DNA from: Chitinophagales bacterium
Lineage (GTDB): Bacteria; Bacteroidota; Bacteroidia; Chitinophagales; Saprospiraceae
Direction: 5' to 3'
NCBI GenBank assembly: GCA_017303875.1
Contig: JAFLBP010000008.1
Span: 1-64,000, forward strand
DNA: 64,000 nt
Positions 1 to 64,000 of the stretch are shown piece by piece. The position numbers were made by a program, and so were the translations under genes. Positions within the stretch are counted from its first letter, which is position 1. The number at the start of each line of letters is the position of its first letter. The notes beneath the pieces are model-generated. The model was not told the origin of the DNA and ran no database searches. It saw nothing but the letters and a program-made list of their open reading frames with translations.

Positions 1-256
1 AGAGCCAAAAGACCTAATTAAACCATTGACCAGGTTTTGTTCATTATTCATGGCAAAGCGTTTTTGCCAGAAAGGTACTCAGTAGAATCACATCAGGTCA
101 AATTTTGATGCGTTTGCCCTGGGGGGGTACCCCAGTGTTATTATCCTGCCCAAACCGCATAGTGGCGACTCGATCTGGTATGTTTTTCATAAATCAATAT
201 TCTATATCGGTGACCCGCCAACCGATGGGTACCACGATAAAGTACTGTACACGGAG
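1..256. other. Open but start-less 5' region of the first T9SS-cargo gene
   Basis: The reading frame of the gene at 257 stays open back to base 86, after a TAG at 83-85. Its translation from about 128 looks coding (GYPSVIILPKPHSGDSIWY, then FHKSIFYIGD), which resembles the middle of Saprospiria T9SS-cargo proteins. No ATG lies in this frame between 86 and 257. A run of seven G at 121-127 sits at the edge of the coding-like part, so a frameshift there, in the genome or the assembly, could have separated an N-terminal half. Confidence 0.5.
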
Positions 257-1294
257 GTGGTAAAATCCGGCAGTACCGGAAATTTGTATGTGCGAAATAA
301 AAATATTGAAGTTATCAACACCCCGCTCTCGGTTGGTGAATTTATTGCCGTAAAGCATGCAGACGGCGTCAGTTGGTGGTTGGTAACGCCCCTGCGCAAC
401 AGCAACACTTTTTTGTTTTTTCGTTTTGATTCGAGTGGGGTAGCGTTTAGTCATGAACAGACAATTGGCAATCTGCCGTCGCCTTCGAGGGAGGGGTATG
501 GGCAAATGACCTTTAATCATCAGGGAAGTATGCTGGCAAGATATGTTCCAACCTATGATGTTGAGTTATTAGATTTTGATCGAAGTTTAGGGCTTTTAAA
601 AAATTTTCGTTCTTTCCCAGTTCAATACGATCCCTTTTCATTTGATGGAGGATGCTGTTTTTCTCCGAATGGAAGATTTTTGTACTTGGTAGCTACACTT
701 AACATTTATCAAGTAGATATTACAGCTTCTGACATTTCAGCATCGCAGGTAACAGTCGAAACCTGGGATGGCTTTAAAGACCCGATTGGTACTACATTCA
801 ATAAATGCCAGCTTGGCCCTGATTGTAAAATATACATTGACGGCCCGGATTTGCGCTATTACCACGTCATTCACCAACCCGACCTGCCGGGTTTGGCCTG
901 TGAGGCGGAGCAGCGGGGCTTGGTGATGCCTACGCCCATCGGCCCTTCCCTGCCTTACTTCCCCAACTATCGCCTCGGCCCGCCGGACAATCCCGGCCCG
1001 CCCTGTACGGCCACGGTCAGTGTGCAGGGCGTTGCAGGGGCTTCGGGGGCGGGGTTGAAGGTTTTCCCCAACCCGGCCAATAACCTTGTTTACCTGAGCT
1101 ACGAACTGCATAGCCCGGAAGCGCACTTTGAGTTGCTGAACAGTTTGGGGCAGGTGCTGCGCAGCCTTACACTGACGGCAAGCGAGGGCGCTGTGCCTGT
1201 TTCGCTTGGTGACTTGCCTGTGGGTATGTATTTTTACAGACTGTTGGAGAAAGACAGTGCGTCGCAAAGCGGCACTTTGATTATACAGCGCTGA
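257..1294 (+). CDS. T9SS type A sorting domain-containing protein, N-terminally incomplete
   Basis: This is a secreted protein whose C-terminal ~75 residues form a type IX secretion sorting domain: VFPNPANN, a beta-rich middle with LLNSLGQVLRS, then LPVGMYFYRL and a basic end. The domain directs export across the outer membrane by the Por machinery, usually with surface attachment. The rest (VGEFIAVKHADGVSWWLVTP; CCFSPNGRFLYL; CKIYIDGPDLRYYHVI) resembles beta-propeller-like cargo proteins common in Saprospiria whose function is unknown. The only start in frame is GTG at 257, but coding-like sequence continues upstream to about 128 and no signal peptide is present. The listed protein is therefore probably the C-terminal part of a longer gene that is broken or frameshifted. 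A strong terminator follows. Confidence 0.7.
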   Translation: MVKSGSTGNLYVRNKNIEVINTPLSVGEFIAVKHADGVSWWLVTPLRNSNTFLFFRFDSSGVAFSHEQTIGNLPSPSREGYGQMTFNHQGSMLARYVPTYDVELLDFDRSLGLLKNFRSFPVQYDPFSFDGGCCFSPNGRFLYLVATLNIYQVDITASDISASQVTVETWDGFKDPIGTTFNKCQLGPDCKIYIDGPDLRYYHVIHQPDLPGLACEAEQRGLVMPTPIGPSLPYFPNYRLGPPDNPGPPCTATVSVQGVAGASGAGLKVFPNPANNLVYLSYELHSPEAHFELLNSLGQVLRSLTLTASEGAVPVSLGDLPVGMYFYRLLEKDSASQSGTLIIQR

Positions 1295-1313
1295 TATCTG
1301 CCTCCTTCCTACC

Positions 1314-1347
1314 GCCCTCGCCGACACCACCGGCGAGGGCTTTTTTT
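1314..1347 (+). terminator. Rho-independent terminator after the T9SS-cargo gene
   Basis: A perfect 10-bp stem GCCCTCGCCG / CGGCGAGGGC (1314-1323 and 1331-1340) encloses a 7-base loop and is followed by seven T. It lies 20 bases after the stop codon. Confidence 0.9.
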
Positions 1348-1459
1348 ATGCCTTGCGTATACACGGGGGTATAAATGCTGTAAATTTGCCATCAAAGTTC
1401 CCTTCTGAAAACCCGACATTTTTTTATCCGGCGCTACGGCGTCATAAACCTGTTCCACA

Positions 1460-2068
1460 ATGAATACGACACGCTTCCTGCTTATTGGTATTGCTTTTTT
1501 GCTGCTGCCTGCGGCAAATGTATCGGCGCAAAGGGTCGACAGTCCGCAGTTTGGCCTCAAACTGGGGCTTAACGGCACAAATTTGTACGACGACGCCATG
1601 GCCGAAAACCGCGACGGCCGAATCGGTTTTACCGGCGGTGGTTTTGTGGTAATTCCGCTTGCTAAAAAAGGCAAACTCTCTGTGCGCCCCGAATTGCTGT
1701 TCACCCTCAAAGGCAGCGAATTTGAATTGAATGGCTTTAAATCCGACTACCGCCTGAGTTATATTGAACTGCCGGTTTCGTTGGAGTACCGCCTGCTGGG
1801 TTTTATTAACCTGCACGGCGGTATGTGGGCCGGCGTTTTAGCCAATGCCAATGGCGAAACCAACGACATCGTGGGTACCATCAAATATGCCACCGAAGAC
1901 TTTCAGCGCCTCGACTACGGCTACCATTTCGGCGGCGGCCTCGACATCGGCAATATCGGCCTGCACCTCCGCATCAGTCGCGGCCTCGAAAATATCAACG
2001 ACGCCAAAGCCTATTTCGGCAGCCTCAAAAATTCGGCCTGGACGCTTTCGTTTTCCACAGCCTTTTGA
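1460..2068 (+). CDS. Outer membrane beta-barrel protein (PorT-like)
   Basis: A 202-residue protein with an N-terminal signal peptide (basic start, hydrophobic LLIGIAFLLLPAANVSAQ, cleavage after SAQ). Alternating beta strands with aromatic girdles follow (FGLKLGLNGTNLYDD, LSVRPELLFTLKGSEF, LSYIELPVSLEYRLL, LHLRISRGLENIND), and it ends in the strand WTLSFSTAF with a terminal aromatic. Length and architecture fit the small PorT/OmpW-like porins abundant in Bacteroidota; the substrate cannot be read. A TAAATTTG element at 1381-1388 is a plausible -7 box giving a leader of about 65 bases, but the nearest TTG (1353) is spaced 25 bases away, so that promoter is only tentative. Confidence 0.8.
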   Translation: MNTTRFLLIGIAFLLLPAANVSAQRVDSPQFGLKLGLNGTNLYDDAMAENRDGRIGFTGGGFVVIPLAKKGKLSVRPELLFTLKGSEFELNGFKSDYRLSYIELPVSLEYRLLGFINLHGGMWAGVLANANGETNDIVGTIKYATEDFQRLDYGYHFGGGLDIGNIGLHLRISRGLENINDAKAYFGSLKNSAWTLSFSTAF

Positions 2069-2103
2069 GTGCGGAATGATTCAAACCTTTAACCTTTATT
2101 ATC

Positions 2104-3483
2104 ATGAATCGTCGCAACTTTTTACAAAAAACAACCCTGGCCGCCGGCGCGCTGATGACGCCCCTTGCGGCCGACAGTAAACCGGAACCACAACACACCG
2201 CACCGCCGCCCGGCCCGAAGGAGAAACTCCGCATCGGATTTATTGGTGTGGGCTTGCGCGGACAAAGCCACGTTGAGCTGGCGCTGATGCGCAGCGATTG
2301 TGTGGTAGCTGCCATCGCCGACCCGGAGCCGCGTATGGTGGCCGACTGCCTCAAAATGATCGCCGACAAAGGCGCTAAAAAGCCGGATGTGTACGATCGC
2401 GGCAACTTCGACTACCAGCGTATGCTGGAAGACAAAAGCATTGACGTGGTGGTGATCGCCTCGCCCTGGGAATGGCATACACAGCAGGCCATTGCGGCCA
2501 TGCAGGCGGGCAAGTATGTGGGCATGGAAGTTTGCGGCGGTTTTTCGTTAGATGAATGCTGGCAGCTCGTGAATACCCACGAAGCCACAGGTGCGCACCT
2601 GATGTTTCTGGAAAATGTATGCTACCGCCGCGATGTGATGGCGGTGCTGCAAATGGTGCGCGAAGGCTTGTTTGGCGAACTCATCCACCTCGAAGGCGGC
2701 TACCAGCACGACCTGCGCGGGGTAAAATTCAACGACGGGGTTTCACCGTATGATTCCGGCGTGGAATTTGGCGCAAAAGGCTTTTCGGAGGCCAAATGGC
2801 GCACCAAACATTCGGTACACCGCAACGGCGATTTGTACCCGACCCACGGCGTCGGGCCGGTGGCCATGATGTGCAACATTAACCGGGGCAACCGCTTTTT
2901 GTACCTGACTTCCACAGCTTCCAAAGCCAAGGGCCTGCACAAATACGTGGCCGAACACCCCAAAGGCGGCGAAAACCACCCCAATGCCAAGGTGGATTTC
3001 AAACTCGGCGATGTGGTGACCAGCGTGCTGAAAACCTCCAACGGCGAAACCATTGTGCTGTACCACGACACCAACCTGCCGCGCCCCTACTCGCTGGGCT
3101 TTCGGGTGCAGGGCGAAAACGGCATCTGGATGGATGTGACCAAAAGCCTGCTGATTGAAGGCAAAACCAAGGCCCACTCCTGGGAAGACGCCAAACCCTG
3201 GCTCGATAAATACGACCATCCGCTCTGGAAACGCTACGGCGCCGATGCCAAAACCGCCGGCCACGGCGGCATGGACTTTTTTGTGTTCCACCACCTCGTG
3301 GAAAGCGCTAAAAACAACCGCGCCCCGCAAATAGACGTGTACGACGCCGCTACCTGGTTAGCCATCACACCACTTTCGGAGGCTTCCATCGCTACCGGCA
3401 GCAGTCCGCAGGCATTCCCGGATTTTACCCGCGGCCGCTGGACCGAGCGCACGCCGGATTTTGCCATCGGGGATTTCAGTTAA
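2104..3483 (+). CDS. Gfo/Idh/MocA family protein, glycosyl hydrolase family 109-like
   Basis: A 459-residue protein with a twin-arginine-like leader (RR at residues 3-4, then a hydrophobic AAGALMTPLAA) and an N-terminal Rossmann fold (RIGFIGVGLRG, about 43-53). ASPWEWHTQQAIAAM (119-133), the replacement of the usual EKP by EVC (142-144), and LENVCYRRDVMAVLQMVREG with GYQHDLRGVKFND are hallmarks of GH109, whose members remove alpha-N-acetylgalactosamine using a tightly bound NAD. Export to the periplasm fits glycan scavenging. Family membership is well supported; the actual glycoside is inference, because many GH109 paralogues are uncharacterised. The gene faces the minus-strand oxidoreductase across a hairpin. 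Confidence 0.85.
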   Translation: MNRRNFLQKTTLAAGALMTPLAADSKPEPQHTAPPPGPKEKLRIGFIGVGLRGQSHVELALMRSDCVVAAIADPEPRMVADCLKMIADKGAKKPDVYDRGNFDYQRMLEDKSIDVVVIASPWEWHTQQAIAAMQAGKYVGMEVCGGFSLDECWQLVNTHEATGAHLMFLENVCYRRDVMAVLQMVREGLFGELIHLEGGYQHDLRGVKFNDGVSPYDSGVEFGAKGFSEAKWRTKHSVHRNGDLYPTHGVGPVAMMCNINRGNRFLYLTSTASKAKGLHKYVAEHPKGGENHPNAKVDFKLGDVVTSVLKTSNGETIVLYHDTNLPRPYSLGFRVQGENGIWMDVTKSLLIEGKTKAHSWEDAKPWLDKYDHPLWKRYGADAKTAGHGGMDFFVFHHLVESAKNNRAPQIDVYDAATWLAITPLSEASIATGSSPQAFPDFTRGRWTERTPDFAIGDFS

Positions 3484-3525
3484 CAGTTATCAGTGAGCAG
3501 TTATCAGTCAACAGGTAGCAGTTAT
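3484..3525. repeat. Heptanucleotide tandem array (CAGTTAT-type)
   Basis: Six consecutive 7-mers follow the stop codon: CAGTTAT, CAGTGAG, CAGTTAT, CAGTCAA, CAGGTAG, CAGTTAT. The phase is exact although the units vary. Other heptamer arrays lie at 10246 and 57218. Confidence 0.75.
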
Positions 3526-3551
3526 CGGGCTGTTGAGGGTAATGGGTTATG

Positions 3552-3628
3552 CACAGAAGGGCACAGATCATACACACAGAAAACATAGATTCAGGGCCTT
3601 CTGTGTGTATGATCTGTGCCCTTCTGTG
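3552..3628. terminator. 30-bp perfect inverted repeat between convergent genes
   Basis: Bases 3552-3581 are an exact reverse complement of 3599-3628, with a 17-base spacer. The element lies between the plus gene ending at 3483 and the minus gene ending at 3650. It could terminate both, but neither side has a clear T tract and the stem is far longer than a usual terminator, so it may also be a repeat element. Confidence 0.65.
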
Positions 3629-3649
3629 TGAAACCTACGTACCCGGACG

Positions 3650-4648
3650 CTAATAAACCAATCCGATTTTTTGGGCAATTACATCCAGCGTATCCGTCAG
3701 GTCGAGGCTGCGTTGCAGGGGCATTTCGGGGCTTTCGCGCAGGCCCGCATTCAGGCATTGCATCACATGCGCCGCCTCATATTGATAGCCCCAGCCTTCG
3801 TGCGGCAGCGCCATCGTCTCCTCTTTCAGTTCGCGCCCCTCGTAGCGCCCGATGCTGAGGTGTTGGGTATGGTGCCATCGGGCATGCATGCGGATATAAC
3901 CTTCCGAGCCAAGCAGCCAGGCTTCCGGCGGCATGGCTGCTTCCACACTGGCATAGCCGCTCATCAGGCGATTGTCGGGGTATTGAAAAATAAACGAGCA
4001 ACTTGCATCCACGGCGGTGGTGGTAAAGTTGGCGGCAGCCTGCACCTGCTCCGGCGCGGGTTTGCCAAACAGGCGCAGGGCCAGCCAGGCCGGGTACACC
4101 CCGAGGTCGAGCAAAGCGCCGCCGCCCAGCGACTTGTTGTACAGGCGCCAGTCGGGGTCGAAAGGCATGTTAAACGCCAGTTCGGCTTTGATGCCGTGCA
4201 GGCGTCCGATGGCGCCGCTTTCGGCCAGTTCAAGGGCTTTTTGTACGCCGGGGATGAATTGCGACCACATGGCTTCCATTAGAAAAACACCTTTTTCGCG
4301 CGCCATTGAAACCGCCTGCCGCGCCTCGGCGCTATGCATGGCAAAAGGTTTTTCACAAAGCACCGGCAAGCCGGCATGCAGGCAAAGCAGGGTGTTCGGG
4401 ATATGGCCCACGTGCGGTGTGGCCACATACACCACATCCAGCCCGGGGCATTGCAGCATGGCTTCATAGGAGCCGAAGGCGTGCGGTACTTCGTATTCGG
4501 CAGCGAAGGCGTCGGCCCGTTCCTGAGCGGTAGAAGCCACGGCGAAGAGCCGGGCATTGGGGAGTCGGCGGAGATCGTCAGCAAATTTTCGGGCAATTCG
4601 CCCCAGGCCGATAATGCCCCAGTTGTACGTTTTCTGCTCCATTTGCAT
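3650..4648 (-). CDS. Gfo/Idh/MocA family NAD(P)-dependent oxidoreductase
   Basis: A 332-residue cytosolic enzyme. The nucleotide-binding motif WGIIGLGRIARKF is near residues 10-22, CEKPFAM (98-104) carries the family's EKP catalytic lysine, and the C-terminal domain is the usual beta-sheet substrate domain. Overall it resembles the dihydrodiol dehydrogenase / glucose-fructose oxidoreductase branch, which oxidises or reduces sugars and cyclic diols. There is no signal peptide, unlike the GH109-like protein facing it. The first two ATG codons (4648 and 4642) are both possible starts. The substrate is not predictable from sequence. Confidence 0.85.
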   Translation of the reverse strand: MQMEQKTYNWGIIGLGRIARKFADDLRRLPNARLFAVASTAQERADAFAAEYEVPHAFGSYEAMLQCPGLDVVYVATPHVGHIPNTLLCLHAGLPVLCEKPFAMHSAEARQAVSMAREKGVFLMEAMWSQFIPGVQKALELAESGAIGRLHGIKAELAFNMPFDPDWRLYNKSLGGGALLDLGVYPAWLALRLFGKPAPEQVQAAANFTTTAVDASCSFIFQYPDNRLMSGYASVEAAMPPEAWLLGSEGYIRMHARWHHTQHLSIGRYEGRELKEETMALPHEGWGYQYEAAHVMQCLNAGLRESPEMPLQRSLDLTDTLDVIAQKIGLVY

Positions 4649-4834
4649 GTTTTATCTAATTTCAGGACTTGATTTAAAGGATTATGGGATTTACCTGAAT
4701 TTGTTTGAAGAGAATTTTTCAATTTTGACGCGCCTGCTGCGCAAGCACGAATGTCTGCTTTCCGGGCGTATTCTCAAAGCATTATGCCCGGCGTCGCTGC
4801 AATCCGGCAAATTATCGTATAAAACATCAAGCTC

Positions 4835-7702
4835 ATGCGTATTCTGTTACTGCCCATTCTGCTGCTGTTGAATCTGTCGCTTTTTGCGCAGCAAAAAAAA
4901 GCGCTCGACCACGCCGATATCCATCGCTGGCGAAGAATTGAACAAACCCGTTTGTCCAACGACGGCCGTTGGGTCGCTTACGTACACCAGCCGGTGACGG
5001 AAGGCGACAGCCGCCTCGAACTCTGGGACGCCCGCAGCGGTGAAACCCGCAGCTACGAACGCAGCCTGGAGCCGCGCTTCAGCGCCGACGGCCAATGGCT
5101 GGCTTTCCGCATCAAAGCGCCGCTCGATACGCTCAAAGCACAGCGCCGCCGCAAGGTAAAAGACGACGACCTGCCCAAAGATACCTTTGCGCTGCTCAAC
5201 CTCCGCACCTTTGCACTGGAAAAAACTGCCCGCCTTAAAAGCTTCAATATGCCCGAAAAATGGACGGGCGCTGTGGCCTGGCAATGCGAACCCGGCAAAG
5301 ACACACCCGCCAAAAAAGATACTTCGGCCGTTAAAAAACCGGTTTCCAAACTTAAACCCAAAAAGGAAGACAAGGAAAACGGCTCCAGATTATTTGTGCG
5401 CAACCTGCGCAGCGGCGTCACGGATACTTTCGGTTATGTGCAACAGTATGTTTTTGCTGAAAAAGCGCCGCGCCTCTTGTTCAGCAGCGCCGGCAAAGGC
5501 GATACCCTCACATTTGCCATCCACCCCGCCGCCCGCAACAATGGCGTATATTGGTATGATCTGGAAAAAGGAAATATCCAGCCCCTTTGGCGCGCTAAAA
5601 AAGGCAAATACCAGCAACTCGCGCTCGATCAGCAAGGCAATAAAGCGAGCTTTCTGGCTGATTTGGATACCACAAAAGCGCGTATCCGGCCCTGGCAATT
5701 AGCCTATTGGAGCGCCGAAGGCAAAGACAGCGCCCGCATCATCGCCGCACCCGGCGCTGCGTTTTTACCGTCGCAATGGGGCATCAGTGAAAACGGCTCC
5801 GTCAGTTTTTCTGAAGATGGCAGCAAACTCTTTTTTGGCGCCGCGCCGCCGCCCGTGCTGAACGATACCACCCTGCTCTCCGAAGAAATTGTCAATGTGG
5901 AAGTGTGGGCCTGGCAGCAAAATCGCCTCTACACCCAACAGGAAATCCGCATGGAGGCCGATAAAAAGCGGAATTACACGCAGGTCTGGCATATCCGCGA
6001 AAACAAATTTGTGCCGCTGGCTACGCCTGAAATTCCGGAACTTCGCCTGCAAAACGAGCGCAATGCCAACCTTGCTCTCTCCTTTACGGAAGAACCTTAT
6101 GCACAACAAATTCAGTATCAAGGTGCCGCAAATAAAGACATATATGCGCTGAATCTGTTGAACGGCACGCGCAAACTGATCCTGAGCAATAAACGCTGCA
6201 ATCCGCGCCTAAGCCCCGACGCCCGCTACATCGCCTGGTGGAGCGAACCCGACTCCGCCTGGTATGCCTGGAATGCAACAAGCAGCCTGAGCGCCCGCCT
6301 GACCTCAAACAACAGCGTCAAATTTTATAACGAAGAAGAAGACGTGCCCGATTATCCTTCGGAATACGGGCTGGCTGGCTGGTTGGAAAACGACGCCGCG
6401 CTGCTCGTGTACGATCGCTTCGACATCTGGCGCGTAGATCCGGATGGCAAAAAGGCGCCGCAGCGCCTCACGCGCGGCCGCGAAACCCAAACCAGCTACC
6501 GCTACCTGCGCCTCGACCCGGAAGAACGCTTTATCAAGGCCGATGCACGTCTGCTGCTGCACCAGTTCAGCGAAGGCAACAAACACGAAGGCTATGCCTG
6601 GCTCGACCTGAAAAGCGGCACCCTGATGCCCTGGCTGAACGGCGCGGCGGCGTACTCCCGTCAGCCGCAAAAGGCCAAAGACGCCAGATTATTGGTATTT
6701 ACGTATGAAAATTTTGAGACCTTCCCCGACCTGCAAGCCATTGAAATTCCGACCGGAACCACAAAAACGACCGATAATCCCAACCTGATTCGCCAGATCA
6801 GCAAACTTAATCCGCAACAAGCCGAATACCGCTGGGGCAGCATTGAACCCATGAAATGGACATCTTCCACGGGTGAGGTGCTGGAAGGCCTGCTGGTCAA
6901 ACCGGAAGGTTTCGACCCCAACAGGCAATACCCGATGCTGGTGAATTTTTACGAGCGTATGTCCGACGACCTGTTCCGCCACAACATGCCCAATTTTGGC
7001 CGCTCTTCCATCAATTGGACCTTTTACGCCAGCCGGGGTTATGTCATTTTTATCCCTGATATTCCCTACCGCATCGGTTATCCGGGCGAATCGGCCTATA
7101 ATGCCATCATGAGCGGCGTTACGTCGCTGCTCGACCGGGGATTTATCGATCCCAAACGCGTAGGCTTGCAGGGGCATTCCTGGGGTGGCTACCAGACGGC
7201 CTACCTTGTGACGCGCACCGATCTTTTTGCCTGTGCGGAAGCGGGCGCGCCGGTGGCGAATATGACCTCTGCTTACGGCGGCATCCGCTACGAATCGGGC
7301 CTGAGCCGCAGCTTCCAGTACGAGCATCAGCAGAGCCGGATTGGCGGCACGTTGTGGGAGTATCCGAGCCGTTACATTGAAAATTCGCCGCTGTTCAGCT
7401 TGGATAAAGTCAATACGCCAGTACTCATTTTACATAATGACAAAGACGGCGCGGTGCCCTGGACGCAAGGGATTGAACTCTACAACGGCCTGCTGCGCCT
7501 GAACAAACCCGTCTGGCTGCTCAACTACAACGACGAGCCACACTGGCCCGTAAAACTCCAGAATCGCATCGATTTCCAGACCCGTATGGCGCAATTTTTT
7601 GACTATTACCTGCAAGGTGCACCCATGCCCCGCTGGATGAAACGAGGAGTGCCGCCCATTGAAAAAGGCATTTTACAGGGACTGGAGCAGCGCGATGAGT
7701 AA
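4835..7702 (+). CDS. Secreted S9 family peptidase (prolyl oligopeptidase fold)
   Basis: A 955-residue protein with a signal peptide ending LSLFAQ. The long N-terminal half has repeated beta-propeller blades (for example LSNDGRWVAYV, LSPDARYIAWWSEPDSAWY). The C-terminal alpha/beta hydrolase domain carries GLQGHSWGGYQTAY (nucleophile Ser782), HNDKDGAVPW (Asp871) and DEPHWPVK (His903). S9 enzymes cleave short peptides after entry through the propeller, and periplasmic members are used for peptide scavenging. It is long for the family because of a Lys-rich insert around residues 155-185 and extended blades. It ends 10 bases from the converging ABC permease gene. Confidence 0.9.
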   Translation: MRILLLPILLLLNLSLFAQQKKALDHADIHRWRRIEQTRLSNDGRWVAYVHQPVTEGDSRLELWDARSGETRSYERSLEPRFSADGQWLAFRIKAPLDTLKAQRRRKVKDDDLPKDTFALLNLRTFALEKTARLKSFNMPEKWTGAVAWQCEPGKDTPAKKDTSAVKKPVSKLKPKKEDKENGSRLFVRNLRSGVTDTFGYVQQYVFAEKAPRLLFSSAGKGDTLTFAIHPAARNNGVYWYDLEKGNIQPLWRAKKGKYQQLALDQQGNKASFLADLDTTKARIRPWQLAYWSAEGKDSARIIAAPGAAFLPSQWGISENGSVSFSEDGSKLFFGAAPPPVLNDTTLLSEEIVNVEVWAWQQNRLYTQQEIRMEADKKRNYTQVWHIRENKFVPLATPEIPELRLQNERNANLALSFTEEPYAQQIQYQGAANKDIYALNLLNGTRKLILSNKRCNPRLSPDARYIAWWSEPDSAWYAWNATSSLSARLTSNNSVKFYNEEEDVPDYPSEYGLAGWLENDAALLVYDRFDIWRVDPDGKKAPQRLTRGRETQTSYRYLRLDPEERFIKADARLLLHQFSEGNKHEGYAWLDLKSGTLMPWLNGAAAYSRQPQKAKDARLLVFTYENFETFPDLQAIEIPTGTTKTTDNPNLIRQISKLNPQQAEYRWGSIEPMKWTSSTGEVLEGLLVKPEGFDPNRQYPMLVNFYERMSDDLFRHNMPNFGRSSINWTFYASRGYVIFIPDIPYRIGYPGESAYNAIMSGVTSLLDRGFIDPKRVGLQGHSWGGYQTAYLVTRTDLFACAEAGAPVANMTSAYGGIRYESGLSRSFQYEHQQSRIGGTLWEYPSRYIENSPLFSLDKVNTPVLILHNDKDGAVPWTQGIELYNGLLRLNKPVWLLNYNDEPHWPVKLQNRIDFQTRMAQFFDYYLQGAPMPRWMKRGVPPIEKGILQGLEQRDE

Positions 7703-7712
7703 CAAAAAATGA

Positions 7713-10235
7713 TTACACCTCGCTGCGCAATACCTCAAGTGGTGGCTTGCGCACCGCGTCGCGGGTATTGAGCAGGCCAATAAGTACCGTCAGGGCCGTA
7801 ATGGAAGCAAAGGTTAGCACTAATGGCAACCATTGCGGCTCAAAGGGTATCTGGAAAACAAATTTGACCAAAGCCCAGGCGCTGAACACCGACAAGCCCA
7901 CGCCGGAAAGGCAGGACAAAGCGCCCAGCAGGAAATATTCCATGCCATAAATGCCCAGAATCTGGCGGCGCGAAGCCCCCAGCGTACGCAGCAGCACGCT
8001 CTCGCGGATGCGCGCGTACTTGCTTTGGTAAATAGAGCTGACCAATACTAACAAGCCCGTCAGGATGCTGAACAAAGCCATAAAACGAATGACAAAGGAA
8101 ACTTTGCTCAGCACTTCATCGACGGATTTCAGGATCTGCGTGAGATCAATGGCTGAAATGCCGGGGTAGCGCTGCACCAAAGACGACTGAAATGCGGCCG
8201 ATTGCGGCTCGCTTTCTACCCGCGTCACCATAAAGTGGAACTGCGGCGCCTGCTCCAGTACACCTTTAGGGAAAAGCACCATAAAGGCCGGCTGCACCCG
8301 GTTGAAGTTGATTTCGCGTACGCTTGCCACCTCCGTTTCCATACGTGTGCCTTGCACATTAAACGTCAGTTTAGTGCCGATTTCCGCTTTCATCGCCTTG
8401 GCTAAATCGCTGGAAACAGATACTTTAATGGGTTCGCCGGGCGTCCAGACGCCCGACCAGGCGCCTTGGGTAATTTTCTCCGTATCCAACAGGGTATCGC
8501 GGTAAGTGACGCGGTACTCGCGGTCCCAGACCCAGCCCGGCAAGGCTTTGAGCGTATCGGCCTCGTCTTGCAGCTTGGTTCGCCCGTCTATGGTTTCAAC
8601 ACGCGTTGTGACGACGCCAGCCTGCTGAATGATTGGCATTTTATGAAATTTCAACAGCGCCGACACGCTGTCGACATCATTTTTCTGAATATCAAACAAC
8701 ACCATATTGGGCTGATTGCCGCTGCCTGAAAATTCAAGCTGCTTGAGCAAAAGGCTTTGAATCAAAAACAGGGTAGATAACAACATGGTGCCCAGACCAA
8801 TACTGATGACGAGGAGCATGGTCTGGTTTTCCGGCCGGAACAAATTGGCGATGCCTTGCCGTGTGGTGTACGACCAGCGGCGCGGGAAAAAACGCCGCAA
8901 ACCCCAGGTCATCAAGCGGGCAATGCCGAATAATATGCCAAATGCCACGCCGATACCGCCGATGAAATACAAGGTTTGGAGCCAGCCACCGATCAGCCAC
9001 CAGGTAAACAGGAATACGGATGCCGCAATGAGCAGGTACACCGCCCAGCGCAGACCGCGTCCCGAATTTTCATTTTCACCATAAGCCGCCCGCAGGGTGC
9101 GCAGCGGCGAAGTGCGCAGGATGCCCGAAAGGGGCAGTAAGGCAAACAACACGGCGACGGAAAGGCCCAGTAAAATACCCTGACCGGCTGCTACAAAAGA
9201 AAAATCCGTGCTGACCTCCTCCAAGGGCAACAGATCGCGCAGCACCCAGGGCAATATTTTCTGGATGAGGGCGCCGAGTGCCGCTCCTCCGATGGCGCCC
9301 AGCAAACCAATACCGGCCACCTGCACCAGATAAACGTAAAACGCCTGCCGGCCTTTGGCGCCGAGGCAGCGCAAAATAGCCACCGTGGGCAATTTGTCTT
9401 TGATGTAAATATGTACGGCGCCGGCAACACCAATGCAGCCCAACAAAAGGGCGATAAAGCCCACGAGGTTCAGAAACGTGCCGAAATTGCCGAAGGCCCG
9501 TCCCACATTGCGTTTGCGGCTTTCCACCGTATCATCGCGGATGGCGGCTTTTTCCAGGTCTTTTTCCAGGGGTTTTATCAGCTCATCGGCGCTGCGCTGT
9601 GGCGGCATCTGGAAATAATATTGATAATCGATGCGGCTACCGCGCTGCACCAATCCGGTAGAGTCGAGCCACTGGGCCGGGATAAAAGCCACCGGCGCAA
9701 TGGCCGAGGCGATACCGGCGCGGCCAGCGGCCGACAGGAGATCGCCTTCCACCACAAACGTCATTTCACCGATCTGCACACTATCGCCCGGCTGAATACC
9801 GAATTGCAGCATCAGCGTATGGTCGATAAGGGCTGCTTTGCGGTTGCGGAAGCTGCGCCAGGCGGCTTCCGGTTCGGTTTTCCATTTGCCGTAATAAGGA
9901 TAATTGCCTTCGATGGCGCGGATTTGGGTGAGTCGGGTAGCGCCGTTTTTGGGGAAACGGATCATGCTCATAAAATTCACCACCTTCGATTGTTCGGCAG
10001 CCTGTGCGGAAACACGCTGCAAAATAGAATCCGGCAGCGCTTGTTGCGCACTGAGCAGCAGGTCGGCGCCCAGCAGGGTTTTGGCCTCCCGATCCACATC
10101 ATTGGTCAGGTTAATGCTGAACGAGCGCACCGCCGTCAGCGCTGCAATACCCACCATGATGGCGGAGATGAAAAGAAATAATCTGCCACGGTTGCGGCGA
10201 CTATCCCGCCAGGCCATTTTGAATATAAAACCCAT
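7713..10235 (-). CDS. FtsX-type ABC transporter permease (YbbP-like)
   Basis: An 840-residue inner-membrane protein with the architecture of large YbbP-type permeases: one N-terminal membrane segment (LFLFISAIMVGIAALTAV), a periplasmic domain, a first FtsX block of three segments (about 255-370), a middle pair (about 395-440), another segment near 470, a second periplasmic domain and a terminal FtsX block (about 710-825). These permeases work with a LolD/MacB-type ATPase to move lipids, lipoproteins or hydrophobic molecules out of the inner membrane mechanically. The matching ATPase is encoded just upstream on the same strand (10373-11053), separated by a heptamer repeat. E. coli YbbAP is the closest known arrangement; the substrate is unknown. 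Confidence 0.85.
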   Translation of the reverse strand: MGFIFKMAWRDSRRNRGRLFLFISAIMVGIAALTAVRSFSINLTNDVDREAKTLLGADLLLSAQQALPDSILQRVSAQAAEQSKVVNFMSMIRFPKNGATRLTQIRAIEGNYPYYGKWKTEPEAAWRSFRNRKAALIDHTLMLQFGIQPGDSVQIGEMTFVVEGDLLSAAGRAGIASAIAPVAFIPAQWLDSTGLVQRGSRIDYQYYFQMPPQRSADELIKPLEKDLEKAAIRDDTVESRKRNVGRAFGNFGTFLNLVGFIALLLGCIGVAGAVHIYIKDKLPTVAILRCLGAKGRQAFYVYLVQVAGIGLLGAIGGAALGALIQKILPWVLRDLLPLEEVSTDFSFVAAGQGILLGLSVAVLFALLPLSGILRTSPLRTLRAAYGENENSGRGLRWAVYLLIAASVFLFTWWLIGGWLQTLYFIGGIGVAFGILFGIARLMTWGLRRFFPRRWSYTTRQGIANLFRPENQTMLLVISIGLGTMLLSTLFLIQSLLLKQLEFSGSGNQPNMVLFDIQKNDVDSVSALLKFHKMPIIQQAGVVTTRVETIDGRTKLQDEADTLKALPGWVWDREYRVTYRDTLLDTEKITQGAWSGVWTPGEPIKVSVSSDLAKAMKAEIGTKLTFNVQGTRMETEVASVREINFNRVQPAFMVLFPKGVLEQAPQFHFMVTRVESEPQSAAFQSSLVQRYPGISAIDLTQILKSVDEVLSKVSFVIRFMALFSILTGLLVLVSSIYQSKYARIRESVLLRTLGASRRQILGIYGMEYFLLGALSCLSGVGLSVFSAWALVKFVFQIPFEPQWLPLVLTFASITALTVLIGLLNTRDAVRKPPLEVLRSEV

Positions 10236-10245
10236 CTTTGAGAAC

Positions 10246-10380
10246 GATGAATGATGAGTGATGAGTGATGAGTGATGAGTGATGAGTGATGAAAATTTAT
10301 AAATAATTGATAATCAATAAAAATTAAGCATCAAAAATTCAAAATCACTCATCACTCATCACTCATCACTCATCACTCAT
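10246..10380. repeat. Heptamer tandem array (GATGAGT) with an inverted partner array
   Basis: Five exact GATGAGT units run from 10253 to 10287, flanked by GATGAAT (10246) and GATGAAA (10288). After an AT-rich spacer the reverse-complement heptamer (ATCACTC) runs from about 10344 to 10380, so the transcript can fold into a long hairpin. The right arm overlaps the last codons and stop of the ATPase gene. It lies inside the ATPase-permease transcription unit. Confidence 0.85.
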
Positions 10381-11053
10381 AGTTATTAATGATTGTTTCT
10401 TGTTTGCCGCCTTTGAGTTTGAGGATGCGTTGGGTGCGGCGCGCGAGTTCGAGGTCGTGCGTGACGAGTACGAGGGTAGTGCTGGCCGATCGGTTGAGTT
10501 CAAAGATCAGATCGACGATACCGGCTGCATTATCGGCGTCGAGGTTGCCGGTGGGTTCATCGGCAAACAGGATGCGCGGGTCGTTGGAGAAGGCGCGGGC
10601 GATGCACACGCGTTGTTGTTCGCCGCCGGAAAGCTGACTGGGGTAGTGGTCGAGGCGATGCCCGAGGCCGACTTTTTCGAGCCAGGCGCGGGCAGTTTTT
10701 TCTGCACCGCTGTCGCCGCGCAGTTCTAAGGGTACCATCACGTTTTCGAGGGCGGTGAGGGTGGGAATGAGCTGGAAATTCTGGAATACAAAGCCTACGT
10801 GTTGGTTGCGCACGGCTGCGCGCTGGTCTTCGGAGAGTTGTTCCAGGCTGACGCCGTTGAGGGTTACGGAGCCGGAGGAGGGGCGGTCGAGTCCGGCGCA
10901 CAGGCCGAGCAGGGTGGTTTTGCCGGAGCCTGAAGGGCCGACAATGGCGAAGGTATCGCCGGCGGCTATATCGAAACTGATGTTATCGAGTACGGTAAGT
11001 TCCTGCCCTGAAGCGGTTTTGTAGTGGCGGGTCAGGTTGTGCGTTGTGAGCAT
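10373..11053 (-). CDS. ABC transporter ATP-binding protein (LolD/YbbA/MacB type)
   Basis: A 226-residue ATPase. Walker A is GPSGSGKTT (39-47), the Q loop is VFQNFQLIPTLT, the signature LSGGEQQR (141-148), Walker B ILFADEP (161-167), and the H loop LVTHD. The length and the QNFQLIPTLTALENV segment are typical of ATPases that serve FtsX-type permeases. The frame is open upstream to 11194, but the upstream residues are not family-like, so I take ATG 11053 as the start. It is upstream of its permease on the same strand and probably cotranscribed through the hairpin-forming heptamer repeat, which may adjust the ratio of the two products. Confidence 0.9.
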   Translation of the reverse strand: MLTTHNLTRHYKTASGQELTVLDNISFDIAAGDTFAIVGPSGSGKTTLLGLCAGLDRPSSGSVTLNGVSLEQLSEDQRAAVRNQHVGFVFQNFQLIPTLTALENVMVPLELRGDSGAEKTARAWLEKVGLGHRLDHYPSQLSGGEQQRVCIARAFSNDPRILFADEPTGNLDADNAAGIVDLIFELNRSASTTLVLVTHDLELARRTQRILKLKGGKQETIINNYE

Positions 11054-11264
11054 AGAAGATTTGATTGAAATGTACCACGTAAGAACGAAAAAAGGGGGTA
11101 CTTGGTTCGTCGAATCCTGACCGAGAGAGGAAAACCATAGATGAAAGTGCGGTTTTGGGCTTTGTTTTGGAATCAGGAAGCAGCATACAGGCAATCGGGG
11201 GCTTGAGTCTGTTCAAAAGCATTTTTGATGCATTTGCCTGGAATCAAGCCCCCACCTGTCTCAA

Positions 11265-13400
11265 TTAATGCTCTTCGTGTTTGGCCGTCGCGGCGTATTC
11301 GGCAGCTAATTTTGCCTGAAGATCGCCCGGAACAGGCGCATATTCCGCAAAGTCAAGGTGGAATTTTGCCTTGCCCTGTGTTACAGAACGCAGCGCCGAC
11401 GAATATTTATGCAATTCCTTCAGGGGGACTCGGGCGCGGATCACCTGATAGTGCCCTTCCGAATCCATACCCATGATGATAGAGCGGCGGGACTGCAAAT
11501 CGCCCATCACGGCGCCCATCACCTCGGCGTCGCACATCACTTCCAGGTCGTAAATCGGCTCCATAATCTGCGGGGCCGACATCGGGAAGGCCTCTTTGAA
11601 CGCCATGGTTGAGGCAATCTGGAAAGCCATATCATTGGAGTCGACGGGGTGCATTTTACCGTCGAAGATGCTCACGCGGATGTCGCGGCAGTAGGAGCCG
11701 GTCAGCGGGCCTTCTTCCAATTTTGCCATAATGCCTTTTTTGATGGCATTGATAAAGCGGGCGTCGATGGAGCCGCCCACAATGGCCCAGCAGAAAGCGA
11801 ATTTGCCGCCCCATTTCAGGTCTTCGACTTCTATATTTTTAACCGTCAGGCCCTGCGGTGCGGGCATACCTTCGTAATATGGCTCAATGCGCATGTGTAC
11901 TTCGGCAAACTGCCCTGCGCCACCCGATTGTTTTTTGTGGCGATACATGTGGTTGGCCACTTTGGTAATGGTTTCGCGGTAAGGCAGGCGCGGTTCTTCA
12001 AATTGCAGGTGTACACCGAAGTTTTGTTCGGCTTTGATGCGCACCACGTCGAGGTGCATCTCGCCCTGTCCCTGAATGATGGTTTGCTTCAGTTCCAGGC
12101 TCTGCTCCACGAGCAGCGTGGGGTCTTCCTCCTGGATGGAGTGCAGGGCATTGGCCATTTTTTCCACTTCGGCCTTGCTGGGCGGCGAAACCGCCATGCG
12201 GATGCGCGGGCCGGGGAAATGGATGCGTTCGATGCGGGTTTCCGAACCTTTGGGGTTGAGTGTCTGGTTGGTATGCGAGCCTTTGAGCTTAACGGTGCAG
12301 CCAATGTCGCCGGCGCGGAGTTCCTGTACCTGATCGCGGTTTTTGCCTTCACTTTCATACAGCGCACTGAAGCGTTCCACGCTGCCATTGTCGGCATTAA
12401 CCAATTCATCTCCGGTTTTCAGCACGCCGGAGTACACCTTAAAGTAAGAGACGTTGCCGACCTTGGGTTCATTAACGGTTTTGTAAATAAACACACAGGT
12501 GCGGGCGTTGGCATCGCAGGGTTTTTTACCACCGCCTTCCAGTTCGGCGGCCGGGCGGTCGGCAGGGCTTGGGCAAACATCGTGGATGAAACCCATCAAA
12601 CGGCCTGAACCCATATCCTTGAGCGCCGAGACGCAAAATACCGGGAAAAACTGGTGGTGCGCCAGTCCGATCGACAAACCTTTGGCGAGTTCTGCTTCGT
12701 CGAGCGTGCCGCTTTCAAAAAATTTATCCATCAAACCCTCATCGTTTTCGGCGGCAGCCTCCACGAGGGCATTGTGCATTTCATCGGCGCGGGCCTTGAA
12801 TTCGGCAGGAATATCTTTTTTCTCCGGTTTGCCGCCGCCGGCAGGGAATACATACATCACCATGCGCAGCGCATCCACGATGGCGTTGAAATCCGGCCCC
12901 TGATTAACCGGGAATTGCATGGGCAGCACCCGATTGCCAAAGCGCTGTTTGGCCTGCTCAAGTGTATTTTCAAAGTCCGCTTTTTCATGATCTAATTGAT
13001 TGATCACAAAAATAGTCGGCGTGTCAAATTTGTCTACATATTCCCAGACCAGTTCAGTGCCTACTTCCACGCCGCTGCGGGCATTCAGCATCACGATGGC
13101 CGTATCGGCTACTTTAAGTGACGTGACGACTTCGCCCGAGAAATCATCCAATCCCGGCGTATCCAGGATGTTGATTTTGGTGTCTTTCCAGGTGCAGTGC
13201 AGGAGTGAAGTAAAAAGCGAGTGCCCGCGTTGTTGTTCGAGCGTGGTGTAATCGCTTTGTGTGTTGCCCTCGTTAACGCTGCCGCGGCGGCCAATGGCTT
13301 TGGCTTCATAAAGCATCGCTTCGGTGAGGGTGGTTTTGCCGCAACCGGCGTGTCCTACCAGGACGACGTTCCGGATTTTATCGGTGTTAAATGCTGACAT
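11265..13400 (-). CDS. Elongation factor G-like translational GTPase with altered G3 motif
   Basis: A 711-residue protein with the EF-G domain order and length. G1 is GHAGCGKT (16-23). G3 is DTPGLDDF (80-87), where translational GTPases normally have DTPGH, so the histidine that positions the attacking water is Leu here. G4 is NQLD (134-137) instead of NKxD. The C-terminal half contains EF-G domain IV/V-like sequence (IMEPIYDLEVMCDAEVMGAV; DLQSRRSIIMGMDSEGHYQV). It therefore belongs to the EF-G paralogue group often called FusA2 or EF-G-like, not the main elongation factor. GTP hydrolysis may be slow or absent; its role is unknown. ATG 13400 is chosen over an upstream in-frame start at 13445 because the extra residues are not conserved-looking. 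Confidence 0.85.
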   Translation of the reverse strand: MSAFNTDKIRNVVLVGHAGCGKTTLTEAMLYEAKAIGRRGSVNEGNTQSDYTTLEQQRGHSLFTSLLHCTWKDTKINILDTPGLDDFSGEVVTSLKVADTAIVMLNARSGVEVGTELVWEYVDKFDTPTIFVINQLDHEKADFENTLEQAKQRFGNRVLPMQFPVNQGPDFNAIVDALRMVMYVFPAGGGKPEKKDIPAEFKARADEMHNALVEAAAENDEGLMDKFFESGTLDEAELAKGLSIGLAHHQFFPVFCVSALKDMGSGRLMGFIHDVCPSPADRPAAELEGGGKKPCDANARTCVFIYKTVNEPKVGNVSYFKVYSGVLKTGDELVNADNGSVERFSALYESEGKNRDQVQELRAGDIGCTVKLKGSHTNQTLNPKGSETRIERIHFPGPRIRMAVSPPSKAEVEKMANALHSIQEEDPTLLVEQSLELKQTIIQGQGEMHLDVVRIKAEQNFGVHLQFEEPRLPYRETITKVANHMYRHKKQSGGAGQFAEVHMRIEPYYEGMPAPQGLTVKNIEVEDLKWGGKFAFCWAIVGGSIDARFINAIKKGIMAKLEEGPLTGSYCRDIRVSIFDGKMHPVDSNDMAFQIASTMAFKEAFPMSAPQIMEPIYDLEVMCDAEVMGAVMGDLQSRRSIIMGMDSEGHYQVIRARVPLKELHKYSSALRSVTQGKAKFHLDFAEYAPVPGDLQAKLAAEYAATAKHEEH

Positions 13401-13865
13401 AGCAATGAACTGATTAAGGTGAACGGATTCGGTAGGTAAGCCCACGGGTTCTGAGTGGGTTTACCTACCGGTTAATGTAAACGGACAAAAAACATGTTGA
13501 TGAAATTTTGTTTTGTTCAAACTGATTGTTTCGGCGGTTAAAGTAGGCAAGTTTCAACAAATGAAAAAAATAATGCGGATTTTTTTATGTGATACAAAGT
13601 TTCATCGGCATTGACGCAGGTCATTGTTCAATGCAGATACGGGCAGCACTGACATTTTTGTTTTCCCTTTAGGCCCGACTGGAAATAATTCGTCGGAATT
13701 CGGCTTGTTTATAAAATTTTCGCGGATACATTTGTCAGCTATTTTCCCCATAAAATTTTATAAAAATCTCCTTTTAAGCCAATAAATGAATCTCCGAACA
13801 AGCACCTGCCAAGGCAACGAAGCCTGTTTGCCCGCTTTTTTTATCCAATCAAATTTGCCATAAGC
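13401..13865. other. Divergent intergenic region, 465 bases
   Basis: Separates the EF-G-like gene (minus) from the S9 peptidase gene (plus). It contains the plus-strand promoter listed at 13705. I could not find a matching minus-strand -7 box for the EF-G-like gene. CCGAACAAGCACCT at 13794-13807 resembles the stop-associated sequence seen near 16365 and 42163. No RNA gene or credible small CDS was found. Confidence 0.6.
13705..13734 (+). promoter_or_regulatory. Bacteroidota-type promoter for the S9 peptidase gene
   Basis: TTG at 13705-13707, a 19-base spacer, and TACATTTG at 13727-13734 match the sigma-ABfr consensus (TTG, 19-21 bases, TAnnTTTG). The implied leader to the start at 13866 is about 125 bases. 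Confidence 0.6.
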
Positions 13866-16253
13866 ATGAAAAAATTAAGCTTTCTGACTTTGCTCCTCTG
13901 CGTCGTATGGACCGTCAATGCGCAGACGAACTACAAAAAACCACCCGCCGATGTGGCGCGCATCATTGAAGCGCCACAAACCCCGAGTGTAAGCATCAGC
14001 CCCGCCAAAGATGCGATGCTGCTCACCGAACTCAACCCTTACCCCGGCATCGCCACACTGGCGCAGCCTTACCTCAAGCTCGCGGGCCTGCGCATCAATC
14101 CCGCCCTCAATGCACGCCAGCGCATCACCGAGTTTATCGGCTTTTCCGTTCAATGGCTCGACAATGGTAAAACGGTTAAAATTCAACTTCCCGGCGGCGT
14201 ACGACCTTCCGGTAGCGCACAATGGGCGCCCGACGGCAGCAAAATCGCCTTTCCGGTAGATGTTGCCGATGGCGTGGAACTTTGGGTGGCCGATACCAAA
14301 ACCGGCGCCGCCAAACGCCTCGACGGTATTCGCATCAACGACCTGTTCGGCGCCGGCTTTTTCTGGATGGACGACAGCAAACGCCTCACCGTTATGGCCA
14401 TTCCGGCCGGACGCGGCAAAATGCCCGAAGCCAGCCTCGTGCCAAGCGGCCCGACAGTGGAAGAAAGCTCCGGCAAACAATCGCAGGTAATGACTTATCA
14501 GGATTTGCTGCGCAATGAGAGCGACGAGCGCCAATTTGAATACTTAGCCACTTCGCAAATCCTGCTGACGGATGCCGGCAGCGGCAAATCGCAGCAACTT
14601 GGCGCTGCCGGTATGCATACCGGCGTGCGCTGGTCGCCCGACCAGAACTACCTGGTGGTCAATACCTTGCGACGCCCCTTTTCCTTCCGCGTGCCCTGGA
14701 GCCTTTTTGCCCGTAAAACCGAAGTTTGGGATAAAACCGGCGCCAACCTGCGCACCATCGTCGAATTCCCCGTCACTGATGAAATCCCGCGCCAGGGTGT
14801 CGTAACCGGCCCGCGCAGCATTCAATGGCAAGCCCTGCACCCGGCACGCCTGCTTTGGGTAGAAGCCCTCGACGGTGGCGACCCCAAACGCAAGGTCGAG
14901 TTCCGCGACAAACTGATGCTCCTTGATGCCCCCTTCAAAGGCGAGGCCCGCGAACTGCTGCGCAACAAACACCGCAACAGCGGTTTTGAATGGACCAAAG
15001 ACAAAGACCTGGCGCTGATGACGGAGTACGACCGCGATCGCCGCTGGTCTACTACCTATCGCATCAACTTAGCTAATCCCGCAGAAAAAGACACCCTCTT
15101 CGATCTCAGCATCAACGACGATTACAATAACCCCGGAGATGCCATTTACGAACGCCTGCCCAATGGCGAATATGTGATAGCACAGGACGGCGACTGGGCC
15201 TGGTTCCGCAATGACGGCGCCTCCGAAAAAGGTAATTTCCCGCGCCTCGACCAAATCAACCTTCGTACCGGCGAAAAGAAGACCGTGTTCCGCTCGGCCG
15301 AAAACGCGTATGAATATTTTGTTTCTTTTGTCGGGAAAGACCGCAATCAGTATATTATTCGATCGGAGAGTAAAACGATGCCGCCGAATTTTTACTTAGC
15401 GAATGTACAAAGTCGCAACCGCAAAGCCCTGACAAGCTTCATTGATCCGGCGCCGGAGCTTACCGGCGTGGAAAAGCGCATTGTGAAATATACCCGTCCG
15501 GATGGCGTGCCGCTTTCCGGCACCCTGATGTTGCCGCCCGGTTACAAGCCCGGCACCCGCCTGCCCTTGTTTATCTGGGCTTACCCACTGGAATATTCTG
15601 ATAAAAGTACGGCCGGGCAGGTGCGCGGCTCCGACAATACCTTTACGTTTTACCGGGGTTCTGCGCCCGAATTATTTGTGACGCAGGGCTATGCCGTATT
15701 AATGGATGCCACCATTCCGATTGTTGGCGATCCGGAAACCATGAATAATACGTTTATTGAACAAGCCGTCAGTTCGGGCAAAGCTGCCATTAATTATCTC
15801 GACTCTTTGGGCATCGTTGATCCCAAACGCGTTGGCGTCGGCGGCCACTCTTATGGTGCATTTATGACGGCCAATTTGCTGGCACACAGCAATGATTACG
15901 CGTTTGGTATTGCGCGTTCGGGCGCGTACAACCGCACCCTGACGCCCTTTGGTTTCCAGAGCGAGCGCCGCTCCTTCTGGGAAGCCCGCGATATTTACAT
16001 GAATGTTTCGCCGTTTACGCACGCCGAAAAAATCAAAAAACCGCTCTTGCTTATCCATGGCGAGGCCGACAACAATCCCGGCACGTTCACTGTGCAGTCG
16101 GAGCGGCTTTTCCAGGCTATTAAAGGCAATGGCGGCACGGCGCGTTTGGTGCTGTTACCCTATGAAAGCCATGGCTACCGCGCCATTGAAAGCATTGAGC
16201 ACACCGTGGCAGAGATGTTTGAATGGGCCAATAAATACGGCAAACAGCCTTGA
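13866..16253 (+). CDS. Secreted S9 family peptidase, glutamyl-endopeptidase-like
   Basis: A 795-residue protein with a signal peptide (KKLSFLTLLLCVVWTVNAQ). An N-terminal beta-propeller (blades such as WAPDGSKIAFPVDVADGVEL) precedes an alpha/beta hydrolase domain. The triad is visible: GGHSYGAFM with Ser662, HGEADNNPGT with Asp735, and ESHGYR with His769. The SYGAFM and EADNNPGT forms resemble the S9D branch related to plant chloroplast glutamyl endopeptidase and differ from the S9 enzyme at 4835. The likely role is peptide degradation in the periplasm. Two hairpins follow the stop codon. Confidence 0.9.
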   Translation: MKKLSFLTLLLCVVWTVNAQTNYKKPPADVARIIEAPQTPSVSISPAKDAMLLTELNPYPGIATLAQPYLKLAGLRINPALNARQRITEFIGFSVQWLDNGKTVKIQLPGGVRPSGSAQWAPDGSKIAFPVDVADGVELWVADTKTGAAKRLDGIRINDLFGAGFFWMDDSKRLTVMAIPAGRGKMPEASLVPSGPTVEESSGKQSQVMTYQDLLRNESDERQFEYLATSQILLTDAGSGKSQQLGAAGMHTGVRWSPDQNYLVVNTLRRPFSFRVPWSLFARKTEVWDKTGANLRTIVEFPVTDEIPRQGVVTGPRSIQWQALHPARLLWVEALDGGDPKRKVEFRDKLMLLDAPFKGEARELLRNKHRNSGFEWTKDKDLALMTEYDRDRRWSTTYRINLANPAEKDTLFDLSINDDYNNPGDAIYERLPNGEYVIAQDGDWAWFRNDGASEKGNFPRLDQINLRTGEKKTVFRSAENAYEYFVSFVGKDRNQYIIRSESKTMPPNFYLANVQSRNRKALTSFIDPAPELTGVEKRIVKYTRPDGVPLSGTLMLPPGYKPGTRLPLFIWAYPLEYSDKSTAGQVRGSDNTFTFYRGSAPELFVTQGYAVLMDATIPIVGDPETMNNTFIEQAVSSGKAAINYLDSLGIVDPKRVGVGGHSYGAFMTANLLAHSNDYAFGIARSGAYNRTLTPFGFQSERRSFWEARDIYMNVSPFTHAEKIKKPLLLIHGEADNNPGTFTVQSERLFQAIKGNGGTARLVLLPYESHGYRAIESIEHTVAEMFEWANKYGKQP

Positions 16254-16292
16254 TGACACATGCCGTCCGGCGCTAATCTGCCGGACAACATA

Positions 16293-16334
16293 AATTACCC
16301 CGAATTTTGGTGTGATCCAAAATTCGGGGTAATT
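16293..16334. terminator. 18-bp perfect hairpin between convergent genes
   Basis: AATTACCCCGAATTTTGG at 16293-16310 pairs exactly with 16317-16334 around a 6-base loop. A smaller GTCCGGC / GCCGGAC hairpin (16265-16286) precedes it. Placed between two gene ends; probably a bidirectional terminator, although there is no T tract. Confidence 0.7.
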
Positions 16335-16377
16335 CGTGTTATACGATCGCACGATCGATGAATTCCCGAACAAGCGC

Positions 16378-16872
16378 TTACTGGTAGGCACTGACGGAAA
16401 GCCCTTCCGAAGCCAAACCCAGCAGTATGCCGTTGCCGGCAAAATCGAGCAGGAGCGCGTCGTTGAGGAAAAGTCCGCTTTCATGGCGCGAGAGGCGCAC
16501 CACGAGGTGTTTGCCGATGCAAGGTTGCCAAAGCGGGATGGTGCCCACATTGACGCGTTGAATGGATAAATAGCCTTGCAAGGCTCGCAATTGTTCGGCT
16601 GTTTTTACCAATTCCGCTTCGGAGATCAGGCGGATGGCTTCCGAGTCTTCGCCGGAAGAAAGCAGTAGCGTTTCGCCCTCTTCAAAAATCAGTTCGAGGG
16701 CATACAGAAAGCGCAGTGGCGCCGCCTCCGGATCCTCTTCATTGCGGTTCAGCCACAGATAGTAGTTGCAGTCGGCCAGGGTAAACCCTTCGGCCGACTG
16801 CAAATCACGGAGTTCATCCAGCCGGAAGCAGCCTTCCGGTGTAGGATCCTGGGTGGTATCAGTTTTGTTCAT
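16378..16872 (-). CDS. Hypothetical protein
   Basis: A 164-residue acidic, probably cytosolic protein; I do not recognise the family. Features seen: no signal peptide or membrane segment, a segment FRLDELRDLQSAEGFTLADCNYYLWLNRNEEDPE near the N-terminus, LELIFEEGETLLLSSGEDSEAI in the middle, and a C-terminal beta-rich part. The start overlaps the end of the upstream gene (16859-17551) by 14 bases, so the two are probably translationally coupled. Its TAA stop begins a 16-base sequence shared with the end of the trehalase gene. Confidence 0.7.
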   Translation of the reverse strand: MNKTDTTQDPTPEGCFRLDELRDLQSAEGFTLADCNYYLWLNRNEEDPEAAPLRFLYALELIFEEGETLLLSSGEDSEAIRLISEAELVKTAEQLRALQGYLSIQRVNVGTIPLWQPCIGKHLVVRLSRHESGLFLNDALLLDFAGNGILLGLASEGLSVSAYQ

Positions 16873-17551
16873 TTTCTACATTATTCAGGCGGCGGCGGGT
16901 CTCTTCGATCAGGCGGCGCTGCGTTTCCTGGTCGACAACATTGGCTTCCTGGTCGCGTTCGTTTTTAACAATATCGTCTTCCGCTTTTTTGATTTTTGCC
17001 TTGTAGTTTTCAATGTCTTTGTGGAGGTTGTCGTTGTCCTTTTGCATTTGTTTCTGCTTCTTTTCCAGCTCCACTAATTTTTTCTCCTGTTCTTTTATTT
17101 CCGCATTGATGCTGGCGCGGCGCACGTCGTAATAAAAGTATTGCAGGCTGCGCGATACTTCCGAGGTGCGGGAGGCGTTGTCGCGGCGATTGAGAAAATA
17201 GGAGCCGGCGTCGATCCAGACTGTGAGCACCACGCTGTTGTTGCCGGCTTTTTCAATCATGGAGTAGAGGGTAAAGGGTTCGCTGCCCATGACGGCGGCG
17301 TTGAGTTTTTCGGCAAACCACTCATTGGTTTTTTTATTTTTTTTCAATTTCGCGCCAAACGTTTTTTTGGCATAGTCTTTCCAGATACTTTCTACAACAT
17401 CCGCATCGGTGTTGGTAAAATCAATCCGAAAGCCGGGGCGAACGCCGAAAGACATCGCTTTTTCTGTTTCCTGAACGATGTTCCACTGGGCAAATGCCAT
17501 TTGGGAACTCAGTACAAAAACAAGCAGGGGGAGCAGAGATTGCATGCGCAT
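16859..17551 (-). CDS. Exported coiled-coil protein of unknown function
   Basis: A 230-residue protein with a signal peptide ending MAFAQ. The N-terminal ~130 residues are a small globular domain (FGVRPGFRIDFTNTDADVVE; WKDYAKKTFGAKLKKNKKTN; SVVLTVWIDAGSYFLN). From about residue 145 a charged coiled coil runs to the end (IKEQEKKLVELEKKQKQMQK and onward; IEETRRRLNNVENEQN). It is probably periplasmic and oligomeric. I do not recognise a named family. It is coupled to the gene downstream by a 14-base overlap. Confidence 0.75.
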   Translation of the reverse strand: MRMQSLLPLLVFVLSSQMAFAQWNIVQETEKAMSFGVRPGFRIDFTNTDADVVESIWKDYAKKTFGAKLKKNKKTNEWFAEKLNAAVMGSEPFTLYSMIEKAGNNSVVLTVWIDAGSYFLNRRDNASRTSEVSRSLQYFYYDVRRASINAEIKEQEKKLVELEKKQKQMQKDNDNLHKDIENYKAKIKKAEDDIVKNERDQEANVVDQETQRRLIEETRRRLNNVENEQN

Positions 17552-17776
17552 AATTGAGGGAAATAAGGTGGGTTAGCAAATTGTTGGTGACAAAGATAAT
17601 CCCTTTTTTAACGCTTATTATCACTCCCGGTCACAGTGCGAATAAATTTAGCAGCACCTGCACTGTGCAAAATACCTAAAAGCCATTTACTTTGTGGCGC
17701 TTTCGCGCAATCGTGCATTCCAGAACAAGCGCAAAAGCTTCATTCAAATAAATCCGCATCGAACATACACCTTCCT

Positions 17777-18946
17777 ATGGCCAAAATTTTAATCGTTGAC
17801 GACGAAACGCCTATCCGCCGAACCCTGCGCGATATTCTCGAATTTGAACAATATGATGTAGACGAGGCCACCGACGGCCTGGAGTGTATCTCCAAAGTAC
17901 AGCGCGATAAATTCGACGCCATTATTATGGACATTAAAATGCCCAAAATGGATGGTATTGAAGCGCTCGAACGCCTGCAAATCCTCTCGCCGGAAACGCC
18001 GGTCATTATGGTTTCCGGGCACGGCACCATCGACACCGCCGTGGAGGCCGTCAAAAAAGGCGCTTTCGATTTTATTTCCAAGCCGCCGGATCTCAACCGC
18101 ATGCTCATTACGGTGCGCAATGCCTTGGAGCGCTCCGAACTCGTCAATACCACGCAGGTATTGCGCAAACAGGTAAAAAGCAGCAAAGGCGTTAATATTA
18201 TTGGCGAAAGTGCGCCCATCCTGCGCATCAAACGCCTGCTCGACCGCGTTGCGCCAACCGACAGCCGGGTGCTGATTACCGGCCCCAACGGCAGCGGTAA
18301 AGAACTCGTCGCCCGCTGGATCCACGAAAAAAGTAACCGCGCCGACGGCTCCATCGTGGAGGTCAACTGCGCCGCTATCCCGTCCGAACTCATCGAAAGT
18401 GAACTTTTCGGGCATAAAAAAGGCTCGTTTACCGGCGCCATTGCCGATAAGCCCGGCAAATTTGAGCAAGCCAGTGGCGGCACCCTTTTCCTCGATGAAA
18501 TCGGCGATATGAGCCTCGATGCCCAGGCCAAAGTGCTGCGCGCCCTGCAGGAAAGCAAGGTCACGCGCGTGGGCGACAGCAAGGAGATCAAAGTGGATGT
18601 GCGGGTACTTGCCGCTACCAATAAGGACCTGCGCCGGGAAATAGAAGCCGGCCGCTTCCGCGAAGACCTTTACCACCGCCTTGCGGTAATTGTGGTGGAA
18701 GTGCCGGGCCTCAATGAGCGCCGCGACGATATTCCGCTGCTGGTAGAGCATTTTAACCGCCGCATCGCTGAAGAATATGGCCACGCGCCCAAAACCCTGA
18801 CGCCGGAGGCCGTTGTGGCCCTGCAACAACACAACTGGACGGGGAATATCCGAGAGCTGGCCAATGTGGTGGAGCGTTTGTATATTCTTTGCGACAATAC
18901 GATTACTGAGGACGACGTACAGCTTTACGTGTATCCTAATAAGTAA
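17777..18946 (+). CDS. Sigma-54-type response regulator (NtrC family) without DNA-binding domain
   Basis: A 389-residue protein. The receiver domain spans 1-120 with phosphoacceptor Asp52 (IIMDIKMPKMDG) and Lys102 (ISKPPD). The AAA+ domain spans about 140-370: Walker A GPNGSGKE (169-176), the sigma-54 contact loop GSFTGA (216-221; GAFTGA in most family members), Walker B GGTLFLDEIGDM (234-245) and an arginine-finger region (REDLYHRLAV). The protein stops at YVYPNK just after the AAA+ lid, so the Fis-type helix-turn-helix expected for NtrC is missing. It may act without specific enhancer binding. ATG 17777 is chosen because the receiver domain starts there; the open frame goes back to 17636. 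No partner histidine kinase is adjacent. Confidence 0.9.
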   Translation: MAKILIVDDETPIRRTLRDILEFEQYDVDEATDGLECISKVQRDKFDAIIMDIKMPKMDGIEALERLQILSPETPVIMVSGHGTIDTAVEAVKKGAFDFISKPPDLNRMLITVRNALERSELVNTTQVLRKQVKSSKGVNIIGESAPILRIKRLLDRVAPTDSRVLITGPNGSGKELVARWIHEKSNRADGSIVEVNCAAIPSELIESELFGHKKGSFTGAIADKPGKFEQASGGTLFLDEIGDMSLDAQAKVLRALQESKVTRVGDSKEIKVDVRVLAATNKDLRREIEAGRFREDLYHRLAVIVVEVPGLNERRDDIPLLVEHFNRRIAEEYGHAPKTLTPEAVVALQQHNWTGNIRELANVVERLYILCDNTITEDDVQLYVYPNK

Positions 18947-18951
18947 CGTGT

Positions 18952-19111
18952 GTACCGCGAAGCTTTGCTTCGCGGATCGTACTGCGAAGCTTTGCTTCGC
19001 GAACCGTACTGCGAAGCTTTGCTTCGCGGACACTAACGCCAGCGCATACACAGCAAGCCCCGCGCAGGCCGAAACGGAGTTTCGGCGTACTGTTGCGAAG
19101 CAAAGCTTCAC
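18952..19111. repeat. Palindromic repeat cluster A (7+3+7 hairpins)
   Basis: Three tandem 27-base units (18952-18978, 18979-19005, 19006-19032) each contain GCGAAGC-TTT-GCTTCGC. Further on lie CCGAAAC-GGA-GTTTCGG (19069-19085) and GCGAAGCAAAGCTTC-type sequence (19095-19110). The cluster starts just after the regulator's stop codon and ends 6 bases before the next start. The same family is found at 58081-58228. Confidence 0.85.
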
Positions 19112-19116
19112 AATAC

Positions 19117-20223
19117 ATGTACTGCAACCCAATCATATTGCTCGGATTAGAGCAACTTCCACTGGAAGCGCTCAGTCCGGAGCGACGCACGACGGCCAAA
19201 AGAGAACTGCTCGAAGCTTATCGCAGCTCCGGAGCACAGGTCTTGCATTACGCGGGCGTGCAGTTGCCTTACCGGCTTGCGTGGGATTATGTTGACCGTC
19301 TTGATGCGCCGGAGTGGCGTCGGTGTTTTCACCAGCTTTTACAGGAAAAAGACGTTGAGGCACTCTTGCAAGGCCAATGGACGCTTAATTTTCCAAATGT
19401 CCTGCAAAGTCCGATCTGGAAAGATACAGGTATTCAGGAGCCGCTTCAGCAATTGGCCGAACCCATTATCGCGCGGCAGCTCCTGACGGCCGTGCAGCAG
19501 CATTACCGCAAGCGGGTACAGGAGTTGGTCGCCTTGATCGGGGCGCAGCAAGTGTTGCGACCGGAGCGTTGCTACGCACAAGTGCTTCATTTTTTGGAAT
19601 TTCAGGGTAATATTCTACATTTCAGCGCACCGGAGCCACAGCTTCCTGATTATTCACAGCGGGTAAATGCCCTTTCCAAAGACCTGAAAGCGGGTTATTT
19701 GTATGAAGCCCGGACTTTAAATTTACTCCCGGAACCTTATTTTAAAAATACCTTTACGGCCTTTAGTTTGTCGCTTTGCGTAGCGGCAGAACGCACTTTT
19801 ACCGCAAAGCCTGATTTTTCGCGTAAATTATTTTCCGTAGCGCGCCTGTTGCGCACCGATAAGGCGACCCAGCAGCAGGCTGATTTTCGCGCATCGCAAA
19901 TTTTTGGAAAATGGGAGCCACCCATTGATGAGAGCGAGCCGGAACCGCCCATGCCGCAGCCGCGCCGGCAGCAGGCCAATACCGCAACAGGTAGCAACAC
20001 GCCGCCGCCCAAACAAAAACAAACCGGCTGGTCGCCACCCAAAAATCCGCCGCCGCTTAAAAACAAACCGCCTCAATATACCTCGCCACCGCCGCCTGCC
20101 TACCAACCCAGGGTGACGCCGATTAACAGCAAAACAGGCGAACATTTTGGCAAATGGCTACTCCTGTTACTCTCACTCATTGTGCTCGGAATTATGATCT
20201 TTGAAACCGGTTTTTGTCGGTAA
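19117..20223 (+). CDS. Hypothetical tail-anchored protein with Pro-rich linker
   Basis: A 368-residue protein of unrecognised family. Residues 1 to about 265 form a mostly helical soluble domain (ALSPERRTTAKRELLEAYR; QQHYRKRVQELVALIGAQQV). Then comes a Pro/Gln/Lys-rich linker (EPEPPMPQPRR; PPPKQKQTGWSPPKNPPP). The end is a single membrane segment (KWLLLLLSLIVLGIMIF) followed by only a few residues, so the bulk probably faces the cytoplasm. A TTG start at 19093 is possible but lies inside the palindromic repeats, so I take ATG 19117. The hairpin repeats occupy its whole leader and may affect its expression. Confidence 0.75.
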   Translation: MYCNPIILLGLEQLPLEALSPERRTTAKRELLEAYRSSGAQVLHYAGVQLPYRLAWDYVDRLDAPEWRRCFHQLLQEKDVEALLQGQWTLNFPNVLQSPIWKDTGIQEPLQQLAEPIIARQLLTAVQQHYRKRVQELVALIGAQQVLRPERCYAQVLHFLEFQGNILHFSAPEPQLPDYSQRVNALSKDLKAGYLYEARTLNLLPEPYFKNTFTAFSLSLCVAAERTFTAKPDFSRKLFSVARLLRTDKATQQQADFRASQIFGKWEPPIDESEPEPPMPQPRRQQANTATGSNTPPPKQKQTGWSPPKNPPPLKNKPPQYTSPPPPAYQPRVTPINSKTGEHFGKWLLLLLSLIVLGIMIFETGFCR

Positions 20224-20352
20224 AGGCACTGATTTATTAGCACAACAAAGTTATTTTTAATCACAAAAGATCGGTAATTGACATTACCCGAGCCGCTCCG
20301 ACTATCCTCCCGTACCCTTTGCCCGATCACTTTTTTCACACACAAAAAACAG

Positions 20353-21138
20353 ATGAATATGTCCAAATCCAAATGGCTTCTTGCCGGTGGCAGCCTCGTG
20401 CTGCTGCTCTTCGCCGCTGTGTACAGCGCTTGCGTTAACAACCCCGTCACCCTCGACACCGTACTCAAAGACCTGCCCGCCGAATCCTACGCCCTCAATT
20501 TTGAAGGCCTGGATAAAGATCCGGTGCTGACCAAAGCCCAATGGGGCGCCGCTAACACGGAAATCCTGATGGACATTGACGAGATCTGCCCGCCGTTGCG
20601 CAAATTCGGCTACAAAAAATTCCCGCGCAACATCATCTGGCCGCCCGTCAACCGCAACATCGTGCTGCCGCCCCAAATCGTCAGAACCTGCCCCGATTTT
20701 ATTCCGTTTAAAGTCAGTGACGCCCTGCTCAATGTACTGAAAACTTCCAAATGGCAGTACGCCAAGGAGATTCAGACAGTGCGTGCCGGCGATTATGCCC
20801 TGGTAGGTACTGCGGAGGTTTTCAAAACTTTTGCGTCTATACAACCCGACTCCATGGATATGGCCGGTATGCGCAATGTGCAATACGACAAGGTATTTCT
20901 GTTGCCGCAGCCCGATGGCTTCTTCCGCCGCCCCTGGTATGGCGACGCGGGCCTCGCCGCTGCCGGCCTGACGTACGGCCGCTTCCGCGATCTTTTCCCG
21001 CAAAAACAGATCGGCTGCTTCGATCCCGAACAACTGCGCCTTATTCGCGAAAACCTCGTAAAAATCAATCCCGCTCAGTTTGAGGGACTGAAAGTCCAGG
21101 AAATTGCCGGAGTAAAAGGCGCTGCGCTGAGTTTTTAA
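20353..21138 (+). CDS. Hypothetical membrane-anchored or lipoprotein-like exported protein
   Basis: A 261-residue protein with an N-terminal hydrophobic segment (KWLLAGGSLVLLLFAAVYSAC). Cys27 could be a lipidation site, but the -3 residue is Tyr, so the lipobox is poor. The mature part has pairs of Cys (DIDEICPPL, RTCPDFIPF, KQIGCFDPE) and no family I recognise. The start is one of two close ATG codons (20353, 20359); the open frame extends to 20278. It is the first of three plus-strand genes that may form an operon with the HTTM protein. Confidence 0.75.
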   Translation: MNMSKSKWLLAGGSLVLLLFAAVYSACVNNPVTLDTVLKDLPAESYALNFEGLDKDPVLTKAQWGAANTEILMDIDEICPPLRKFGYKKFPRNIIWPPVNRNIVLPPQIVRTCPDFIPFKVSDALLNVLKTSKWQYAKEIQTVRAGDYALVGTAEVFKTFASIQPDSMDMAGMRNVQYDKVFLLPQPDGFFRRPWYGDAGLAAAGLTYGRFRDLFPQKQIGCFDPEQLRLIRENLVKINPAQFEGLKVQEIAGVKGAALSF

Positions 21139-21245
21139 TCCCCGCCGCCCCTGAGCACCGCTCACAAAACCCTTATTGTACTTCATACGTCCGGGGGGCC
21201 GACGGGCAAAGCGGCTCCCCATTTTTTTACCCTAATGCAAAACAA

Positions 21246-21758
21246 ATGACTGCAAAACTTAAAATATCTGCCCTCCTCTTTGGCCTGCACCTGCTGTTAG
21301 CCGCCTTGTTTGCCGCACATTTCGGCGACTGGGGCCTGGATTACACTGGCGGCCGACAACTTTTTCACTGGGGCGAATTTACCGGCAGCAGCAACCTGTA
21401 CAGCTTTTTTGCGCCACGCGTAGGCGATCAGGCTTCTGTGCTGTATACGCTGGCCGACAGCACGGGCAGGCAGCAGGCAATCTTGCTGGAAACGCCCACC
21501 AAGGAGCTGGAAATCCGGGTCGCAACGATTTATAATTTTGTGCGATTGCCGGAGGGTAGTTCGCTGTTCAGCCGCAGTTTTGGCAATACAATCCTGCGCC
21601 TGCATCCCGAAGCCCGCGCCGCGCGGGTAAGCCTCATCCAGCAAACCATGCCGACCATGACGGCCTTCCGCGATTCTATGGCCCGTCCGCGCTGGGAAAT
21701 GGTGGAATGGCGTGACTATATCCGCCAGGATGAGCGCAGCGCTGCTGCTGCCCGATAA
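21246..21758 (+). CDS. Hypothetical single-pass membrane protein, HTTM gene neighbour
   Basis: A 170-residue protein: one N-terminal membrane segment (ISALLFGLHLLLAALFAAHF), then a soluble, probably periplasmic domain with LEIRVATIYNFVRLPEGSSLFSRS and an Arg-rich C-terminus. I do not recognise a family. It sits 36 bases upstream of the HTTM gene; small single-pass partners of this shape are commonly found beside HTTM genes, so a joint role is likely but unproven. Confidence 0.7.
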   Translation: MTAKLKISALLFGLHLLLAALFAAHFGDWGLDYTGGRQLFHWGEFTGSSNLYSFFAPRVGDQASVLYTLADSTGRQQAILLETPTKELEIRVATIYNFVRLPEGSSLFSRSFGNTILRLHPEARAARVSLIQQTMPTMTAFRDSMARPRWEMVEWRDYIRQDERSAAAAR

Positions 21759-21794
21759 ACCGCTTTCTTTTTCCTGATCCAAGCGCCTGCGCCA

Positions 21795-22715
21795 ATGAAA
21801 AACTTCTTTTTTGCTCCGCTTTCACCGGCCATTTTCGGCTGGTTTCGCATCGCAACGGGCCTGCTGGCCCTCTGGCTTTGCGCCACCCTTTTTCCGGGTT
21901 TGTATTTAGTGTATGGCCAACATGGTTTGGTGATCTGGGAGGTAGCCGACAGCCTCGTCAGTCCGATGCAGCCTACGCTGGGCCGCCTGCACAGCTTGAC
22001 TGGCGCCGGAATGGCACCTGATACCTTGCTGTATACTTTTTTCGGAATCTACGTGGTGGTGCTGCTCTTGTTTACCCTGGGCTGGAAGACGCGTCTGATG
22101 GCCATTTTAGCCTGGCTGATGCACCTGACCCTGATGAATACTTGCCGTTTTGGCTCTTATGGTGTAGAGTCTATGCTACATTTAGCCTTGTTTTATGCCA
22201 TTTTTTTTCCTTGTGGCGCCACTTTTTCCATCGACAGCCGCGGGAAAACGGCAGCGCTGCCAGACAGCTACGCACGCCTGTGTCTGCGGGTTTTGCAGTT
22301 CCAGATGTGTATTGTGTACCTGTCGGCGGGTTTTGAAAAATGTTTTGGTGCAGAATGGTGGGACGGCAACGCCATCTGGTACAGCCTGAATGAGGAGCAA
22401 TTCCGGCAGTTCGACTTCAGCTGGCTGGCACAGGTACCCTGGATAGCCAAACTGCTGGGCTGGTGGACCCTGCTTATAGAATGTGGCTATGCCTTCGCCA
22501 TCTGGATACCCCGACTGCGTCGCTTCTGGTTGGTCAATACCATTATGCTCCATGTAGGCATCGGCTTGTTTATGGGCCTGCATGCCTTCGCCGCCATGAT
22601 GATTATTCTCAATCTGAGCGCTTTCGCGCTTGATGCTTTTCCGGAGATAACATCCCGGCTGCTGTCTGTACGCAGGCAGCCGAATGCCGGGACGCTCCAG
22701 TCCGTCAGTGCGTAA
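21795..22715 (+). CDS. HTTM domain membrane protein
   Basis: A 306-residue integral membrane protein with about seven segments. Conserved features of the HTTM (horizontally transferred transmembrane) family, related to the membrane part of vitamin K-dependent gamma-carboxylase, are visible: FRIATGLLALW near the N-terminus, GWKTRLMAILAWLMHLTLMN, MLHLALFYAIFFPCGATFSID, and VYLSAGFEKCFGAEWWDGNAIWYSLN. The bacterial function is not established. The gene ends 13 bases from the converging aspS, and its stop codon begins TAAGCGCTTG, shared with two other gene ends in the window. Confidence 0.85.
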   Translation: MKNFFFAPLSPAIFGWFRIATGLLALWLCATLFPGLYLVYGQHGLVIWEVADSLVSPMQPTLGRLHSLTGAGMAPDTLLYTFFGIYVVVLLLFTLGWKTRLMAILAWLMHLTLMNTCRFGSYGVESMLHLALFYAIFFPCGATFSIDSRGKTAALPDSYARLCLRVLQFQMCIVYLSAGFEKCFGAEWWDGNAIWYSLNEEQFRQFDFSWLAQVPWIAKLLGWWTLLIECGYAFAIWIPRLRRFWLVNTIMLHVGIGLFMGLHAFAAMMIILNLSAFALDAFPEITSRLLSVRRQPNAGTLQSVSA

Positions 22716-22728
22716 GCGCTTGCGCGAA

Positions 22729-24501
22729 TTATTCCACGACCACTTTAATGCCCAGCTCGTCGAGTTGTGCATCTTTGATGCCGCTGGGGGCGTCAATCAT
22801 CATATCGCGGCCTTGGTTATTTTTCGGGAAGGCGATAAAGTCGCGGATGGAGTTGGCGCCGTTCATCACGGCACAGAGGCGGTCGAAGCCGAAGGCGATA
22901 CCGCCGTGCGGGGGTGCGCCAAATTCAAACGCACCGAGCAGGAAGCCAAATTGCGCTTCTGCTTCTTCGGGCGTGAAGCCGAGCAGGCGGAAATTGCGGC
23001 TTTGCAGGTCGCGGTCGTGGATACGAATAGAGCCGCCGCCGATTTCCACGCCGTTGAGCACGAGGTCGTAGGCATCGGCGCGGATGCCTTTGAGTGTGCG
23101 ATGGTCGTCGCTCTCCATTTTGGCAATATCTTCCGGCTTGGGCGAGGTGAAGGGGTGGTGCATGGCGAAGAAGCGCTCGGCATCTTCATCCCATTCCAGC
23201 AGGGGGAAATCTACCACCCAGAGCGGTTTGAATTCGTCGGGTTTGTGCAGGCCGAGGCGATTGCCCATTTCGAGGCGGAGTTCGCCGAGTTGCTTGCGTG
23301 TTTTTTCATCTTCACCGCTCAGCACAAAAAGCATATCGCCGGGTTTGGCGCCGGCCAGTTCGAGCCAGCCTTTGAGCTGCTCGGGCGAATAGAACTTGTC
23401 TACCGACGATTTAACCGAGCCGTCGGCTTCATATTTTACATAAACAAGGCCCTTGGCGCCGATTTGCGGGCGTTTTACCCATTCGGTCAGCTCGTCAATT
23501 TGTTTGCGGGAGTACTCGGCACAGCCCGCCGCATTGATGGCCAGCACACTTTCGGCGCTGTCGAACACCTGAAATCCTTCCGGTACATGGCTTTCTACGC
23601 CGGGCGCTTTCAGCTCGACGAATTCCATACCGAAGCGCAGATCCGGCTTGTCGGAACCGTAAAGGCGCATGGCGTCGTCGTACGACATGCGGGGAAAATC
23701 CGGCAGTTCCACGCCGAGGGTTTGGCGGAAGAGGTGCTTGGTCAGTCCTTCAAAGGTGCGCAGAATATCTTCCTGGTGCACGAACGACATTTCGCAGTCG
23801 ATCTGCGTGAATTCCGGCTGGCGGTCGGCGCGCAGGTCTTCATCGCGGAAGCATTTCACGATTTGGAAATACTTGTCGAAGCCTGCCACCATCAGGATTT
23901 GTTTGAAGGTTTGGGGGCTTTGGGGCAGGGCGTAAAATTGCCCTTTATTCATACGGCTGGGCACCACGAAGTCGCGGGCGCCTTCCGGCGTACTTTTAAT
24001 CAGGTTGGGGGTTTCCACTTCAATAAAGCCCTGATCGGCGAGGTATTTGCGCGTTTCGATGGCCACATTGGAGCGGAAGAGCAGGTTTTTCTGCACGGCG
24101 TTGCGGCGCAGGTCGAGGTAGCGGTATTTCATGCGGAGGTCGTCGCCGCCGTCGGTTTCATCTACAATGGTGAAGGGCGGCGTTTTGGCGGCGTTGAGCA
24201 CCTCGAAACGGGTTACGCGGATTTCGATGTCGCCGGTGGGGCGGTTGGGGTTTTTGCTGGCGCGTTCGCGCACGGTACCCGAGGCCTGAATAACAAATTC
24301 GCGGCCGAGGCGGCGGGCGCGTTCGCAGAGTTCGGGCAGGTCGTCCATATCAAAAACCAATTGCGTGATGCCGTAGCGGTCGCGCAGGTCGATGAAGGTG
24401 AGGCCACCGAGGTCGCGGCTGATGGCCACCCATCCGGCTAATGTAACTTCCTGATTGAGATGCGAAAGGCGGAGTTCGCCGCAGTTGTGGGTACGATACA
24501 T
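22729..24501 (-). CDS. aspS: Aspartate--tRNA ligase
   Basis: A 590-residue class II aminoacyl-tRNA synthetase, the usual bacterial length. An N-terminal OB-fold anticodon domain ([35 protein letters not shown]) is followed by the catalytic core with [39 protein letters not shown] (motif 2), the bacterial GAD insertion (about 285-400), and [12 protein letters not shown] (motif 3). It charges tRNA-Asp. ATG 24501 is chosen over an upstream TTG because [10 protein letters not shown] is the conserved start. Confidence 0.97.
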
Positions 24502-24522
24502 GGTATTTAAAAATTGAGGGCG

Positions 24523-24530
24523 CAAAGGTA
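24523..24530 (-). promoter_or_regulatory. -7 promoter element of aspS
   Basis: On the minus strand this reads TACCTTTG, a perfect TAnnTTTG, 22 bases upstream of the start codon. It implies a leader of about 15 bases. No good -33 element was found at the normal spacing. Confidence 0.5.
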
Positions 24531-24589
24531 GGGGAAAAATCGGGTTCTAAAAAATTGAACACAAGGGCTAAAATTCCGTTTGTAAAAAT

Positions 24590-25264
24590 ATGCAAAGAAT
24601 TCTGGTAGTTGAAGATGATCCGCAAATTGCCGGCCTGATCAGCAAAACCTTGCAGGAAGGCGGTTACGAGGCTTTTGCTGCCTTCGACGGCAAGTCGGCT
24701 ATTGCATTGTTTGATAATTTAAAACCACAAATGGTGATTACCGACCGGGTGATGCCCCTTATGGACGGGCAGGAGCTTTGCCGCGAACTACGTGCCCGCA
24801 ACAGCAGTATTCCTATTTTAATGCTCACCGCGCTCGGCGAAACGGAAGATGTGGTGCAGGGGCTGGATGCCGGCGCCGATGATTATATGGTCAAGCCGTT
24901 TCGGGTGCCGGAACTGCTGGCGCGTGTGCGGGCGCACCTGCGCCGGGGCGCGCAGGAAGACAATGTGCAGATCAGTACCCTGGCCGATCTGAGCCTCAAC
25001 CACGAAACCAAAGAGGTGTTCCGCGACGGCGACCTGATCCGGCTCACCGCCACCGAATTCCGGCTTCTGGAGTTTATGTTGCAACACAAAGGACGCCTCA
25101 AAACCCGTATGGAGATTCTGGAAGCAGTGTGGGGTGTCAATTTTGACCCGCAAACCAATATTGTGGACGTATATATCAATTATTTACGCAATAAAATTGA
25201 TAAACCCTACGCACAAAAGCTCCTGCACACGCAAGTCGGGCTCGGTTTTATCCTAAAAGCCTGA
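24590..25264 (+). CDS. OmpR-family response regulator
   Basis: A 224-residue two-component regulator. The receiver domain (1-120) carries acidic residues at VVEDD (7-10), phosphoacceptor Asp52, Thr80 and Lys102 (MVKPF). The C-terminal winged-helix domain (about 128-224) shows FRDGDLIRLTATEFRLLEFM, MEILEAVWGVNFDPQTNIVD and VYINYLRNKID. It is paired with the histidine kinase that starts 8 bases after its stop, and is divergent from aspS. Targets are unknown. Confidence 0.93.
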   Translation: MQRILVVEDDPQIAGLISKTLQEGGYEAFAAFDGKSAIALFDNLKPQMVITDRVMPLMDGQELCRELRARNSSIPILMLTALGETEDVVQGLDAGADDYMVKPFRVPELLARVRAHLRRGAQEDNVQISTLADLSLNHETKEVFRDGDLIRLTATEFRLLEFMLQHKGRLKTRMEILEAVWGVNFDPQTNIVDVYINYLRNKIDKPYAQKLLHTQVGLGFILKA

Positions 25265-25271
25265 TTGCAAC

Positions 25272-26639
25272 ATGTCCTGGCCAAAACTCACCATCCGACA
25301 GCGCCTGCCCCTGTTTATTTCGGCCTCTGCGTTGCTTGTTTTGTTGCTGGAAGGTTTTTTTATATATGAATATTCTGCTTATTACCATGAGCAGGAGTTC
25401 CGCAAGCGCATCGAGGCGCGCCTCGCAACAGCCGATTCACTGATTGCCCGCGACCAGTTGCACCCGGTGGAGGCGATCAGCGAGTTGCCACCCGGCGCTT
25501 TACCCGACGAAAGAATATTTTACCTCAATGATTCCGGCAAGGCAGTATTGCCCGAGGGGCAATTATTGCTTTCGAGATCCAAAGACAGTATCCGGCACGG
25601 AGCTTATGTATACAATTTTGCCCATATCGGTCAGCGCGATTACGCTTTTCACCGCGATTCCCTGAATCACGCCACTTTAGTGGTGTCGGCTGTCGACCGC
25701 TATGGCATCAGTAAGTTGCGCAACCTGCAAACCGGCATCATCGGCGGTATTTTACTCGGTGTGTTGTTGTTGGCGCTGGCTACCTGGTTTTGGGTAAAAA
25801 AAATGCTTAAACCGGTAGCTGATAAAATCAGTCGCGCCCAGGCCATCGGCGCCAAAAGCCTCAACCTGCGCTTAGAAGTAAAAAACAACGACGACGAACT
25901 CGATCAGCTGGCCCGAACCTTTAATCAAATGCTCGACCGCCTTGAAAAAAGCTTTCAGGTGCAACAGCAGTTTATCCGCAACGCTTCGCATGAAATGCGA
26001 ACACCGCTTACGGCCATTATGGCGGAGGCCGATTTGTCTTTGCTGCAAAACCGCGATACGGCGGCCTACCGGACGGCGCTCGAAAACATCCGCACCCGCG
26101 CCGAGGGGTTGGAAGAATTGCTCGGACGCCTGCTGTATATGGCCCGCTTAGAGGGCGATGCGCCCCTTGTTGCCCGGGATTGCAGCGCCGACGAAATCCT
26201 GCTGAGTGCCCTGCAAACCCTTCAGCTCAAATACCCGCAGGCGGCGCAGCGCATTCAGGTGCAGATTGATGCGCCCGACAGCGCAGCCCTGCTTTTGCAT
26301 GGCGATCCGGGTTTGTTGCAGGCGGCCTATTTTAATTTATTGGATAATGCCCTTAAGTATGGCGCAGAAAAACCGGTTCAGGTGCAATTGGCAATTATTG
26401 AAAATATGATTTGCCTTGTGGTTGCTGATGCCGGGCAAGGGATTTTGCCCGATGAAATGCCGCATTTATTCGAGCCATTTTACCGCAGCAGTCGGCATTC
26501 ACATTTACCCGGCAGCGGTATCGGCCTGCCTCTGGTAAAAAGTATTGCTGAAAAATACAGCGGCCGGATCAGCGTGGATTCCACGCCTGGCGCAGGCGCT
26601 ACCCTACGCCTCAGTTTTCCGATGGCGGAAAAACTCTAA
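25272..26639 (+). CDS. Sensor histidine kinase
   Basis: A 455-residue inner-membrane kinase. Membrane segments lie at about 13-30 and 156-178, enclosing a ~125-residue periplasmic sensor region with no recognised fold. A HAMP linker (about 180-230) follows, then the dimerisation domain with His240 in NASHEMRTPLTAIM, and an ATPase domain with NLLDNALKYG (N box), VADAGQGI (G1), LFEPFYRS (F box) and GSGIGLPLV (G2). It should phosphorylate the regulator just upstream. The signal sensed is unknown. Confidence 0.93.
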   Translation: MSWPKLTIRQRLPLFISASALLVLLLEGFFIYEYSAYYHEQEFRKRIEARLATADSLIARDQLHPVEAISELPPGALPDERIFYLNDSGKAVLPEGQLLLSRSKDSIRHGAYVYNFAHIGQRDYAFHRDSLNHATLVVSAVDRYGISKLRNLQTGIIGGILLGVLLLALATWFWVKKMLKPVADKISRAQAIGAKSLNLRLEVKNNDDELDQLARTFNQMLDRLEKSFQVQQQFIRNASHEMRTPLTAIMAEADLSLLQNRDTAAYRTALENIRTRAEGLEELLGRLLYMARLEGDAPLVARDCSADEILLSALQTLQLKYPQAAQRIQVQIDAPDSAALLLHGDPGLLQAAYFNLLDNALKYGAEKPVQVQLAIIENMICLVVADAGQGILPDEMPHLFEPFYRSSRHSHLPGSGIGLPLVKSIAEKYSGRISVDSTPGAGATLRLSFPMAEKL

Positions 26640-26717
26640 TAAGCTTCTAAAACCTTTCTTATGCGTTTCTAATAGCCTGTCGGGCACCTTTGTGCCATGA
26701 ATTAAATATTTGAACGT

Positions 26718-27605
26718 ATGAGAATGCTTCTATTAAATTTCACAGCCCTGGCAGCCCTGCTTTTGTTGAGCAGCTGCGCCACCATCATGCCCGATGAAGT
26801 CGGGGTAAAACGTAGATTCGGCCGCGTACAGGACAATGTCCGCACCCCCGGCCTGGTTGGTTTCAACCCCTTCTCTACCCGCGTGGTAAAAGTTCCGGTA
26901 CGCACCATGAACTTAGCCATTACCGAGAACCTGCCCTCCAAAGAAGGGCTTACGATCCGCTCCGAAAGTTCCATTCTTTACCGTGTAAAATCTTCGGCGG
27001 TGCCGAAAATATTGCGCGAAACCGGTCTGGAATATGAGGATATGTTGATCCTGCCTGTTTTCCGATCTGCCGCCTCCGACATTTGCTCCCGTTACGACGC
27101 CAAGGACATGCACAGCGCCCGCCGCGCAGAAATTGAATCTGAAATACAAAAACGCCTCATCGAAGTTTGCGAACCCAAAGGATTTATCATTGAAGCGGTA
27201 TTACTCAAAAGTATCAGTTTGCCGCAGGGATTGACAAAATCCATTGAGGCCAAACTCGAAGCAGAACAAGACGCCCTGCGTATGCAGTTTGTACTCGACC
27301 GGCAACGACAGGAGGCGCAGCGACAAATCATTGACGCCGAAGGTATCAAGGAAATTGCCCGGATACAGGCGGAAGGCAAGCGCAATGCTGCGCTGATTGA
27401 TGCCGATGCCCGCGCAAAAAGTAATGAAATTGAAGCCGAAGGTATCAAAAAAGCGAATGATCTCATTAATGCCAGCCTCAGCCCTAACGTGTTGCGCTTC
27501 AAACAGATAGAAGCGTTTATGAAGCTTTCCACCTCTAATAATACCAAAACCATCATCACCGACGGCAAAACGCCGATGGTAAACTTGTTAGAGGGGAATA
27601 ACTAA
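26718..27605 (+). CDS. SPFH/prohibitin-family lipoprotein
   Basis: A 295-residue protein. The leader ends in lipobox LSSC with Cys20, so it is probably a lipoprotein. An SPFH (band 7) domain follows, about 25-200: MPDEVGVKRRFGRVQDN, TPGLVGFNPFSTRVVKVP, EGLTIRSESSILYRV. The C-terminal helical coiled coil is rich in Ala and Glu (IIDAEGIKEIARIQAEGKRN; ARAKSNEIEAEGIKKANDLI), as in prohibitins. Such proteins form ring-like oligomers on membranes and modulate proteases such as FtsH. A weak promoter-like CACCTTTG lies at 26685. Confidence 0.88.
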   Translation: MRMLLLNFTALAALLLLSSCATIMPDEVGVKRRFGRVQDNVRTPGLVGFNPFSTRVVKVPVRTMNLAITENLPSKEGLTIRSESSILYRVKSSAVPKILRETGLEYEDMLILPVFRSAASDICSRYDAKDMHSARRAEIESEIQKRLIEVCEPKGFIIEAVLLKSISLPQGLTKSIEAKLEAEQDALRMQFVLDRQRQEAQRQIIDAEGIKEIARIQAEGKRNAALIDADARAKSNEIEAEGIKKANDLINASLSPNVLRFKQIEAFMKLSTSNNTKTIITDGKTPMVNLLEGNN

Positions 27606-27738
27606 GTTTCTTGCTTGCAGAAACAACTTACACCTGCCTATGATTCCTTTCCCGGCCCGTAGCCAAAATGCTTTCGCTTCGCAATTTGGTTTGTGGCCGT
27701 GGACCCCGTTTCTGTAAAGCATTCCTCTCATACATTCG

Positions 27739-27772
27739 GCCCGGGCGCGATATTCGCGTCCGGGCTTTTTTT
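27739..27772 (+). terminator. Rho-independent terminator upstream of tetR
   Basis: A 12-bp stem with one G-T wobble (27739-27750 and 27754-27765), GC-rich and with a 3-base loop, is followed by seven T. It lies 134 bases after the SPFH gene and isolates it from tetR. Confidence 0.9.
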
Positions 27773-27812
27773 GTTGAAACGCTTTTTTCTGAAAAATTTT
27801 TTCCGAAAAAAC

Positions 27813-27843
27813 TTGCGTGTTTTAACCCGCTCCCGCACCTTTG
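27813..27843 (+). promoter_or_regulatory. Promoter of the tetR gene
   Basis: TTG (27813-27815), a 20-base spacer and CACCTTTG (27836-27843) match the Bacteroidota promoter with one change in the -7 box. The operator at 27851 covers the expected start of transcription. Confidence 0.55.
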
Positions 27844-27850
27844 CACAAAA

Positions 27851-27866
27851 TTAACCATACGGTTAA
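27851..27866. promoter_or_regulatory. TetR operator O1
   Basis: TTAACCATACGGTTAA has perfect 6-bp arms with a 4-base centre, and lies 5 bases before the tetR start codon. The same arms with the same spacing recur at 28504 in front of the efflux operon, which supports autorepression. Confidence 0.75.
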
Positions 27867-27871
27867 ACTTA

Positions 27872-28486
27872 ATGGATAACAAGCAGCAGCAAGACAGTAC
27901 CGAACAACGCATCTTCGATGCAGCGCATGAAACCTTTTTGCACAAAGGTTTGGATGGCGCCAAAATGCAGGAGATTGCCGACCGGGCGGGCATCAACAAA
28001 GCCCTGCTGCATTATTATTACCGCACCAAGGAAAAACTCTATGAAGCCGTGGCGCGGGCTATTATCCAAACGGCCGTTCCAAGGGTGCGCGGCGTGCTGG
28101 AATCGGAGCTTTCGCTGGAGGAAAAACTGACCCAGTTTGTACATTTTTATATAGATCTGATCCTTAAAAACCCCTACATCCCGCTGTTCATCATTTCGGA
28201 AATCAACAAACACCCGGATCATTTTTTTGATAAAATTCTGCCTAAAGAACTGCCAAAGCCGGAACTGATTTTCCGGCAGATTGAATCGGAAGTTGCTGCC
28301 GGCCGTATTCGGCCAGTCGACCCCAGGCATTTGATTATCAATGTAGTATCCATGTGCGTATTCCCGTTTTTGGCGCGCCCCATTGCAAGGCTTATTCTGG
28401 GCCTGAGCGCTGAGGAAATGCGTGCCATGCTGGAAGCCCGCAAACACGAAATTGTCACTTTTGTCATGGCCTCACTGCGGCCGTGA
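27872..28486 (+). CDS. TetR family transcriptional repressor of the efflux operon
   Basis: A 204-residue regulator. The N-terminal helix-turn-helix (about 10-55: RIFDAAHETFLHKGLDGAKM, EIADRAGINKALLHYYYRTK) is typical TetR. The C-terminal ligand domain (60-204) contains PFLARPIARLILGLS. The gene is immediately upstream of a TolC-HlyD-ABC operon in the same direction, and both carry the palindrome TTAACC-N4-GGTTAA. This mirrors E. coli CecR with ybhGFSR. ATG 27872 is chosen because the frame opens far upstream but the HTH starts here and the operator sits just before it. The ligand is unknown. Confidence 0.9.
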   Translation: MDNKQQQDSTEQRIFDAAHETFLHKGLDGAKMQEIADRAGINKALLHYYYRTKEKLYEAVARAIIQTAVPRVRGVLESELSLEEKLTQFVHFYIDLILKNPYIPLFIISEINKHPDHFFDKILPKELPKPELIFRQIESEVAAGRIRPVDPRHLIINVVSMCVFPFLARPIARLILGLSAEEMRAMLEARKHEIVTFVMASLRP

Positions 28487-28503
28487 TTTTTTTTGCCCCT
28501 GAG

Positions 28504-28519
28504 TTAACCATTTGGTTAA
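28504..28519. promoter_or_regulatory. TetR operator O2 before the efflux operon
   Basis: TTAACCATTTGGTTAA differs from O1 only in the four central bases. A degenerate third copy, TCAACCATGCAGTTAA (28530-28545, one change per arm), overlaps the start codon of the TolC-like gene. Confidence 0.75.
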
Positions 28520-28535
28520 AGTAAATTTTTCAACC

Positions 28536-29810
28536 ATGCAGTTAAAATTAAAAACCTTACTTCTTTGTTGGCTTATTGCTCCCCTCCTCGTGGAGGCGCA
28601 AAGCGCCGACTCGCTCTCGGTGGATGATTGTATCCGCCTGGCCCTCGAATACAGTCCGCAACAACAGCGCATCGGTACAGCCGGGCAAATCCGCGACCTG
28701 CAACTCGACAACCTCAGCAGCAACAACCTGCCCCGCATCAGCCTCGGCGCACAGGCTTCCTGGCAAAGTGAGGTGTTCGGCATCCCGGTGGAAAGCCCGC
28801 TTTTTAAAGTGCCGGAAGTACCCAAAGATCAGTACAAAGTAACTGCCGATCTCAGCCAGCGCCTCTGGGACGGCCGCCTCAATCGCCACCTTGAAGCGCA
28901 GCGCAACAGCGAAGCGCAACTGGTATCGACCCAGGTAGCCGCCGACCTGCAACCCCTGCGCGAACAAGTGGTGGAACTTTATTTTCGCCTGCTGCTGCTT
29001 GAGGAAAATGATGCCATTTTTCAGAGTAATATTCGGGAATTGCAGGCCCGCCTCAAACAGGCAGAAGGCGCCGTCCGGGAAGGCACAGCCCTCCGAACAG
29101 CTGCCGACCAGGTGCGTATGCAACTCCTGAAAACAGAACAACAGATACTGGCGCTGCGCTCCGACTACAACGCGCTCTCCGGCACGCTCAACCTGTTGCT
29201 CGGCCGACCGGCCGAAGCACTGCTGCAACTCCGCCGCAGCCCGACGCCGGTGCTCCCGGCCGACTATGCTGCCAACACGGCGCGGCCCGAATTTGCCCTG
29301 CTCCAACAGCAACGCGAAGCCATTGCCATCGGTGAAAAAGTGCTCGACGCCCGCGCACAGCCCCGCGTGGAAGCCTTCTGGCAGGGCGGTCTGGGTCGCC
29401 CCAACCCCTTCAACATGTTTGAAACGGGTTTTCAGCCTTTTATGATCGTGGGTTTGCGCGCACAATGGACGCCCTGGGACTGGGGGAACCGCAAGCGCGA
29501 ACATCAGATCATGGCCCTGCAAGCCAAAAACCTGCAAACCCAGGAGGCCGCACTCCTGCAACGCCTGCAAACCGGCCGCTGGAAAGACTACAGCGAAACG
29601 GCCAAATACCTGTATCTTATCGAGCAGGATGATGCCATGATTGCCCTGCAAAGCGACATCCTGCGCCGCGCCGAAGCCCAGGTGCAAAACGGCATTATGA
29701 CCGAAACCGATTACCTCGCTCAAATGAACCTGCTCAACCAGGCCAGGCTTGCCCGCTCGCTGCACCGCATTCAGGCCGCACAAGCCCAAACGCTCTGGCG
29801 CATTCGTTAA
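28536..29810 (+). CDS. TolC family outer membrane efflux protein
   Basis: A 424-residue protein with a signal peptide ending LLVEAQS. It then has the two-fold repeated helical and strand pattern of outer membrane efflux proteins: SVDDCIRLALEYSPQQQ at the start of the first repeat, RLALEYS-type heptads, and QNGIMTETDYLAQMNLLNQARLARSLHRIQ in the last helix. It forms the trimeric outer-membrane channel for the ABC exporter encoded downstream. First gene of the operon under operator O2. ATG 28536 is used; an upstream GTG at 28512 lies inside O2 and is unlikely. Confidence 0.9.
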   Translation: MQLKLKTLLLCWLIAPLLVEAQSADSLSVDDCIRLALEYSPQQQRIGTAGQIRDLQLDNLSSNNLPRISLGAQASWQSEVFGIPVESPLFKVPEVPKDQYKVTADLSQRLWDGRLNRHLEAQRNSEAQLVSTQVAADLQPLREQVVELYFRLLLLEENDAIFQSNIRELQARLKQAEGAVREGTALRTAADQVRMQLLKTEQQILALRSDYNALSGTLNLLLGRPAEALLQLRRSPTPVLPADYAANTARPEFALLQQQREAIAIGEKVLDARAQPRVEAFWQGGLGRPNPFNMFETGFQPFMIVGLRAQWTPWDWGNRKREHQIMALQAKNLQTQEAALLQRLQTGRWKDYSETAKYLYLIEQDDAMIALQSDILRRAEAQVQNGIMTETDYLAQMNLLNQARLARSLHRIQAAQAQTLWRIR

Positions 29811-29813
29811 CCC

Positions 29814-30773
29814 ATGCAATATTTTTCATCCATGATACACTTCAAGCAAATACTCCTTCCGACCACCCTGCTCCTGGCCATCGCCTGCAATAAAACCGCA
29901 CCCAAATCAGATGCCTACGGTAATTTTGAAGCCGAAGCGCTCATCGTCGGCGCTGAAGCGACCGGCCGCATCACCGCCCTTCGTGTTGAGGAAGGGCAGC
30001 TCCTGAAAGCCGGCGAAGTTGTTGGCGCCGTAGATTCCGCCCAACTCCTGTTGCGCCGTGCGCAGTTGCAGGCCAGTATCAAAGCGGTGGCTGCTAAAAG
30101 TCCGGCCATTGCCGCTCAATTGGCCGTTTACGACAAGCAAACGGCGGCATTGGCACAGCAAAAAGCAACCCTCGACCGCGAAAAACGCCGGGTGGAAAAC
30201 CTCCTGAAAAGTGATGCCGCAACCCCCAAACAACTCGACGACCTGAATGCCCAACTCGATGGCCTGCAAAAGCAAATGGCTGTGGTGGAAGAGCAACGCA
30301 GCGCGTCCAATGCCACACTTGGCGTCCAGAAAAACGGGTTATTGGCTGAAATTCAGCCTTTGCAGGAACAAATTGCGCAAATTGACGATCAGCTCGCCAA
30401 ATGCCGCATCGTGAATCCTGTGGAGGGAACTGTACTTGTCACCTACGCCGAAGCCAGCGAAATGACGGCCATCGCCAAGCCCGTGTATAAAATCGCCGAC
30501 CTGCGCAAAATCATCCTGCGCGCGTACGTGAGCGGCGACCAGCTGGCCAATGTCAAAATCGGGCAGACACTCAAAGTGCTGACCGATGCGCCGGGCGGCG
30601 GCTACGCAGAGCGCAGCGGCACCGTCACCTGGATTTCACCCAAAGCTGAATTTACCCCCAAAGTTATTCAGACCAAAGAGGAGCGCGTGAACCTCGTGTA
30701 TGCCTTTAAAATTGTTGTGGATAATGCCGACGGTACCCTCAAAATCGGGATGCCGGCGGAGGTGAAATTTTAA
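29814..30773 (+). CDS. HlyD family periplasmic adaptor (YbhG-like)
   Basis: A 319-residue membrane fusion protein. The leader ends LLAIACNK, so it is probably a lipoprotein. The barrel-sandwich lipoyl halves (ALIVGAEATGRITALRVEEG; CRIVNPVEGTVLVTYAEASE) flank a long coiled-coil hairpin (about 75-200). A beta-barrel domain follows (DLRKIILRAYVSGDQLANVK). It bridges the TolC-like channel and the inner-membrane ABC transporter. It lies 3 bases after the TolC gene and 4 bases before the first ATPase. The starts at 29814 and 29832 are both possible. Confidence 0.9.
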   Translation: MQYFSSMIHFKQILLPTTLLLAIACNKTAPKSDAYGNFEAEALIVGAEATGRITALRVEEGQLLKAGEVVGAVDSAQLLLRRAQLQASIKAVAAKSPAIAAQLAVYDKQTAALAQQKATLDREKRRVENLLKSDAATPKQLDDLNAQLDGLQKQMAVVEEQRSASNATLGVQKNGLLAEIQPLQEQIAQIDDQLAKCRIVNPVEGTVLVTYAEASEMTAIAKPVYKIADLRKIILRAYVSGDQLANVKIGQTLKVLTDAPGGGYAERSGTVTWISPKAEFTPKVIQTKEERVNLVYAFKIVVDNADGTLKIGMPAEVKF

Positions 30774-30777
30774 TCAT

Positions 30778-31695
30778 ATGCTCTCCATCAGCAATATATC
30801 CAAATCCTACGGCGCGATCAAGGCGCTCGACGACATCAGTTTTGAGGTGGCGTCGGGTGAAATTTTTGGTCTGATCGGGCCTGACGGCGCGGGCAAAACT
30901 TCGATGTTCCGCATTCTGGCAACCCTGCTGCTGCCCGATCAGGGCGCCGCTAAAATTGCAGGCCTGGATGTGGTGCGCGACTACAAGGCCCTGCGCCACC
31001 GCATCGGCTATATGCCCGGGCGATTTTCCTTGTACCAGGACCTGAGTGTGGCCGAGAACCTGGAGTTTTTCGCGGCCGTTTTCGGAACCAGTATTGAAGC
31101 CAATTACCAGCTGATTGCGCCTATTTATGATCAGCTGAAACCATTCAAAGACCGGCGCGCCGGCGCTTTGTCGGGCGGGATGAAGCAAAAACTCGCCCTG
31201 TGCTGCGCGCTCATCCACAAACCTGATTTGCTGCTGCTCGACGAGCCGGGCACAGGCGTCGATCCTGTGAGCCGCAAGGAATTCTGGGACATGCTGCGGG
31301 ACTTGCGCGATGGCGGCCTGACCATTCTCGTCAGTACGCCCTACATGGATGAGGCGGCGCTTTGCGACCGCGTCGCCCTGCTTCAGAACGGCCGTATCAT
31401 GGCGATGGATACGCCGGAAAAAATCACAGCTGCTTTCAGTCGACCCATTTTTGCAGCGCGCAGTGCCGATATGTACCGCCTGATTCAGGATCTGCGGGCC
31501 ATGCCCGGCGTGGCAGATTGTTACGCTTTTGGCGAATTTGCGCATGCCGTGCTGGATGATCGCAGCTTAAAAAGCAGCGATTTGCTTCAATATTTGCAGG
31601 AATGCGGCCATACCGAGGTGCAGGTAAAAAACGCCGAGGCCAACATTGAAGACTGTTTTATTGAATTAATGAAAAAAGAAACGACACATGGATAA
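30778..31695 (+). CDS. ABC transporter ATP-binding protein, first half of a YbhF-type pair
   Basis: A 305-residue ATPase. Walker A GPDGAGKT (34-41), canonical signature LSGGMKQK (131-138) and Walker B LLLLDEPGTGVDP (151-163) are present, but the H-loop position reads STPYMDEA, with Pro188 in place of the switch His. A ~95-residue C-terminal extension follows. In E. coli the two ATPase halves are fused as YbhF; here they are separate genes overlapping by 8 bases. It works with the second ATPase and the two permeases to energise export. Confidence 0.92.
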   Translation: MLSISNISKSYGAIKALDDISFEVASGEIFGLIGPDGAGKTSMFRILATLLLPDQGAAKIAGLDVVRDYKALRHRIGYMPGRFSLYQDLSVAENLEFFAAVFGTSIEANYQLIAPIYDQLKPFKDRRAGALSGGMKQKLALCCALIHKPDLLLLDEPGTGVDPVSRKEFWDMLRDLRDGGLTILVSTPYMDEAALCDRVALLQNGRIMAMDTPEKITAAFSRPIFAARSADMYRLIQDLRAMPGVADCYAFGEFAHAVLDDRSLKSSDLLQYLQECGHTEVQVKNAEANIEDCFIELMKKETTHG

Positions 31696-32446
31696 AGTGA
31701 TCGTTTGCGAAAACCTCAGCAAACATTTCGGCCCCTTCAAAGCGGTCGACGACATCAGTTTTGAGGTGAAACGCGGAGAAATTTTCGGTTTCCTGGGTGC
31801 CAATGGCGCCGGCAAAACCACGGCGCTCAAGATGCTCACGGGCCTCATCATGCCCACTTCCGGTCGTGCCGAAGTGGCCGGTTTTGATGTGCGCCAAAAC
31901 CCCGAGGCCGTCAAACGCCGCATCGGCTATATGAGTCAGAAATTCAGCCTGTACGAAGACCTCACGGTGCGAGAAAACATCCGGCTTTTCGGAGGCATTT
32001 ACGGCCTGAAGCGCGCGGTTATTCTGGAAAAAACGGCGGCCCTTTTATCGGCGCTGGAACTTGAAAACGCTGCCGACCAGCGCGTGAGCGCTCTGCCCCT
32101 CGGCTGGCGTCAGAAGTTGTCGTTTTCGGTAGCCCTGCTGCACGAGCCGCAAATTGTATTCCTCGACGAGCCGACCAGCGGCGTGGACCCGCTCACCCGA
32201 CGCCGGTTCTGGGAACTGATTTACGCAACTGCCGAACAGGGCGTCACCATTATGGTAACCACACACTACATGGACGAAGCCGAATATTGCGGTCGTGTAA
32301 GTATGATGGTAGACGGACGTATTGCGGCCTTAGATACACCGCATTTACTCAAAAAACAATTTGATGCCGCCGATATGGATGAGGTTTTCAGAAAAATTGC
32401 CCGCCCCGACGACAAGCAAAAAACGCTTAAATCCGGCAAAAAATGA
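31688..32446 (+). CDS. ABC transporter ATP-binding protein, second half of a YbhF-type pair
   Basis: A 252-residue ATPase. Walker A GANGAGKT (37-44), a degenerate signature LPLGWRQK (136-143), Walker B IVFLDEPTSGVDP (156-168) and an intact H loop TTHYMDEAEY (His193). Its defects complement those of the first ATPase: pairing the two would leave one canonical and one degenerate ATP site. It overlaps the preceding gene by 8 bases and the following permease by 4, so all are translationally coupled. Confidence 0.92.
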   Translation: MDKVIVCENLSKHFGPFKAVDDISFEVKRGEIFGFLGANGAGKTTALKMLTGLIMPTSGRAEVAGFDVRQNPEAVKRRIGYMSQKFSLYEDLTVRENIRLFGGIYGLKRAVILEKTAALLSALELENAADQRVSALPLGWRQKLSFSVALLHEPQIVFLDEPTSGVDPLTRRRFWELIYATAEQGVTIMVTTHYMDEAEYCGRVSMMVDGRIAALDTPHLLKKQFDAADMDEVFRKIARPDDKQKTLKSGKK

Positions 32447-33540
32447 GACATTTCTTCGCATTTATAAAAAAAGAATTCCTGCACATCCTGCGCGACCGCC
32501 GCACCCTGATGATTTTGTTCGGCATGCCCGTGGTGCAGGTCTTGCTTTTTGGTTTTGTTTTGAATAACGAAATCAAGAATGCCGCGATCGCGGTGTACGA
32601 CCCCTCCAAAGACGAAGCCAGTACGGCGCTGGTGGGCAAATTAGTGTCCAGCGGATATTTCCGGCTGGCGCAAAACCTCAAGGGGCCGGAAGAAATGGAA
32701 GCGGCATTCCGATCGGGTAAAATTAAAATGGCCGTGGTGTTTCCCAATGAATTTGCCAAAAACGCAGGGCAGCCGGATGCACGTGTACAGCTTATCGGCG
32801 ATGCAAGCGACCCGAATGCCGCCGTGACACTGCTCAATTACGCCCAGGCCATTGTGGGCGACTGGCAGCAGGAGCGCGCAAAAGCGATCGGGGCGCCCCG
32901 CCTGGAAATCATCACGCGCATGCGCTACAATCCGGAGCAAAAAGCGGTGTTCAATTTCGTGCCGGGCGTGATGACGCTTATTTTAATGCTGGTTTCGGCG
33001 ATGATGACTTCCATTACCATTGCGCGGGAGAAAGAAATGGGTACCATGGAAGTGCTGCTGGTGTCGCCGCTGAAGCCCATTCATATTATTTTGGGCAAAA
33101 CGACGCCTTATTTGGTGCTGTCGTTTTTTAATGCTCTGGTGGTTGTGTTAATGGGTATGCTGGTGTTTGGGATGCCCTTGCGCGGGAGCGCGGGTTTGCT
33201 GGCATTATCGAGTGTGGTGTACATGTTTGTGGCTTTGTCGCTGGGTATTTTTATCAGCACACGGGCGCAAACCCAGCAGGCGGCGATGTTTATGTCGGCC
33301 CTGGGTTTGCTGATGCCCACCATGCTGCTTTCCGGCTTCATTTTTCCGCGGGAGAGTATGCCTTTGCCCTTGCAGGTGATCGGCAATGCCATTCCGGCCA
33401 CCTGGTTCAACCCGATTATCAAAGGGATAATGATTAAAGGCGTCGGGCTGGAAGTATTGTGGAAAAACCTGCTGGTGCTTACGGGTATGGGCCTGGTTTT
33501 TCTGGTGCTCAGCCTGCGCAATTTCAAAGACCGTCTTTAA
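32443..33540 (+). CDS. ABC-2 type transporter permease (YbhS-like)
   Basis: A 365-residue inner-membrane permease. N-terminal segment about 22-40 (DRRTLMILFGMPVVQVLLF), a ~130-residue periplasmic domain, and five C-terminal segments (about 170-360) with the ABC-2 element REKEMGTMEVLLVSPLKPIHIILGK. Forms the transmembrane channel together with the next gene product. Confidence 0.9.
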   Translation: MRHFFAFIKKEFLHILRDRRTLMILFGMPVVQVLLFGFVLNNEIKNAAIAVYDPSKDEASTALVGKLVSSGYFRLAQNLKGPEEMEAAFRSGKIKMAVVFPNEFAKNAGQPDARVQLIGDASDPNAAVTLLNYAQAIVGDWQQERAKAIGAPRLEIITRMRYNPEQKAVFNFVPGVMTLILMLVSAMMTSITIAREKEMGTMEVLLVSPLKPIHIILGKTTPYLVLSFFNALVVVLMGMLVFGMPLRGSAGLLALSSVVYMFVALSLGIFISTRAQTQQAAMFMSALGLLMPTMLLSGFIFPRESMPLPLQVIGNAIPATWFNPIIKGIMIKGVGLEVLWKNLLVLTGMGLVFLVLSLRNFKDRL

Positions 33541-33549
33541 ATCAAGATT

Positions 33550-34623
33550 ATGCGTACCGTATTTTTTCTGGTTCAGAAGGAGTTCCTGCAAATTTTCCGC
33601 AACAAAACCATGTTGCCGATGATCCTGGTTATGCCGGTATTCCAGACCCTGCTGTTGTCTTTTGCGGCCAACTATGAGGTCAAAAACCTTGCGTTGAGCG
33701 TAGTGGACCACGACTTGTCGCCCAGTTCGCGGCAGTTGACCGCCAAATTTGAGGCATCGCCTTATTTTCAATTGCAGGGGCAATACTTTTCGGTCAAAGC
33801 TGCCGACGAAGCCATGGCCCGCGAAGAAACCGATATTATTCTGGAGATTCCGGCCAATTACGAGCGCGATTTTATCCGCGAAGGGCAGGCCCAACTCAGC
33901 CTGACGGCCAATGCCATCAATGCCAACAAAGCCGGTGTCGGGCTGGCTTACGCCGGTGGTATCGCCGCTTCGGCAATGGATGCGCCGAGCCTGACAGTGG
34001 ACAATTTGTGGTACAACCCGCGTTTAGACTACAAGGTATTTATGGTGCCGGGTATTTTGGGCGAAATCGTATCGCTCATCATTTGCTTCCTCACCGCGCT
34101 CAACATCGTGCGCGAGCGCGAGCTGGGTACCATTGAGCAAATCAACGTTACGCCGGTAAAAAAATGGCAATTTATCCTCGGCAAATTATTGCCCTTCTGG
34201 AGCCTGTCGCTGGTAATGATGACGGTGGGATTGACTGCCGGCAAACTCGTTTTCAGCATCCCGATTGAAGGCGACATCTGGCTGATTGCCCTGTACACCA
34301 TTGCTTTTGCGCCCACCATGCTGGGATTGGGTTTTTTGATCTCCAATTTTGCGCAAACGCAGCAGCAGGCCATGTTCACCGCCTGGTTTTTTATCCTGAT
34401 TTTTATCCTCATGTGCGGCCTCTTTACGCCGCTTGAAAGTATGCCCGAGTGGGCGCAATGGCTCAATATGCTCAATCCGGTGAAGTATTTCGTGGAATTT
34501 ATGCGCTTGGTGCTGCTTAAAGGCGCCGGGCTGGCAGAAATCGGAAGCAATATGCTGGCGGTAATCCTTTACGGATTGGTGGTGAACGGACTGGCGGTTT
34601 ACACCTACAAGAAGCGGATTTAG
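33550..34623 (+). CDS. ABC-2 type transporter permease (YbhR-like)
   Basis: A 357-residue paralogue of the preceding permease with the same plan: N-terminal segment, periplasmic domain (about 45-175), and five C-terminal segments with RERELGTIEQINVTPVKKW. It is the last gene of the efflux operon, starting 9 bases after its neighbour and ending 7 bases from the converging birA. E. coli YbhFSR exports cationic drugs and ions; the substrate here is inferred only to be a small toxic compound. Confidence 0.9.
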   Translation: MRTVFFLVQKEFLQIFRNKTMLPMILVMPVFQTLLLSFAANYEVKNLALSVVDHDLSPSSRQLTAKFEASPYFQLQGQYFSVKAADEAMAREETDIILEIPANYERDFIREGQAQLSLTANAINANKAGVGLAYAGGIAASAMDAPSLTVDNLWYNPRLDYKVFMVPGILGEIVSLIICFLTALNIVRERELGTIEQINVTPVKKWQFILGKLLPFWSLSLVMMTVGLTAGKLVFSIPIEGDIWLIALYTIAFAPTMLGLGFLISNFAQTQQQAMFTAWFFILIFILMCGLFTPLESMPEWAQWLNMLNPVKYFVEFMRLVLLKGAGLAEIGSNMLAVILYGLVVNGLAVYTYKKRI

Positions 34624-34630
34624 TGCCAGC

Positions 34631-35386
34631 TTAAAGTACAAACCTGATTTCCTTTAAATCAAAATAGGCAAAACCATTTTCCGTTTCGAGGGCTAAACGG
34701 CCATCGTCGAGCACGCGGCGCAAGGTGGCGGTAAAAATATTTCCTTGCTGATCCATGTAGCGCGCGGGCGTATCGAGCTGGAAAAGCGCCTGCTGATAAT
34801 CAGCTGCGAGGCTGTGAAAATCGTGCAGCAATTGGGTATATCGCTGAGACAGTGCTTCAAAAAGTATTTCAGCCACTGCCTGGCGCGACAAACTGCCGCC
34901 GTAGTGCAGTGCAAGAGCGGTAGGGTTGGGGGCATCGGAGTGAAATTGCGTCTGGTTGACGTTCAGGCCGATGCCCACAATGCTATGACTGATCTGGCTG
35001 GCACTCAGGCTGTTCTGAATCAGAATGCCGGCTGTTTTTTGCTTGCCGATATAGATATCATTCGGCCATTTAATGGCGGATGCAGCATCGGGCAGGTAAT
35101 GTTGCACCGTATCTAATACCGCAAGCGCAGCGCACTGGCTGAGGCGAAAAGCCTGCTGCGGATGCAAAAAAATTGGGTAAAAAATAACACTTAGCGTCAG
35201 GTTTTCCGCCGGGGCACTTTCCCAGGAACTGCCAAATTGGCCGCGCCCGGCTGTCTGCCTGTCAGCCCAAACGACCGTACCTTCGTTCGGCCTGCTTTTT
35301 GCAATGATTTCGGCAGCATAGTCGTTTGTAGAGCCAAGTTCGTCGAATTGTAATAGAACTTTTCCGATAACGATCGTGTTTAGCAT
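34631..35386 (-). CDS. birA: Biotin--[acetyl-CoA-carboxylase] ligase
   Basis: A 251-residue BPL/LplA-fold enzyme. It has GSTNDYA (substrate start), ADRQTAGRGQFGSSW (the GRGR-type biotinyl-AMP loop, here GRGQFG), LSVIFYP, IKWPNDIYI and AGILIQN, followed by VGIGLNVNQ. It attaches biotin to the biotin carboxyl carrier protein. No N-terminal helix-turn-helix is present, so it is a ligase only and not a repressor. It is convergent with the efflux operon and divergent from rsfS. Confidence 0.93.
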   Translation of the reverse strand: MLNTIVIGKVLLQFDELGSTNDYAAEIIAKSRPNEGTVVWADRQTAGRGQFGSSWESAPAENLTLSVIFYPIFLHPQQAFRLSQCAALAVLDTVQHYLPDAASAIKWPNDIYIGKQKTAGILIQNSLSASQISHSIVGIGLNVNQTQFHSDAPNPTALALHYGGSLSRQAVAEILFEALSQRYTQLLHDFHSLAADYQQALFQLDTPARYMDQQGNIFTATLRRVLDDGRLALETENGFAYFDLKEIRFVL

Positions 35387-35482
35387 AGCAGCTTTATTGC
35401 CACAAAGGTGAAAAATATTCCTGCGAAAACATCAGACACTTGTTTGGAAATTCAACTACTCAAAAGTCCAATCAAGTGCTTG

Positions 35483-35514
35483 TTTGCACAACTAACGCAA
35501 AAAAGTTACCTTTA
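35483..35514 (+). promoter_or_regulatory. Promoter of rsfS-ftsH
   Basis: TTTG (35483-35486), a 20-base spacer and TACCTTTA (35507-35514) match the Bacteroidota promoter with one change in the last base of the -7 box. The expected start of transcription is about 35520. The element lies inside the longest rsfS reading frame, so it argues for the downstream start. Confidence 0.55.
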
Positions 35515-35551
35515 CACCCAAATACGACACAAACAAAATTTTTTACAGCAT

Positions 35552-35947
35552 TTGAGCACCAGCAGCATCTTTCAACGACGTGCCCGTCGCGACGACGGCC
35601 TTTCAGAACAACTCAACCAGGCCATCGTGGAAGGCATCCGCGATAAAAAAGGTAAAAATATCGTTCAGTTGGACCTTCGCAACCTCGACGCCCCGGCAGA
35701 TTTCTTTATCATCTGTGAAGGGGACTCCAACGTACATGTAAAATCAATCTCCGACGGCGTTTACAAACGCGTAAAAGAAGATTTACAAAATACGCCCGTA
35801 CATACTGAAGGCTCCAGCAATGCCCGCTGGATTCTGATGGATTATTTCACCACGGTGGTACACGTCTTCTATCCGGAAACCCGCGAATTCTATGAAATCG
35901 AAAACCTTTGGAGCGATGCCAAAGTGACGGAATTCGGAGAAGTCTAA
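35552..35947 (+). CDS. rsfS: Ribosomal silencing factor RsfS
   Basis: A 132-residue protein of the RsfS/Iojap family: LNQAIVEGIRDKKGKNIVQL, DLRNLDAPADFFIICEGDS, HTEGSSNARWILMDYFTTVV, VHVFYPETREFYEIENLWSD. It binds ribosomal protein uL14 and blocks subunit joining when nutrients are scarce. The frame opens with ATG 35408, but that would add 48 residues unlike the family and would place the promoter at 35483-35514 inside the gene. I therefore prefer TTG 35552, which gives the normal family length. ftsH follows 40 bases later, probably in the same transcript. Confidence 0.88.
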   Translation: MSTSSIFQRRARRDDGLSEQLNQAIVEGIRDKKGKNIVQLDLRNLDAPADFFIICEGDSNVHVKSISDGVYKRVKEDLQNTPVHTEGSSNARWILMDYFTTVVHVFYPETREFYEIENLWSDAKVTEFGEV

Positions 35948-35987
35948 ACCCCAACAGCTTTTTTCCTCTTTTTACGTTTTAAAAAAA

Positions 35988-38024
35988 ATGGAACAAGAAC
36001 AAAATAGACGCAATCGCCGCGACGATGAAGAGCAACGCCCCCGCCGGGACGATGACTCCAACGACGGCCTGCCGCGCTTTAATTTTACCTGGTTACTCAT
36101 TCTGATCGCTCTGGCAGCCCTCGGCTTCCAGATGACGCGTATGATCGGGGGCGCCCGAAAAATGGACTACGACAAATTGGCCAAATGGGCCAAAGAAGGC
36201 GAAGTTCAGCGCGTAGTCGTCGTGAACAACGATGAAGCCTTTGTGTATATCGTTAAAGATTCGCTTGGTTTTGGCGAGCACAAAGACATCAAACCCGATC
36301 AGAAAACCTTCGGCAATCAGGCCCCTCCGCAGTATATCCTGAAAATCGGCAAACCCGAAGTGCTCGAAACCCGCGTTAAGGCCATCAACGAAGCACTGCT
36401 CAAGGAAAAGGAAAAACGCCCGCAACTGAATGTGGAGTACGACCCGCGTACCGACTGGTTGTCGACGCTTTTCCCCTACCTCCTCACGCTGCTGCTCTTT
36501 GTTGTGCTGTGGATGTTTATCGTCCGCCGCGTGGGTGGTGGAGCAGGTGGCCCCGGCTCTCAGATTTTCAATATCGGCAAATCCAAAGCGACGCTTTTCG
36601 ACAATAATTCCCGCGTCAATATCACTTTTGCCGATGTGGCCGGTTTGGATGAAGCCAAAGAGGAAGTGATGGAAATTGTAGATTTCCTGAAAAATCCTAA
36701 AAAATATACCACCCTCGGCGGTAAAATCCCGAAAGGGGTGCTGCTCGTCGGCCCTCCGGGAACGGGTAAAACCCTGCTTGCCAAAGCGGTTGCCGGCGAA
36801 GCCGGTGCGCCCTTCTTCTCCATCTCCGGTTCCGATTTCGTGGAAATGTTTGTCGGTGTAGGCGCTTCGCGCGTACGCGACCTCTTCCGCCAGGCCCGCG
36901 AGAAAGCGCCTTGTATCATTTTTATCGATGAAATTGACGCCATCGGTCGCGCCCGCGGCCGCGGCGCCGTTCAGGGCGGCAACGACGAGCGCGAAAACAC
37001 CCTCAACCAGTTACTGGTGGAAATGGATGGTTTCCCGACCGATAAAGGGGTCATCCTGATGGCCGCAACCAATCGCCCCGACATCCTCGACTCTGCTTTG
37101 ATGCGCCCGGGTCGCTTCGACCGACAAATTGGTATCGGCCGCCCCGACCTCAACGGCCGCAAGCAAATCTTCGAGGTGCACATGAAAAACATCAAGGTGT
37201 CGCCGGAAGTTACCGCGATTACCCTGGCCGAAATGACGCCCGGTTTTGTAGGCGCCGATATTGCCAATGTGTGCAATGAAGCCGCACTGATCGCCGCCCG
37301 CCGCGAGAAAAAAGGAATTGATCTCGACGACTTCAACTACGCCCTCGACAAAGTAATCGGCGGCTTGGAGAAAAAGAACAAGATCATCAGCCCTGAAGAA
37401 AAACAGATCATCGCTTATCACGAAGCCGGCCACGCCATTTGCGGCTGGTTCCTCGAACACGCCCATCCGCTGGTTAAAGTGACCATTGTACCGCGCGGCT
37501 TAGCCGCCCTCGGCTACGCCCAGTACCTGCCCAAGGAGCAATACATCACGCGCAAAGACAAACTGCTCGATGATCTTTGCATGACCCTTGGCGGCCGTGC
37601 TGCCGAGTCGGTGGTTTTTGATAAAATCAGCACCGGCGCCCAAAGCGACCTCGATCATATTACCCGTCTTTCCTACGAAATGGTCATTAATTACGGCCTG
37701 AGTGAAAAAGTGGGTAATGTCTCCTACTACTCCATGCTCAATGATTCCTTCAACCGTCCGTTCTCCGAACAAACGGCCTGGATCATCGATCAGGAAGTAA
37801 AAGACATGATTGAAAAAGAATACAGCCGCGCCAAACAACTCCTGCGCGATCGCCGCAAAGAACTCGACGCCTTGGCCAATGCCCTGCTGGAAAAAGAAGT
37901 ACTGCACCGCAGCGACCTCGAATCCCTCATCGGTAAACGCCCCTTCGCCGACCCCACACCCGGCGAAAGCGCTTACACCCCCGATGCCGACAGCATGGAC
38001 CGCAGCCGCGACGAAGACGAATAA
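35988..38024 (+). CDS. ftsH: ATP-dependent zinc metalloprotease FtsH
   Basis: A 678-residue inner-membrane protease. Two membrane segments (about 28-46 and 160-182) enclose a periplasmic domain. The AAA+ domain has Walker A GPPGTGKT (255-262), Walker [12 protein letters not shown] and the second region of homology [18 protein letters not shown]. The M41 protease domain carries HEAGH (His478, Glu479, His482). It degrades misfolded membrane proteins and regulatory proteins. The N-terminus is unusually long and charged ([16 protein letters not shown]), as in other Bacteroidota. Confidence 0.97.
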
Positions 38025-38056
38025 GCTGCTGCGCAAATTGGCCAACAGGCACTGAT

Positions 38057-38151
38057 AAGGCCGTCGCACGGATTCCCGATGTTTGTAAAGATTCAAAAAC
38101 GCCGTTTTTGAGCTTTTGATCCTCGAAAATCCGCACGACGGCCTTTTCTTT
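38057..38151 (+). terminator. Terminator after ftsH
   Basis: An 18-bp stem with two mismatches pairs 38057-38074 with 38128-38145, and an inner CAAAAAC / GTTTTTG hairpin lies at 38094-38110. It is followed by TTTTCTTTT. Confidence 0.75.
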
Positions 38152-38185
38152 TGTCCGCCTTCCTGCTACGAAAAAACTTCCTGCC

Positions 38186-39313
38186 ATGATCCACCTCAAC
38201 AATGCCGGCGCTGCCCTGCCACCTGCCATCGTAACCGAAACCATGCTGCGTTATCTCCAGACCGAAGCGCAAATGGGCGGCTACGAAACCGCCGATCAGC
38301 ACCAGTCGGCCGCCGCAGATTTTTACGCCGCCACAGCAACACTGCTGCACACGCAGCCGCGCAACATCGCCTTCGCCGGCAGCGCTACCGACGCCTATGC
38401 ACGCGCCCTTTGCGCCATCCCCTTCAAAAGCGGCGATATTATCCTGACCACCAACCACGACTACGTTTCCAACCAGATTGCCTTTATGGCCATCCGGAAA
38501 CGCTACGGCGTTGAAATACATCGCTGCCCCGACTGCCCGGCCGGCGGCTTCGACCCCGAGATCATGCTGGAACGTATCCGCACGCTGCGCCCGCTTGTAG
38601 TGGCAGTTACCCATGTACCGACCAACAGCGGACTGGTACAGCCCGTGGAACGCCTCGGAACAGCCTGTCGCGAAAACGGCGCCTGGTATCTTGTTGACGC
38701 CTGTCAGTCGGCCGGACAAATCGACCTTGATGTAAGCAAAATTGGCTGCGATTTCCTGACGGCCACCATGCGGAAATACCTGCGCGGACCTCGTGGCGCC
38801 GGCTTTTTATTCGCTTCCGACCGCGTGCTGGAAGCCGGATTGGAAATGCCTGTGGCGGATATGTTTGGGGCCAACTGGACCGGCCCCGATACCTATGAAA
38901 TGCGACCCGATGCCGGGCGTTTTGAGTTCTGGGAGAAATCTTATGCCTTGTTGCTGGGCAGCGCAGCAGCCGTTCGATACGCCTTGCAAATGGGTATGCC
39001 CTGGATTGAAAGCCGTGTGACGGAACTGGCGGCCCGCCTGCGTTCGGAACTCAGCGACCTTCCCGGTGTACAGGTGCTCGACCGCGGTGAACGCCGCTGT
39101 GGTATTGTAACAGCACACGCGCCGCAGTGGCAAATGCAAGCCCTTTTGCAATATTTAAAGGAAAACGGGGTCAATGCCCGCGCCAGCACCCTCGCTGTCG
39201 CACAGATTGATTTCCGGGAAAAACAGGTGGAATGGGCCTTGCGCCTGTCGCCCCATTACTACAATACCGAAGCTGAACTAACTCGGGTCGTCGAACTTTT
39301 GCGGCAGTATTAA
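38186..39313 (+). CDS. Class V aminotransferase-fold PLP-dependent enzyme
   Basis: A 375-residue cytosolic enzyme. The PLP-fold features are THVPTNSGLVQPVE, LVDACQSAGQIDLDV (the cofactor-binding Asp) and TMRKYLRGPRGAGFLF, where Lys of MRK is the Schiff-base residue. This is the cysteine desulfurase/isopenicillin N epimerase-like branch, but the active-site Cys loop of true desulfurases is not apparent in the C-terminal half, so it is probably not IscS/SufS. The substrate is unknown. A 15-bp repeat array starts right after the stop. Confidence 0.85.
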   Translation: MIHLNNAGAALPPAIVTETMLRYLQTEAQMGGYETADQHQSAAADFYAATATLLHTQPRNIAFAGSATDAYARALCAIPFKSGDIILTTNHDYVSNQIAFMAIRKRYGVEIHRCPDCPAGGFDPEIMLERIRTLRPLVVAVTHVPTNSGLVQPVERLGTACRENGAWYLVDACQSAGQIDLDVSKIGCDFLTATMRKYLRGPRGAGFLFASDRVLEAGLEMPVADMFGANWTGPDTYEMRPDAGRFEFWEKSYALLLGSAAAVRYALQMGMPWIESRVTELAARLRSELSDLPGVQVLDRGERRCGIVTAHAPQWQMQALLQYLKENGVNARASTLAVAQIDFREKQVEWALRLSPHYYNTEAELTRVVELLRQY

Positions 39314-39314
39314 A

Positions 39315-39491
39315 GGTTCGGGGTTTGGAGGTTCAGGGTTCGGAGGTTCGGGGTTCGGAGGTTCAGGGTTTGGAGGTTCAGCGCTTCCCTGAGTTTTATT
39401 CGGGTCTCTGCCAGCTAATAAGAAATGCACCTCCAAACCCCAAACCCCCAAACCTCCGAACCTCCAAACCTCCAAACCCCGAACCCCGAAC
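39315..39491. repeat. 15-bp tandem array with an inverted degenerate partner
   Basis: Four and a half 15-base units of the form GGTTCRGGGTTYGGA occupy 39315-39381. After a spacer of about 48 bases the reverse complement (CCTCCAAACCCC, CCTCCGAA type) runs from 39430 to 39491. The two arms could form a long imperfect hairpin. No CDS is supported inside, although one frame reads as Pro-Glu-Pro-rich repeats on the minus strand. Confidence 0.85.
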
Positions 39492-39607
39492 AACAATCAG
39501 CAATCGAAAATCTAAACTCTTCTCTATCTTCGCAGGTTTAACAAGGTGTTGCAGTGATTGCTGCTGCACGCCGCATTACACACTTGAAACACTGTTTTGT
39601 CCAACGC

Positions 39608-42106
39608 ATGAAATATTTACCCGTCTTCCTGTTTGTGCTGCTTTGTCTGAATGCTGCACAAGCCCAACAGCCCGCAAAACCTTCTGCCGCCGACCTGCAT
39701 CAGCGCATTAAAAAGCTGAATGTATTAGGCTCTGTTTTGTATGTAGCCGCCCACCCGGACGATGAAAACCAGCGTTTCATCAGCTATTGCGCCAACCACA
39801 AGCTGTTTGATGTCACCTACCTGTCCCTGACACGTGGTGATGGCGGTCAGAACCTGATTGGCCCGGAAATCCGGGAATTGCTGGGCGTTTTGCGCACGGA
39901 AGAACTGCTGATGGCCCGTTCCATTGATGGCGGCAAGCAGCGCTTTTCACGAGCCAATGATTTTGGCTTTTCCAAATCACCCGATGAAACCATGGCGATC
40001 TGGAACAAAGACGAGGTATTGTCTGATGTGGTCTGGGCCATTCGGCAAACACAACCGGATGTGATTGTCAACCGCTTTTACCATGATAAAAAATACGATA
40101 CCCACGGTCACCATACGGCCTCGGCGATGCTGAGTGTGGAAGCTTTTGACCTGGCCGGCAAAAGCGATGCCTATGCCGAACAGTTGAAATACACGCAGGC
40201 CTGGCAAGCGCGCCGTATTTTTTTCAATACTTCCTGGTGGTTTTTCGGCAGTCGCGAGAATTTTGAAAAAACCGACAAAAGCAAATTATTTCCCATTGAT
40301 CTTGGCGTTTTCCTGCCCTTGAAAGGCAAAAGCAATGCAGAGGTGGCCGCCGAAGCGCGCTCCATGCACCGCTGTCAGGGCTTTGGCGCCATGAGTAGTC
40401 GCGGCGAAAGCACCGATTGGTTCGACTTCATCAAAGGGGAGCGCCCTGCCACGCAGGATATGTTTGAAGGCATCAATACCACCTGGACCCGCGTGACCGG
40501 TGGCGAAAAAATCGGCAAATTGCTGGCCAAAGTGGATGCCAATTTTCGCTCGGATAACCCCGCTGCCTCCGTACCCGACCTGCTCAAGGCGATGGAAATG
40601 ATCAAAGCACTGCCCGACGGCTATTGGAAGCGCCTGAAGCTGGAGGAAATTAAAACTGCCATTCAGGGCTGCCTCGGCTTGTACCTGGAAGCAACGGCTG
40701 CCGAACCCGGCGCAACCTCTGGCCAAATGGTGAAACTGCGCCTGGAAGCAACCAATCAGGCCGGTTCAAATGTGCAACTGAACGCCCTCAGTATTCAGCC
40801 CGCCCTCTTTGATACTGTGACCAATCTGACGCTGGCCACCAATAAAGCCATGGTGCTGGAACGCCAGATCCGATTGCCCCTTGAAAGCCCCTTTACCGCG
40901 CCTTACTGGTTGCGCGAAAACTTTAACCTCGGTATGTACACTGTGCCCGATCAGGCCATGCGGGGTTTGCCGGAAAGTCCGCGTCAGTTCCGTGTGCGCT
41001 GGAACCTCAGTGTGAACGGTACAGCGCTGGAACTGGAAACACCGGTAGCATATAAAATTGAAGAATCGGCCATTGGTGAAGTGTGGCGGCCTTTTGAAGT
41101 GTTGCCGCCTGCCTTTGTGGAGTTCGACCAGCCTTCTTATTTGTTTACCGGCAACAAACGCAGCATAACGGTGCGGGTAAAAGCCGGTCGCGACAGCGTC
41201 AGCGCCCGGGTATCCGTTCAGGCGCCCGGCAAAGGCTGGGTGAACGCCAGTGGCACGCAAACGGCATTTTTTAAGAAAAAAGGTGAAATTCAAACGTTTA
41301 ATTTTGAAATTCAGGCTGGTACAGGAGAGGTCAAGCTCGGCGCCTCTGTTGAAGTGGATGGTAAAATTTACACCATGCGGCTCGTGAATGTAGCCTATCC
41401 GCATATTCCGCAGCAATCCGTACTGCTGCCCTGCGAAGTACAGGCCGCCCGCGCCGATGTGCAGGTAAAAGCGCCAAATGTGGGCTACTACATGGGCGCC
41501 GGCGACGATATTCCGAATGCGCTGCGGCAAATGGGCTGTACCGTGACCATGCTCGAAGAAAAAGACTTTGCGGCTGCCGACAACCTGCGCGCCTTTGATG
41601 CCATTGTACTGGGAGTACGCGCCTACAATGCCAAGGAAAATATCGCCTTCCACCAGGCCAAATTGTTTGAATACGTACAGGGCGGCGGCACCCTCGTGAC
41701 GCAATACAACACCAGTTTTGAACTGTATGCCAACAATGTTGCGCCCTATCCGATGAAACTCGGTCGCGCCCGCGTGACCGACGAAAAGGCCGAAATGCGC
41801 CTTACCGATCCGGCTCACCCGGTATTCAACTTCCCGAACAAACTCGGCCCCGCCGATTTTGAAGGCTGGGTACAAGAGCGCGGACTGTATTTCGCCAGCG
41901 AATGGGATAAAGCCTTCGCTGCTCCGCTTTCCTGTAACGACCCTGGCGAAAAAGCCAACAGCGGTGGCCTGCTGATAGCGCCTTACGGCAAAGGTCAGTT
42001 TGTATACACCGGCCTGTCGTTCTTCCGCCAGTTGCCTTCAGGGGTGCCGGGCGCATATCGTTTGTTTGCCAACATTATTTCTTTGGGCAAAAGTGCCGGC
42101 CAGTAA
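39608..42106 (+). CDS. Secreted PIG-L (LmbE-like) family deacetylase, large two-domain form
   Basis: An 832-residue protein with a signal peptide ending NAAQAQQ. The N-terminal PIG-L domain (about 35-290) has the zinc-site motif AHPDDE, followed by LTRGDGGQN, GVLRTEELLMA, and a YDTHGHHT segment that supplies the second metal-binding His. Members remove acetyl groups from GlcNAc-containing compounds. The C-terminal ~550 residues contain beta-sandwich-like parts and a glutamine-amidotransferase-like tail (DAIVLGVRAYNAKENIAFHQ, YVQGGGTLVTQYNTSFELY) seen in large Bacteroidota homologues. ATG 39608 is chosen over 39554 because the signal peptide begins there. TATCTTCG at 39534 may be its -7 element. 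Confidence 0.87.
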   Translation: MKYLPVFLFVLLCLNAAQAQQPAKPSAADLHQRIKKLNVLGSVLYVAAHPDDENQRFISYCANHKLFDVTYLSLTRGDGGQNLIGPEIRELLGVLRTEELLMARSIDGGKQRFSRANDFGFSKSPDETMAIWNKDEVLSDVVWAIRQTQPDVIVNRFYHDKKYDTHGHHTASAMLSVEAFDLAGKSDAYAEQLKYTQAWQARRIFFNTSWWFFGSRENFEKTDKSKLFPIDLGVFLPLKGKSNAEVAAEARSMHRCQGFGAMSSRGESTDWFDFIKGERPATQDMFEGINTTWTRVTGGEKIGKLLAKVDANFRSDNPAASVPDLLKAMEMIKALPDGYWKRLKLEEIKTAIQGCLGLYLEATAAEPGATSGQMVKLRLEATNQAGSNVQLNALSIQPALFDTVTNLTLATNKAMVLERQIRLPLESPFTAPYWLRENFNLGMYTVPDQAMRGLPESPRQFRVRWNLSVNGTALELETPVAYKIEESAIGEVWRPFEVLPPAFVEFDQPSYLFTGNKRSITVRVKAGRDSVSARVSVQAPGKGWVNASGTQTAFFKKKGEIQTFNFEIQAGTGEVKLGASVEVDGKIYTMRLVNVAYPHIPQQSVLLPCEVQAARADVQVKAPNVGYYMGAGDDIPNALRQMGCTVTMLEEKDFAAADNLRAFDAIVLGVRAYNAKENIAFHQAKLFEYVQGGGTLVTQYNTSFELYANNVAPYPMKLGRARVTDEKAEMRLTDPAHPVFNFPNKLGPADFEGWVQERGLYFASEWDKAFAAPLSCNDPGEKANSGGLLIAPYGKGQFVYTGLSFFRQLPSGVPGAYRLFANIISLGKSAGQ

Positions 42107-42128
42107 ATCGCGCCGGCAAGCGTAGCGC

Positions 42129-42170
42129 TGTTCGGGCAAGCGGAATCATGCGATTCCGCTTGCCCGAACA
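42129..42170. terminator. 19-bp perfect hairpin between convergent genes
   Basis: The arms 42129-42147 and 42152-42170 are perfectly complementary with a 4-base loop (ATGC). It lies between the ends of the deacetylase and trehalase genes and has no T tract. Its right arm overlaps the sequence CCCGAACAAGTGCTTA that contains the trehalase stop codon. Confidence 0.75.
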
Positions 42171-42175
42171 AGTGC

Positions 42176-43816
42176 TTATTGCTCCTGCTCCTTCAGCAAA
42201 CGCAGGAGCACGCCGTTGGTCCAGCCGAATCCGTCCTGAACGGGATATTCGCCGCCGCCGGCTTCCAGACTGAGGTCTTCCACATTATATTTTTCCAACA
42301 TTTTTCCGGTGCGCTGATAGACCTTCACGTTGAGGTCTACCCAGCGTTGTTTAACGGTCGCGGCCAAGGCATTGTGCTGGTAGCGGCGCAAACCGGCAAT
42401 ACCCATCCATTGCAGGGGCGCCCAGCCGTTGGGGGCATCCCACTGCTGGCCGGTATGGTTGGGGGTGGTGACGAGGCCGCCGGGGCGTAGAAATTGTTTT
42501 TCCACCGTTTTGGCACAGGCGTTGGCCTGCTCCGGTGTGGCCACGCCAAAATAAAGCGCGGCAATCCCGGAGAGGGCATATACGCCGGTTTTTTCACCTG
42601 TTTTCCAGTTGTAATCAAAAAACCAGCCTTTGGAGGCATCGTAACAAAGGTTTTGGAGCACTAATTTGCGCTGATTGGCAGCCACGCGATAAGCAGCAGC
42701 TTTTTGTTGTCCGGCTTCCGAATATTTCAGGGCATTTTGTGCTTCCCAGGCGTCGGCGAGGGTGTTTTCGAGGTGCATCATCAGGCAATTGAGGTCGACC
42801 GGAATAATATCGGTCGTACGGATTTCCCTGAGGTTGTCGGTAGCGCCCCAGCGGCTGCTGAAGTCCCAGCCGGATTCGGCGGCGGCTTTGATGTCGCGGT
42901 ACAAGGATTCCGGGCTGCGGGCGCCCTGGAGGCTTTGTGCACTTTCGAAGTCTTCGCGCCAGGATTCGGGGCGCGGGGCAGGCTCATCGTCCCAATAGCG
43001 GTTGAGCACGATGGATTCGCTCATCCAGACGGCGCGGCGACCGGCGATACTGTCGGGGCCGAGTGTATTGCTGCCATTGTTCCAGTAGGCGTATTCTTTT
43101 TCCATTTGCGACAGGTAGCGCAGGTAAGGGGCTTTGTCGGGCGCGCCTTTATAATTGTCTTGTGCGAGTTTTACCATGAGGCTGAAAAAGGGCGGCTGAC
43201 TACGGGTGAGGTAGTAGGATCGGTTGCCGTTGGGGATATGGCCGTAGGTATCAATGAGGTAGGCGAAATTATCGAGCATATTGTCGATCATATCGAAACG
43301 GCCATCAGCGGCCAGGCCCAGCATGGTAAAATAGCTGTCCCAGTAGTAAATTTCGCGAAACCGACCGCCGGGCACGATATAGGATTTGGGGAGGGGCAGG
43401 AGGGTGCCGGAGGCCTGTTGGTCGGGCTGTCGGGTGAGTACCGACCACAAGGCGCTTAGGTGGGCTTCGGGGCTTTCATTGAGGTCGCTTTTGTATCCGC
43501 TGTTTGGGTTAACGGGCGTATTAAAGTGCTCGGAAACGAAAGCGGCCAGATTAAAATCCGGCTTTTGGGCGGCGGCCTCATATTTTTTTAAAATTTCTTC
43601 CGGGGAAAATTTGGGGGTACAATCAGCGAAAGTTTTTCCGTCGGGAAAGATTTTTGCCTGTTGTACGGCGGCGAACAAAGCACCGTATGCTTTATTCGGA
43701 AAAATAATATCTTGCGAATTGGCATTTTTGCTGGCGTCGGAATTGTTATTTTGCTTGCATTCGGGCAAAAATAGAAATATTATTCCGAGGCTCAAAAGAT
43801 GGAGAAAGGTGCGCAT
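42176..43816 (-). CDS. Alpha,alpha-trehalase (GH37)
   Basis: A 546-residue periplasmic enzyme. Both trehalase signatures are present: PGGRFREIYYWDSY (149-162) and QQWDAPNGWAP. Other family parts are visible (YGHIPNGNRSYYLTRSQPP, ESGWDFSSRW, PVDLNCLMMHLE). It hydrolyses trehalose to two glucose molecules. The leader is hydrophobic (MRTFLHLLSLGIIFLFLPEC) and a Cys follows it, but Glu at -1 makes lipidation uncertain. ATG 43816 is chosen because the leader begins there; the frame opens at 43852. Confidence 0.93.
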   Translation of the reverse strand: MRTFLHLLSLGIIFLFLPECKQNNNSDASKNANSQDIIFPNKAYGALFAAVQQAKIFPDGKTFADCTPKFSPEEILKKYEAAAQKPDFNLAAFVSEHFNTPVNPNSGYKSDLNESPEAHLSALWSVLTRQPDQQASGTLLPLPKSYIVPGGRFREIYYWDSYFTMLGLAADGRFDMIDNMLDNFAYLIDTYGHIPNGNRSYYLTRSQPPFFSLMVKLAQDNYKGAPDKAPYLRYLSQMEKEYAYWNNGSNTLGPDSIAGRRAVWMSESIVLNRYWDDEPAPRPESWREDFESAQSLQGARSPESLYRDIKAAAESGWDFSSRWGATDNLREIRTTDIIPVDLNCLMMHLENTLADAWEAQNALKYSEAGQQKAAAYRVAANQRKLVLQNLCYDASKGWFFDYNWKTGEKTGVYALSGIAALYFGVATPEQANACAKTVEKQFLRPGGLVTTPNHTGQQWDAPNGWAPLQWMGIAGLRRYQHNALAATVKQRWVDLNVKVYQRTGKMLEKYNVEDLSLEAGGGEYPVQDGFGWTNGVLLRLLKEQEQ

Positions 43817-43888
43817 GGGCAAACGATTTAGCGAATTTTTTTTGAAGGGCAAAAGTGAAAATCAAAATTCATAAAAAGGGCAAAATTT

Positions 43889-43923
43889 TTTGAAAAAATC
43901 ACGATTCGGTTTTTCTACTTTTG
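43889..43923 (+). promoter_or_regulatory. Promoter of the M43 metalloprotease gene
   Basis: TTTG (43889-43892), a 23-base spacer and TACTTTTG (43916-43923), a perfect TAnnTTTG box at the long end of the accepted spacing. The implied leader is about 158 bases, which could hold regulatory structure. Confidence 0.5.
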
Positions 43924-44088
43924 CCCCGCACTTTTAAACGCAGAATGTAAAGCAATCCAAAAAAATATTCGGGCCTGAAGTTCCTCATGTCCGATGTTCC
44001 ACTCCTGAGAGACCCATTTCTTTATTCCTTCATCTGAAACTCAGGTTTCAACCAAATCAAACTGTTCATCTTAACCAATTTTAGTCAC

Positions 44089-46032
44089 ATGCGTCATTTA
44101 ATCTTTTCTACCCTGCTCTCTGTGCTCAGCCTTGGGAGTTTGTTCGCACAACGTGTTTGTCCTTCGCATGACATTCTGCACCAGCAAATGCAGGAAAATC
44201 CATTCATGCAGGAAGTGCGCGACCAAATTGAACAACAAACCCGCGATTTTATCCAAAATAGCGGCAACACCCAAAATCGCGTTGTGGTCACCATTCCGGT
44301 CGTTGTAAACGTCGTTTGGAATACCACTGCCGAAAACGTTTCTGATGCACAAATCCAGTCTCAGCTCGATGTATTGAACGCCGACTTCCGTCGACTCAAT
44401 GCCGATGCTTCCAACACCCCTGCTGCTTTCCAGGGTATTTCTGTGGATTGTGAGGTGAATTTCTGCCTCGCTACCCAGGATCCCACCGGCGCAGCAACCA
44501 CCGGCATTCGTCGCCGCCAAACCACGGTTACCGCCTTTGGTACCAACGACGCCGTTAAATACACGGCTCAGGGCGGTCTCGACATCTGGGATCGCAGCAA
44601 ATACCTCAATATCTGGGTTTGCGACATCAGCGGCGGCATTCTTGGTTACGCGCAGTTCCCCGGCGGCCCGGCGGCTACCGACGGTGTGGTGATCGACTAC
44701 CAGTACTTCGGCACTACCGGTACTGCCACCGCGCCTTTCAACCTCGGTCGTACCGCCACCCACGAAGTGGGCCACTGGCTCAATCTCTACCACATCTGGG
44801 GCGATGACAATACCTCCTGCACTGGCAGCGACCAGGTTGCCGACACGCCGAACCAGGCCGACGAAAACTATGGCTGCCCCGTTTTCCCGCAAGTAAGCTG
44901 TAGCAACGGCCCCAACGGCGATATGTTCATGAACTATATGGACTACACCGACGACGCTTGTATGAATGCCTTCACTGCCGGCCAGAAAAGCCGTGCTCAG
45001 GCGCTCTTTGTATCTGGCGGCGCGCGCGCTTCGCTGCTCACTTCACCGGGTTGCCAACCGCCCTCCGGCGGTGGCGGCTGTGCTGTTCCGAGTGGCCTGA
45101 GCGCCACTGGCATTACGCAAACCGCAGCTACCCTCAGCTGGGGCGCAGTAAGCGGTGCAACCGCCTACAACCTCCAGTGGAAACTCTCCTCGTCTTCTAC
45201 CTGGACGACCGTGAGCAACCTGACGGGTACTTCCTACAGCCTCAGCGGCCTGACCGCTAACACCACCTACAACTACCAGGTGCAAACGGTTTGTGGTGCC
45301 ACTTCCAGCAGCTACTCTGCAGCAGCTTCTTTCACTACACAAAGCTCCAGCAGCTGTACCGACCAGTACGAGACCAATAACACCCGCAACACCGCCAAGG
45401 TGATTCCGGTGAACACGAACATTAATATGCAGATCGCTACCAGCTCCGATATCGACTGGCTGCGCTTCTCTAATACCAGCTCCACCCCGCGTATTAAAGT
45501 GGATCTGACCAACCTGCCATTCGACTACGATCTGCAATTGTATCGCAACACCACGTTACTGGGTACTTCACAGAATGCAGGTACTACTGCCGAGCAACTC
45601 ATTGCCAACACCACAACCGTTTCCACATCTTACTACGCTCGCGTTTACGGCTACAACGGCGCCTTCAGCAACAGCCAGTGCTACACCCTGCGTGTAAGCC
45701 TCAGCTCCAGCAACTGGCGTACCGACGGCAGCACCGACGGTGATGTAGTGGAAGGTGAAATTCCGGTATTGTTCGAAAATGCAGCATTCGGCATTTTCCC
45801 CAACCCGGCCAACAACGAAGTAACGATTGAAGTGCCGATGGATGCTGACCGCGATGTGCAGGTACGCATTGTTGACGGCGCCGGTCGCGTTGCTTTGGAA
45901 CAAAACCGCGTATTGGGCAAAGGCGATAACCGTATTCAGTTTGATCTGAACCGCCTTGCAAATGGCATGTACTTCGTACAGGTGCGCAATGGCGAGCAGG
46001 TAAGTATGCGTAAATTGGTGGTTGCCCACTAA
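44089..46032 (+). CDS. T9SS-secreted M43-family zinc metalloprotease
   Basis: A 647-residue exported protease. The signal peptide ends LGSLFAQ. The pappalysin/cytophagalysin-type zinc motif HEVGHWLNLYH provides His225, Glu226, His229 and His235, and the Met-turn lies in MFMNYMDYTDDAC. A fibronectin type III domain (about 335-415: LSATGITQTAATLSWGAVSG) is followed by a pre-peptidase-like C-terminal domain (about 425-540). The last 80 residues are a T9SS sorting domain (FGIFPNPANNEVTIEV; LANGMYFVQVRNG). It is therefore exported by the Por system, probably to digest extracellular protein. Confidence 0.93.
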   Translation: MRHLIFSTLLSVLSLGSLFAQRVCPSHDILHQQMQENPFMQEVRDQIEQQTRDFIQNSGNTQNRVVVTIPVVVNVVWNTTAENVSDAQIQSQLDVLNADFRRLNADASNTPAAFQGISVDCEVNFCLATQDPTGAATTGIRRRQTTVTAFGTNDAVKYTAQGGLDIWDRSKYLNIWVCDISGGILGYAQFPGGPAATDGVVIDYQYFGTTGTATAPFNLGRTATHEVGHWLNLYHIWGDDNTSCTGSDQVADTPNQADENYGCPVFPQVSCSNGPNGDMFMNYMDYTDDACMNAFTAGQKSRAQALFVSGGARASLLTSPGCQPPSGGGGCAVPSGLSATGITQTAATLSWGAVSGATAYNLQWKLSSSSTWTTVSNLTGTSYSLSGLTANTTYNYQVQTVCGATSSSYSAAASFTTQSSSSCTDQYETNNTRNTAKVIPVNTNINMQIATSSDIDWLRFSNTSSTPRIKVDLTNLPFDYDLQLYRNTTLLGTSQNAGTTAEQLIANTTTVSTSYYARVYGYNGAFSNSQCYTLRVSLSSSNWRTDGSTDGDVVEGEIPVLFENAAFGIFPNPANNEVTIEVPMDADRDVQVRIVDGAGRVALEQNRVLGKGDNRIQFDLNRLANGMYFVQVRNGEQVSMRKLVVAH

Positions 46033-46060
46033 TCTGAACGCTTTTTACAGGCCATAAAAA

Positions 46061-46103
46061 ATGAGCCATATCGGGATAATCCTGATATGGCTCATACTTT
46101 TTT
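46061..46103. terminator. Bidirectional terminator between protease and glycogen phosphorylase genes
   Basis: ATGAGCCATATC (46061-46072) pairs with 46084-46095. A T tract follows on the plus strand and an A tract (46055-46060) precedes it, so it can terminate both converging genes. Confidence 0.88.
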
Positions 46104-46120
46104 ATGCCTGCCGGATACGA

Positions 46121-48691
46121 TTATAACCAGCGCACCAATCCGAAATCCTGGCGATGGGCCAGCAGCGGATGTTTTGGGAACATGCGGAAGCCGTATTCAA
46201 ACACGCCGGCTTCCTGCGGTTGAATATCGCAGGAGTATAAGGCAGTGGTGCCTTCGGAACTGCGCAGTTGCAATTCGTGGGTATCCATCAATTCAAGTTC
46301 GGTTTCCGAAATGCGGCGGAAGAAAACCAATTCCACGCCAATATCAGATCCATCGAGGTTTTGTACATTCAGCACGATGGTTGCCTGAAAATGATCGCCG
46401 AGTGGCAGGGAACGGTTAAAAGTATCAGGCGCGTGCATTTCCAGCAGTTCAATGGCATCCCAGGTATTGCGGACGCGGCTTTTCCAGGCCGTCAGTTCGC
46501 GGGCTTTGCTGAAATTATTTTTCAGCATGGGCTGGTTGCGTTTGATGAGTTTGCTGTAATAGCGCGACACATAGTCTTCGAGCATGCGCGTCATCACGAA
46601 GTTGGGCGCAATTTCGGCAATGGTCTTTTTGATATGACTTACCCAGCGCTCACTTACGCCATCTGCATTGAGGTCGTAGTAAGCCGGAACAATTTCATTT
46701 TCCAGAATATTATAAATGGTTTCGGCGTCCAGTTCGTTTTGCAGGTCGGCATCTTTAAAGGTATCGTGCTCCGGCAATGCCCAGCCTGCGCCGGGACGGT
46801 AGCCTTCGCACCACCAGCCGTCGAGTACGGAGAAATTCATTACCCCGTTCATCACGGCCTTCATGCCGCTGGTTCCGCTGGCTTCTTTGGGGCGCGTGGG
46901 GTTGTTCAGCCAGATGTCGACACCCTGCACCAACAATTTGGCCATTTCCATACCGTAGTTTTCTAAGAAAATGACTTTTCCTTTGAACAGCGGGTTTTTA
47001 GTGGTATTGTAAATGAGGCGGATAAACTCCTGGCCGCCCTTGTCGGCGGGGTGTGCCTTACCGGCAAACAGGAAGATTACCGGCCGATCGCTGTTGTTTA
47101 CAATTTCAGCGAGGCGCTTTTCATTTGAAAACAGCAGTGTGGCGCGCTTGTAGGTAGCAAAACGGCGTGCAAAGCCGATAACGAGTGCATCATCGCGCAG
47201 GGAATTGATAATTTCAAAGGTGTTGCGCGGGTTTTCGCCCCGACGGGTCAGGTCGGTTTGCAGGCTCTGACGCACCCAGTCGAACAGGCGTTTTTTCAGT
47301 TTCCGGCGAATATCCATGATGCGCGTAGCCGGTACTTCATTGATTTTTGCCCAAAACTTGTGGTTGCTCTGGTGTTCTTCAAACCCTTTCCCAAATTTCT
47401 CGCGGTACAGCTCCAGCCATTCCTGCGCCACCCAGGTGGGAAAGTGTACGCTGTTGGTTACATAACCGACATGGCTTTCCGCGTAGTTGTAGTCGGGGTA
47501 CAGCTCATTAAACATGTGCTGGCTCACCTCTCCGTGCAAGCGACTTACGCCGTTTACTTCCATACTGGTACGGATGGCGAAATGGCTTACATTAAAGAGT
47601 TCGGCCGGGTTGCCGGGATGGATACGGCCCATACCCACGAGTGCTTCCCAGCTGATGTCCAATGCGTAGGTGTACTCGTAAACATATTCGCGCAAGAGCG
47701 CTTCGCTAAAGGTATCGTGACCGGCGGGCACCGGCGTATGGGTGGTGAAGAGCTGTGTGGAGCGCACTACTTCGAGGGCTTCGCTGAAGCTCAGGTTGTT
47801 TTCCTTGATGTAATGGCGCATGCGTTCCATGCCGAGGAAGGTGGCATGGCCTTCATTCAGGTGGTACACATCGGCGCTGATGCCGATGGCCTGCAGGGCG
47901 CGGAAGCCGCCAATGCCCAGAATCAGTTCCTGGCGCAGGCGGTTTTCATTGTCACCGCCATACAGCTGATGCGTTATGGAGCGGTCTTCCCAGCGGTTGT
48001 CGTCGATGTCGGTATCCAGCAGGTAAAGCGAGATGCGGCCCACGGGCAGTTCCCAGACTTTGGCCCAGACGGTGCGGCCCGCCAGGTTGACGTGGATTTT
48101 GATCCATTCTCCGCGTTTATCGCGTACGGGTTGCAGGGGCAACTGGGTAAATTTTGCGGGTTCCAGCTGATGAATCTGCTCGCCATTGAGGGAGATACCT
48201 TGTTGGAAATAGCCATAGCGATAAAGCAGACCCACCGCAACGAGGTTGAAGTTGCGGTCGCTGGCCTCTTTCAGGTAGTCGCCGGCCAATACGCCCAGAC
48301 CTCCGGAATACAGGCGCACGCTTTGGTGCAGGCCGTATTCCATACAGAAATATGCAACGGAAACTTCTTTTTCCTTCGGTTTTTTGTCGATATAGCTTTT
48401 GAAATCGGCATAAACCGTGCGCATTTTGCTCATAAATGCTTTGTTGGAAAGCAATTCATGGCCTTTTTCAATGCCCAGTTCGTCGAGGAAAGCAACGGGG
48501 TTGAAATTGCTGGCTTCAAATTTTTCCGGATCAATGGAACGGAACAACTCAATGGCGTCGTGGTTCCAGGACCACCAAAGGTTGTGGGCCAGTTCATAAA
48601 GCGGCGAAAGGCCGTCGGGGAGTTTGGGTTCTATAAATATGCGCTTGAGTTTTGCGCCGTTTTGAGTCAGATTGCCGACCATACTTGACAT
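46121..48691 (-). CDS. glgP: Alpha-glucan (glycogen) phosphorylase
   Basis: An 856-residue GT35 enzyme that releases glucose 1-phosphate from glycogen. Family features are AHNLWWSWNHDAIELF, YGLHQSVRLYSGGLGVLAGDY, LNEGHATFLGMERM, FTTHTPVPAGHDTF and the PLP-lysine region KEASGTSGMKAVMNGVMNF. This belongs to the branch with GTSGMK (the shorter-named alpha-glucan family phosphorylases), not the classical maltodextrin type. A TTG start at 48718 would add nine residues; ATG 48691 is preferred. A CAAAGATA on the plus strand at 48778 is a minus-strand -7 box (TATCTTTG) with no good -33. Together with trehalase it suggests use of storage sugars. Confidence 0.93.
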   Translation of the reverse strand: MSSMVGNLTQNGAKLKRIFIEPKLPDGLSPLYELAHNLWWSWNHDAIELFRSIDPEKFEASNFNPVAFLDELGIEKGHELLSNKAFMSKMRTVYADFKSYIDKKPKEKEVSVAYFCMEYGLHQSVRLYSGGLGVLAGDYLKEASDRNFNLVAVGLLYRYGYFQQGISLNGEQIHQLEPAKFTQLPLQPVRDKRGEWIKIHVNLAGRTVWAKVWELPVGRISLYLLDTDIDDNRWEDRSITHQLYGGDNENRLRQELILGIGGFRALQAIGISADVYHLNEGHATFLGMERMRHYIKENNLSFSEALEVVRSTQLFTTHTPVPAGHDTFSEALLREYVYEYTYALDISWEALVGMGRIHPGNPAELFNVSHFAIRTSMEVNGVSRLHGEVSQHMFNELYPDYNYAESHVGYVTNSVHFPTWVAQEWLELYREKFGKGFEEHQSNHKFWAKINEVPATRIMDIRRKLKKRLFDWVRQSLQTDLTRRGENPRNTFEIINSLRDDALVIGFARRFATYKRATLLFSNEKRLAEIVNNSDRPVIFLFAGKAHPADKGGQEFIRLIYNTTKNPLFKGKVIFLENYGMEMAKLLVQGVDIWLNNPTRPKEASGTSGMKAVMNGVMNFSVLDGWWCEGYRPGAGWALPEHDTFKDADLQNELDAETIYNILENEIVPAYYDLNADGVSERWVSHIKKTIAEIAPNFVMTRMLEDYVSRYYSKLIKRNQPMLKNNFSKARELTAWKSRVRNTWDAIELLEMHAPDTFNRSLPLGDHFQATIVLNVQNLDGSDIGVELVFFRRISETELELMDTHELQLRSSEGTTALYSCDIQPQEAGVFEYGFRMFPKHPLLAHRQDFGLVRWL

Positions 48692-48841
48692 GTCGTTATG
48701 GTTAAAAAAAGTTGCCAAAAAGCTGGCGAAACAAGCATTTTGAAGCTTTTGTTTACGTCAAAATACAAGTGCAGCGGCAAAGATAAGGTTTTTCTCTGCC
48801 ACTTCGTGTAAAAAATACAAAAAGCAGGTATTTCGGCAGCA

Positions 48842-49354
48842 TTAACGCCCGAAATCGTCTTGCAGACGTACAATATCCGATTCATCGGACGGGAAATCGG
48901 GGTTGACGTGTTGCCAGATTTCCGCGATCATGCCCCAGCCGTCAAGGCCCACCAATCGGTGGCGTTCGCCTTGCCGGAGTTCAATAATTTCGCCGGGTTC
49001 GAGGGTGCGCAGCTCGGTTTCCTCGTCGGTATCGCTGATGACCACACCGGCAACGCCACCTACGAGGCGCCAGATTTCGGCACGACGGAAATGATACTGC
49101 CAGGAAAGGCGTTTGTCGGGCGCCACCATCAGAATTTTCGGGCTTAGTTTGGCGAAGCCGCTAAAATCCTCAATGCTCAGGTGTGGAAAATAGGTTTCAA
49201 TAAATTTGGGGGCCTGTGCCTCATCGAGCACAAAAAAACCGCCCCAGGGGCGTTCGCTGTCGTGTTTTACAATGTCAAGACCCAGCCGCTCCATCTCGGC
49301 GCGAACCAGATCAAATACTTGCGCCTTTGGCGCGTTATCGGGAAATGTGAGCAT
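48842..49354 (-). CDS. Cupin-domain protein related to mannose-6-phosphate isomerase type II
   Basis: A 170-residue protein with a single cupin domain. SERPWGGFFVLDE, LSWQYHFRRAEIWRLVGG (metal-binding His residues), EPGEIIELRQGERHRL and the ending DESDIVRLQDDFGR match the isomerase half of bifunctional mannose-1-phosphate guanylyltransferase / mannose-6-phosphate isomerase enzymes. It lacks the nucleotidyltransferase half, so it is a stand-alone cupin, probably an isomerase of a phosphosugar. Activity is inference. Confidence 0.8.
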   Translation of the reverse strand: MLTFPDNAPKAQVFDLVRAEMERLGLDIVKHDSERPWGGFFVLDEAQAPKFIETYFPHLSIEDFSGFAKLSPKILMVAPDKRLSWQYHFRRAEIWRLVGGVAGVVISDTDEETELRTLEPGEIIELRQGERHRLVGLDGWGMIAEIWQHVNPDFPSDESDIVRLQDDFGR

Positions 49355-49688
49355 GTGTATCAGCTTTTAACCGGTATTTTGAAAAAGTACAAAATTTTGA
49401 TAATCAATATTTTGTACTGTATTTTTTCAAAAATACGGTGAATGGTTTAAATTTGGCTGCAAAGATAAACCGGGAATCGTTAAGGAGGGAGCGGATGAAT
49501 AAAGAAATCGTGACTGCTTGTGTCTTATAAAAAATGTAAAAAAGCCAGCCTTAAAAAACTCTTCGGTTACTCACATTCCATATATTTGCGTGGCAATCAA
49601 TCCGCCAGCCGGAGGCATTTGGCCATTAAGGGAGTGCATATAGATGCATATAGCTCATACATTTCAATAATAGGGATAAGCCAGCTTT
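49355..49688. other. Left border region of the restriction-modification island
   Basis: AT content rises sharply from about 49380. The region holds an inverted repeat GTACAAAAT / ATTTTGTAC (arms in 49387-49418), a minus-strand -7 box TATCTTTG at 49460-49467 that may serve the cupin gene, a plus-strand TATATTTG at 49581-49588, and a direct repeat TGCATATAGA / TGCATATAGC at 49635-49654 just before the nuclease gene. No CDS is supported. Confidence 0.55.
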
Positions 49689-50870
49689 ATGAATATAAAA
49701 ATACTTGGACAAGGTTTTGAGCATGAATCTGCAAATGCAGTTGGACACTATCTCATTAAATTTTTAGGCGACAAAGCGTTTCACACATTTACAGGAATCA
49801 CTGCTTTTGCGAGCCTTGCAGGTGTCAAAGGACTTTCAAGTCACATTGAGATGGCCAGAGACCATCTGGCAAAGATTACTATCGTTACTGGTGTAGACCA
49901 AAAAGGGACTTCAAAAGAAGCTCTTGAAGCGCTCTTGGCTTTAGGTATTGATGCATACATTTTCTATCAGCCATCAGTAACAATTTTTCACCCCAAGATA
50001 TATTTGTTTGAAGGCAACGATAGATGCGAGTTGATTATTGGTTCATCAAACCTGACGTCACAAGGACTTTTTACAAATATTGAGACTTCATTACATCTTT
50101 CACTTAACCGCAGCTCTGATACACATTGGAGTATAGTTGAACAACTTAAAGCCTATTTTAAAGGTATATTTGATCTTTCAGACCCAAATCTTAAAAAAAT
50201 TTCCAAAGACATCATTGATGATTTAGTTAAGGCTAAAATTGTCCCTACGGAAGATGAGCGAAAAGCTGCACAAGACAAAATGGACAAACCCGAAAAGCAT
50301 GAAGCGGTAGATTTTATTCTGAAAATATTTCCTAAACGTTTAACAGCTAAAGTTCCTCCTGAGTTTAGAGGAAGAGGAACGAGAAGCACAGTCGTCTCCC
50401 CGAAAGCACTTTCCAGGAAAGGGACTCCACGCAAGGAGGCACTTGTCTGGGAGAGTAAAAATTTGACGGAAAGGGATTTAAATATTCCCAGCGCTTCAAA
50501 TACAAATCCTACAGGTTCTATGTTGTTTAAAAAAGGTCAAATGCAAGGAATAGATCAACGACATCATTTCAGAGAAGTAGTATTTTCTAAGCTCAAATGG
50601 GAAAAGGATGCAACCTCTAAACATCCACATCTTGAACGAGCAGTTGCTACTTTTTACATAACTATTGACGGTAAAAGTAAAGGCACTTTTGACCTAGTTC
50701 TAACACATAACAGCGATACAGGTAGTCGCTCGTATCAACAGAAAAATTCCATGACTCAGGTTAGTTGGGGTTTCGCAAAAGAACATATAGCAAAACCAGA
50801 ACTTATCGGAAAGCAAGCGAGACTGTACAAAACGAGGAAAAACAATGTGTTTGTGCTCGAAATCAATTAG
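49689..50870 (+). CDS. PLD-family restriction endonuclease (BfiI/NgoFVII-like)
   Basis: A 393-residue protein. The N-terminal domain (about 1-200) is a phospholipase D-type nuclease with HPK (His101, Lys103), GSSNLT (Asn121) and Glu132. These residues match the spacing I recall for BfiI (His105, Lys107, Asn125, Glu136), a restriction enzyme that needs no metal ion. The C-terminal half (about 230-393: QRHHFREVVFSKLKWEKDAT; FDLVLTHNSDTGSRSYQQKN) has no recognised motif and may be the B3-like DNA-recognition domain of such enzymes. It is followed by a controller gene and a methyltransferase. AT content is far above the flanks, indicating acquisition by transfer. Confidence 0.82.
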   Translation: MNIKILGQGFEHESANAVGHYLIKFLGDKAFHTFTGITAFASLAGVKGLSSHIEMARDHLAKITIVTGVDQKGTSKEALEALLALGIDAYIFYQPSVTIFHPKIYLFEGNDRCELIIGSSNLTSQGLFTNIETSLHLSLNRSSDTHWSIVEQLKAYFKGIFDLSDPNLKKISKDIIDDLVKAKIVPTEDERKAAQDKMDKPEKHEAVDFILKIFPKRLTAKVPPEFRGRGTRSTVVSPKALSRKGTPRKEALVWESKNLTERDLNIPSASNTNPTGSMLFKKGQMQGIDQRHHFREVVFSKLKWEKDATSKHPHLERAVATFYITIDGKSKGTFDLVLTHNSDTGSRSYQQKNSMTQVSWGFAKEHIAKPELIGKQARLYKTRKNNVFVLEIN

Positions 50871-50916
50871 TTGTCTGTCTTTGATGAGTTGTTGATAATA
50901 TTTTTTCAATTTTTTG

Positions 50917-50947
50917 TTTGAAGAAATGTTTTATAGCCTTATCTTTG
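50917..50947 (+). promoter_or_regulatory. Promoter of the controller-methyltransferase genes
   Basis: TTTG (50917-50920), a 19-base spacer and TATCTTTG (50940-50947) are a perfect Bacteroidota promoter. The predicted transcription start, about 50954, leaves a leader of only about 13 bases before the start codon at 50967. Confidence 0.7.
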
Positions 50948-50964
50948 GACAAAATCTGTCCAAA
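50944..50964. promoter_or_regulatory. Controller-protein operator (C box)
   Basis: A perfect palindrome TTTGGACA-AAATC-TGTCCAAA with 8-bp arms overlaps the last half of the -7 box and the expected transcription start, 2 bases before the controller start codon. The placement predicts repression when bound. Confidence 0.75.
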
Positions 50965-50966
50965 TC

Positions 50967-51284
50967 ATGATACTTGAGAAAACATTTGGAGAAACCGTCA
51001 GGAAACTACGCGACGAAAGGCAACTTCGTTTGCGTGAGGTTGCTGATGCTTTAAAAATAGACATATCAACGTTGGCTAAAATCGAAAAAAACACTCGCAA
51101 GCCTACTAAACAGGTCATTGAAAAACTTGCTATGTATTTTAGTGTAAACGAAAAAGACTTGATGGTGGCTTTCATCAGTGATTCAGTTGCATATCAAGTG
51201 ATGGATGAGGAAGAATTTGCCACAGAAGTTCTTAAAGTGGCAGAACAAAAAGTACAATACTTAAAAACAAAAAAAACATCTTAA
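50967..51284 (+). CDS. XRE-family helix-turn-helix controller protein of the RM system
   Basis: A 105-residue regulator. The HTH domain (about 5-65: FGETVRKLRDERQLRLREVA, ALKIDISTLAKIEKNTRKPT, QVIEKLAMYFSVNEKDLM) is followed by a short helical tail with VAEQKVQYLK. Size and position are those of restriction-modification controller (C) proteins, which delay the nuclease and limit the methyltransferase. The stop codon is separated from the methyltransferase start by one base. The palindrome at its own promoter is the likely binding site. Confidence 0.88.
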   Translation: MILEKTFGETVRKLRDERQLRLREVADALKIDISTLAKIEKNTRKPTKQVIEKLAMYFSVNEKDLMVAFISDSVAYQVMDEEEFATEVLKVAEQKVQYLKTKKTS

Positions 51285-51285
51285 C

Positions 51286-52896
51286 ATGAAACTGATCACA
51301 GAAGCATCCGCAGAGAAGTTAAGAGGTGGCTTTTATACCCCTGAACCAATCGCAGAATTTATTTTGCGTTGGGGTATCAATGGTAGCAGTGATTTTGATA
51401 TACTTGAGCCAAGCTGTGGTGATGGTGTTTTTTTGGAACAACTCGCAAAAAATAATCTGAATTATAACTCTGTTACAGCAATTGAGCTTGATGAAGCCGA
51501 AGCTGCAAAGGCAGAAAAAATTGATCTAAAAAACAAACAAGTTATAAATACTGATTTTCATACATATTGCAATAATACTCATGCAAGATTCAATTTAGTT
51601 ATTGGGAATCCGCCTTATATTCGGTATCAATTTTTTGACAGGTTACAGCAGATAGAAGCGAGTGACATTTTTATTAAAGCGGGTTTAACCTACTCCAAGC
51701 TAACAAATGCCTGGGTTTCTTTTGTTGTGGGTTCTTCGTTGCTGCTTAAAGAAGATGGCGGGAAAATCGGATTTGTTCTACCCGCAGAAATTCTACAGGT
51801 TTCTTATGCTCAGCAACTTAGAAAATTCATCGCTCAATTTTACAATAAAATTAACATCGTTTCATTCAAAAAACTTGTATTTCCTGATATTCAGCAGGAA
51901 GTTATTCTTCTCTTGTGTGAGAAGAATAATACAGGTGACCACAAAATCGAACATCTTGAACTGCATGATGCAAGTGAATTAAAAAACCTCGATATTTCAA
52001 GGCTTAAAAGCCCCTATAAGAAGATTGATTTCAAAAGCAACAAATGGACTTTTTACTTTTTGGAGCAAGAGGAAATTGATTTTTTAGAGAATATTTCAAA
52101 AGACAGAAATATTTTTCCGCTTGGAAAATTTGCGAAGGTTGAAGTAGGAATTACAACGGGTTCAAACGAGTATTTTACGGTACCGCTGGAAACTGTTGAA
52201 GCATATAGTTTGCATGACTACGCAAAACCGATGGTTGGGAGAAGCGTACAGGTTAACAGCGTAATTTTTACACAAAACGATTGGGAAAAAAACAAAAACT
52301 CGTCAGCTAGAGCACATTTACTTACATTCCCTGATCGCAATAACTTAAAAGAAAAAAATGGCGCAGTACAGTATATAGAATATGGCGAAAGTTTAGGTAT
52401 ACACAAAGGTTATAAAACAGGCATACGGGATGATTGGTTTGTTGTTCCATCATTGAAAATTTCAGATGCATTGTTCATTCGAAGGAATAATCTATATCCA
52501 AAATTGATAATTAATCAAGCAAGGGCATATTCCACGGATACGATGCATCGTGTTTTTCTAAAATCAAGTACAAACTTAGAAGCATTTACTGCTAGTTACT
52601 ATAATTCGCTTTCGTTGGCTTTTACAGAAGTTTGTGGAAGAAGTCATGGTGGAGGGGTTTTAGAGCTTATGCCAAATGAGGCGGAGAGGGTTTTACTTCC
52701 TTATCATAAAGGAAATGAAGCCCTGCTTCCTGAAATAGACAAACTAATCCGTAGTAAAACGGATATCGAGGAAGTTTTAAAGATGACTAATCAGGTCATT
52801 TTAAAAGAGTCTTTTGGTTTAACTCAAAAAGAAATTAAACTTGCTCACACAATTTGGAAAAAACTTTCTGAACGAAGATTGAATCGTAGTAAATAA
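51286..52896 (+). CDS. N6-adenine DNA methyltransferase of the RM system (Eco57I-like)
   Basis: A 536-residue gamma-class amino-methyltransferase. Motif I is ILEPSCGDGVF (39-49) for S-adenosylmethionine, and motif IV is NPPY (108-111) in GNPPYIRYQFF, typical of N6-adenine enzymes. The C-terminal ~250 residues probably hold the target-recognition domain. It would protect host sites from the nuclease upstream. Only one methyltransferase is present; if the site is asymmetric, a second would be expected unless this enzyme modifies both strands. AT-rich like its neighbours. Confidence 0.9.
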   Translation: MKLITEASAEKLRGGFYTPEPIAEFILRWGINGSSDFDILEPSCGDGVFLEQLAKNNLNYNSVTAIELDEAEAAKAEKIDLKNKQVINTDFHTYCNNTHARFNLVIGNPPYIRYQFFDRLQQIEASDIFIKAGLTYSKLTNAWVSFVVGSSLLLKEDGGKIGFVLPAEILQVSYAQQLRKFIAQFYNKINIVSFKKLVFPDIQQEVILLLCEKNNTGDHKIEHLELHDASELKNLDISRLKSPYKKIDFKSNKWTFYFLEQEEIDFLENISKDRNIFPLGKFAKVEVGITTGSNEYFTVPLETVEAYSLHDYAKPMVGRSVQVNSVIFTQNDWEKNKNSSARAHLLTFPDRNNLKEKNGAVQYIEYGESLGIHKGYKTGIRDDWFVVPSLKISDALFIRRNNLYPKLIINQARAYSTDTMHRVFLKSSTNLEAFTASYYNSLSLAFTEVCGRSHGGGVLELMPNEAERVLLPYHKGNEALLPEIDKLIRSKTDIEEVLKMTNQVILKESFGLTQKEIKLAHTIWKKLSERRLNRSK

Positions 52897-52920
52897 AGGA
52901 TATGTATAGAATTCTATGCT

Positions 52921-55182
52921 TCACTCCTTAACCAACTGCTTCAACAAAGGACTTACTCGCGCAATGCGCTCCGCATGCCAGTCTGCTGCCTGACCGATAT
53001 TCCTGGCAGTTGCTTTCTCCGGTCCAGCCTTCACTAATTCCAGCAATTTTTGTCGCTCCGGGCCACCAAAACGACTGAATACCCGCCGCAACAAGGGCAG
53101 GCTCTCTTTGAAATCTGCGGCCTGCAACTGTCCCACCCACTCATACACCACTTGCCAGAGCATCTGGTAATGCAAGAGTAAAATGCCGCTGCCGCTGAGG
53201 AAACCGTCGAGCCAGTTGGCCGCTTCCAGCGGGGTGTAGCCCGCCGACCAGCGATAACCCATTTGCAGGGCGATTTCTTCGGCGGGAATTTGTTTTTTAT
53301 CAAAGAGCAAGCGCAGGGCCAGACCGGCCAGCAAGGGCGCCGAGCCGGGTTGTTCGTAAAGCTGGTAAAGCGCCTGTTGCCAGTCTTGTTCGTATTGCGC
53401 ATTTTCAATCAGCCCCAGGGCTTTGTTGAAGGCAAAAATGACTTTCCGGAGTTGCTCCGCCTGTTCTTCGTCGAGGTGTACGCAGGCTGAAGGCAACAGC
53501 AGACAGGTGCGCGGCACTAATTCCTCCAGAATTTGCTGCAAACTATCCACGTCTAAGCGCCGGGCGGCGCCATAACGCAGGGTTTCCACCAAGGGCAGTA
53601 CGGCGGCGGCCATCGACCATACGTCGGTTGCCAGGGCAGCGCTTTCGCGCAGGCGCGCGAGCAGGGCCGGCACTGCGGCCGGCAGATCGGCGCGCAGGCT
53701 CTGGCCCAGCAGCCCGACCAGTTCAGGAAGTTGCGCCAGCTCCTGACCGCGTGCCAGGCTTGCCGTAAGTGCCGCTTCGTAAACGGTGTTGCCCCATTTT
53801 CCGGCTTCAATGAGGTTTAATTCATAATCGGGCAGCCAGCGCAGGCTCCAGTTTTCATGAAAACTGCCTTGTTTGCCCTCACCGCGCTCTAAAGCCTGTG
53901 CCCAGGGAATACCCAGCAGGAGGATGCGGTGAAACAAGACGCTTTTGCGCAAATGGGCATCCTGACGCAAATCAAGCGCAATGTGCTGCGCGCCGGGCTT
54001 GAGTTCGAGGCGGCATTGGCGCACCGCAGCTTCAAAATCTGCTTTTAACGGCGGCGCAGGTAAATGCGCCGGAATACTGCCGAGTACATCACCGATAACC
54101 AGCTGTTCGTCAATGAGTTGCAATTGCAACTCGCTGCCGCCGCAAAGTACGCTGACCGCTGCTTCGCGCAGTTCTTCAATGCCCGGAAGGGCCAAGTGGC
54201 GCAGGGCAGCGAGTTGTTCGGCCAATCGGGTGGCCTCAATGATATGTGCCGATGATATTTCCAGGTCTTTTTCCCGCAATAGTCGGGCGGCATGGCTGAG
54301 CCAGCGCGCAGTCGCTTCGGCACTGTCTCCTTTGCGCAGCAGGCAGTCGAACAGCACCCGATACCAGGCCGGGGCCAATACGCCGGCGCCGTATCCTTTT
54401 TGTTTGGCGAGGCGCTCAAACGACCAGGGGATCCAGACGGCCTCGGTTTTTACCTTTTTTAGCCCTTTCAGCACAGCGGCATCGGCGCTCGCCTTGATGC
54501 GCGGCGTGGCTTCTAATGCAGGCGTATGCCAGGCGCCGCAAACCACGGCAATTTTTCCAAAACCCTCTTTTTCTGCCGCGCGGATACACTGGCGCATATA
54601 CGCTTCGCGGCGCAGGGTTTCGGCGCTCTCGGCGATGCTTTTGCTTTCCCGAAGGGCCTGCATTAATTCCAGTACGACGCCAAAACTGCCGCCCGAACCA
54701 TGCAAAGCGCCCGGCCCTTCGATGGCGGCTTCCCACCAGCGCTCGGGGTCGGCATAACCAGCCAAAGCTGCAATGGTGGAAAAAGGATCCTGCATTTCCG
54801 GCACTTCGCCACTTGCATTTTCTTCAAACAATTCCGGTGCTTCGGGCATTTGCTCGCTGAGCACAAAATTGAAACTCATCGGCAAATCCATGAAGCGAAG
54901 CGGAATTTTCTGCTGTAATGCAAATTGAATGGCTTGCCATTCAGGAGAAAATTCGGCAAAAGGAAAAAAGCTGGCCTGTGAAAAATTCTTTGGATTGTAT
55001 ACCAACATCGCTACCGGCGGCACAAAACCGGGGTCGGCCGCTACCGACAACAATGCCTCCGCATCGCTTGGGCCTTCTATCAGAATCAGGTCGGGCGGAT
55101 CAAGTTGCAAGACTTGCAACAGGCTTTTGGCCGAGCCAGGCCCGTGGTGCCGGATGCCGTATAATTGAAGTGTTGCAGGCAT
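52921..55182 (-). CDS. DUF5682 family protein
   Basis: A 753-residue, mostly helical cytosolic protein. The N-terminus LYGIRHHGPGSAKSLLQVLQ with DLILIEGPSDAEAL, LVYNPKNFSQASFFPFAEFS and VVCGAWHTPAL are the recognisable DUF5682 features; the last resembles TraB/ChaN-type folds. The rest has no known domain. In many genomes DUF5682 genes sit beside MoxR-type AAA+ and VWA genes; neither is here. The function is unknown. ATG 55182 is chosen over 55209 because MPATLQLYGIRHHG is the conserved start. It is preceded by prsW and a hydrolase gene in the same direction. Confidence 0.82.
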   Translation of the reverse strand: MPATLQLYGIRHHGPGSAKSLLQVLQLDPPDLILIEGPSDAEALLSVAADPGFVPPVAMLVYNPKNFSQASFFPFAEFSPEWQAIQFALQQKIPLRFMDLPMSFNFVLSEQMPEAPELFEENASGEVPEMQDPFSTIAALAGYADPERWWEAAIEGPGALHGSGGSFGVVLELMQALRESKSIAESAETLRREAYMRQCIRAAEKEGFGKIAVVCGAWHTPALEATPRIKASADAAVLKGLKKVKTEAVWIPWSFERLAKQKGYGAGVLAPAWYRVLFDCLLRKGDSAEATARWLSHAARLLREKDLEISSAHIIEATRLAEQLAALRHLALPGIEELREAAVSVLCGGSELQLQLIDEQLVIGDVLGSIPAHLPAPPLKADFEAAVRQCRLELKPGAQHIALDLRQDAHLRKSVLFHRILLLGIPWAQALERGEGKQGSFHENWSLRWLPDYELNLIEAGKWGNTVYEAALTASLARGQELAQLPELVGLLGQSLRADLPAAVPALLARLRESAALATDVWSMAAAVLPLVETLRYGAARRLDVDSLQQILEELVPRTCLLLPSACVHLDEEQAEQLRKVIFAFNKALGLIENAQYEQDWQQALYQLYEQPGSAPLLAGLALRLLFDKKQIPAEEIALQMGYRWSAGYTPLEAANWLDGFLSGSGILLLHYQMLWQVVYEWVGQLQAADFKESLPLLRRVFSRFGGPERQKLLELVKAGPEKATARNIGQAADWHAERIARVSPLLKQLVKE

Positions 55183-55183
55183 T

Positions 55184-55864
55184 TTATTTCCGGAAAGGCG
55201 AATGATCAAGATGGTCGTTAATCATCAATCGGGCGTAATACAAACCCAGGTAAACACTGAGTGCCCCGAGCACCGTCAGCCAGGCCGACATTTCCTGAAT
55301 AATCAGAAAATCATAAATCCCATGCAGTACAAAAGGAATCAAAAAACCTTTGGCCATTAAAGCAAAACGGCTGCCCACCCGGAAACGGGCCTTACCGATA
55401 TAATAACCCATAACGATGCTGAAGACCAAATGCGCCGGCACGGCAGTAAGGGAGCGCACCAACACAGTTTCCAGTCCGAAGCGGTCGGCATAAGCGAGGT
55501 TTTCCACCGTCGCAAATCCCATGCCCACCATCACGGCGTATACGATACCGTCCATGGGTTCATTAAAAAAGCGGTAGGGAAATGCCCCGAGCAATAATGC
55601 CCCGAATTTGAACAGTTCTTCATTGGCGGCCACCACGCCGAAAGCCAGCAGCAGGGTAGTGGCAAAATTTTTATGCTGCGGATAAAACACTTCTATAAAC
55701 CAACGCTCAATATTGATGGCCGGCAAGGTTGCCAGCGCGCCGAGCAAAAGGCAAAGCAACAATGGCCACAAGCCCTCCCGTTCGTAACGGTCGACCCGAA
55801 AGATCAGCCAGCAGAGTAGCAGGCCCGGCACGACGGCGGCGATATTGGTGAGCATCTGTTGCAT
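55184..55864 (-). CDS. PrsW family intramembrane metalloprotease
   Basis: A 226-residue membrane protein with about seven segments. The PrsW features NEELFKFGALL (EE zinc or catalytic pair), GMGFATVENLAYA (glutamate) and AHLVFSIVMGYYIG (His) are all present. The family includes B. subtilis PrsW, which cleaves an anti-sigma factor; here the substrate is unknown. Its ATG overlaps the TAA of the upstream hydrolase by one base (TAATG), so the two are translationally coupled. Confidence 0.85.
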   Translation of the reverse strand: MQQMLTNIAAVVPGLLLCWLIFRVDRYEREGLWPLLLCLLLGALATLPAINIERWFIEVFYPQHKNFATTLLLAFGVVAANEELFKFGALLLGAFPYRFFNEPMDGIVYAVMVGMGFATVENLAYADRFGLETVLVRSLTAVPAHLVFSIVMGYYIGKARFRVGSRFALMAKGFLIPFVLHGIYDFLIIQEMSAWLTVLGALSVYLGLYYARLMINDHLDHSPFRK

Positions 55865-56676
55865 TATGGCGCCTGAAAAAGTATACAATCGGCCACAAAA
55901 CCGGCCAATGCGGCGGCGCTTTGCGTGGTGTTTTCATACATGCCCATGTGGCCGACTTCCGGCCAGACTTTCACTTCCACCCGGGCAGCTTTGAGGGCGC
56001 TGCGCAGGCCGTCTTCGAGGGGAATGAGGTTGTCCTGACTGCCCAGCAGCATTTGCAAGGGCATTTGCAGGTTTTCCAGAACGGCGTGTCGGTCGGGGCG
56101 TTGTATCATGGCCTTCAGGGCATCTGTGATGCCTTCGGCGCTTTGCCGGCGGCCGTTGGCGATCAGGCCCTCTAAGATGTCGGGATAAGTGTTTGCAAAT
56201 GCGGGGGCAAACAGGTTGGGAAATAACTGCGCCACATAAAGGTCTTTTTTACCTTGTTGCAGCAATTCAATGGCGCGTCGGCGCCCTTCGATGCGTTCTG
56301 CACTGTCGGGATAGGGATGCGAATGAAACAGCGACAAACCAGCGAGCAAATGCGGATGCCGCTCGGCAAGCGCCAGTCCGACATACCCGCCCAGCGAATG
56401 ACCGCAACAGGCTACGGGTGGCAGGCTGAGGGTTTCGAGGAGTTCGGCGATGGCGTCGGCCCAGGCTTCGAGCGTTGCTTCGACGGAGCGTTCGGAAGCG
56501 CCGAAACCGGGGAGGTCTGCCACAAGGACGTATTGTTCTTCGAGCAGCGGGATGAGGGTTGCCCACACGGAGCTGTCTTCACAAAAGCCGTGCAGCAGCA
56601 GCAGGGGCGGGTTGCGCGGCGTGCCGTAAGCCTGGAATGCGAGGGTTTGCCCGGCGCGGGTGCGGATGGTTTGCAT
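55864..56676 (-). CDS. Alpha/beta hydrolase
   Basis: A 270-residue alpha/beta hydrolase with HGFCEDSSVW (oxyanion region), nucleophile Ser94 in CGHSLGGYVG, the acid in LLGSQDNLIP, and His in PEVGHMGMYEN. No signal peptide. The substrate is not predictable; esterases and carbon-carbon hydrolases share this pattern. It starts 14 bases after folA and is coupled to prsW. Confidence 0.87.
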   Translation of the reverse strand: MQTIRTRAGQTLAFQAYGTPRNPPLLLLHGFCEDSSVWATLIPLLEEQYVLVADLPGFGASERSVEATLEAWADAIAELLETLSLPPVACCGHSLGGYVGLALAERHPHLLAGLSLFHSHPYPDSAERIEGRRRAIELLQQGKKDLYVAQLFPNLFAPAFANTYPDILEGLIANGRRQSAEGITDALKAMIQRPDRHAVLENLQMPLQMLLGSQDNLIPLEDGLRSALKAARVEVKVWPEVGHMGMYENTTQSAAALAGFVADCILFQAP

Positions 56677-56690
56677 AGTCTTAGTGCGGT

Positions 56691-57206
56691 TCAGGGCGCG
56701 TCTTGCGCTTCGTCATTTGTTTTTTCAAGGATCCGGAAAGTAAACGCGTATTCGTTTTTTTCATCGGGCAAATGCGCTTCGCGGAAGGTTTCCTGCCATT
56801 CGGCAAAATCAATTTCCGGAAAAAATACATCGCCCTCCGTATCCAGTTCCACCTCGGTAAGGTAGAGTTTATCCCACAATTCCTGGCTCTCGCGGTAAAT
56901 CATTCCGCCGCCGATGATAAAAGCCTCCGTCTCCCCATTGTCGAACGCAATGCCAAGCGCTTCCTCCAGGTCGCGGGCAATCACCACGCCTTCGGCTACA
57001 AAAAACGGATCGCGGGTGATCACGATATTCGTGCGTTTGGGCAATGGGCGGCCGATACTCCGAAAGCTGTTCCGGCCCATAATCACATGGTGGTTCAGCG
57101 TGCAACGCTTGAACCAGGCCAGGTCGGCCGGCAAATACCAGGGAATCTGATTGTCTTTGCCGATAACATTGTTTTTGGCGACGGCGACGATGGCGGATAC
57201 AAGCAT
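56691..57206 (-). CDS. folA: Dihydrofolate reductase
   Basis: A 171-residue enzyme reducing dihydrofolate with NADPH. MLVSAIVAVAKNNVIGKDNQ, IPWYLPADLAWFKRCT (with the active-site Asp), HHVIMGRNSFRSIGRPLPKR, NIVITRD and FIIGGGMIYRE are characteristic. The open frame extends to 57272, but its first 22 codons come from heptamer repeats, so ATG 57206 is the start. It lies in a purine/pyrimidine salvage neighbourhood. Confidence 0.95.
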   Translation of the reverse strand: MLVSAIVAVAKNNVIGKDNQIPWYLPADLAWFKRCTLNHHVIMGRNSFRSIGRPLPKRTNIVITRDPFFVAEGVVIARDLEEALGIAFDNGETEAFIIGGGMIYRESQELWDKLYLTEVELDTEGDVFFPEIDFAEWQETFREAHLPDEKNEYAFTFRILEKTNDEAQDAP

Positions 57207-57217
57207 TATTTTGTAAC

Positions 57218-57252
57218 GATGAACGATGAGTGATGAACGATGAGTGATGAGT
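57218..57252. repeat. Heptanucleotide tandem array (GATGARY)
   Basis: Five contiguous 7-mers: GATGAAC, GATGAGT, GATGAAC, GATGAGT, GATGAGT. They lie between the folA start and the stop of the purine phosphorylase gene and share units with the array at 10246. Confidence 0.85.
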
Positions 57253-57258
57253 GGGGGC

Positions 57259-58074
57259 TTATACTTTTTCAAGGATTGCGGCTACCAATCGGCGGAGTTT
57301 TGGCTCGGCTTCCCTGGCAACGGCGATGACGTCTTCCAGACTGGTTTCTTTAATGGCCGAAGGCGGGTAAGACACATTGGCCACCATCGATAGCATGGCC
57401 ACCGGCAGTTCCATGTGTTTGGCCACCAGGGCTTCGGGTACGGAGGACATGCCGGTGCAATCGGAGCCTAAGCGGTGCAGCATTTCATATTCCGCCGGGG
57501 TTTCCAGGTTGGGGCCTTGCAGTACGCTGTATACGCCTTCAAAAGCACGGATGCCCATTGCTTTGGCAGCATCCAAGGCAATGCGGCGCATGTTTTTGTC
57601 GTAGGTATGCAGCATGTCCGGAAAACGCGGACCGAGGCGCTCGTCGTTGGGGCCGCGCAAAGGGTGTTCGGGTAGCAGGTTGATATGGTCGCGCACCACC
57701 ACAATATCGCCACCCTGCAAATGCGGGTTTACGCCGCCGGAGGCGTTGGTGATGATGAGCCGTTCGATACCGAGGTAACGCATGACGCGCACCGGAAAGG
57801 TGATCTGCTGCATCGTCCAGCCTTCATAGTAGTGAAAGCGGCCGGCCATGACCACTAAGGGATGCTTGCCCAGAAGGCCGAAGACCAATTTACCCTTGTG
57901 GCTTTCCACAGTACTGCGGGCAAAATGCGGAATTTCGGTATACGGGATTTCCGCGAGCACCTGCAGGTCGTCGGTGAAATTCCCCAATCCGGTGCCGAGA
58001 ATAACGCCGCTGCGCGGCTGAAAGTCGGTTTGGCTGCGGATATATGCGACGGCTTCTTGTATTTGTTCGTACAT
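57259..58074 (-). CDS. Purine nucleoside phosphorylase
   Basis: A 271-residue class I (trimeric-type) phosphorylase that splits inosine and guanosine with phosphate. GVILGTGLGNFTDDL, ESHKGKLVFG, FHYYEGW, NASGGVNPHLQGGDIVVV, LQGPNLETPAEYE, and GMSSVPEALVAKHM are typical. ATG 58074 is used because upstream in-frame residues come from palindromic repeats. It lies downstream of upp and the repeat cluster. Confidence 0.94.
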   Translation of the reverse strand: MYEQIQEAVAYIRSQTDFQPRSGVILGTGLGNFTDDLQVLAEIPYTEIPHFARSTVESHKGKLVFGLLGKHPLVVMAGRFHYYEGWTMQQITFPVRVMRYLGIERLIITNASGGVNPHLQGGDIVVVRDHINLLPEHPLRGPNDERLGPRFPDMLHTYDKNMRRIALDAAKAMGIRAFEGVYSVLQGPNLETPAEYEMLHRLGSDCTGMSSVPEALVAKHMELPVAMLSMVANVSYPPSAIKETSLEDVIAVAREAEPKLRRLVAAILEKV

Positions 58075-58080
58075 AACGTA

Positions 58081-58228
58081 TTGCGAAGCTTCGCTTCGCA
58101 AATTTGTACGGCGAAACTTTGTTTCGCCGATGATGAGGAGTAATGGTAGCTGTACTGTACGAAGCAAAGCTTCGCTGTACTGATACGAAGCAAAGCTTCG
58201 CTGTACGGCTGCGAAGCGGAGCTTCGCA
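58081..58228. repeat. Palindromic repeat cluster B (7+3+7 hairpins)
   Basis: It contains TTGCGAAGC-TTC-GCTTCGCAA (58081-58101), CGGCGAAAC-TTT-GTTTCGCCG (58109-58129), two copies of CGAAGC-AAA-GCTTCG (58160-58174 and about 58186-58200), and TGCGAAGC-GGA-GCTTCGCA (58210-58227). The same family is at 18952-19111. It fills the whole upp to phosphorylase gap. Confidence 0.85.
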
Positions 58229-58873
58229 CTACAGTTTGCCGCCGAACGCGAGGTCGCCGGCATCGCCGAGGCCAGGTACGATGTAGGATTTTGCGGTCAG
58301 TTCTTCATCCAGGGCGCCGACCCATACTTTGGCCCGCGGACTGTGTCGGCGGATGGCCTCTACACCAGCAGAAGCGCCGATAATACCGGCTATATGAATT
58401 TGAGCCGGTGTGCCAAAGCGCAGCAAATGATCCAGCGCCAGCTTTACGGAGCTGCCGGTGGCGAGCATCGGATCGCAGAGAATCAGCACGGCGCCTTCCA
58501 GATCGGGCGCTGCCACATAATCCAGCTGAACATCAAGGGTGCCGTCCTTGTGTTCGCGTCGGTAAGCCGCCACAAAAGCATTGTCGGCATCGTCAAAATA
58601 ATTCAGCATACCCTGATGAAAAGGCAGGCCGGCGCGCAGAATTGTAGCCAGTACAATCCGTTGCGCGGGCAGGGGAATGGCGGCACTGCCCAGTGGCGTC
58701 TCTACGGTCTGCGTTACGTAAGGCAGGGCTTTGGAAATTTCGTAGGCTAAGATTTCCCCGATGCGCTCCATGTTCCGGCGGAAGCGCAGACGGTCTTGCT
58801 GCTTGTTTACATCGCGCAGTTCGGCGAGGAAGGCATTGGCAATGGTCGGATGGTCGCTAAGGTTGAAAAGCAT
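58229..58873 (-). CDS. upp: Uracil phosphoribosyltransferase
   Basis: A 214-residue salvage enzyme that makes UMP from uracil and PRPP. The PRPP loop is VLILCDPMLATGSS and the uracil-binding end is IVPGLGDAGDLAFGGKL. Its C-terminal codons abut the palindromic repeats. It starts 29 bases after queG ends and is probably cotranscribed with queG upstream and the purine phosphorylase downstream. Confidence 0.95.
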   Translation of the reverse strand: MLFNLSDHPTIANAFLAELRDVNKQQDRLRFRRNMERIGEILAYEISKALPYVTQTVETPLGSAAIPLPAQRIVLATILRAGLPFHQGMLNYFDDADNAFVAAYRREHKDGTLDVQLDYVAAPDLEGAVLILCDPMLATGSSVKLALDHLLRFGTPAQIHIAGIIGASAGVEAIRRHSPRAKVWVGALDEELTAKSYIVPGLGDAGDLAFGGKL

Positions 58874-58902
58874 AATCTGTAGGCAGTTGATAGGAGGCAG
58901 GG

Positions 58903-59829
58903 CTATTGTAAGAAATCAATGTTTCTTTTCAATCCTGCAAATTTCGTTCGTTTTACCGCAGATTTTTTAAACACACGTTGAAAAACTTCTTCGGTAATTT
59001 CCATCCATTCGTGCCGCCGGAGTTGTAAAAGATCCGGGTGCGGCTCAAAAGCCGGTTCCTGGTGTTTTTGTGCAAAACGATTCCAGGGACAAACTTCCTG
59101 ACATACGTCGCAACCAAACATCCAGTTGTCCATTTTACCTTTAAATTCCGTCGGCAGGGCATCTTTTAATTCGATGGTAAGATAGGAAATACATTTGCTT
59201 GCATCCAAAAAATATCCTTGCGGACTAATGGCCTCGGTCGGACAAGCCTCAATGCAACGTCGGCAAGTGCCGCAATGATCGCGGATGGGGTCGTCATAAA
59301 TTAAGGGCAGGTCGCAAATAATTTCCGCCAGAAAAAACCAGGAGCCGCGACGCGGATTAATCGTCAGGGTGTTTTTTCCATTCCAGCCCAAACCGGCCCG
59401 ACGTGCCCATTCGCGCTCCATCACAGGTGCACTGTCAACGAAACAACGGCCGTCGACGGCGCCGATTTCAGTGCGTATAAATTCCAGCAAAGCTTGCAGG
59501 CGCTCCTTGATGACGAGGTGATAATCCTGCCCGTAGGCGTACTGACTGATTTTCGGAGCTTCCGGATCTTCCTGTTTTTGAGGGTTGTGGTAGGTATAGG
59601 TCAGGCAAATGAGCGATTTGGCGCCCGGCACCAGCAGGCGGGGATCTACCCGCATATCGAAGTTGCGGGCCATGTATTCCATTTTTCCGTGCGCCTGTTG
59701 ATGCAGCCAGGCCTCTAATTTCCGCGCTTCGTCGTCGAGGCGTTCGGCGCGGGCAAAGCCGGTAAATTCAAAACCCAGGCGCTGCGCTTCGCGTCGGATG
59801 AGGTCGGTATGGCGTTCCTGGCTCGACAT
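58903..59829 (-). CDS. queG: Epoxyqueuosine reductase
   Basis: A 308-residue enzyme that performs the last step of queuosine synthesis in tRNA using cobalamin and two [4Fe-4S] clusters. Cysteines are at 186, 189, 192, 196 (CGTCRRCIEAC), 213, 240, 243 and 247 (CDVCQEVC), the eight required. FVDSAPVMEREWARRAGLGW is the conserved cobalamin-side motif. It starts 3 bases after the amidohydrolase gene ends. Confidence 0.95.
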   Translation of the reverse strand: MSSQERHTDLIRREAQRLGFEFTGFARAERLDDEARKLEAWLHQQAHGKMEYMARNFDMRVDPRLLVPGAKSLICLTYTYHNPQKQEDPEAPKISQYAYGQDYHLVIKERLQALLEFIRTEIGAVDGRCFVDSAPVMEREWARRAGLGWNGKNTLTINPRRGSWFFLAEIICDLPLIYDDPIRDHCGTCRRCIEACPTEAISPQGYFLDASKCISYLTIELKDALPTEFKGKMDNWMFGCDVCQEVCPWNRFAQKHQEPAFEPHPDLLQLRRHEWMEITEEVFQRVFKKSAVKRTKFAGLKRNIDFLQ

Positions 59830-59832
59830 GGG

Positions 59833-61026
59833 TCAGAGGAGGCGTTTTACACTGCTGCTTGCCTGTAAAGCGGGTGCGTTGGGGTCTATGTTTTCCAGCA
59901 GCAGGATGCCGGGTGTTTTCCCGACCTCAAAACTGCCGAGCGTATCGTCGAACCCCAATGCCTGCGCGCCATTGAGCGTTGCCCACTGCAACAGCGTTTC
60001 AAAAGGCACAAAACTCTGGAAACGAGTGATGGTTTTGAGTTCTTCCAGAATGCTGAGCTGCCAGTTGGAAGTCAGGCTGTCGGTGCCAACGGTCATGCGG
60101 GCGCCGGCATCTATAAAATGCTGGTAACGCGGCAGGCGGTTTTCGATGTAGAGGTTGGCATTGGGGCAGGTGGCCCAGTACACCTGATCGCTCCAGGCAT
60201 GGGCGGCAGCAATTTCCGTTGGTGTGGTCAGCGTGTTATGGACAAAAAGCGTTTTGTCGGCCGGATCGAGGTGTTGCATGGCATAGTAAATGGAACTTTT
60301 GCCCGTAGGCACAAAATGATCCATACCGATGCCAAAACCTTGGTAAAATCCGGGTATTTCGCCGGATTTATCCATAAAAAGCGCGTTCTCCGAAGGTGTT
60401 TCCTGGTTGTGGATGCTGATGGTCAGGTGTCGGCCGGCATTGTATTCCCGGATGCGTCGAAACAGGGCCGGACTGACCGAATAGGGTGCATGCGGGCTGA
60501 GGTTCTGGTTGCTACCCGGCACTTGTGGCGCCTGTTCCAGCACGGCCGTCCAGTCCTGCATGGCTTTTTCAGTGCCATTTTCCTGAAAAAAATCAAAGAG
60601 TTCCACAAACGTATAATAGCGCAAATGGCCTTTGGCCTTCGCGGCAAACGTGTCGGTGGTATTGGAAATATCGCCAACCGCCACAATGCCGTTTTCCAGC
60701 ATTTGCGCTTCGGCGCGGCGCACGGCGTCGGCAATCTGCCCGGCATCGGCCTGTCGCCTGGTGACAACGCCTTTAATAAAATGAATAAGGCCGGTGCCGG
60801 TATCCACTTTGCCCAGCATGTGCGACAGTTCGAGGTGGCAATGTGTATTGACAAAACCCGGTACAAGCACGCCCTGGTAATGGTCTATGGAGGCCGGATC
60901 GTGTTGTTCGGGTAAATCAACCGATAAAATTTTGCCGTAGTTGTCGGCAACCACTACCCCGTTGCGGATGGGAGCGTCATGAATGGGAAAAACCCAGTCG
61001 GCAGAGAATTTGTGCATGCGTACCAT
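59833..61026 (-). CDS. Amidohydrolase family protein (deaminase-like)
   Basis: A 397-residue zinc amidohydrolase with a TIM-barrel core. The metal motif HCHLE (His62, His64), ISIHNQE (about 205), the later HNTL and GTDSL supply the remaining ligands and the catalytic Asp. It resembles S-adenosylhomocysteine/methylthioadenosine deaminases and aminodeoxyfutalosine deaminases, so a purine-type substrate is likely. Whether it serves futalosine-dependent menaquinone synthesis cannot be told here. ATG 61026 or 61017 is the start. It is followed by queG after 3 bases. Confidence 0.85.
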   Translation of the reverse strand: MVRMHKFSADWVFPIHDAPIRNGVVVADNYGKILSVDLPEQHDPASIDHYQGVLVPGFVNTHCHLELSHMLGKVDTGTGLIHFIKGVVTRRQADAGQIADAVRRAEAQMLENGIVAVGDISNTTDTFAAKAKGHLRYYTFVELFDFFQENGTEKAMQDWTAVLEQAPQVPGSNQNLSPHAPYSVSPALFRRIREYNAGRHLTISIHNQETPSENALFMDKSGEIPGFYQGFGIGMDHFVPTGKSSIYYAMQHLDPADKTLFVHNTLTTPTEIAAAHAWSDQVYWATCPNANLYIENRLPRYQHFIDAGARMTVGTDSLTSNWQLSILEELKTITRFQSFVPFETLLQWATLNGAQALGFDDTLGSFEVGKTPGILLLENIDPNAPALQASSSVKRLL

Positions 61027-61142
61027 TTAAATTGTGCGGGGCAAATTTTAGGAAAAATACCTTGCCGGGCAACCATTATTTTAATGTGCCCGTTTGAATA
61101 GGATTAACAAGCGCCATATCTGCAAAAACTGCGCTATATTTT

Positions 61143-61150
61143 TACCTTTG
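61143..61150 (+). promoter_or_regulatory. -7 promoter element before the metal-efflux small gene
   Basis: TACCTTTG is a perfect TAnnTTTG 4 bases before the GTG start at 61155. The predicted transcription start falls on or next to the start codon, suggesting a leaderless or nearly leaderless message. No good -33 element is seen. Confidence 0.5.
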
Positions 61151-61154
61151 CCTT

Positions 61155-61571
61155 GTGAATCGTCTTGTCATCACCATATTACTTTTTCCCTTCCTGCTCA
61201 GCAGTTTGCTGCCGCAGGCACTAAAAGACGATTTTGAGCTGATTCCGGAACTGATCCAACACTATCACGAACACCTCCGCAGCGACCCGGCTACCACAAT
61301 TACCAAATTCCTCCGGCTACACTACGGCCAGGGTTATGCCCAGCACCGCGCTGCGCATGAACACGACAAATTACCTTTTAAATGCGGCGACCACAAGCAC
61401 GAGGCCCTGAGCGCTTCTGTGTTTGCCTTGGAGCCGATTCCCTGCGCCATCCCCTCTTTTCAATGGCCTTCCCCTGTTTGCAGGCGCAGTACTTTTCCTG
61501 ATGTCGCGCTCTTTTTTAGCGCACCCGTTTTCGACATTTGGCAACCGCCCAAATGTATGCGTACCGCATAG
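61155..61571 (+). CDS. His-rich exported small protein, metal-efflux neighbour
   Basis: A 138-residue protein starting with GTG. It has a signal peptide (LVITILLFPFLLSSLLPQA), then a His-rich stretch: IQHYHEHLRSDP, FLRLHYGQGYAQHRAAHEHD, KCGDHKHEAL. Small proteins of this type are commonly encoded just before CzcA-type pumps in Bacteroidota and probably bind metal ions, although their function is not established. The C-terminus is Pro/Phe/Cys-rich. No other start is available in frame. Confidence 0.75.
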   Translation: MNRLVITILLFPFLLSSLLPQALKDDFELIPELIQHYHEHLRSDPATTITKFLRLHYGQGYAQHRAAHEHDKLPFKCGDHKHEALSASVFALEPIPCAIPSFQWPSPVCRRSTFPDVALFFSAPVFDIWQPPKCMRTA

Positions 61572-61741
61572 CGCAGCCGAATATTGTAAATTTATTGATG
61601 CAATTGATTTTCAAGAACTTACAAGTAGATAAGTTTTAAAAATCTGCTTGCTGCGCTACCCTTTTTCACCCTTTTTTTAATTTGCCAACCGGCATTTTTG
61701 CGCTTCCGATGCTTTGCGTCGCAGGCACTTCCCTTTGTACT

Positions 61742-64000
61742 ATGTTGCAACGAATCATTCATTTATCCATAAAAAACAAACCCTTGGTGCTGTTGGGCAC
61801 GCTCGCGCTGGCGCTTTGGGGCATTTACGCCTTTACGAGGCTGCCGATTGATACCATTCCGGATATCACCAACAACCAGGCGCAGGTGCTGACGGTTTGC
61901 CCGACGCTGGCAACGCAGGAGGTAGAGCAATTCATCACTACCCCCATCGAAAATGCCGCGCGTACTACCCCCGGCGTGATTGAGCTGCGCTCCATCAGCC
62001 GTTTCGGCCTGAGCGTGGTAACGGTTGTTTTTCGCGATGATATCGACATTTATTTAGCGCGCCAACTGCTCAACGAACGCCTGCGGCAGGCCACAGACGA
62101 AATTCCGCAAGGTTTCGGCACGCCCGAACTGGCGCCGATCAGCACCGGCCTCGGTGAAATCCTGCACTACCGCATCGAACCGAAACCCGGTTATGAACAC
62201 CGCTACACAGCCATGCAATTGCGGGAAATGCAAGACTGGATCGTCAAACGCCGCCTTGCGGGCACACCCGGCGTGGTGGAGGTCAACAGTTTTGGCGGTT
62301 ACCTCAAGCAGTACGAAGTTGCCCTGCAACCCGAGCGCCTGCGCGCCCTCGGGGTCAGCGTAACCGACGTGCATGAGGCCCTGCAAAGTGCCAATGAAAA
62401 CACCGGCGGCGCTTACATCGAGAAAAACAGCCAATCGTATTTTATCCGCAGCGAAGGCTTGACCAAATCGCTTGAGGATATTGGAAAAATCGTCGTGCGC
62501 GGCGGCGTTGCTCCCTTGCGCATCGCCGATCTGGGAACCGTACGCCTTGGATCGGCGCCCCGCTACGGCGCCGTCAGCCACAACGCTGAGGGCGAAATTG
62601 TGCTGGGTATCGTGATGATGCTGAAAGGTGAAAACGCCGCAGCAGTGGTGACCAGGGTCAAAGAACGCCTGAAGGAAATTGAACCTTCCCTGCCGGAAGG
62701 CGTGCAAATCACCACCTTTCTCGACCGCGAAAAATTAGTAGACCGCACCATCAGCACCGTAGAGCAAAACCTCATTGAAGGCGCGCTGATTGTCATTTTT
62801 ATCCTGACGCTTTTCCTCGGCAACATGCGGGCCGGACTGCTCATCGCCTCCGTTATTCCGCTGGCCATGCTGTTTGCCATCGGCATGATGCAACTCACCG
62901 GTGTGAGCGCCAACCTGATGTCGCTCGGCGCCATTGATTTTGGCTTGATTGTCGACGGCGCGGTGATCCTCGTGGAAGCCACGTTGCATTACCTGCATCA
63001 TTTGCGACAAGGGCAGCGGCTCTCGCAAACCGAAATGGATGAAGAGGTGGAAACCGCTTCTTCCAAGATCATCCGTTCTTCGGTTTTTGGCGTGGCCATT
63101 ATCTTATTGGTATACCTGCCGATTTTATCGCTCACCGGCGTGGAAGGGAAAATGTTCAAGCCGATGGCCGAAACGGTCTCTTATGCGCTGATTGGCGCTT
63201 TGCTGTTGTCGCTGACCTATGTACCGGCCATGTCGGCATTGGTGATCAGCAAAAAAATACGGCACGACGAGACCTTTTCCGACAAACTTATCCGCGTTTT
63301 GCAGCGCACTTATGCGCCCGCACTGGGTTTTGCCCTGGCAAAACCGCGCATGATGGTGTTCAGCGCTGTGTTGGCGCTTGCGGTTTCGGTAGTGCTGTTC
63401 ACGCGGCTGGGCGGCGAATTTATTCCTGTGCTGGACGAGGGCGATATTATGATGCACGGATTTTGCCGCCCCGGCACTTCGCTCACCCAAACACTGGAAA
63501 GCCATCGGCTGGCACAAAAAGTAATTTTGGAAAATTTTCCCGATGAAGTAGATCAGGTCATTTCAAAAATCGGCACAGCGGAAATTCCCACCGACCCCAT
63601 GGCGCCTGAAACGGCCGATAATTTGATTTTGTTAAAAGACAAAAAACTTTGGAAAAAGACAAAATCCAAGGCGGAGCTGGTGGCCATGATTGAAGAAAAA
63701 GTGACCCAGGTACCCGGTATGGCCTATGAATTTACACAGCCCATCAAAATGCGTTTTGATGAAATGATGACCGGCGTACGCAGCGACATTGCCGTAAAAA
63801 TATTTGGCGACAACCTCGACTCACTCGCCCGCATCGGTCACCGCGTAGAAAATATATTGGGCAATGTAGAGGGTCTCGTGGACCTTAAAGTGGAACAAAT
63901 AGAAGGCCTGCCACAAATTTCCGTACAATATGATTACGGAAAAATTGCCCGTCATGGCCTCCATGTGCGCGACCTGAATACCACCTTGCGCGCTGCATTT
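61742..64000 (+). CDS. CzcA-type heavy-metal RND efflux transporter, 3' truncated by window end
   Basis: An open frame of 753 codons from ATG 61742 to the window end; the full protein should be about 1,000-1,450 residues. The N-terminus (RIIHLSIKNKPLVLLGTLAL, LPIDTIPDITNNQAQVLT, TTPIENAARTTPGVIELRSI) and later parts (KRRLAGTPGVVEVNSFGGYL, VTTFLDREKLVDRTI-like VQITTFLDREKLV) fit HME-RND pumps. The fourth membrane segment has DFGLIVDG with Asp399, Asp405 and Glu412, the pattern of Zn/Co/Cd/Ni pumps (CzcA/CnrA), whereas copper/silver pumps (CusA) lack the first Asp. It expels divalent metal ions from the periplasm. Confidence 0.93.
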   Translation, partial: MLQRIIHLSIKNKPLVLLGTLALALWGIYAFTRLPIDTIPDITNNQAQVLTVCPTLATQEVEQFITTPIENAARTTPGVIELRSISRFGLSVVTVVFRDDIDIYLARQLLNERLRQATDEIPQGFGTPELAPISTGLGEILHYRIEPKPGYEHRYTAMQLREMQDWIVKRRLAGTPGVVEVNSFGGYLKQYEVALQPERLRALGVSVTDVHEALQSANENTGGAYIEKNSQSYFIRSEGLTKSLEDIGKIVVRGGVAPLRIADLGTVRLGSAPRYGAVSHNAEGEIVLGIVMMLKGENAAAVVTRVKERLKEIEPSLPEGVQITTFLDREKLVDRTISTVEQNLIEGALIVIFILTLFLGNMRAGLLIASVIPLAMLFAIGMMQLTGVSANLMSLGAIDFGLIVDGAVILVEATLHYLHHLRQGQRLSQTEMDEEVETASSKIIRSSVFGVAIILLVYLPILSLTGVEGKMFKPMAETVSYALIGALLLSLTYVPAMSALVISKKIRHDETFSDKLIRVLQRTYAPALGFALAKPRMMVFSAVLALAVSVVLFTRLGGEFIPVLDEGDIMMHGFCRPGTSLTQTLESHRLAQKVILENFPDEVDQVISKIGTAEIPTDPMAPETADNLILLKDKKLWKKTKSKAELVAMIEEKVTQVPGMAYEFTQPIKMRFDEMMTGVRSDIAVKIFGDNLDSLARIGHRVENILGNVEGLVDLKVEQIEGLPQISVQYDYGKIARHGLHVRDLNTTLRAAF

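Follow-up and report, generated by a model that had tools for sequence, protein, structure and literature searches.

A three-gene restriction-modification cassette of Chitinophagales predicted to join a PLD-B3 nuclease, an XRE regulator and an M.Eco57I-type methylase

The window analysed here, the whole 64,000-nucleotide stretch of a Chitinophagales contig, contains an AT-rich island which an earlier note had described as a BfiI-like restriction system with its own controller, raising the question of which kind of system this is and which of its genes the controller serves. The island (49689-52896) is a three-gene restriction-modification cassette in the order nuclease (R), regulator (C) and methylase (M), all on the forward strand, and its open reading frames are those that had been called before (Table 1). 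We consider it very probable that the cassette is a Type II restriction-modification system built of a PLD-B3 nuclease, C and an M.Eco57I-type methylase, and its role is likely anti-phage. Our best explanation of the whole, with R as the cutter, M as the guard and C as the repressor of C and M, has a probability of roughly two in three: R, with its PLD nuclease and predicted B3-like domain, likely cuts unmethylated DNA, the predicted M.Eco57I-type methylase would protect the host's own sites, and C would bind a palindrome over the promoter it shares with M, likely repressing its own transcription and that of M.

The contrast between an AT-rich island and GC-rich flanks holds (35-38% versus 52-57% GC): R, C and M have GC contents of 38.3%, 35.8% and 35.4% versus 52.6% for the whole window, and their GC3 is 29-31% as against 60-64% in the three flanking genes. 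On this composition the island looks acquired, likely by horizontal transfer of the cassette. No empty site was recovered from other genomes of the genus; the upstream neighbour gene was present in five of 41 genomes (the host's own counted in), and in the short stretch examined around it in the other four, the remaining flank genes of the window were absent. The stretch has 21 inverted-repeat pairs such as the 12-nt one at 49479-49490 and 52921-52932, which is taken as chance. The R-C-M arrangement recurs in the class, in eight loci including the window. R and M are found together at 16 loci, which come from the host's phylum, from two plasmids of Alphaproteobacteria and from three virus contigs. 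Searches of a phage collection returned a single partial match with R and none with M at E 1e-20. We take a gene in L071 to be lysS and part of L085 to be nucleotidyltransferase-like.

Table 1. Positions of the genes, domains, residues and candidate regulatory sites of the cassette
Feature	Position	Strand	Remarks
TATATTTG, candidate -7 box for R, weak	49581..49588	+	108 nt before start codon
R	49689..50870	+	393 aa; likely restriction endonuclease; PLD domain ~aa 1-195, B3-like domain ~aa 251-393
HPK catalytic motif (H101, K103)	49989..49997	+	aligned to BfiI H105/K107
N121	50049-50051	+	aligned to BfiI N125
E132	50082-50084	+	aligned to BfiI E136
B3-like DNA-recognition domain of R (predicted fold)	50439..50870	+	structure match
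TTG, candidate -33 element	50918..50920	+	19 nt before -7 box; spacer 19 in 5/8 R-C-M loci
TATCTTTG, candidate -7 box (TAnnTTTG), C-M promoter	50940..50947	+	overlaps palindrome; 8/8 R-C-M loci
TTTGGACA-AAATC-TGTCCAAA palindrome, likely operator of C	50944..50964	+	conserved in R-C-M loci
C	50967..51284	+	XRE-family regulator, 105 aa; M starts after 1-nt gap
M	51286..52896	+	536 aa; predicted N6-adenine DNA methyltransferase, M.Eco57I type

The regulator is an XRE protein, as had been read from the sequence, with HTH_19/HTH_3 domains in Pfam and a PADLOC match to HTH_VI (E 1.1e-12) that is better than its match to Control_protein (E 8.4e-5). In all eight R-C-M loci C follows R and sits directly beside M (C-M gaps of -4 to +3 nt), and a perfect palindrome, TTTGGAC-N7-GTCCAAA, stands 0-5 nt before its start codon in each of them, overlapping a predicted Bacteroidota -7 promoter box (consensus TAnnTTTG, PMC9723704). 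In the 120 nt ahead of C the motif occurs once per locus, with no tandem operator pair (OL/OR). Because this putative operator lies in front of C and overlaps the -7 box, C is probably an autorepressor of C and M; and since C follows R and precedes M, and the palindrome covers the probable C-M promoter, its position suits control of M rather than of R, a change from the earlier reading of C as the controller of the restriction system. If C is an autorepressor, the C-M genes would start unrepressed in a naive cell, so that the methylase bursts and then settles, with R transcribed from a promoter of its own. For this last promoter, TAnnTTTG occurs 24-35 nt before R in five of the seven other R-C-M loci and in front of R in neither of the remaining two.

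Under classical C control, by contrast, C would activate R and itself, delaying R until the chromosome is protected by M. As in PvuII, Esp1396I and Csp231I, the gene of this short XRE regulator is preceded by a palindromic site, the arrangement found in known C systems (PMC3850674, PMC4824078), and the Control_protein match, though the weaker of the two, as well as one operator-like site with 3 mismatches, which the window has 278 nt ahead of R, speak for such control. However, in the vast majority of described C systems C precedes R and is grouped with it (PMC3850674), whereas the order here is R-C-M throughout, with C adjoining M; the single palindrome per locus, over the -7 box and start region, is a place for repression and makes C likely a repressor only; and in seven of the eight loci the stretch before R shows no more operator-like sites than chance would give. 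We therefore regard classical control as unlikely. The operator is not generally enriched in genomes or phages: it gave 10 exact matches versus 19 for controls, 11 versus 18 at up to two mismatches, and matches on three contigs versus eight and one for two control palindromes. Other, unrelated inverted repeats are present in the window and in L063.

As to the suggestion that the combination may be new, no PLD-type system with a C protein was found in the open-access papers searched, but the R-C-M arrangement itself recurs across the eight loci. Similarly, a C protein in the host's phylum is no novelty, as a C-REase fusion is already described from Niabella soli (PMC3850674), a member of the Bacteroidota.

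For the nuclease, a two-domain BfiI-like build had been proposed, and it is borne out by both halves of R. The N-terminal half has an HxK motif with a conserved Asn and Glu in a predicted PLD fold, as expected of a PLD-type endonuclease, and the four residues that had been singled out do align with those named for BfiI (H105, K107, N125 and E136; PMC4081073), and none of the four varies across the 80 aligned sequences (the window among them). Their distances had been counted correctly (K to N 18, N to E 11), but SauUSI (7clg) has the same 18 and 11 when counted in the alignment, so the spacing cannot tell BfiI from other PLD nucleases and was discarded as a BfiI-specific mark. The predicted fold of the C-terminal half matches the B3 DNA-binding domains of BfiI, EcoRII and plants, with 10-11% identity to that of BfiI. 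The structural matches include FUS3, LEC2, ARF2, VRN1, EcoRII-N and LlaJI.R1-N, all of which we take to be B3 or B3-like domains. In Pfam, R scores 22.1 bits against RE_NgoFVII (PF09565), just under the gathering cut-off of 23.8. Many R homologues carry the RE_NgoFVII label in precomputed annotation.

R thus shares with the Type IIS PLD enzymes BfiI and BmrI the N-terminal PLD nuclease, the HxK-N-E spacing and, by predicted fold, the C-terminal recognition domain, yet the claim of a BfiI-type system does not extend to the whole cassette: the asymmetric site of BfiI (ACTGGG; PMC4267653, PMC4081073) is served by two methylases (PMC4267653), one for each strand, whereas here there is one, of the M.Eco57I lineage, along with an XRE regulator. 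One M homologue is found per cassette in all eight R-C-M loci (the count covers M homologues within the cassettes, and other methylase families only in the flanking ORFs that were scanned), and the flanks in the window hold no second methylase. By analogy with BfiI, we lean towards R working as a dimer that has a single active site, independent of metal, and needs no helicase. A dependence on a separate helicase/ATPase, as in NgoAVII and CglI, is quite improbable, even though R of NgoAVII is likewise built of PLD and B3 domains and, without its ATPase, leaves cognate DNA uncut (PMC4267653). Unlike NgoAVII, CglI and NgoFVII, the cassette has an XRE regulator and is without an adjoining DEAD-family helicase/ATPase gene, none adjoining it in the window or standing among ten ORFs flanking six other R-C-M loci (a single side for L066 and L073, L001 left out, three of the ten ORFs without a Pfam match), and M is predicted to be of N6-adenine type, not C5 as in NgoAVII and CglI. 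That R and C are unpaired with M, the PLD protein being a modification-dependent (Type IV-like) nuclease or an abortive-infection effector beside an orphan methylase, is highly improbable, for whilst SauUSI, which we take to be a modification-dependent enzyme, is the top structural hit for the PLD domain, and PADLOC matches R to ZacB, PbeA and mREase_IV (E 9e-8 to 2.1e-6) beside REase_II (2e-6), R and M stand together in the 16 loci, the recognition domain of R is B3-like, and M homologues elsewhere lie beside IIG-like restriction enzymes.

In the preferred reading, in which M guards against R, the guard is the single Eco57I-like methyltransferase recognised earlier: M has the methylase and C-terminal domains of the M.Eco57I family (Eco57I, PF07669, 51.4 bits; PF22837, 130.7 bits) and matches MTase_II in PADLOC (PDLC03267, E 9.1e-200). 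It shares PF22837 with Eco57I, whilst the nuclease here is a separate PLD-B3 protein and not a IIG fusion. The M lineage pairs with interchangeable nucleases (PLD-B3, Eco57I-type IIG and HNH). For example, an M of the same clade in L072 has a IIG-like partner, and M is ~35% identical to the methylase beside a 998-aa IIG-like enzyme on an E. coli plasmid. The relative at locus L066 has a replaced B3 domain (28% identity) although its M is 81-82% identical; no further exchange appeared among 241 retrieved homologues, in lists that favour full-length similarity, and the second B3 subtype matched five of 395 class genomes, none of which exceeded 34% identity apart from G469 itself.

R and M of a Type II system ordinarily have to change in step. 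The swaps of recognition domain and of nuclease beside one methylase lineage offer a concrete case of how specificity can change in such systems. M.Eco57I methylates the degenerate site CTNNAG on both strands (PMC3874165), and by analogy M may, tentatively, have a degenerate site too, which would allow the recognition domains of the nuclease to be swapped under one guard. Broader and somewhat doubtful is a modular platform in which one permissive methylase, kept by C at a level that is safe, guards against many possible cutters, so that the B3 subtype or the whole nuclease could be exchanged without M re-evolving; if true, target switching in Type II restriction would be quick and safe. The conserved, predicted C operator over the promoter separates two modes of host entry, delaying the cutter and a burst of methylase, and PLD-B3 enzymes could serve as reagents if their metal-free cutting is true. 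Other relatives of M share at most 32% (L060 and L075) or 25% (L061) identity with it.

The position that the earlier note had assigned to a restriction cassette in the window holds three plus-strand open-reading frames, a PLD-type nuclease (R), an XRE-family regulator (C) and a methyltransferase (M), and the AT-rich character it described was confirmed: the island has 35-38% GC and a GC3 of 29-31%, against 52-57% and 60-64% in the genes either side. A Pfam scan found a carbohydrate phosphorylase and a mannose-6-phosphate isomerase-like gene in the left flank, and DUF5682 in the right. This is a genuine, well-formed PLD-B3 restriction cassette which is recurrent in the host's class.

Coordinates of the cassette genes, the likely operator and features of related loci
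Locus	Feature	Coordinates	Strand
Window	R	49689-50870	+
Window	Likely operator before C	50944-50964	
Window	C	50967-51284	+
Window	M	51286-52896	+
L046	R-M pair	2391-5218	
L071	R in frame with lysS-like sequence	2230-5001	
L063	TIR-plus-dynamin-like neighbour of R-C-M	1334-4006	
L085	C-like fusion	901-1575	-
L110	Operator copy	5361-5381	
L033	Lone B3 gene	4998-5432	
L101	HNH protein and methylase	3938-6084	

The R search returned 1223 proteins at an e-value of 1e-3 or better from 7999 scored candidates; the best 119 of these, the window's own protein aside, share 56-67% identity across 92-100% of R, and those with a source name, among the homologues listed, are from Bacteroidota and labelled 'phospholipase D family', 'HKD family nuclease' or hypothetical. 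R matched 28 of 395 genomes in a phylum sample (1e-3), over most of its length in four only (G000, G218, G066 and G036), whilst in the host's class the R-family profile matched 10 of 395 genomes at 1e-15, five of which, the host among them, carry all three genes. L001 (Chitinophagaceae), G218 and G755 bring the R-C-M loci to eight, the window included. Eight more have R and M without C, in tandem (L045, L071) or on opposite strands (L031, L032, L046, L047, L068, which is the same as L004, and L069, the same as L005), and take in plasmids of Roseobacter and Yoonia as well as three virus contigs. R matched nine plasmid records, in two cases across at least 80% of its length, and one phage record, in part. 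On the phage contig L046 the R-M pair is inserted with the terminase large-subunit gene on one side and the portal gene on the other. In L071, R is in frame with a sequence we take to be lysyl-tRNA synthetase (lysS) in a single 923-aa frame; the cassette looks as if it had landed on the lysS 3' end, the joint frame being either a true fusion or an assembly effect. A TIR-plus-dynamin-like protein directly adjoins the cassette in L063, a possible defence neighbour.

Both folds of R, PLD and B3, are predicted. Pfam matched PLDc_2 (E 1.1e-7), with the NgoFVII PLD domain slightly below its cut-off, and among all PDB sequences R matched three: BfiI (2c1l, E 6.6e-5), SauUSI (7clg, 1.8e-4) and NgoAVII (4rct, 0.24). 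H101, K103, N121 and E132 align on BfiI H105, K107, N125 and E136, as named in PMC4081073, and are invariant across the window and 79 homologues that we chose from 240 listed. The earlier note had read the residue spacing as a sign of BfiI; the residues do align, but the spacing does not single out BfiI because SauUSI has it too. No helicase gene adjoins the cassette among the ORFs scanned (the window flanks and ten flanking ORFs of six other R-C-M loci), which favours a BfiI-like rather than an NgoAVII-like enzyme (PMC4267653). By analogy, R would cut without metal.

C is placed, judging from the sequence, to control the methylase, and most likely represses C-M, since a palindrome lies over the predicted promoter box at C, seven of the eight loci have nothing similar before R beyond chance, and C and M are close (4 nt overlap to 3 nt gap). 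The perfect palindrome TTTGGAC-N7-GTCCAAA precedes the C start codon in all eight R-C-M loci, ending 0, 0, 0, 0, 1, 1, 2 and 5 nt from it, and is absent from both tandem loci without C, L071 having another inverted repeat there. In all eight, the TTTG of its left arm is that of a TAnnTTTG box, which the main sigma factor of Flavobacterium uses as its -7 element (PMC9723704); five have a TTG 19 nt upstream of the box. These C-M promoter boxes are predicted, and C would thereby repress its own gene. Upstream of R, seven of the eight loci have no similar sites beyond shuffled expectation; the window has one three-mismatch site 278 nt before R. The arrangement differs from usual C systems, in which C precedes R and drives its expression (PMC3850674), and resembles Csp231I in that R seems to have its own promoter (PMC4824078).

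Across the 395 class genomes, TTTGGACNNNANNNGTCCAAA had 10 exact matches: five at these R-C-M loci, two at other C homologues (45% and 39% identity to C, one of them fused to a putative nucleotidyltransferase domain) and three elsewhere. Their number carries no meaning, because a reversed control pattern gave 19 by our count; their position does, with a TAnnTTTG overlap in 7/7 matches beside a C homologue and 0/3 elsewhere. A palindrome of another sequence, TTGACA-N5-TGTCAA, accompanies the C homologue of L072 (45% identity) and likewise covers a TAnnTTTG box and the start codon. L085 joins a C-like XRE domain to what is presumably a nucleotidyltransferase domain, with the operator of the R-C-M loci and a TAnnTTTG box at its start. 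An exact operator copy, TTTGGACTGAATTAGTCCAAA, is intergenic in L110, the Mu-like phage contig IMGVR_UViG_3300031576_001302 (transposase, transposition protein, Gam), 18 nt before a 96-aa ORF. This contig has no close C homologue (best 27% identity, E 0.0019), and the phage-contig search showed no operator enrichment; the copy may have arisen by chance, or it could mark a phage promoter that responds to C made by the host.

M seems to have been kept whilst the recognition domain was swapped. L066, the locus of G469, shares 74% identity with the window in C and 81-82% in both halves of M, with only 28% in B3. Against locus L067, which has 55% B3 identity with the window, L066 shares 63% in PLD and 28% in B3, the profile falling from 54-72% in the PLD part to 23-31% beyond the linker. 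By eye, the L071 B3 is of the same second kind as that of L066 (37% identity).

M, which carries the M.Eco57I C-terminal domain (Pfam), matched 61 plasmid records at 1e-30. Among the 11 neighbourhoods read, its partner is a 970-1022 aa protein annotated methylase (IIG-like) in seven (L097, L098, L099, L100, L102, L104 and the Lysinibacillus L033), PLD-B3 in L031 and L032, a 193-aa HNH protein beside the same methylase type in L101 (Bacteroides plasmid), and a 248-aa protein with no assigned type in L103. The IIG-like enzyme on an E. coli plasmid has 998 aa. Pfam confirmed the HSDR_N plus Eco57I build in all three scanned, L033, L097 and the Bacteroidota locus L072, the last with an HSDR_N score of 23.0, below the 25.1 cut-off. 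In an 18-row M tree, whose deeper joins are unsure owing to long branches elsewhere, a Bacteroidota clade of six (support 100/100) has five PLD-B3 partners and the IIG-like one of L072, and a second clade (100/99) groups three proteobacterial IIG-like partners with three PLD-B3 partners. In most of these M proteins, conservation of residues 250-500, our choice of recognition half, is close to that of the catalytic part; the two are, for example, 35 and 39% identical to the E. coli copy, L103 being the extreme (27 and 38%).

With its degenerate site CTNNAG, M.Eco57I can modify both strands by itself, which limits the nuclease partner's evolution to the central two base pairs (PMC3874165). M may, by analogy, methylate degenerately; if so, one methylase would be enough for an asymmetric cutter, leaving the cutter free to vary. 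The interest of the cassette is moderate, and greater if one methylase proves the guard of several cutters. On the Lysinibacillus plasmid, a B3-family domain stands alone as a 144-aa gene by M and the IIG-like enzyme, with an integrase gene adjoining; it has four related protein clusters at 74-80% identity.
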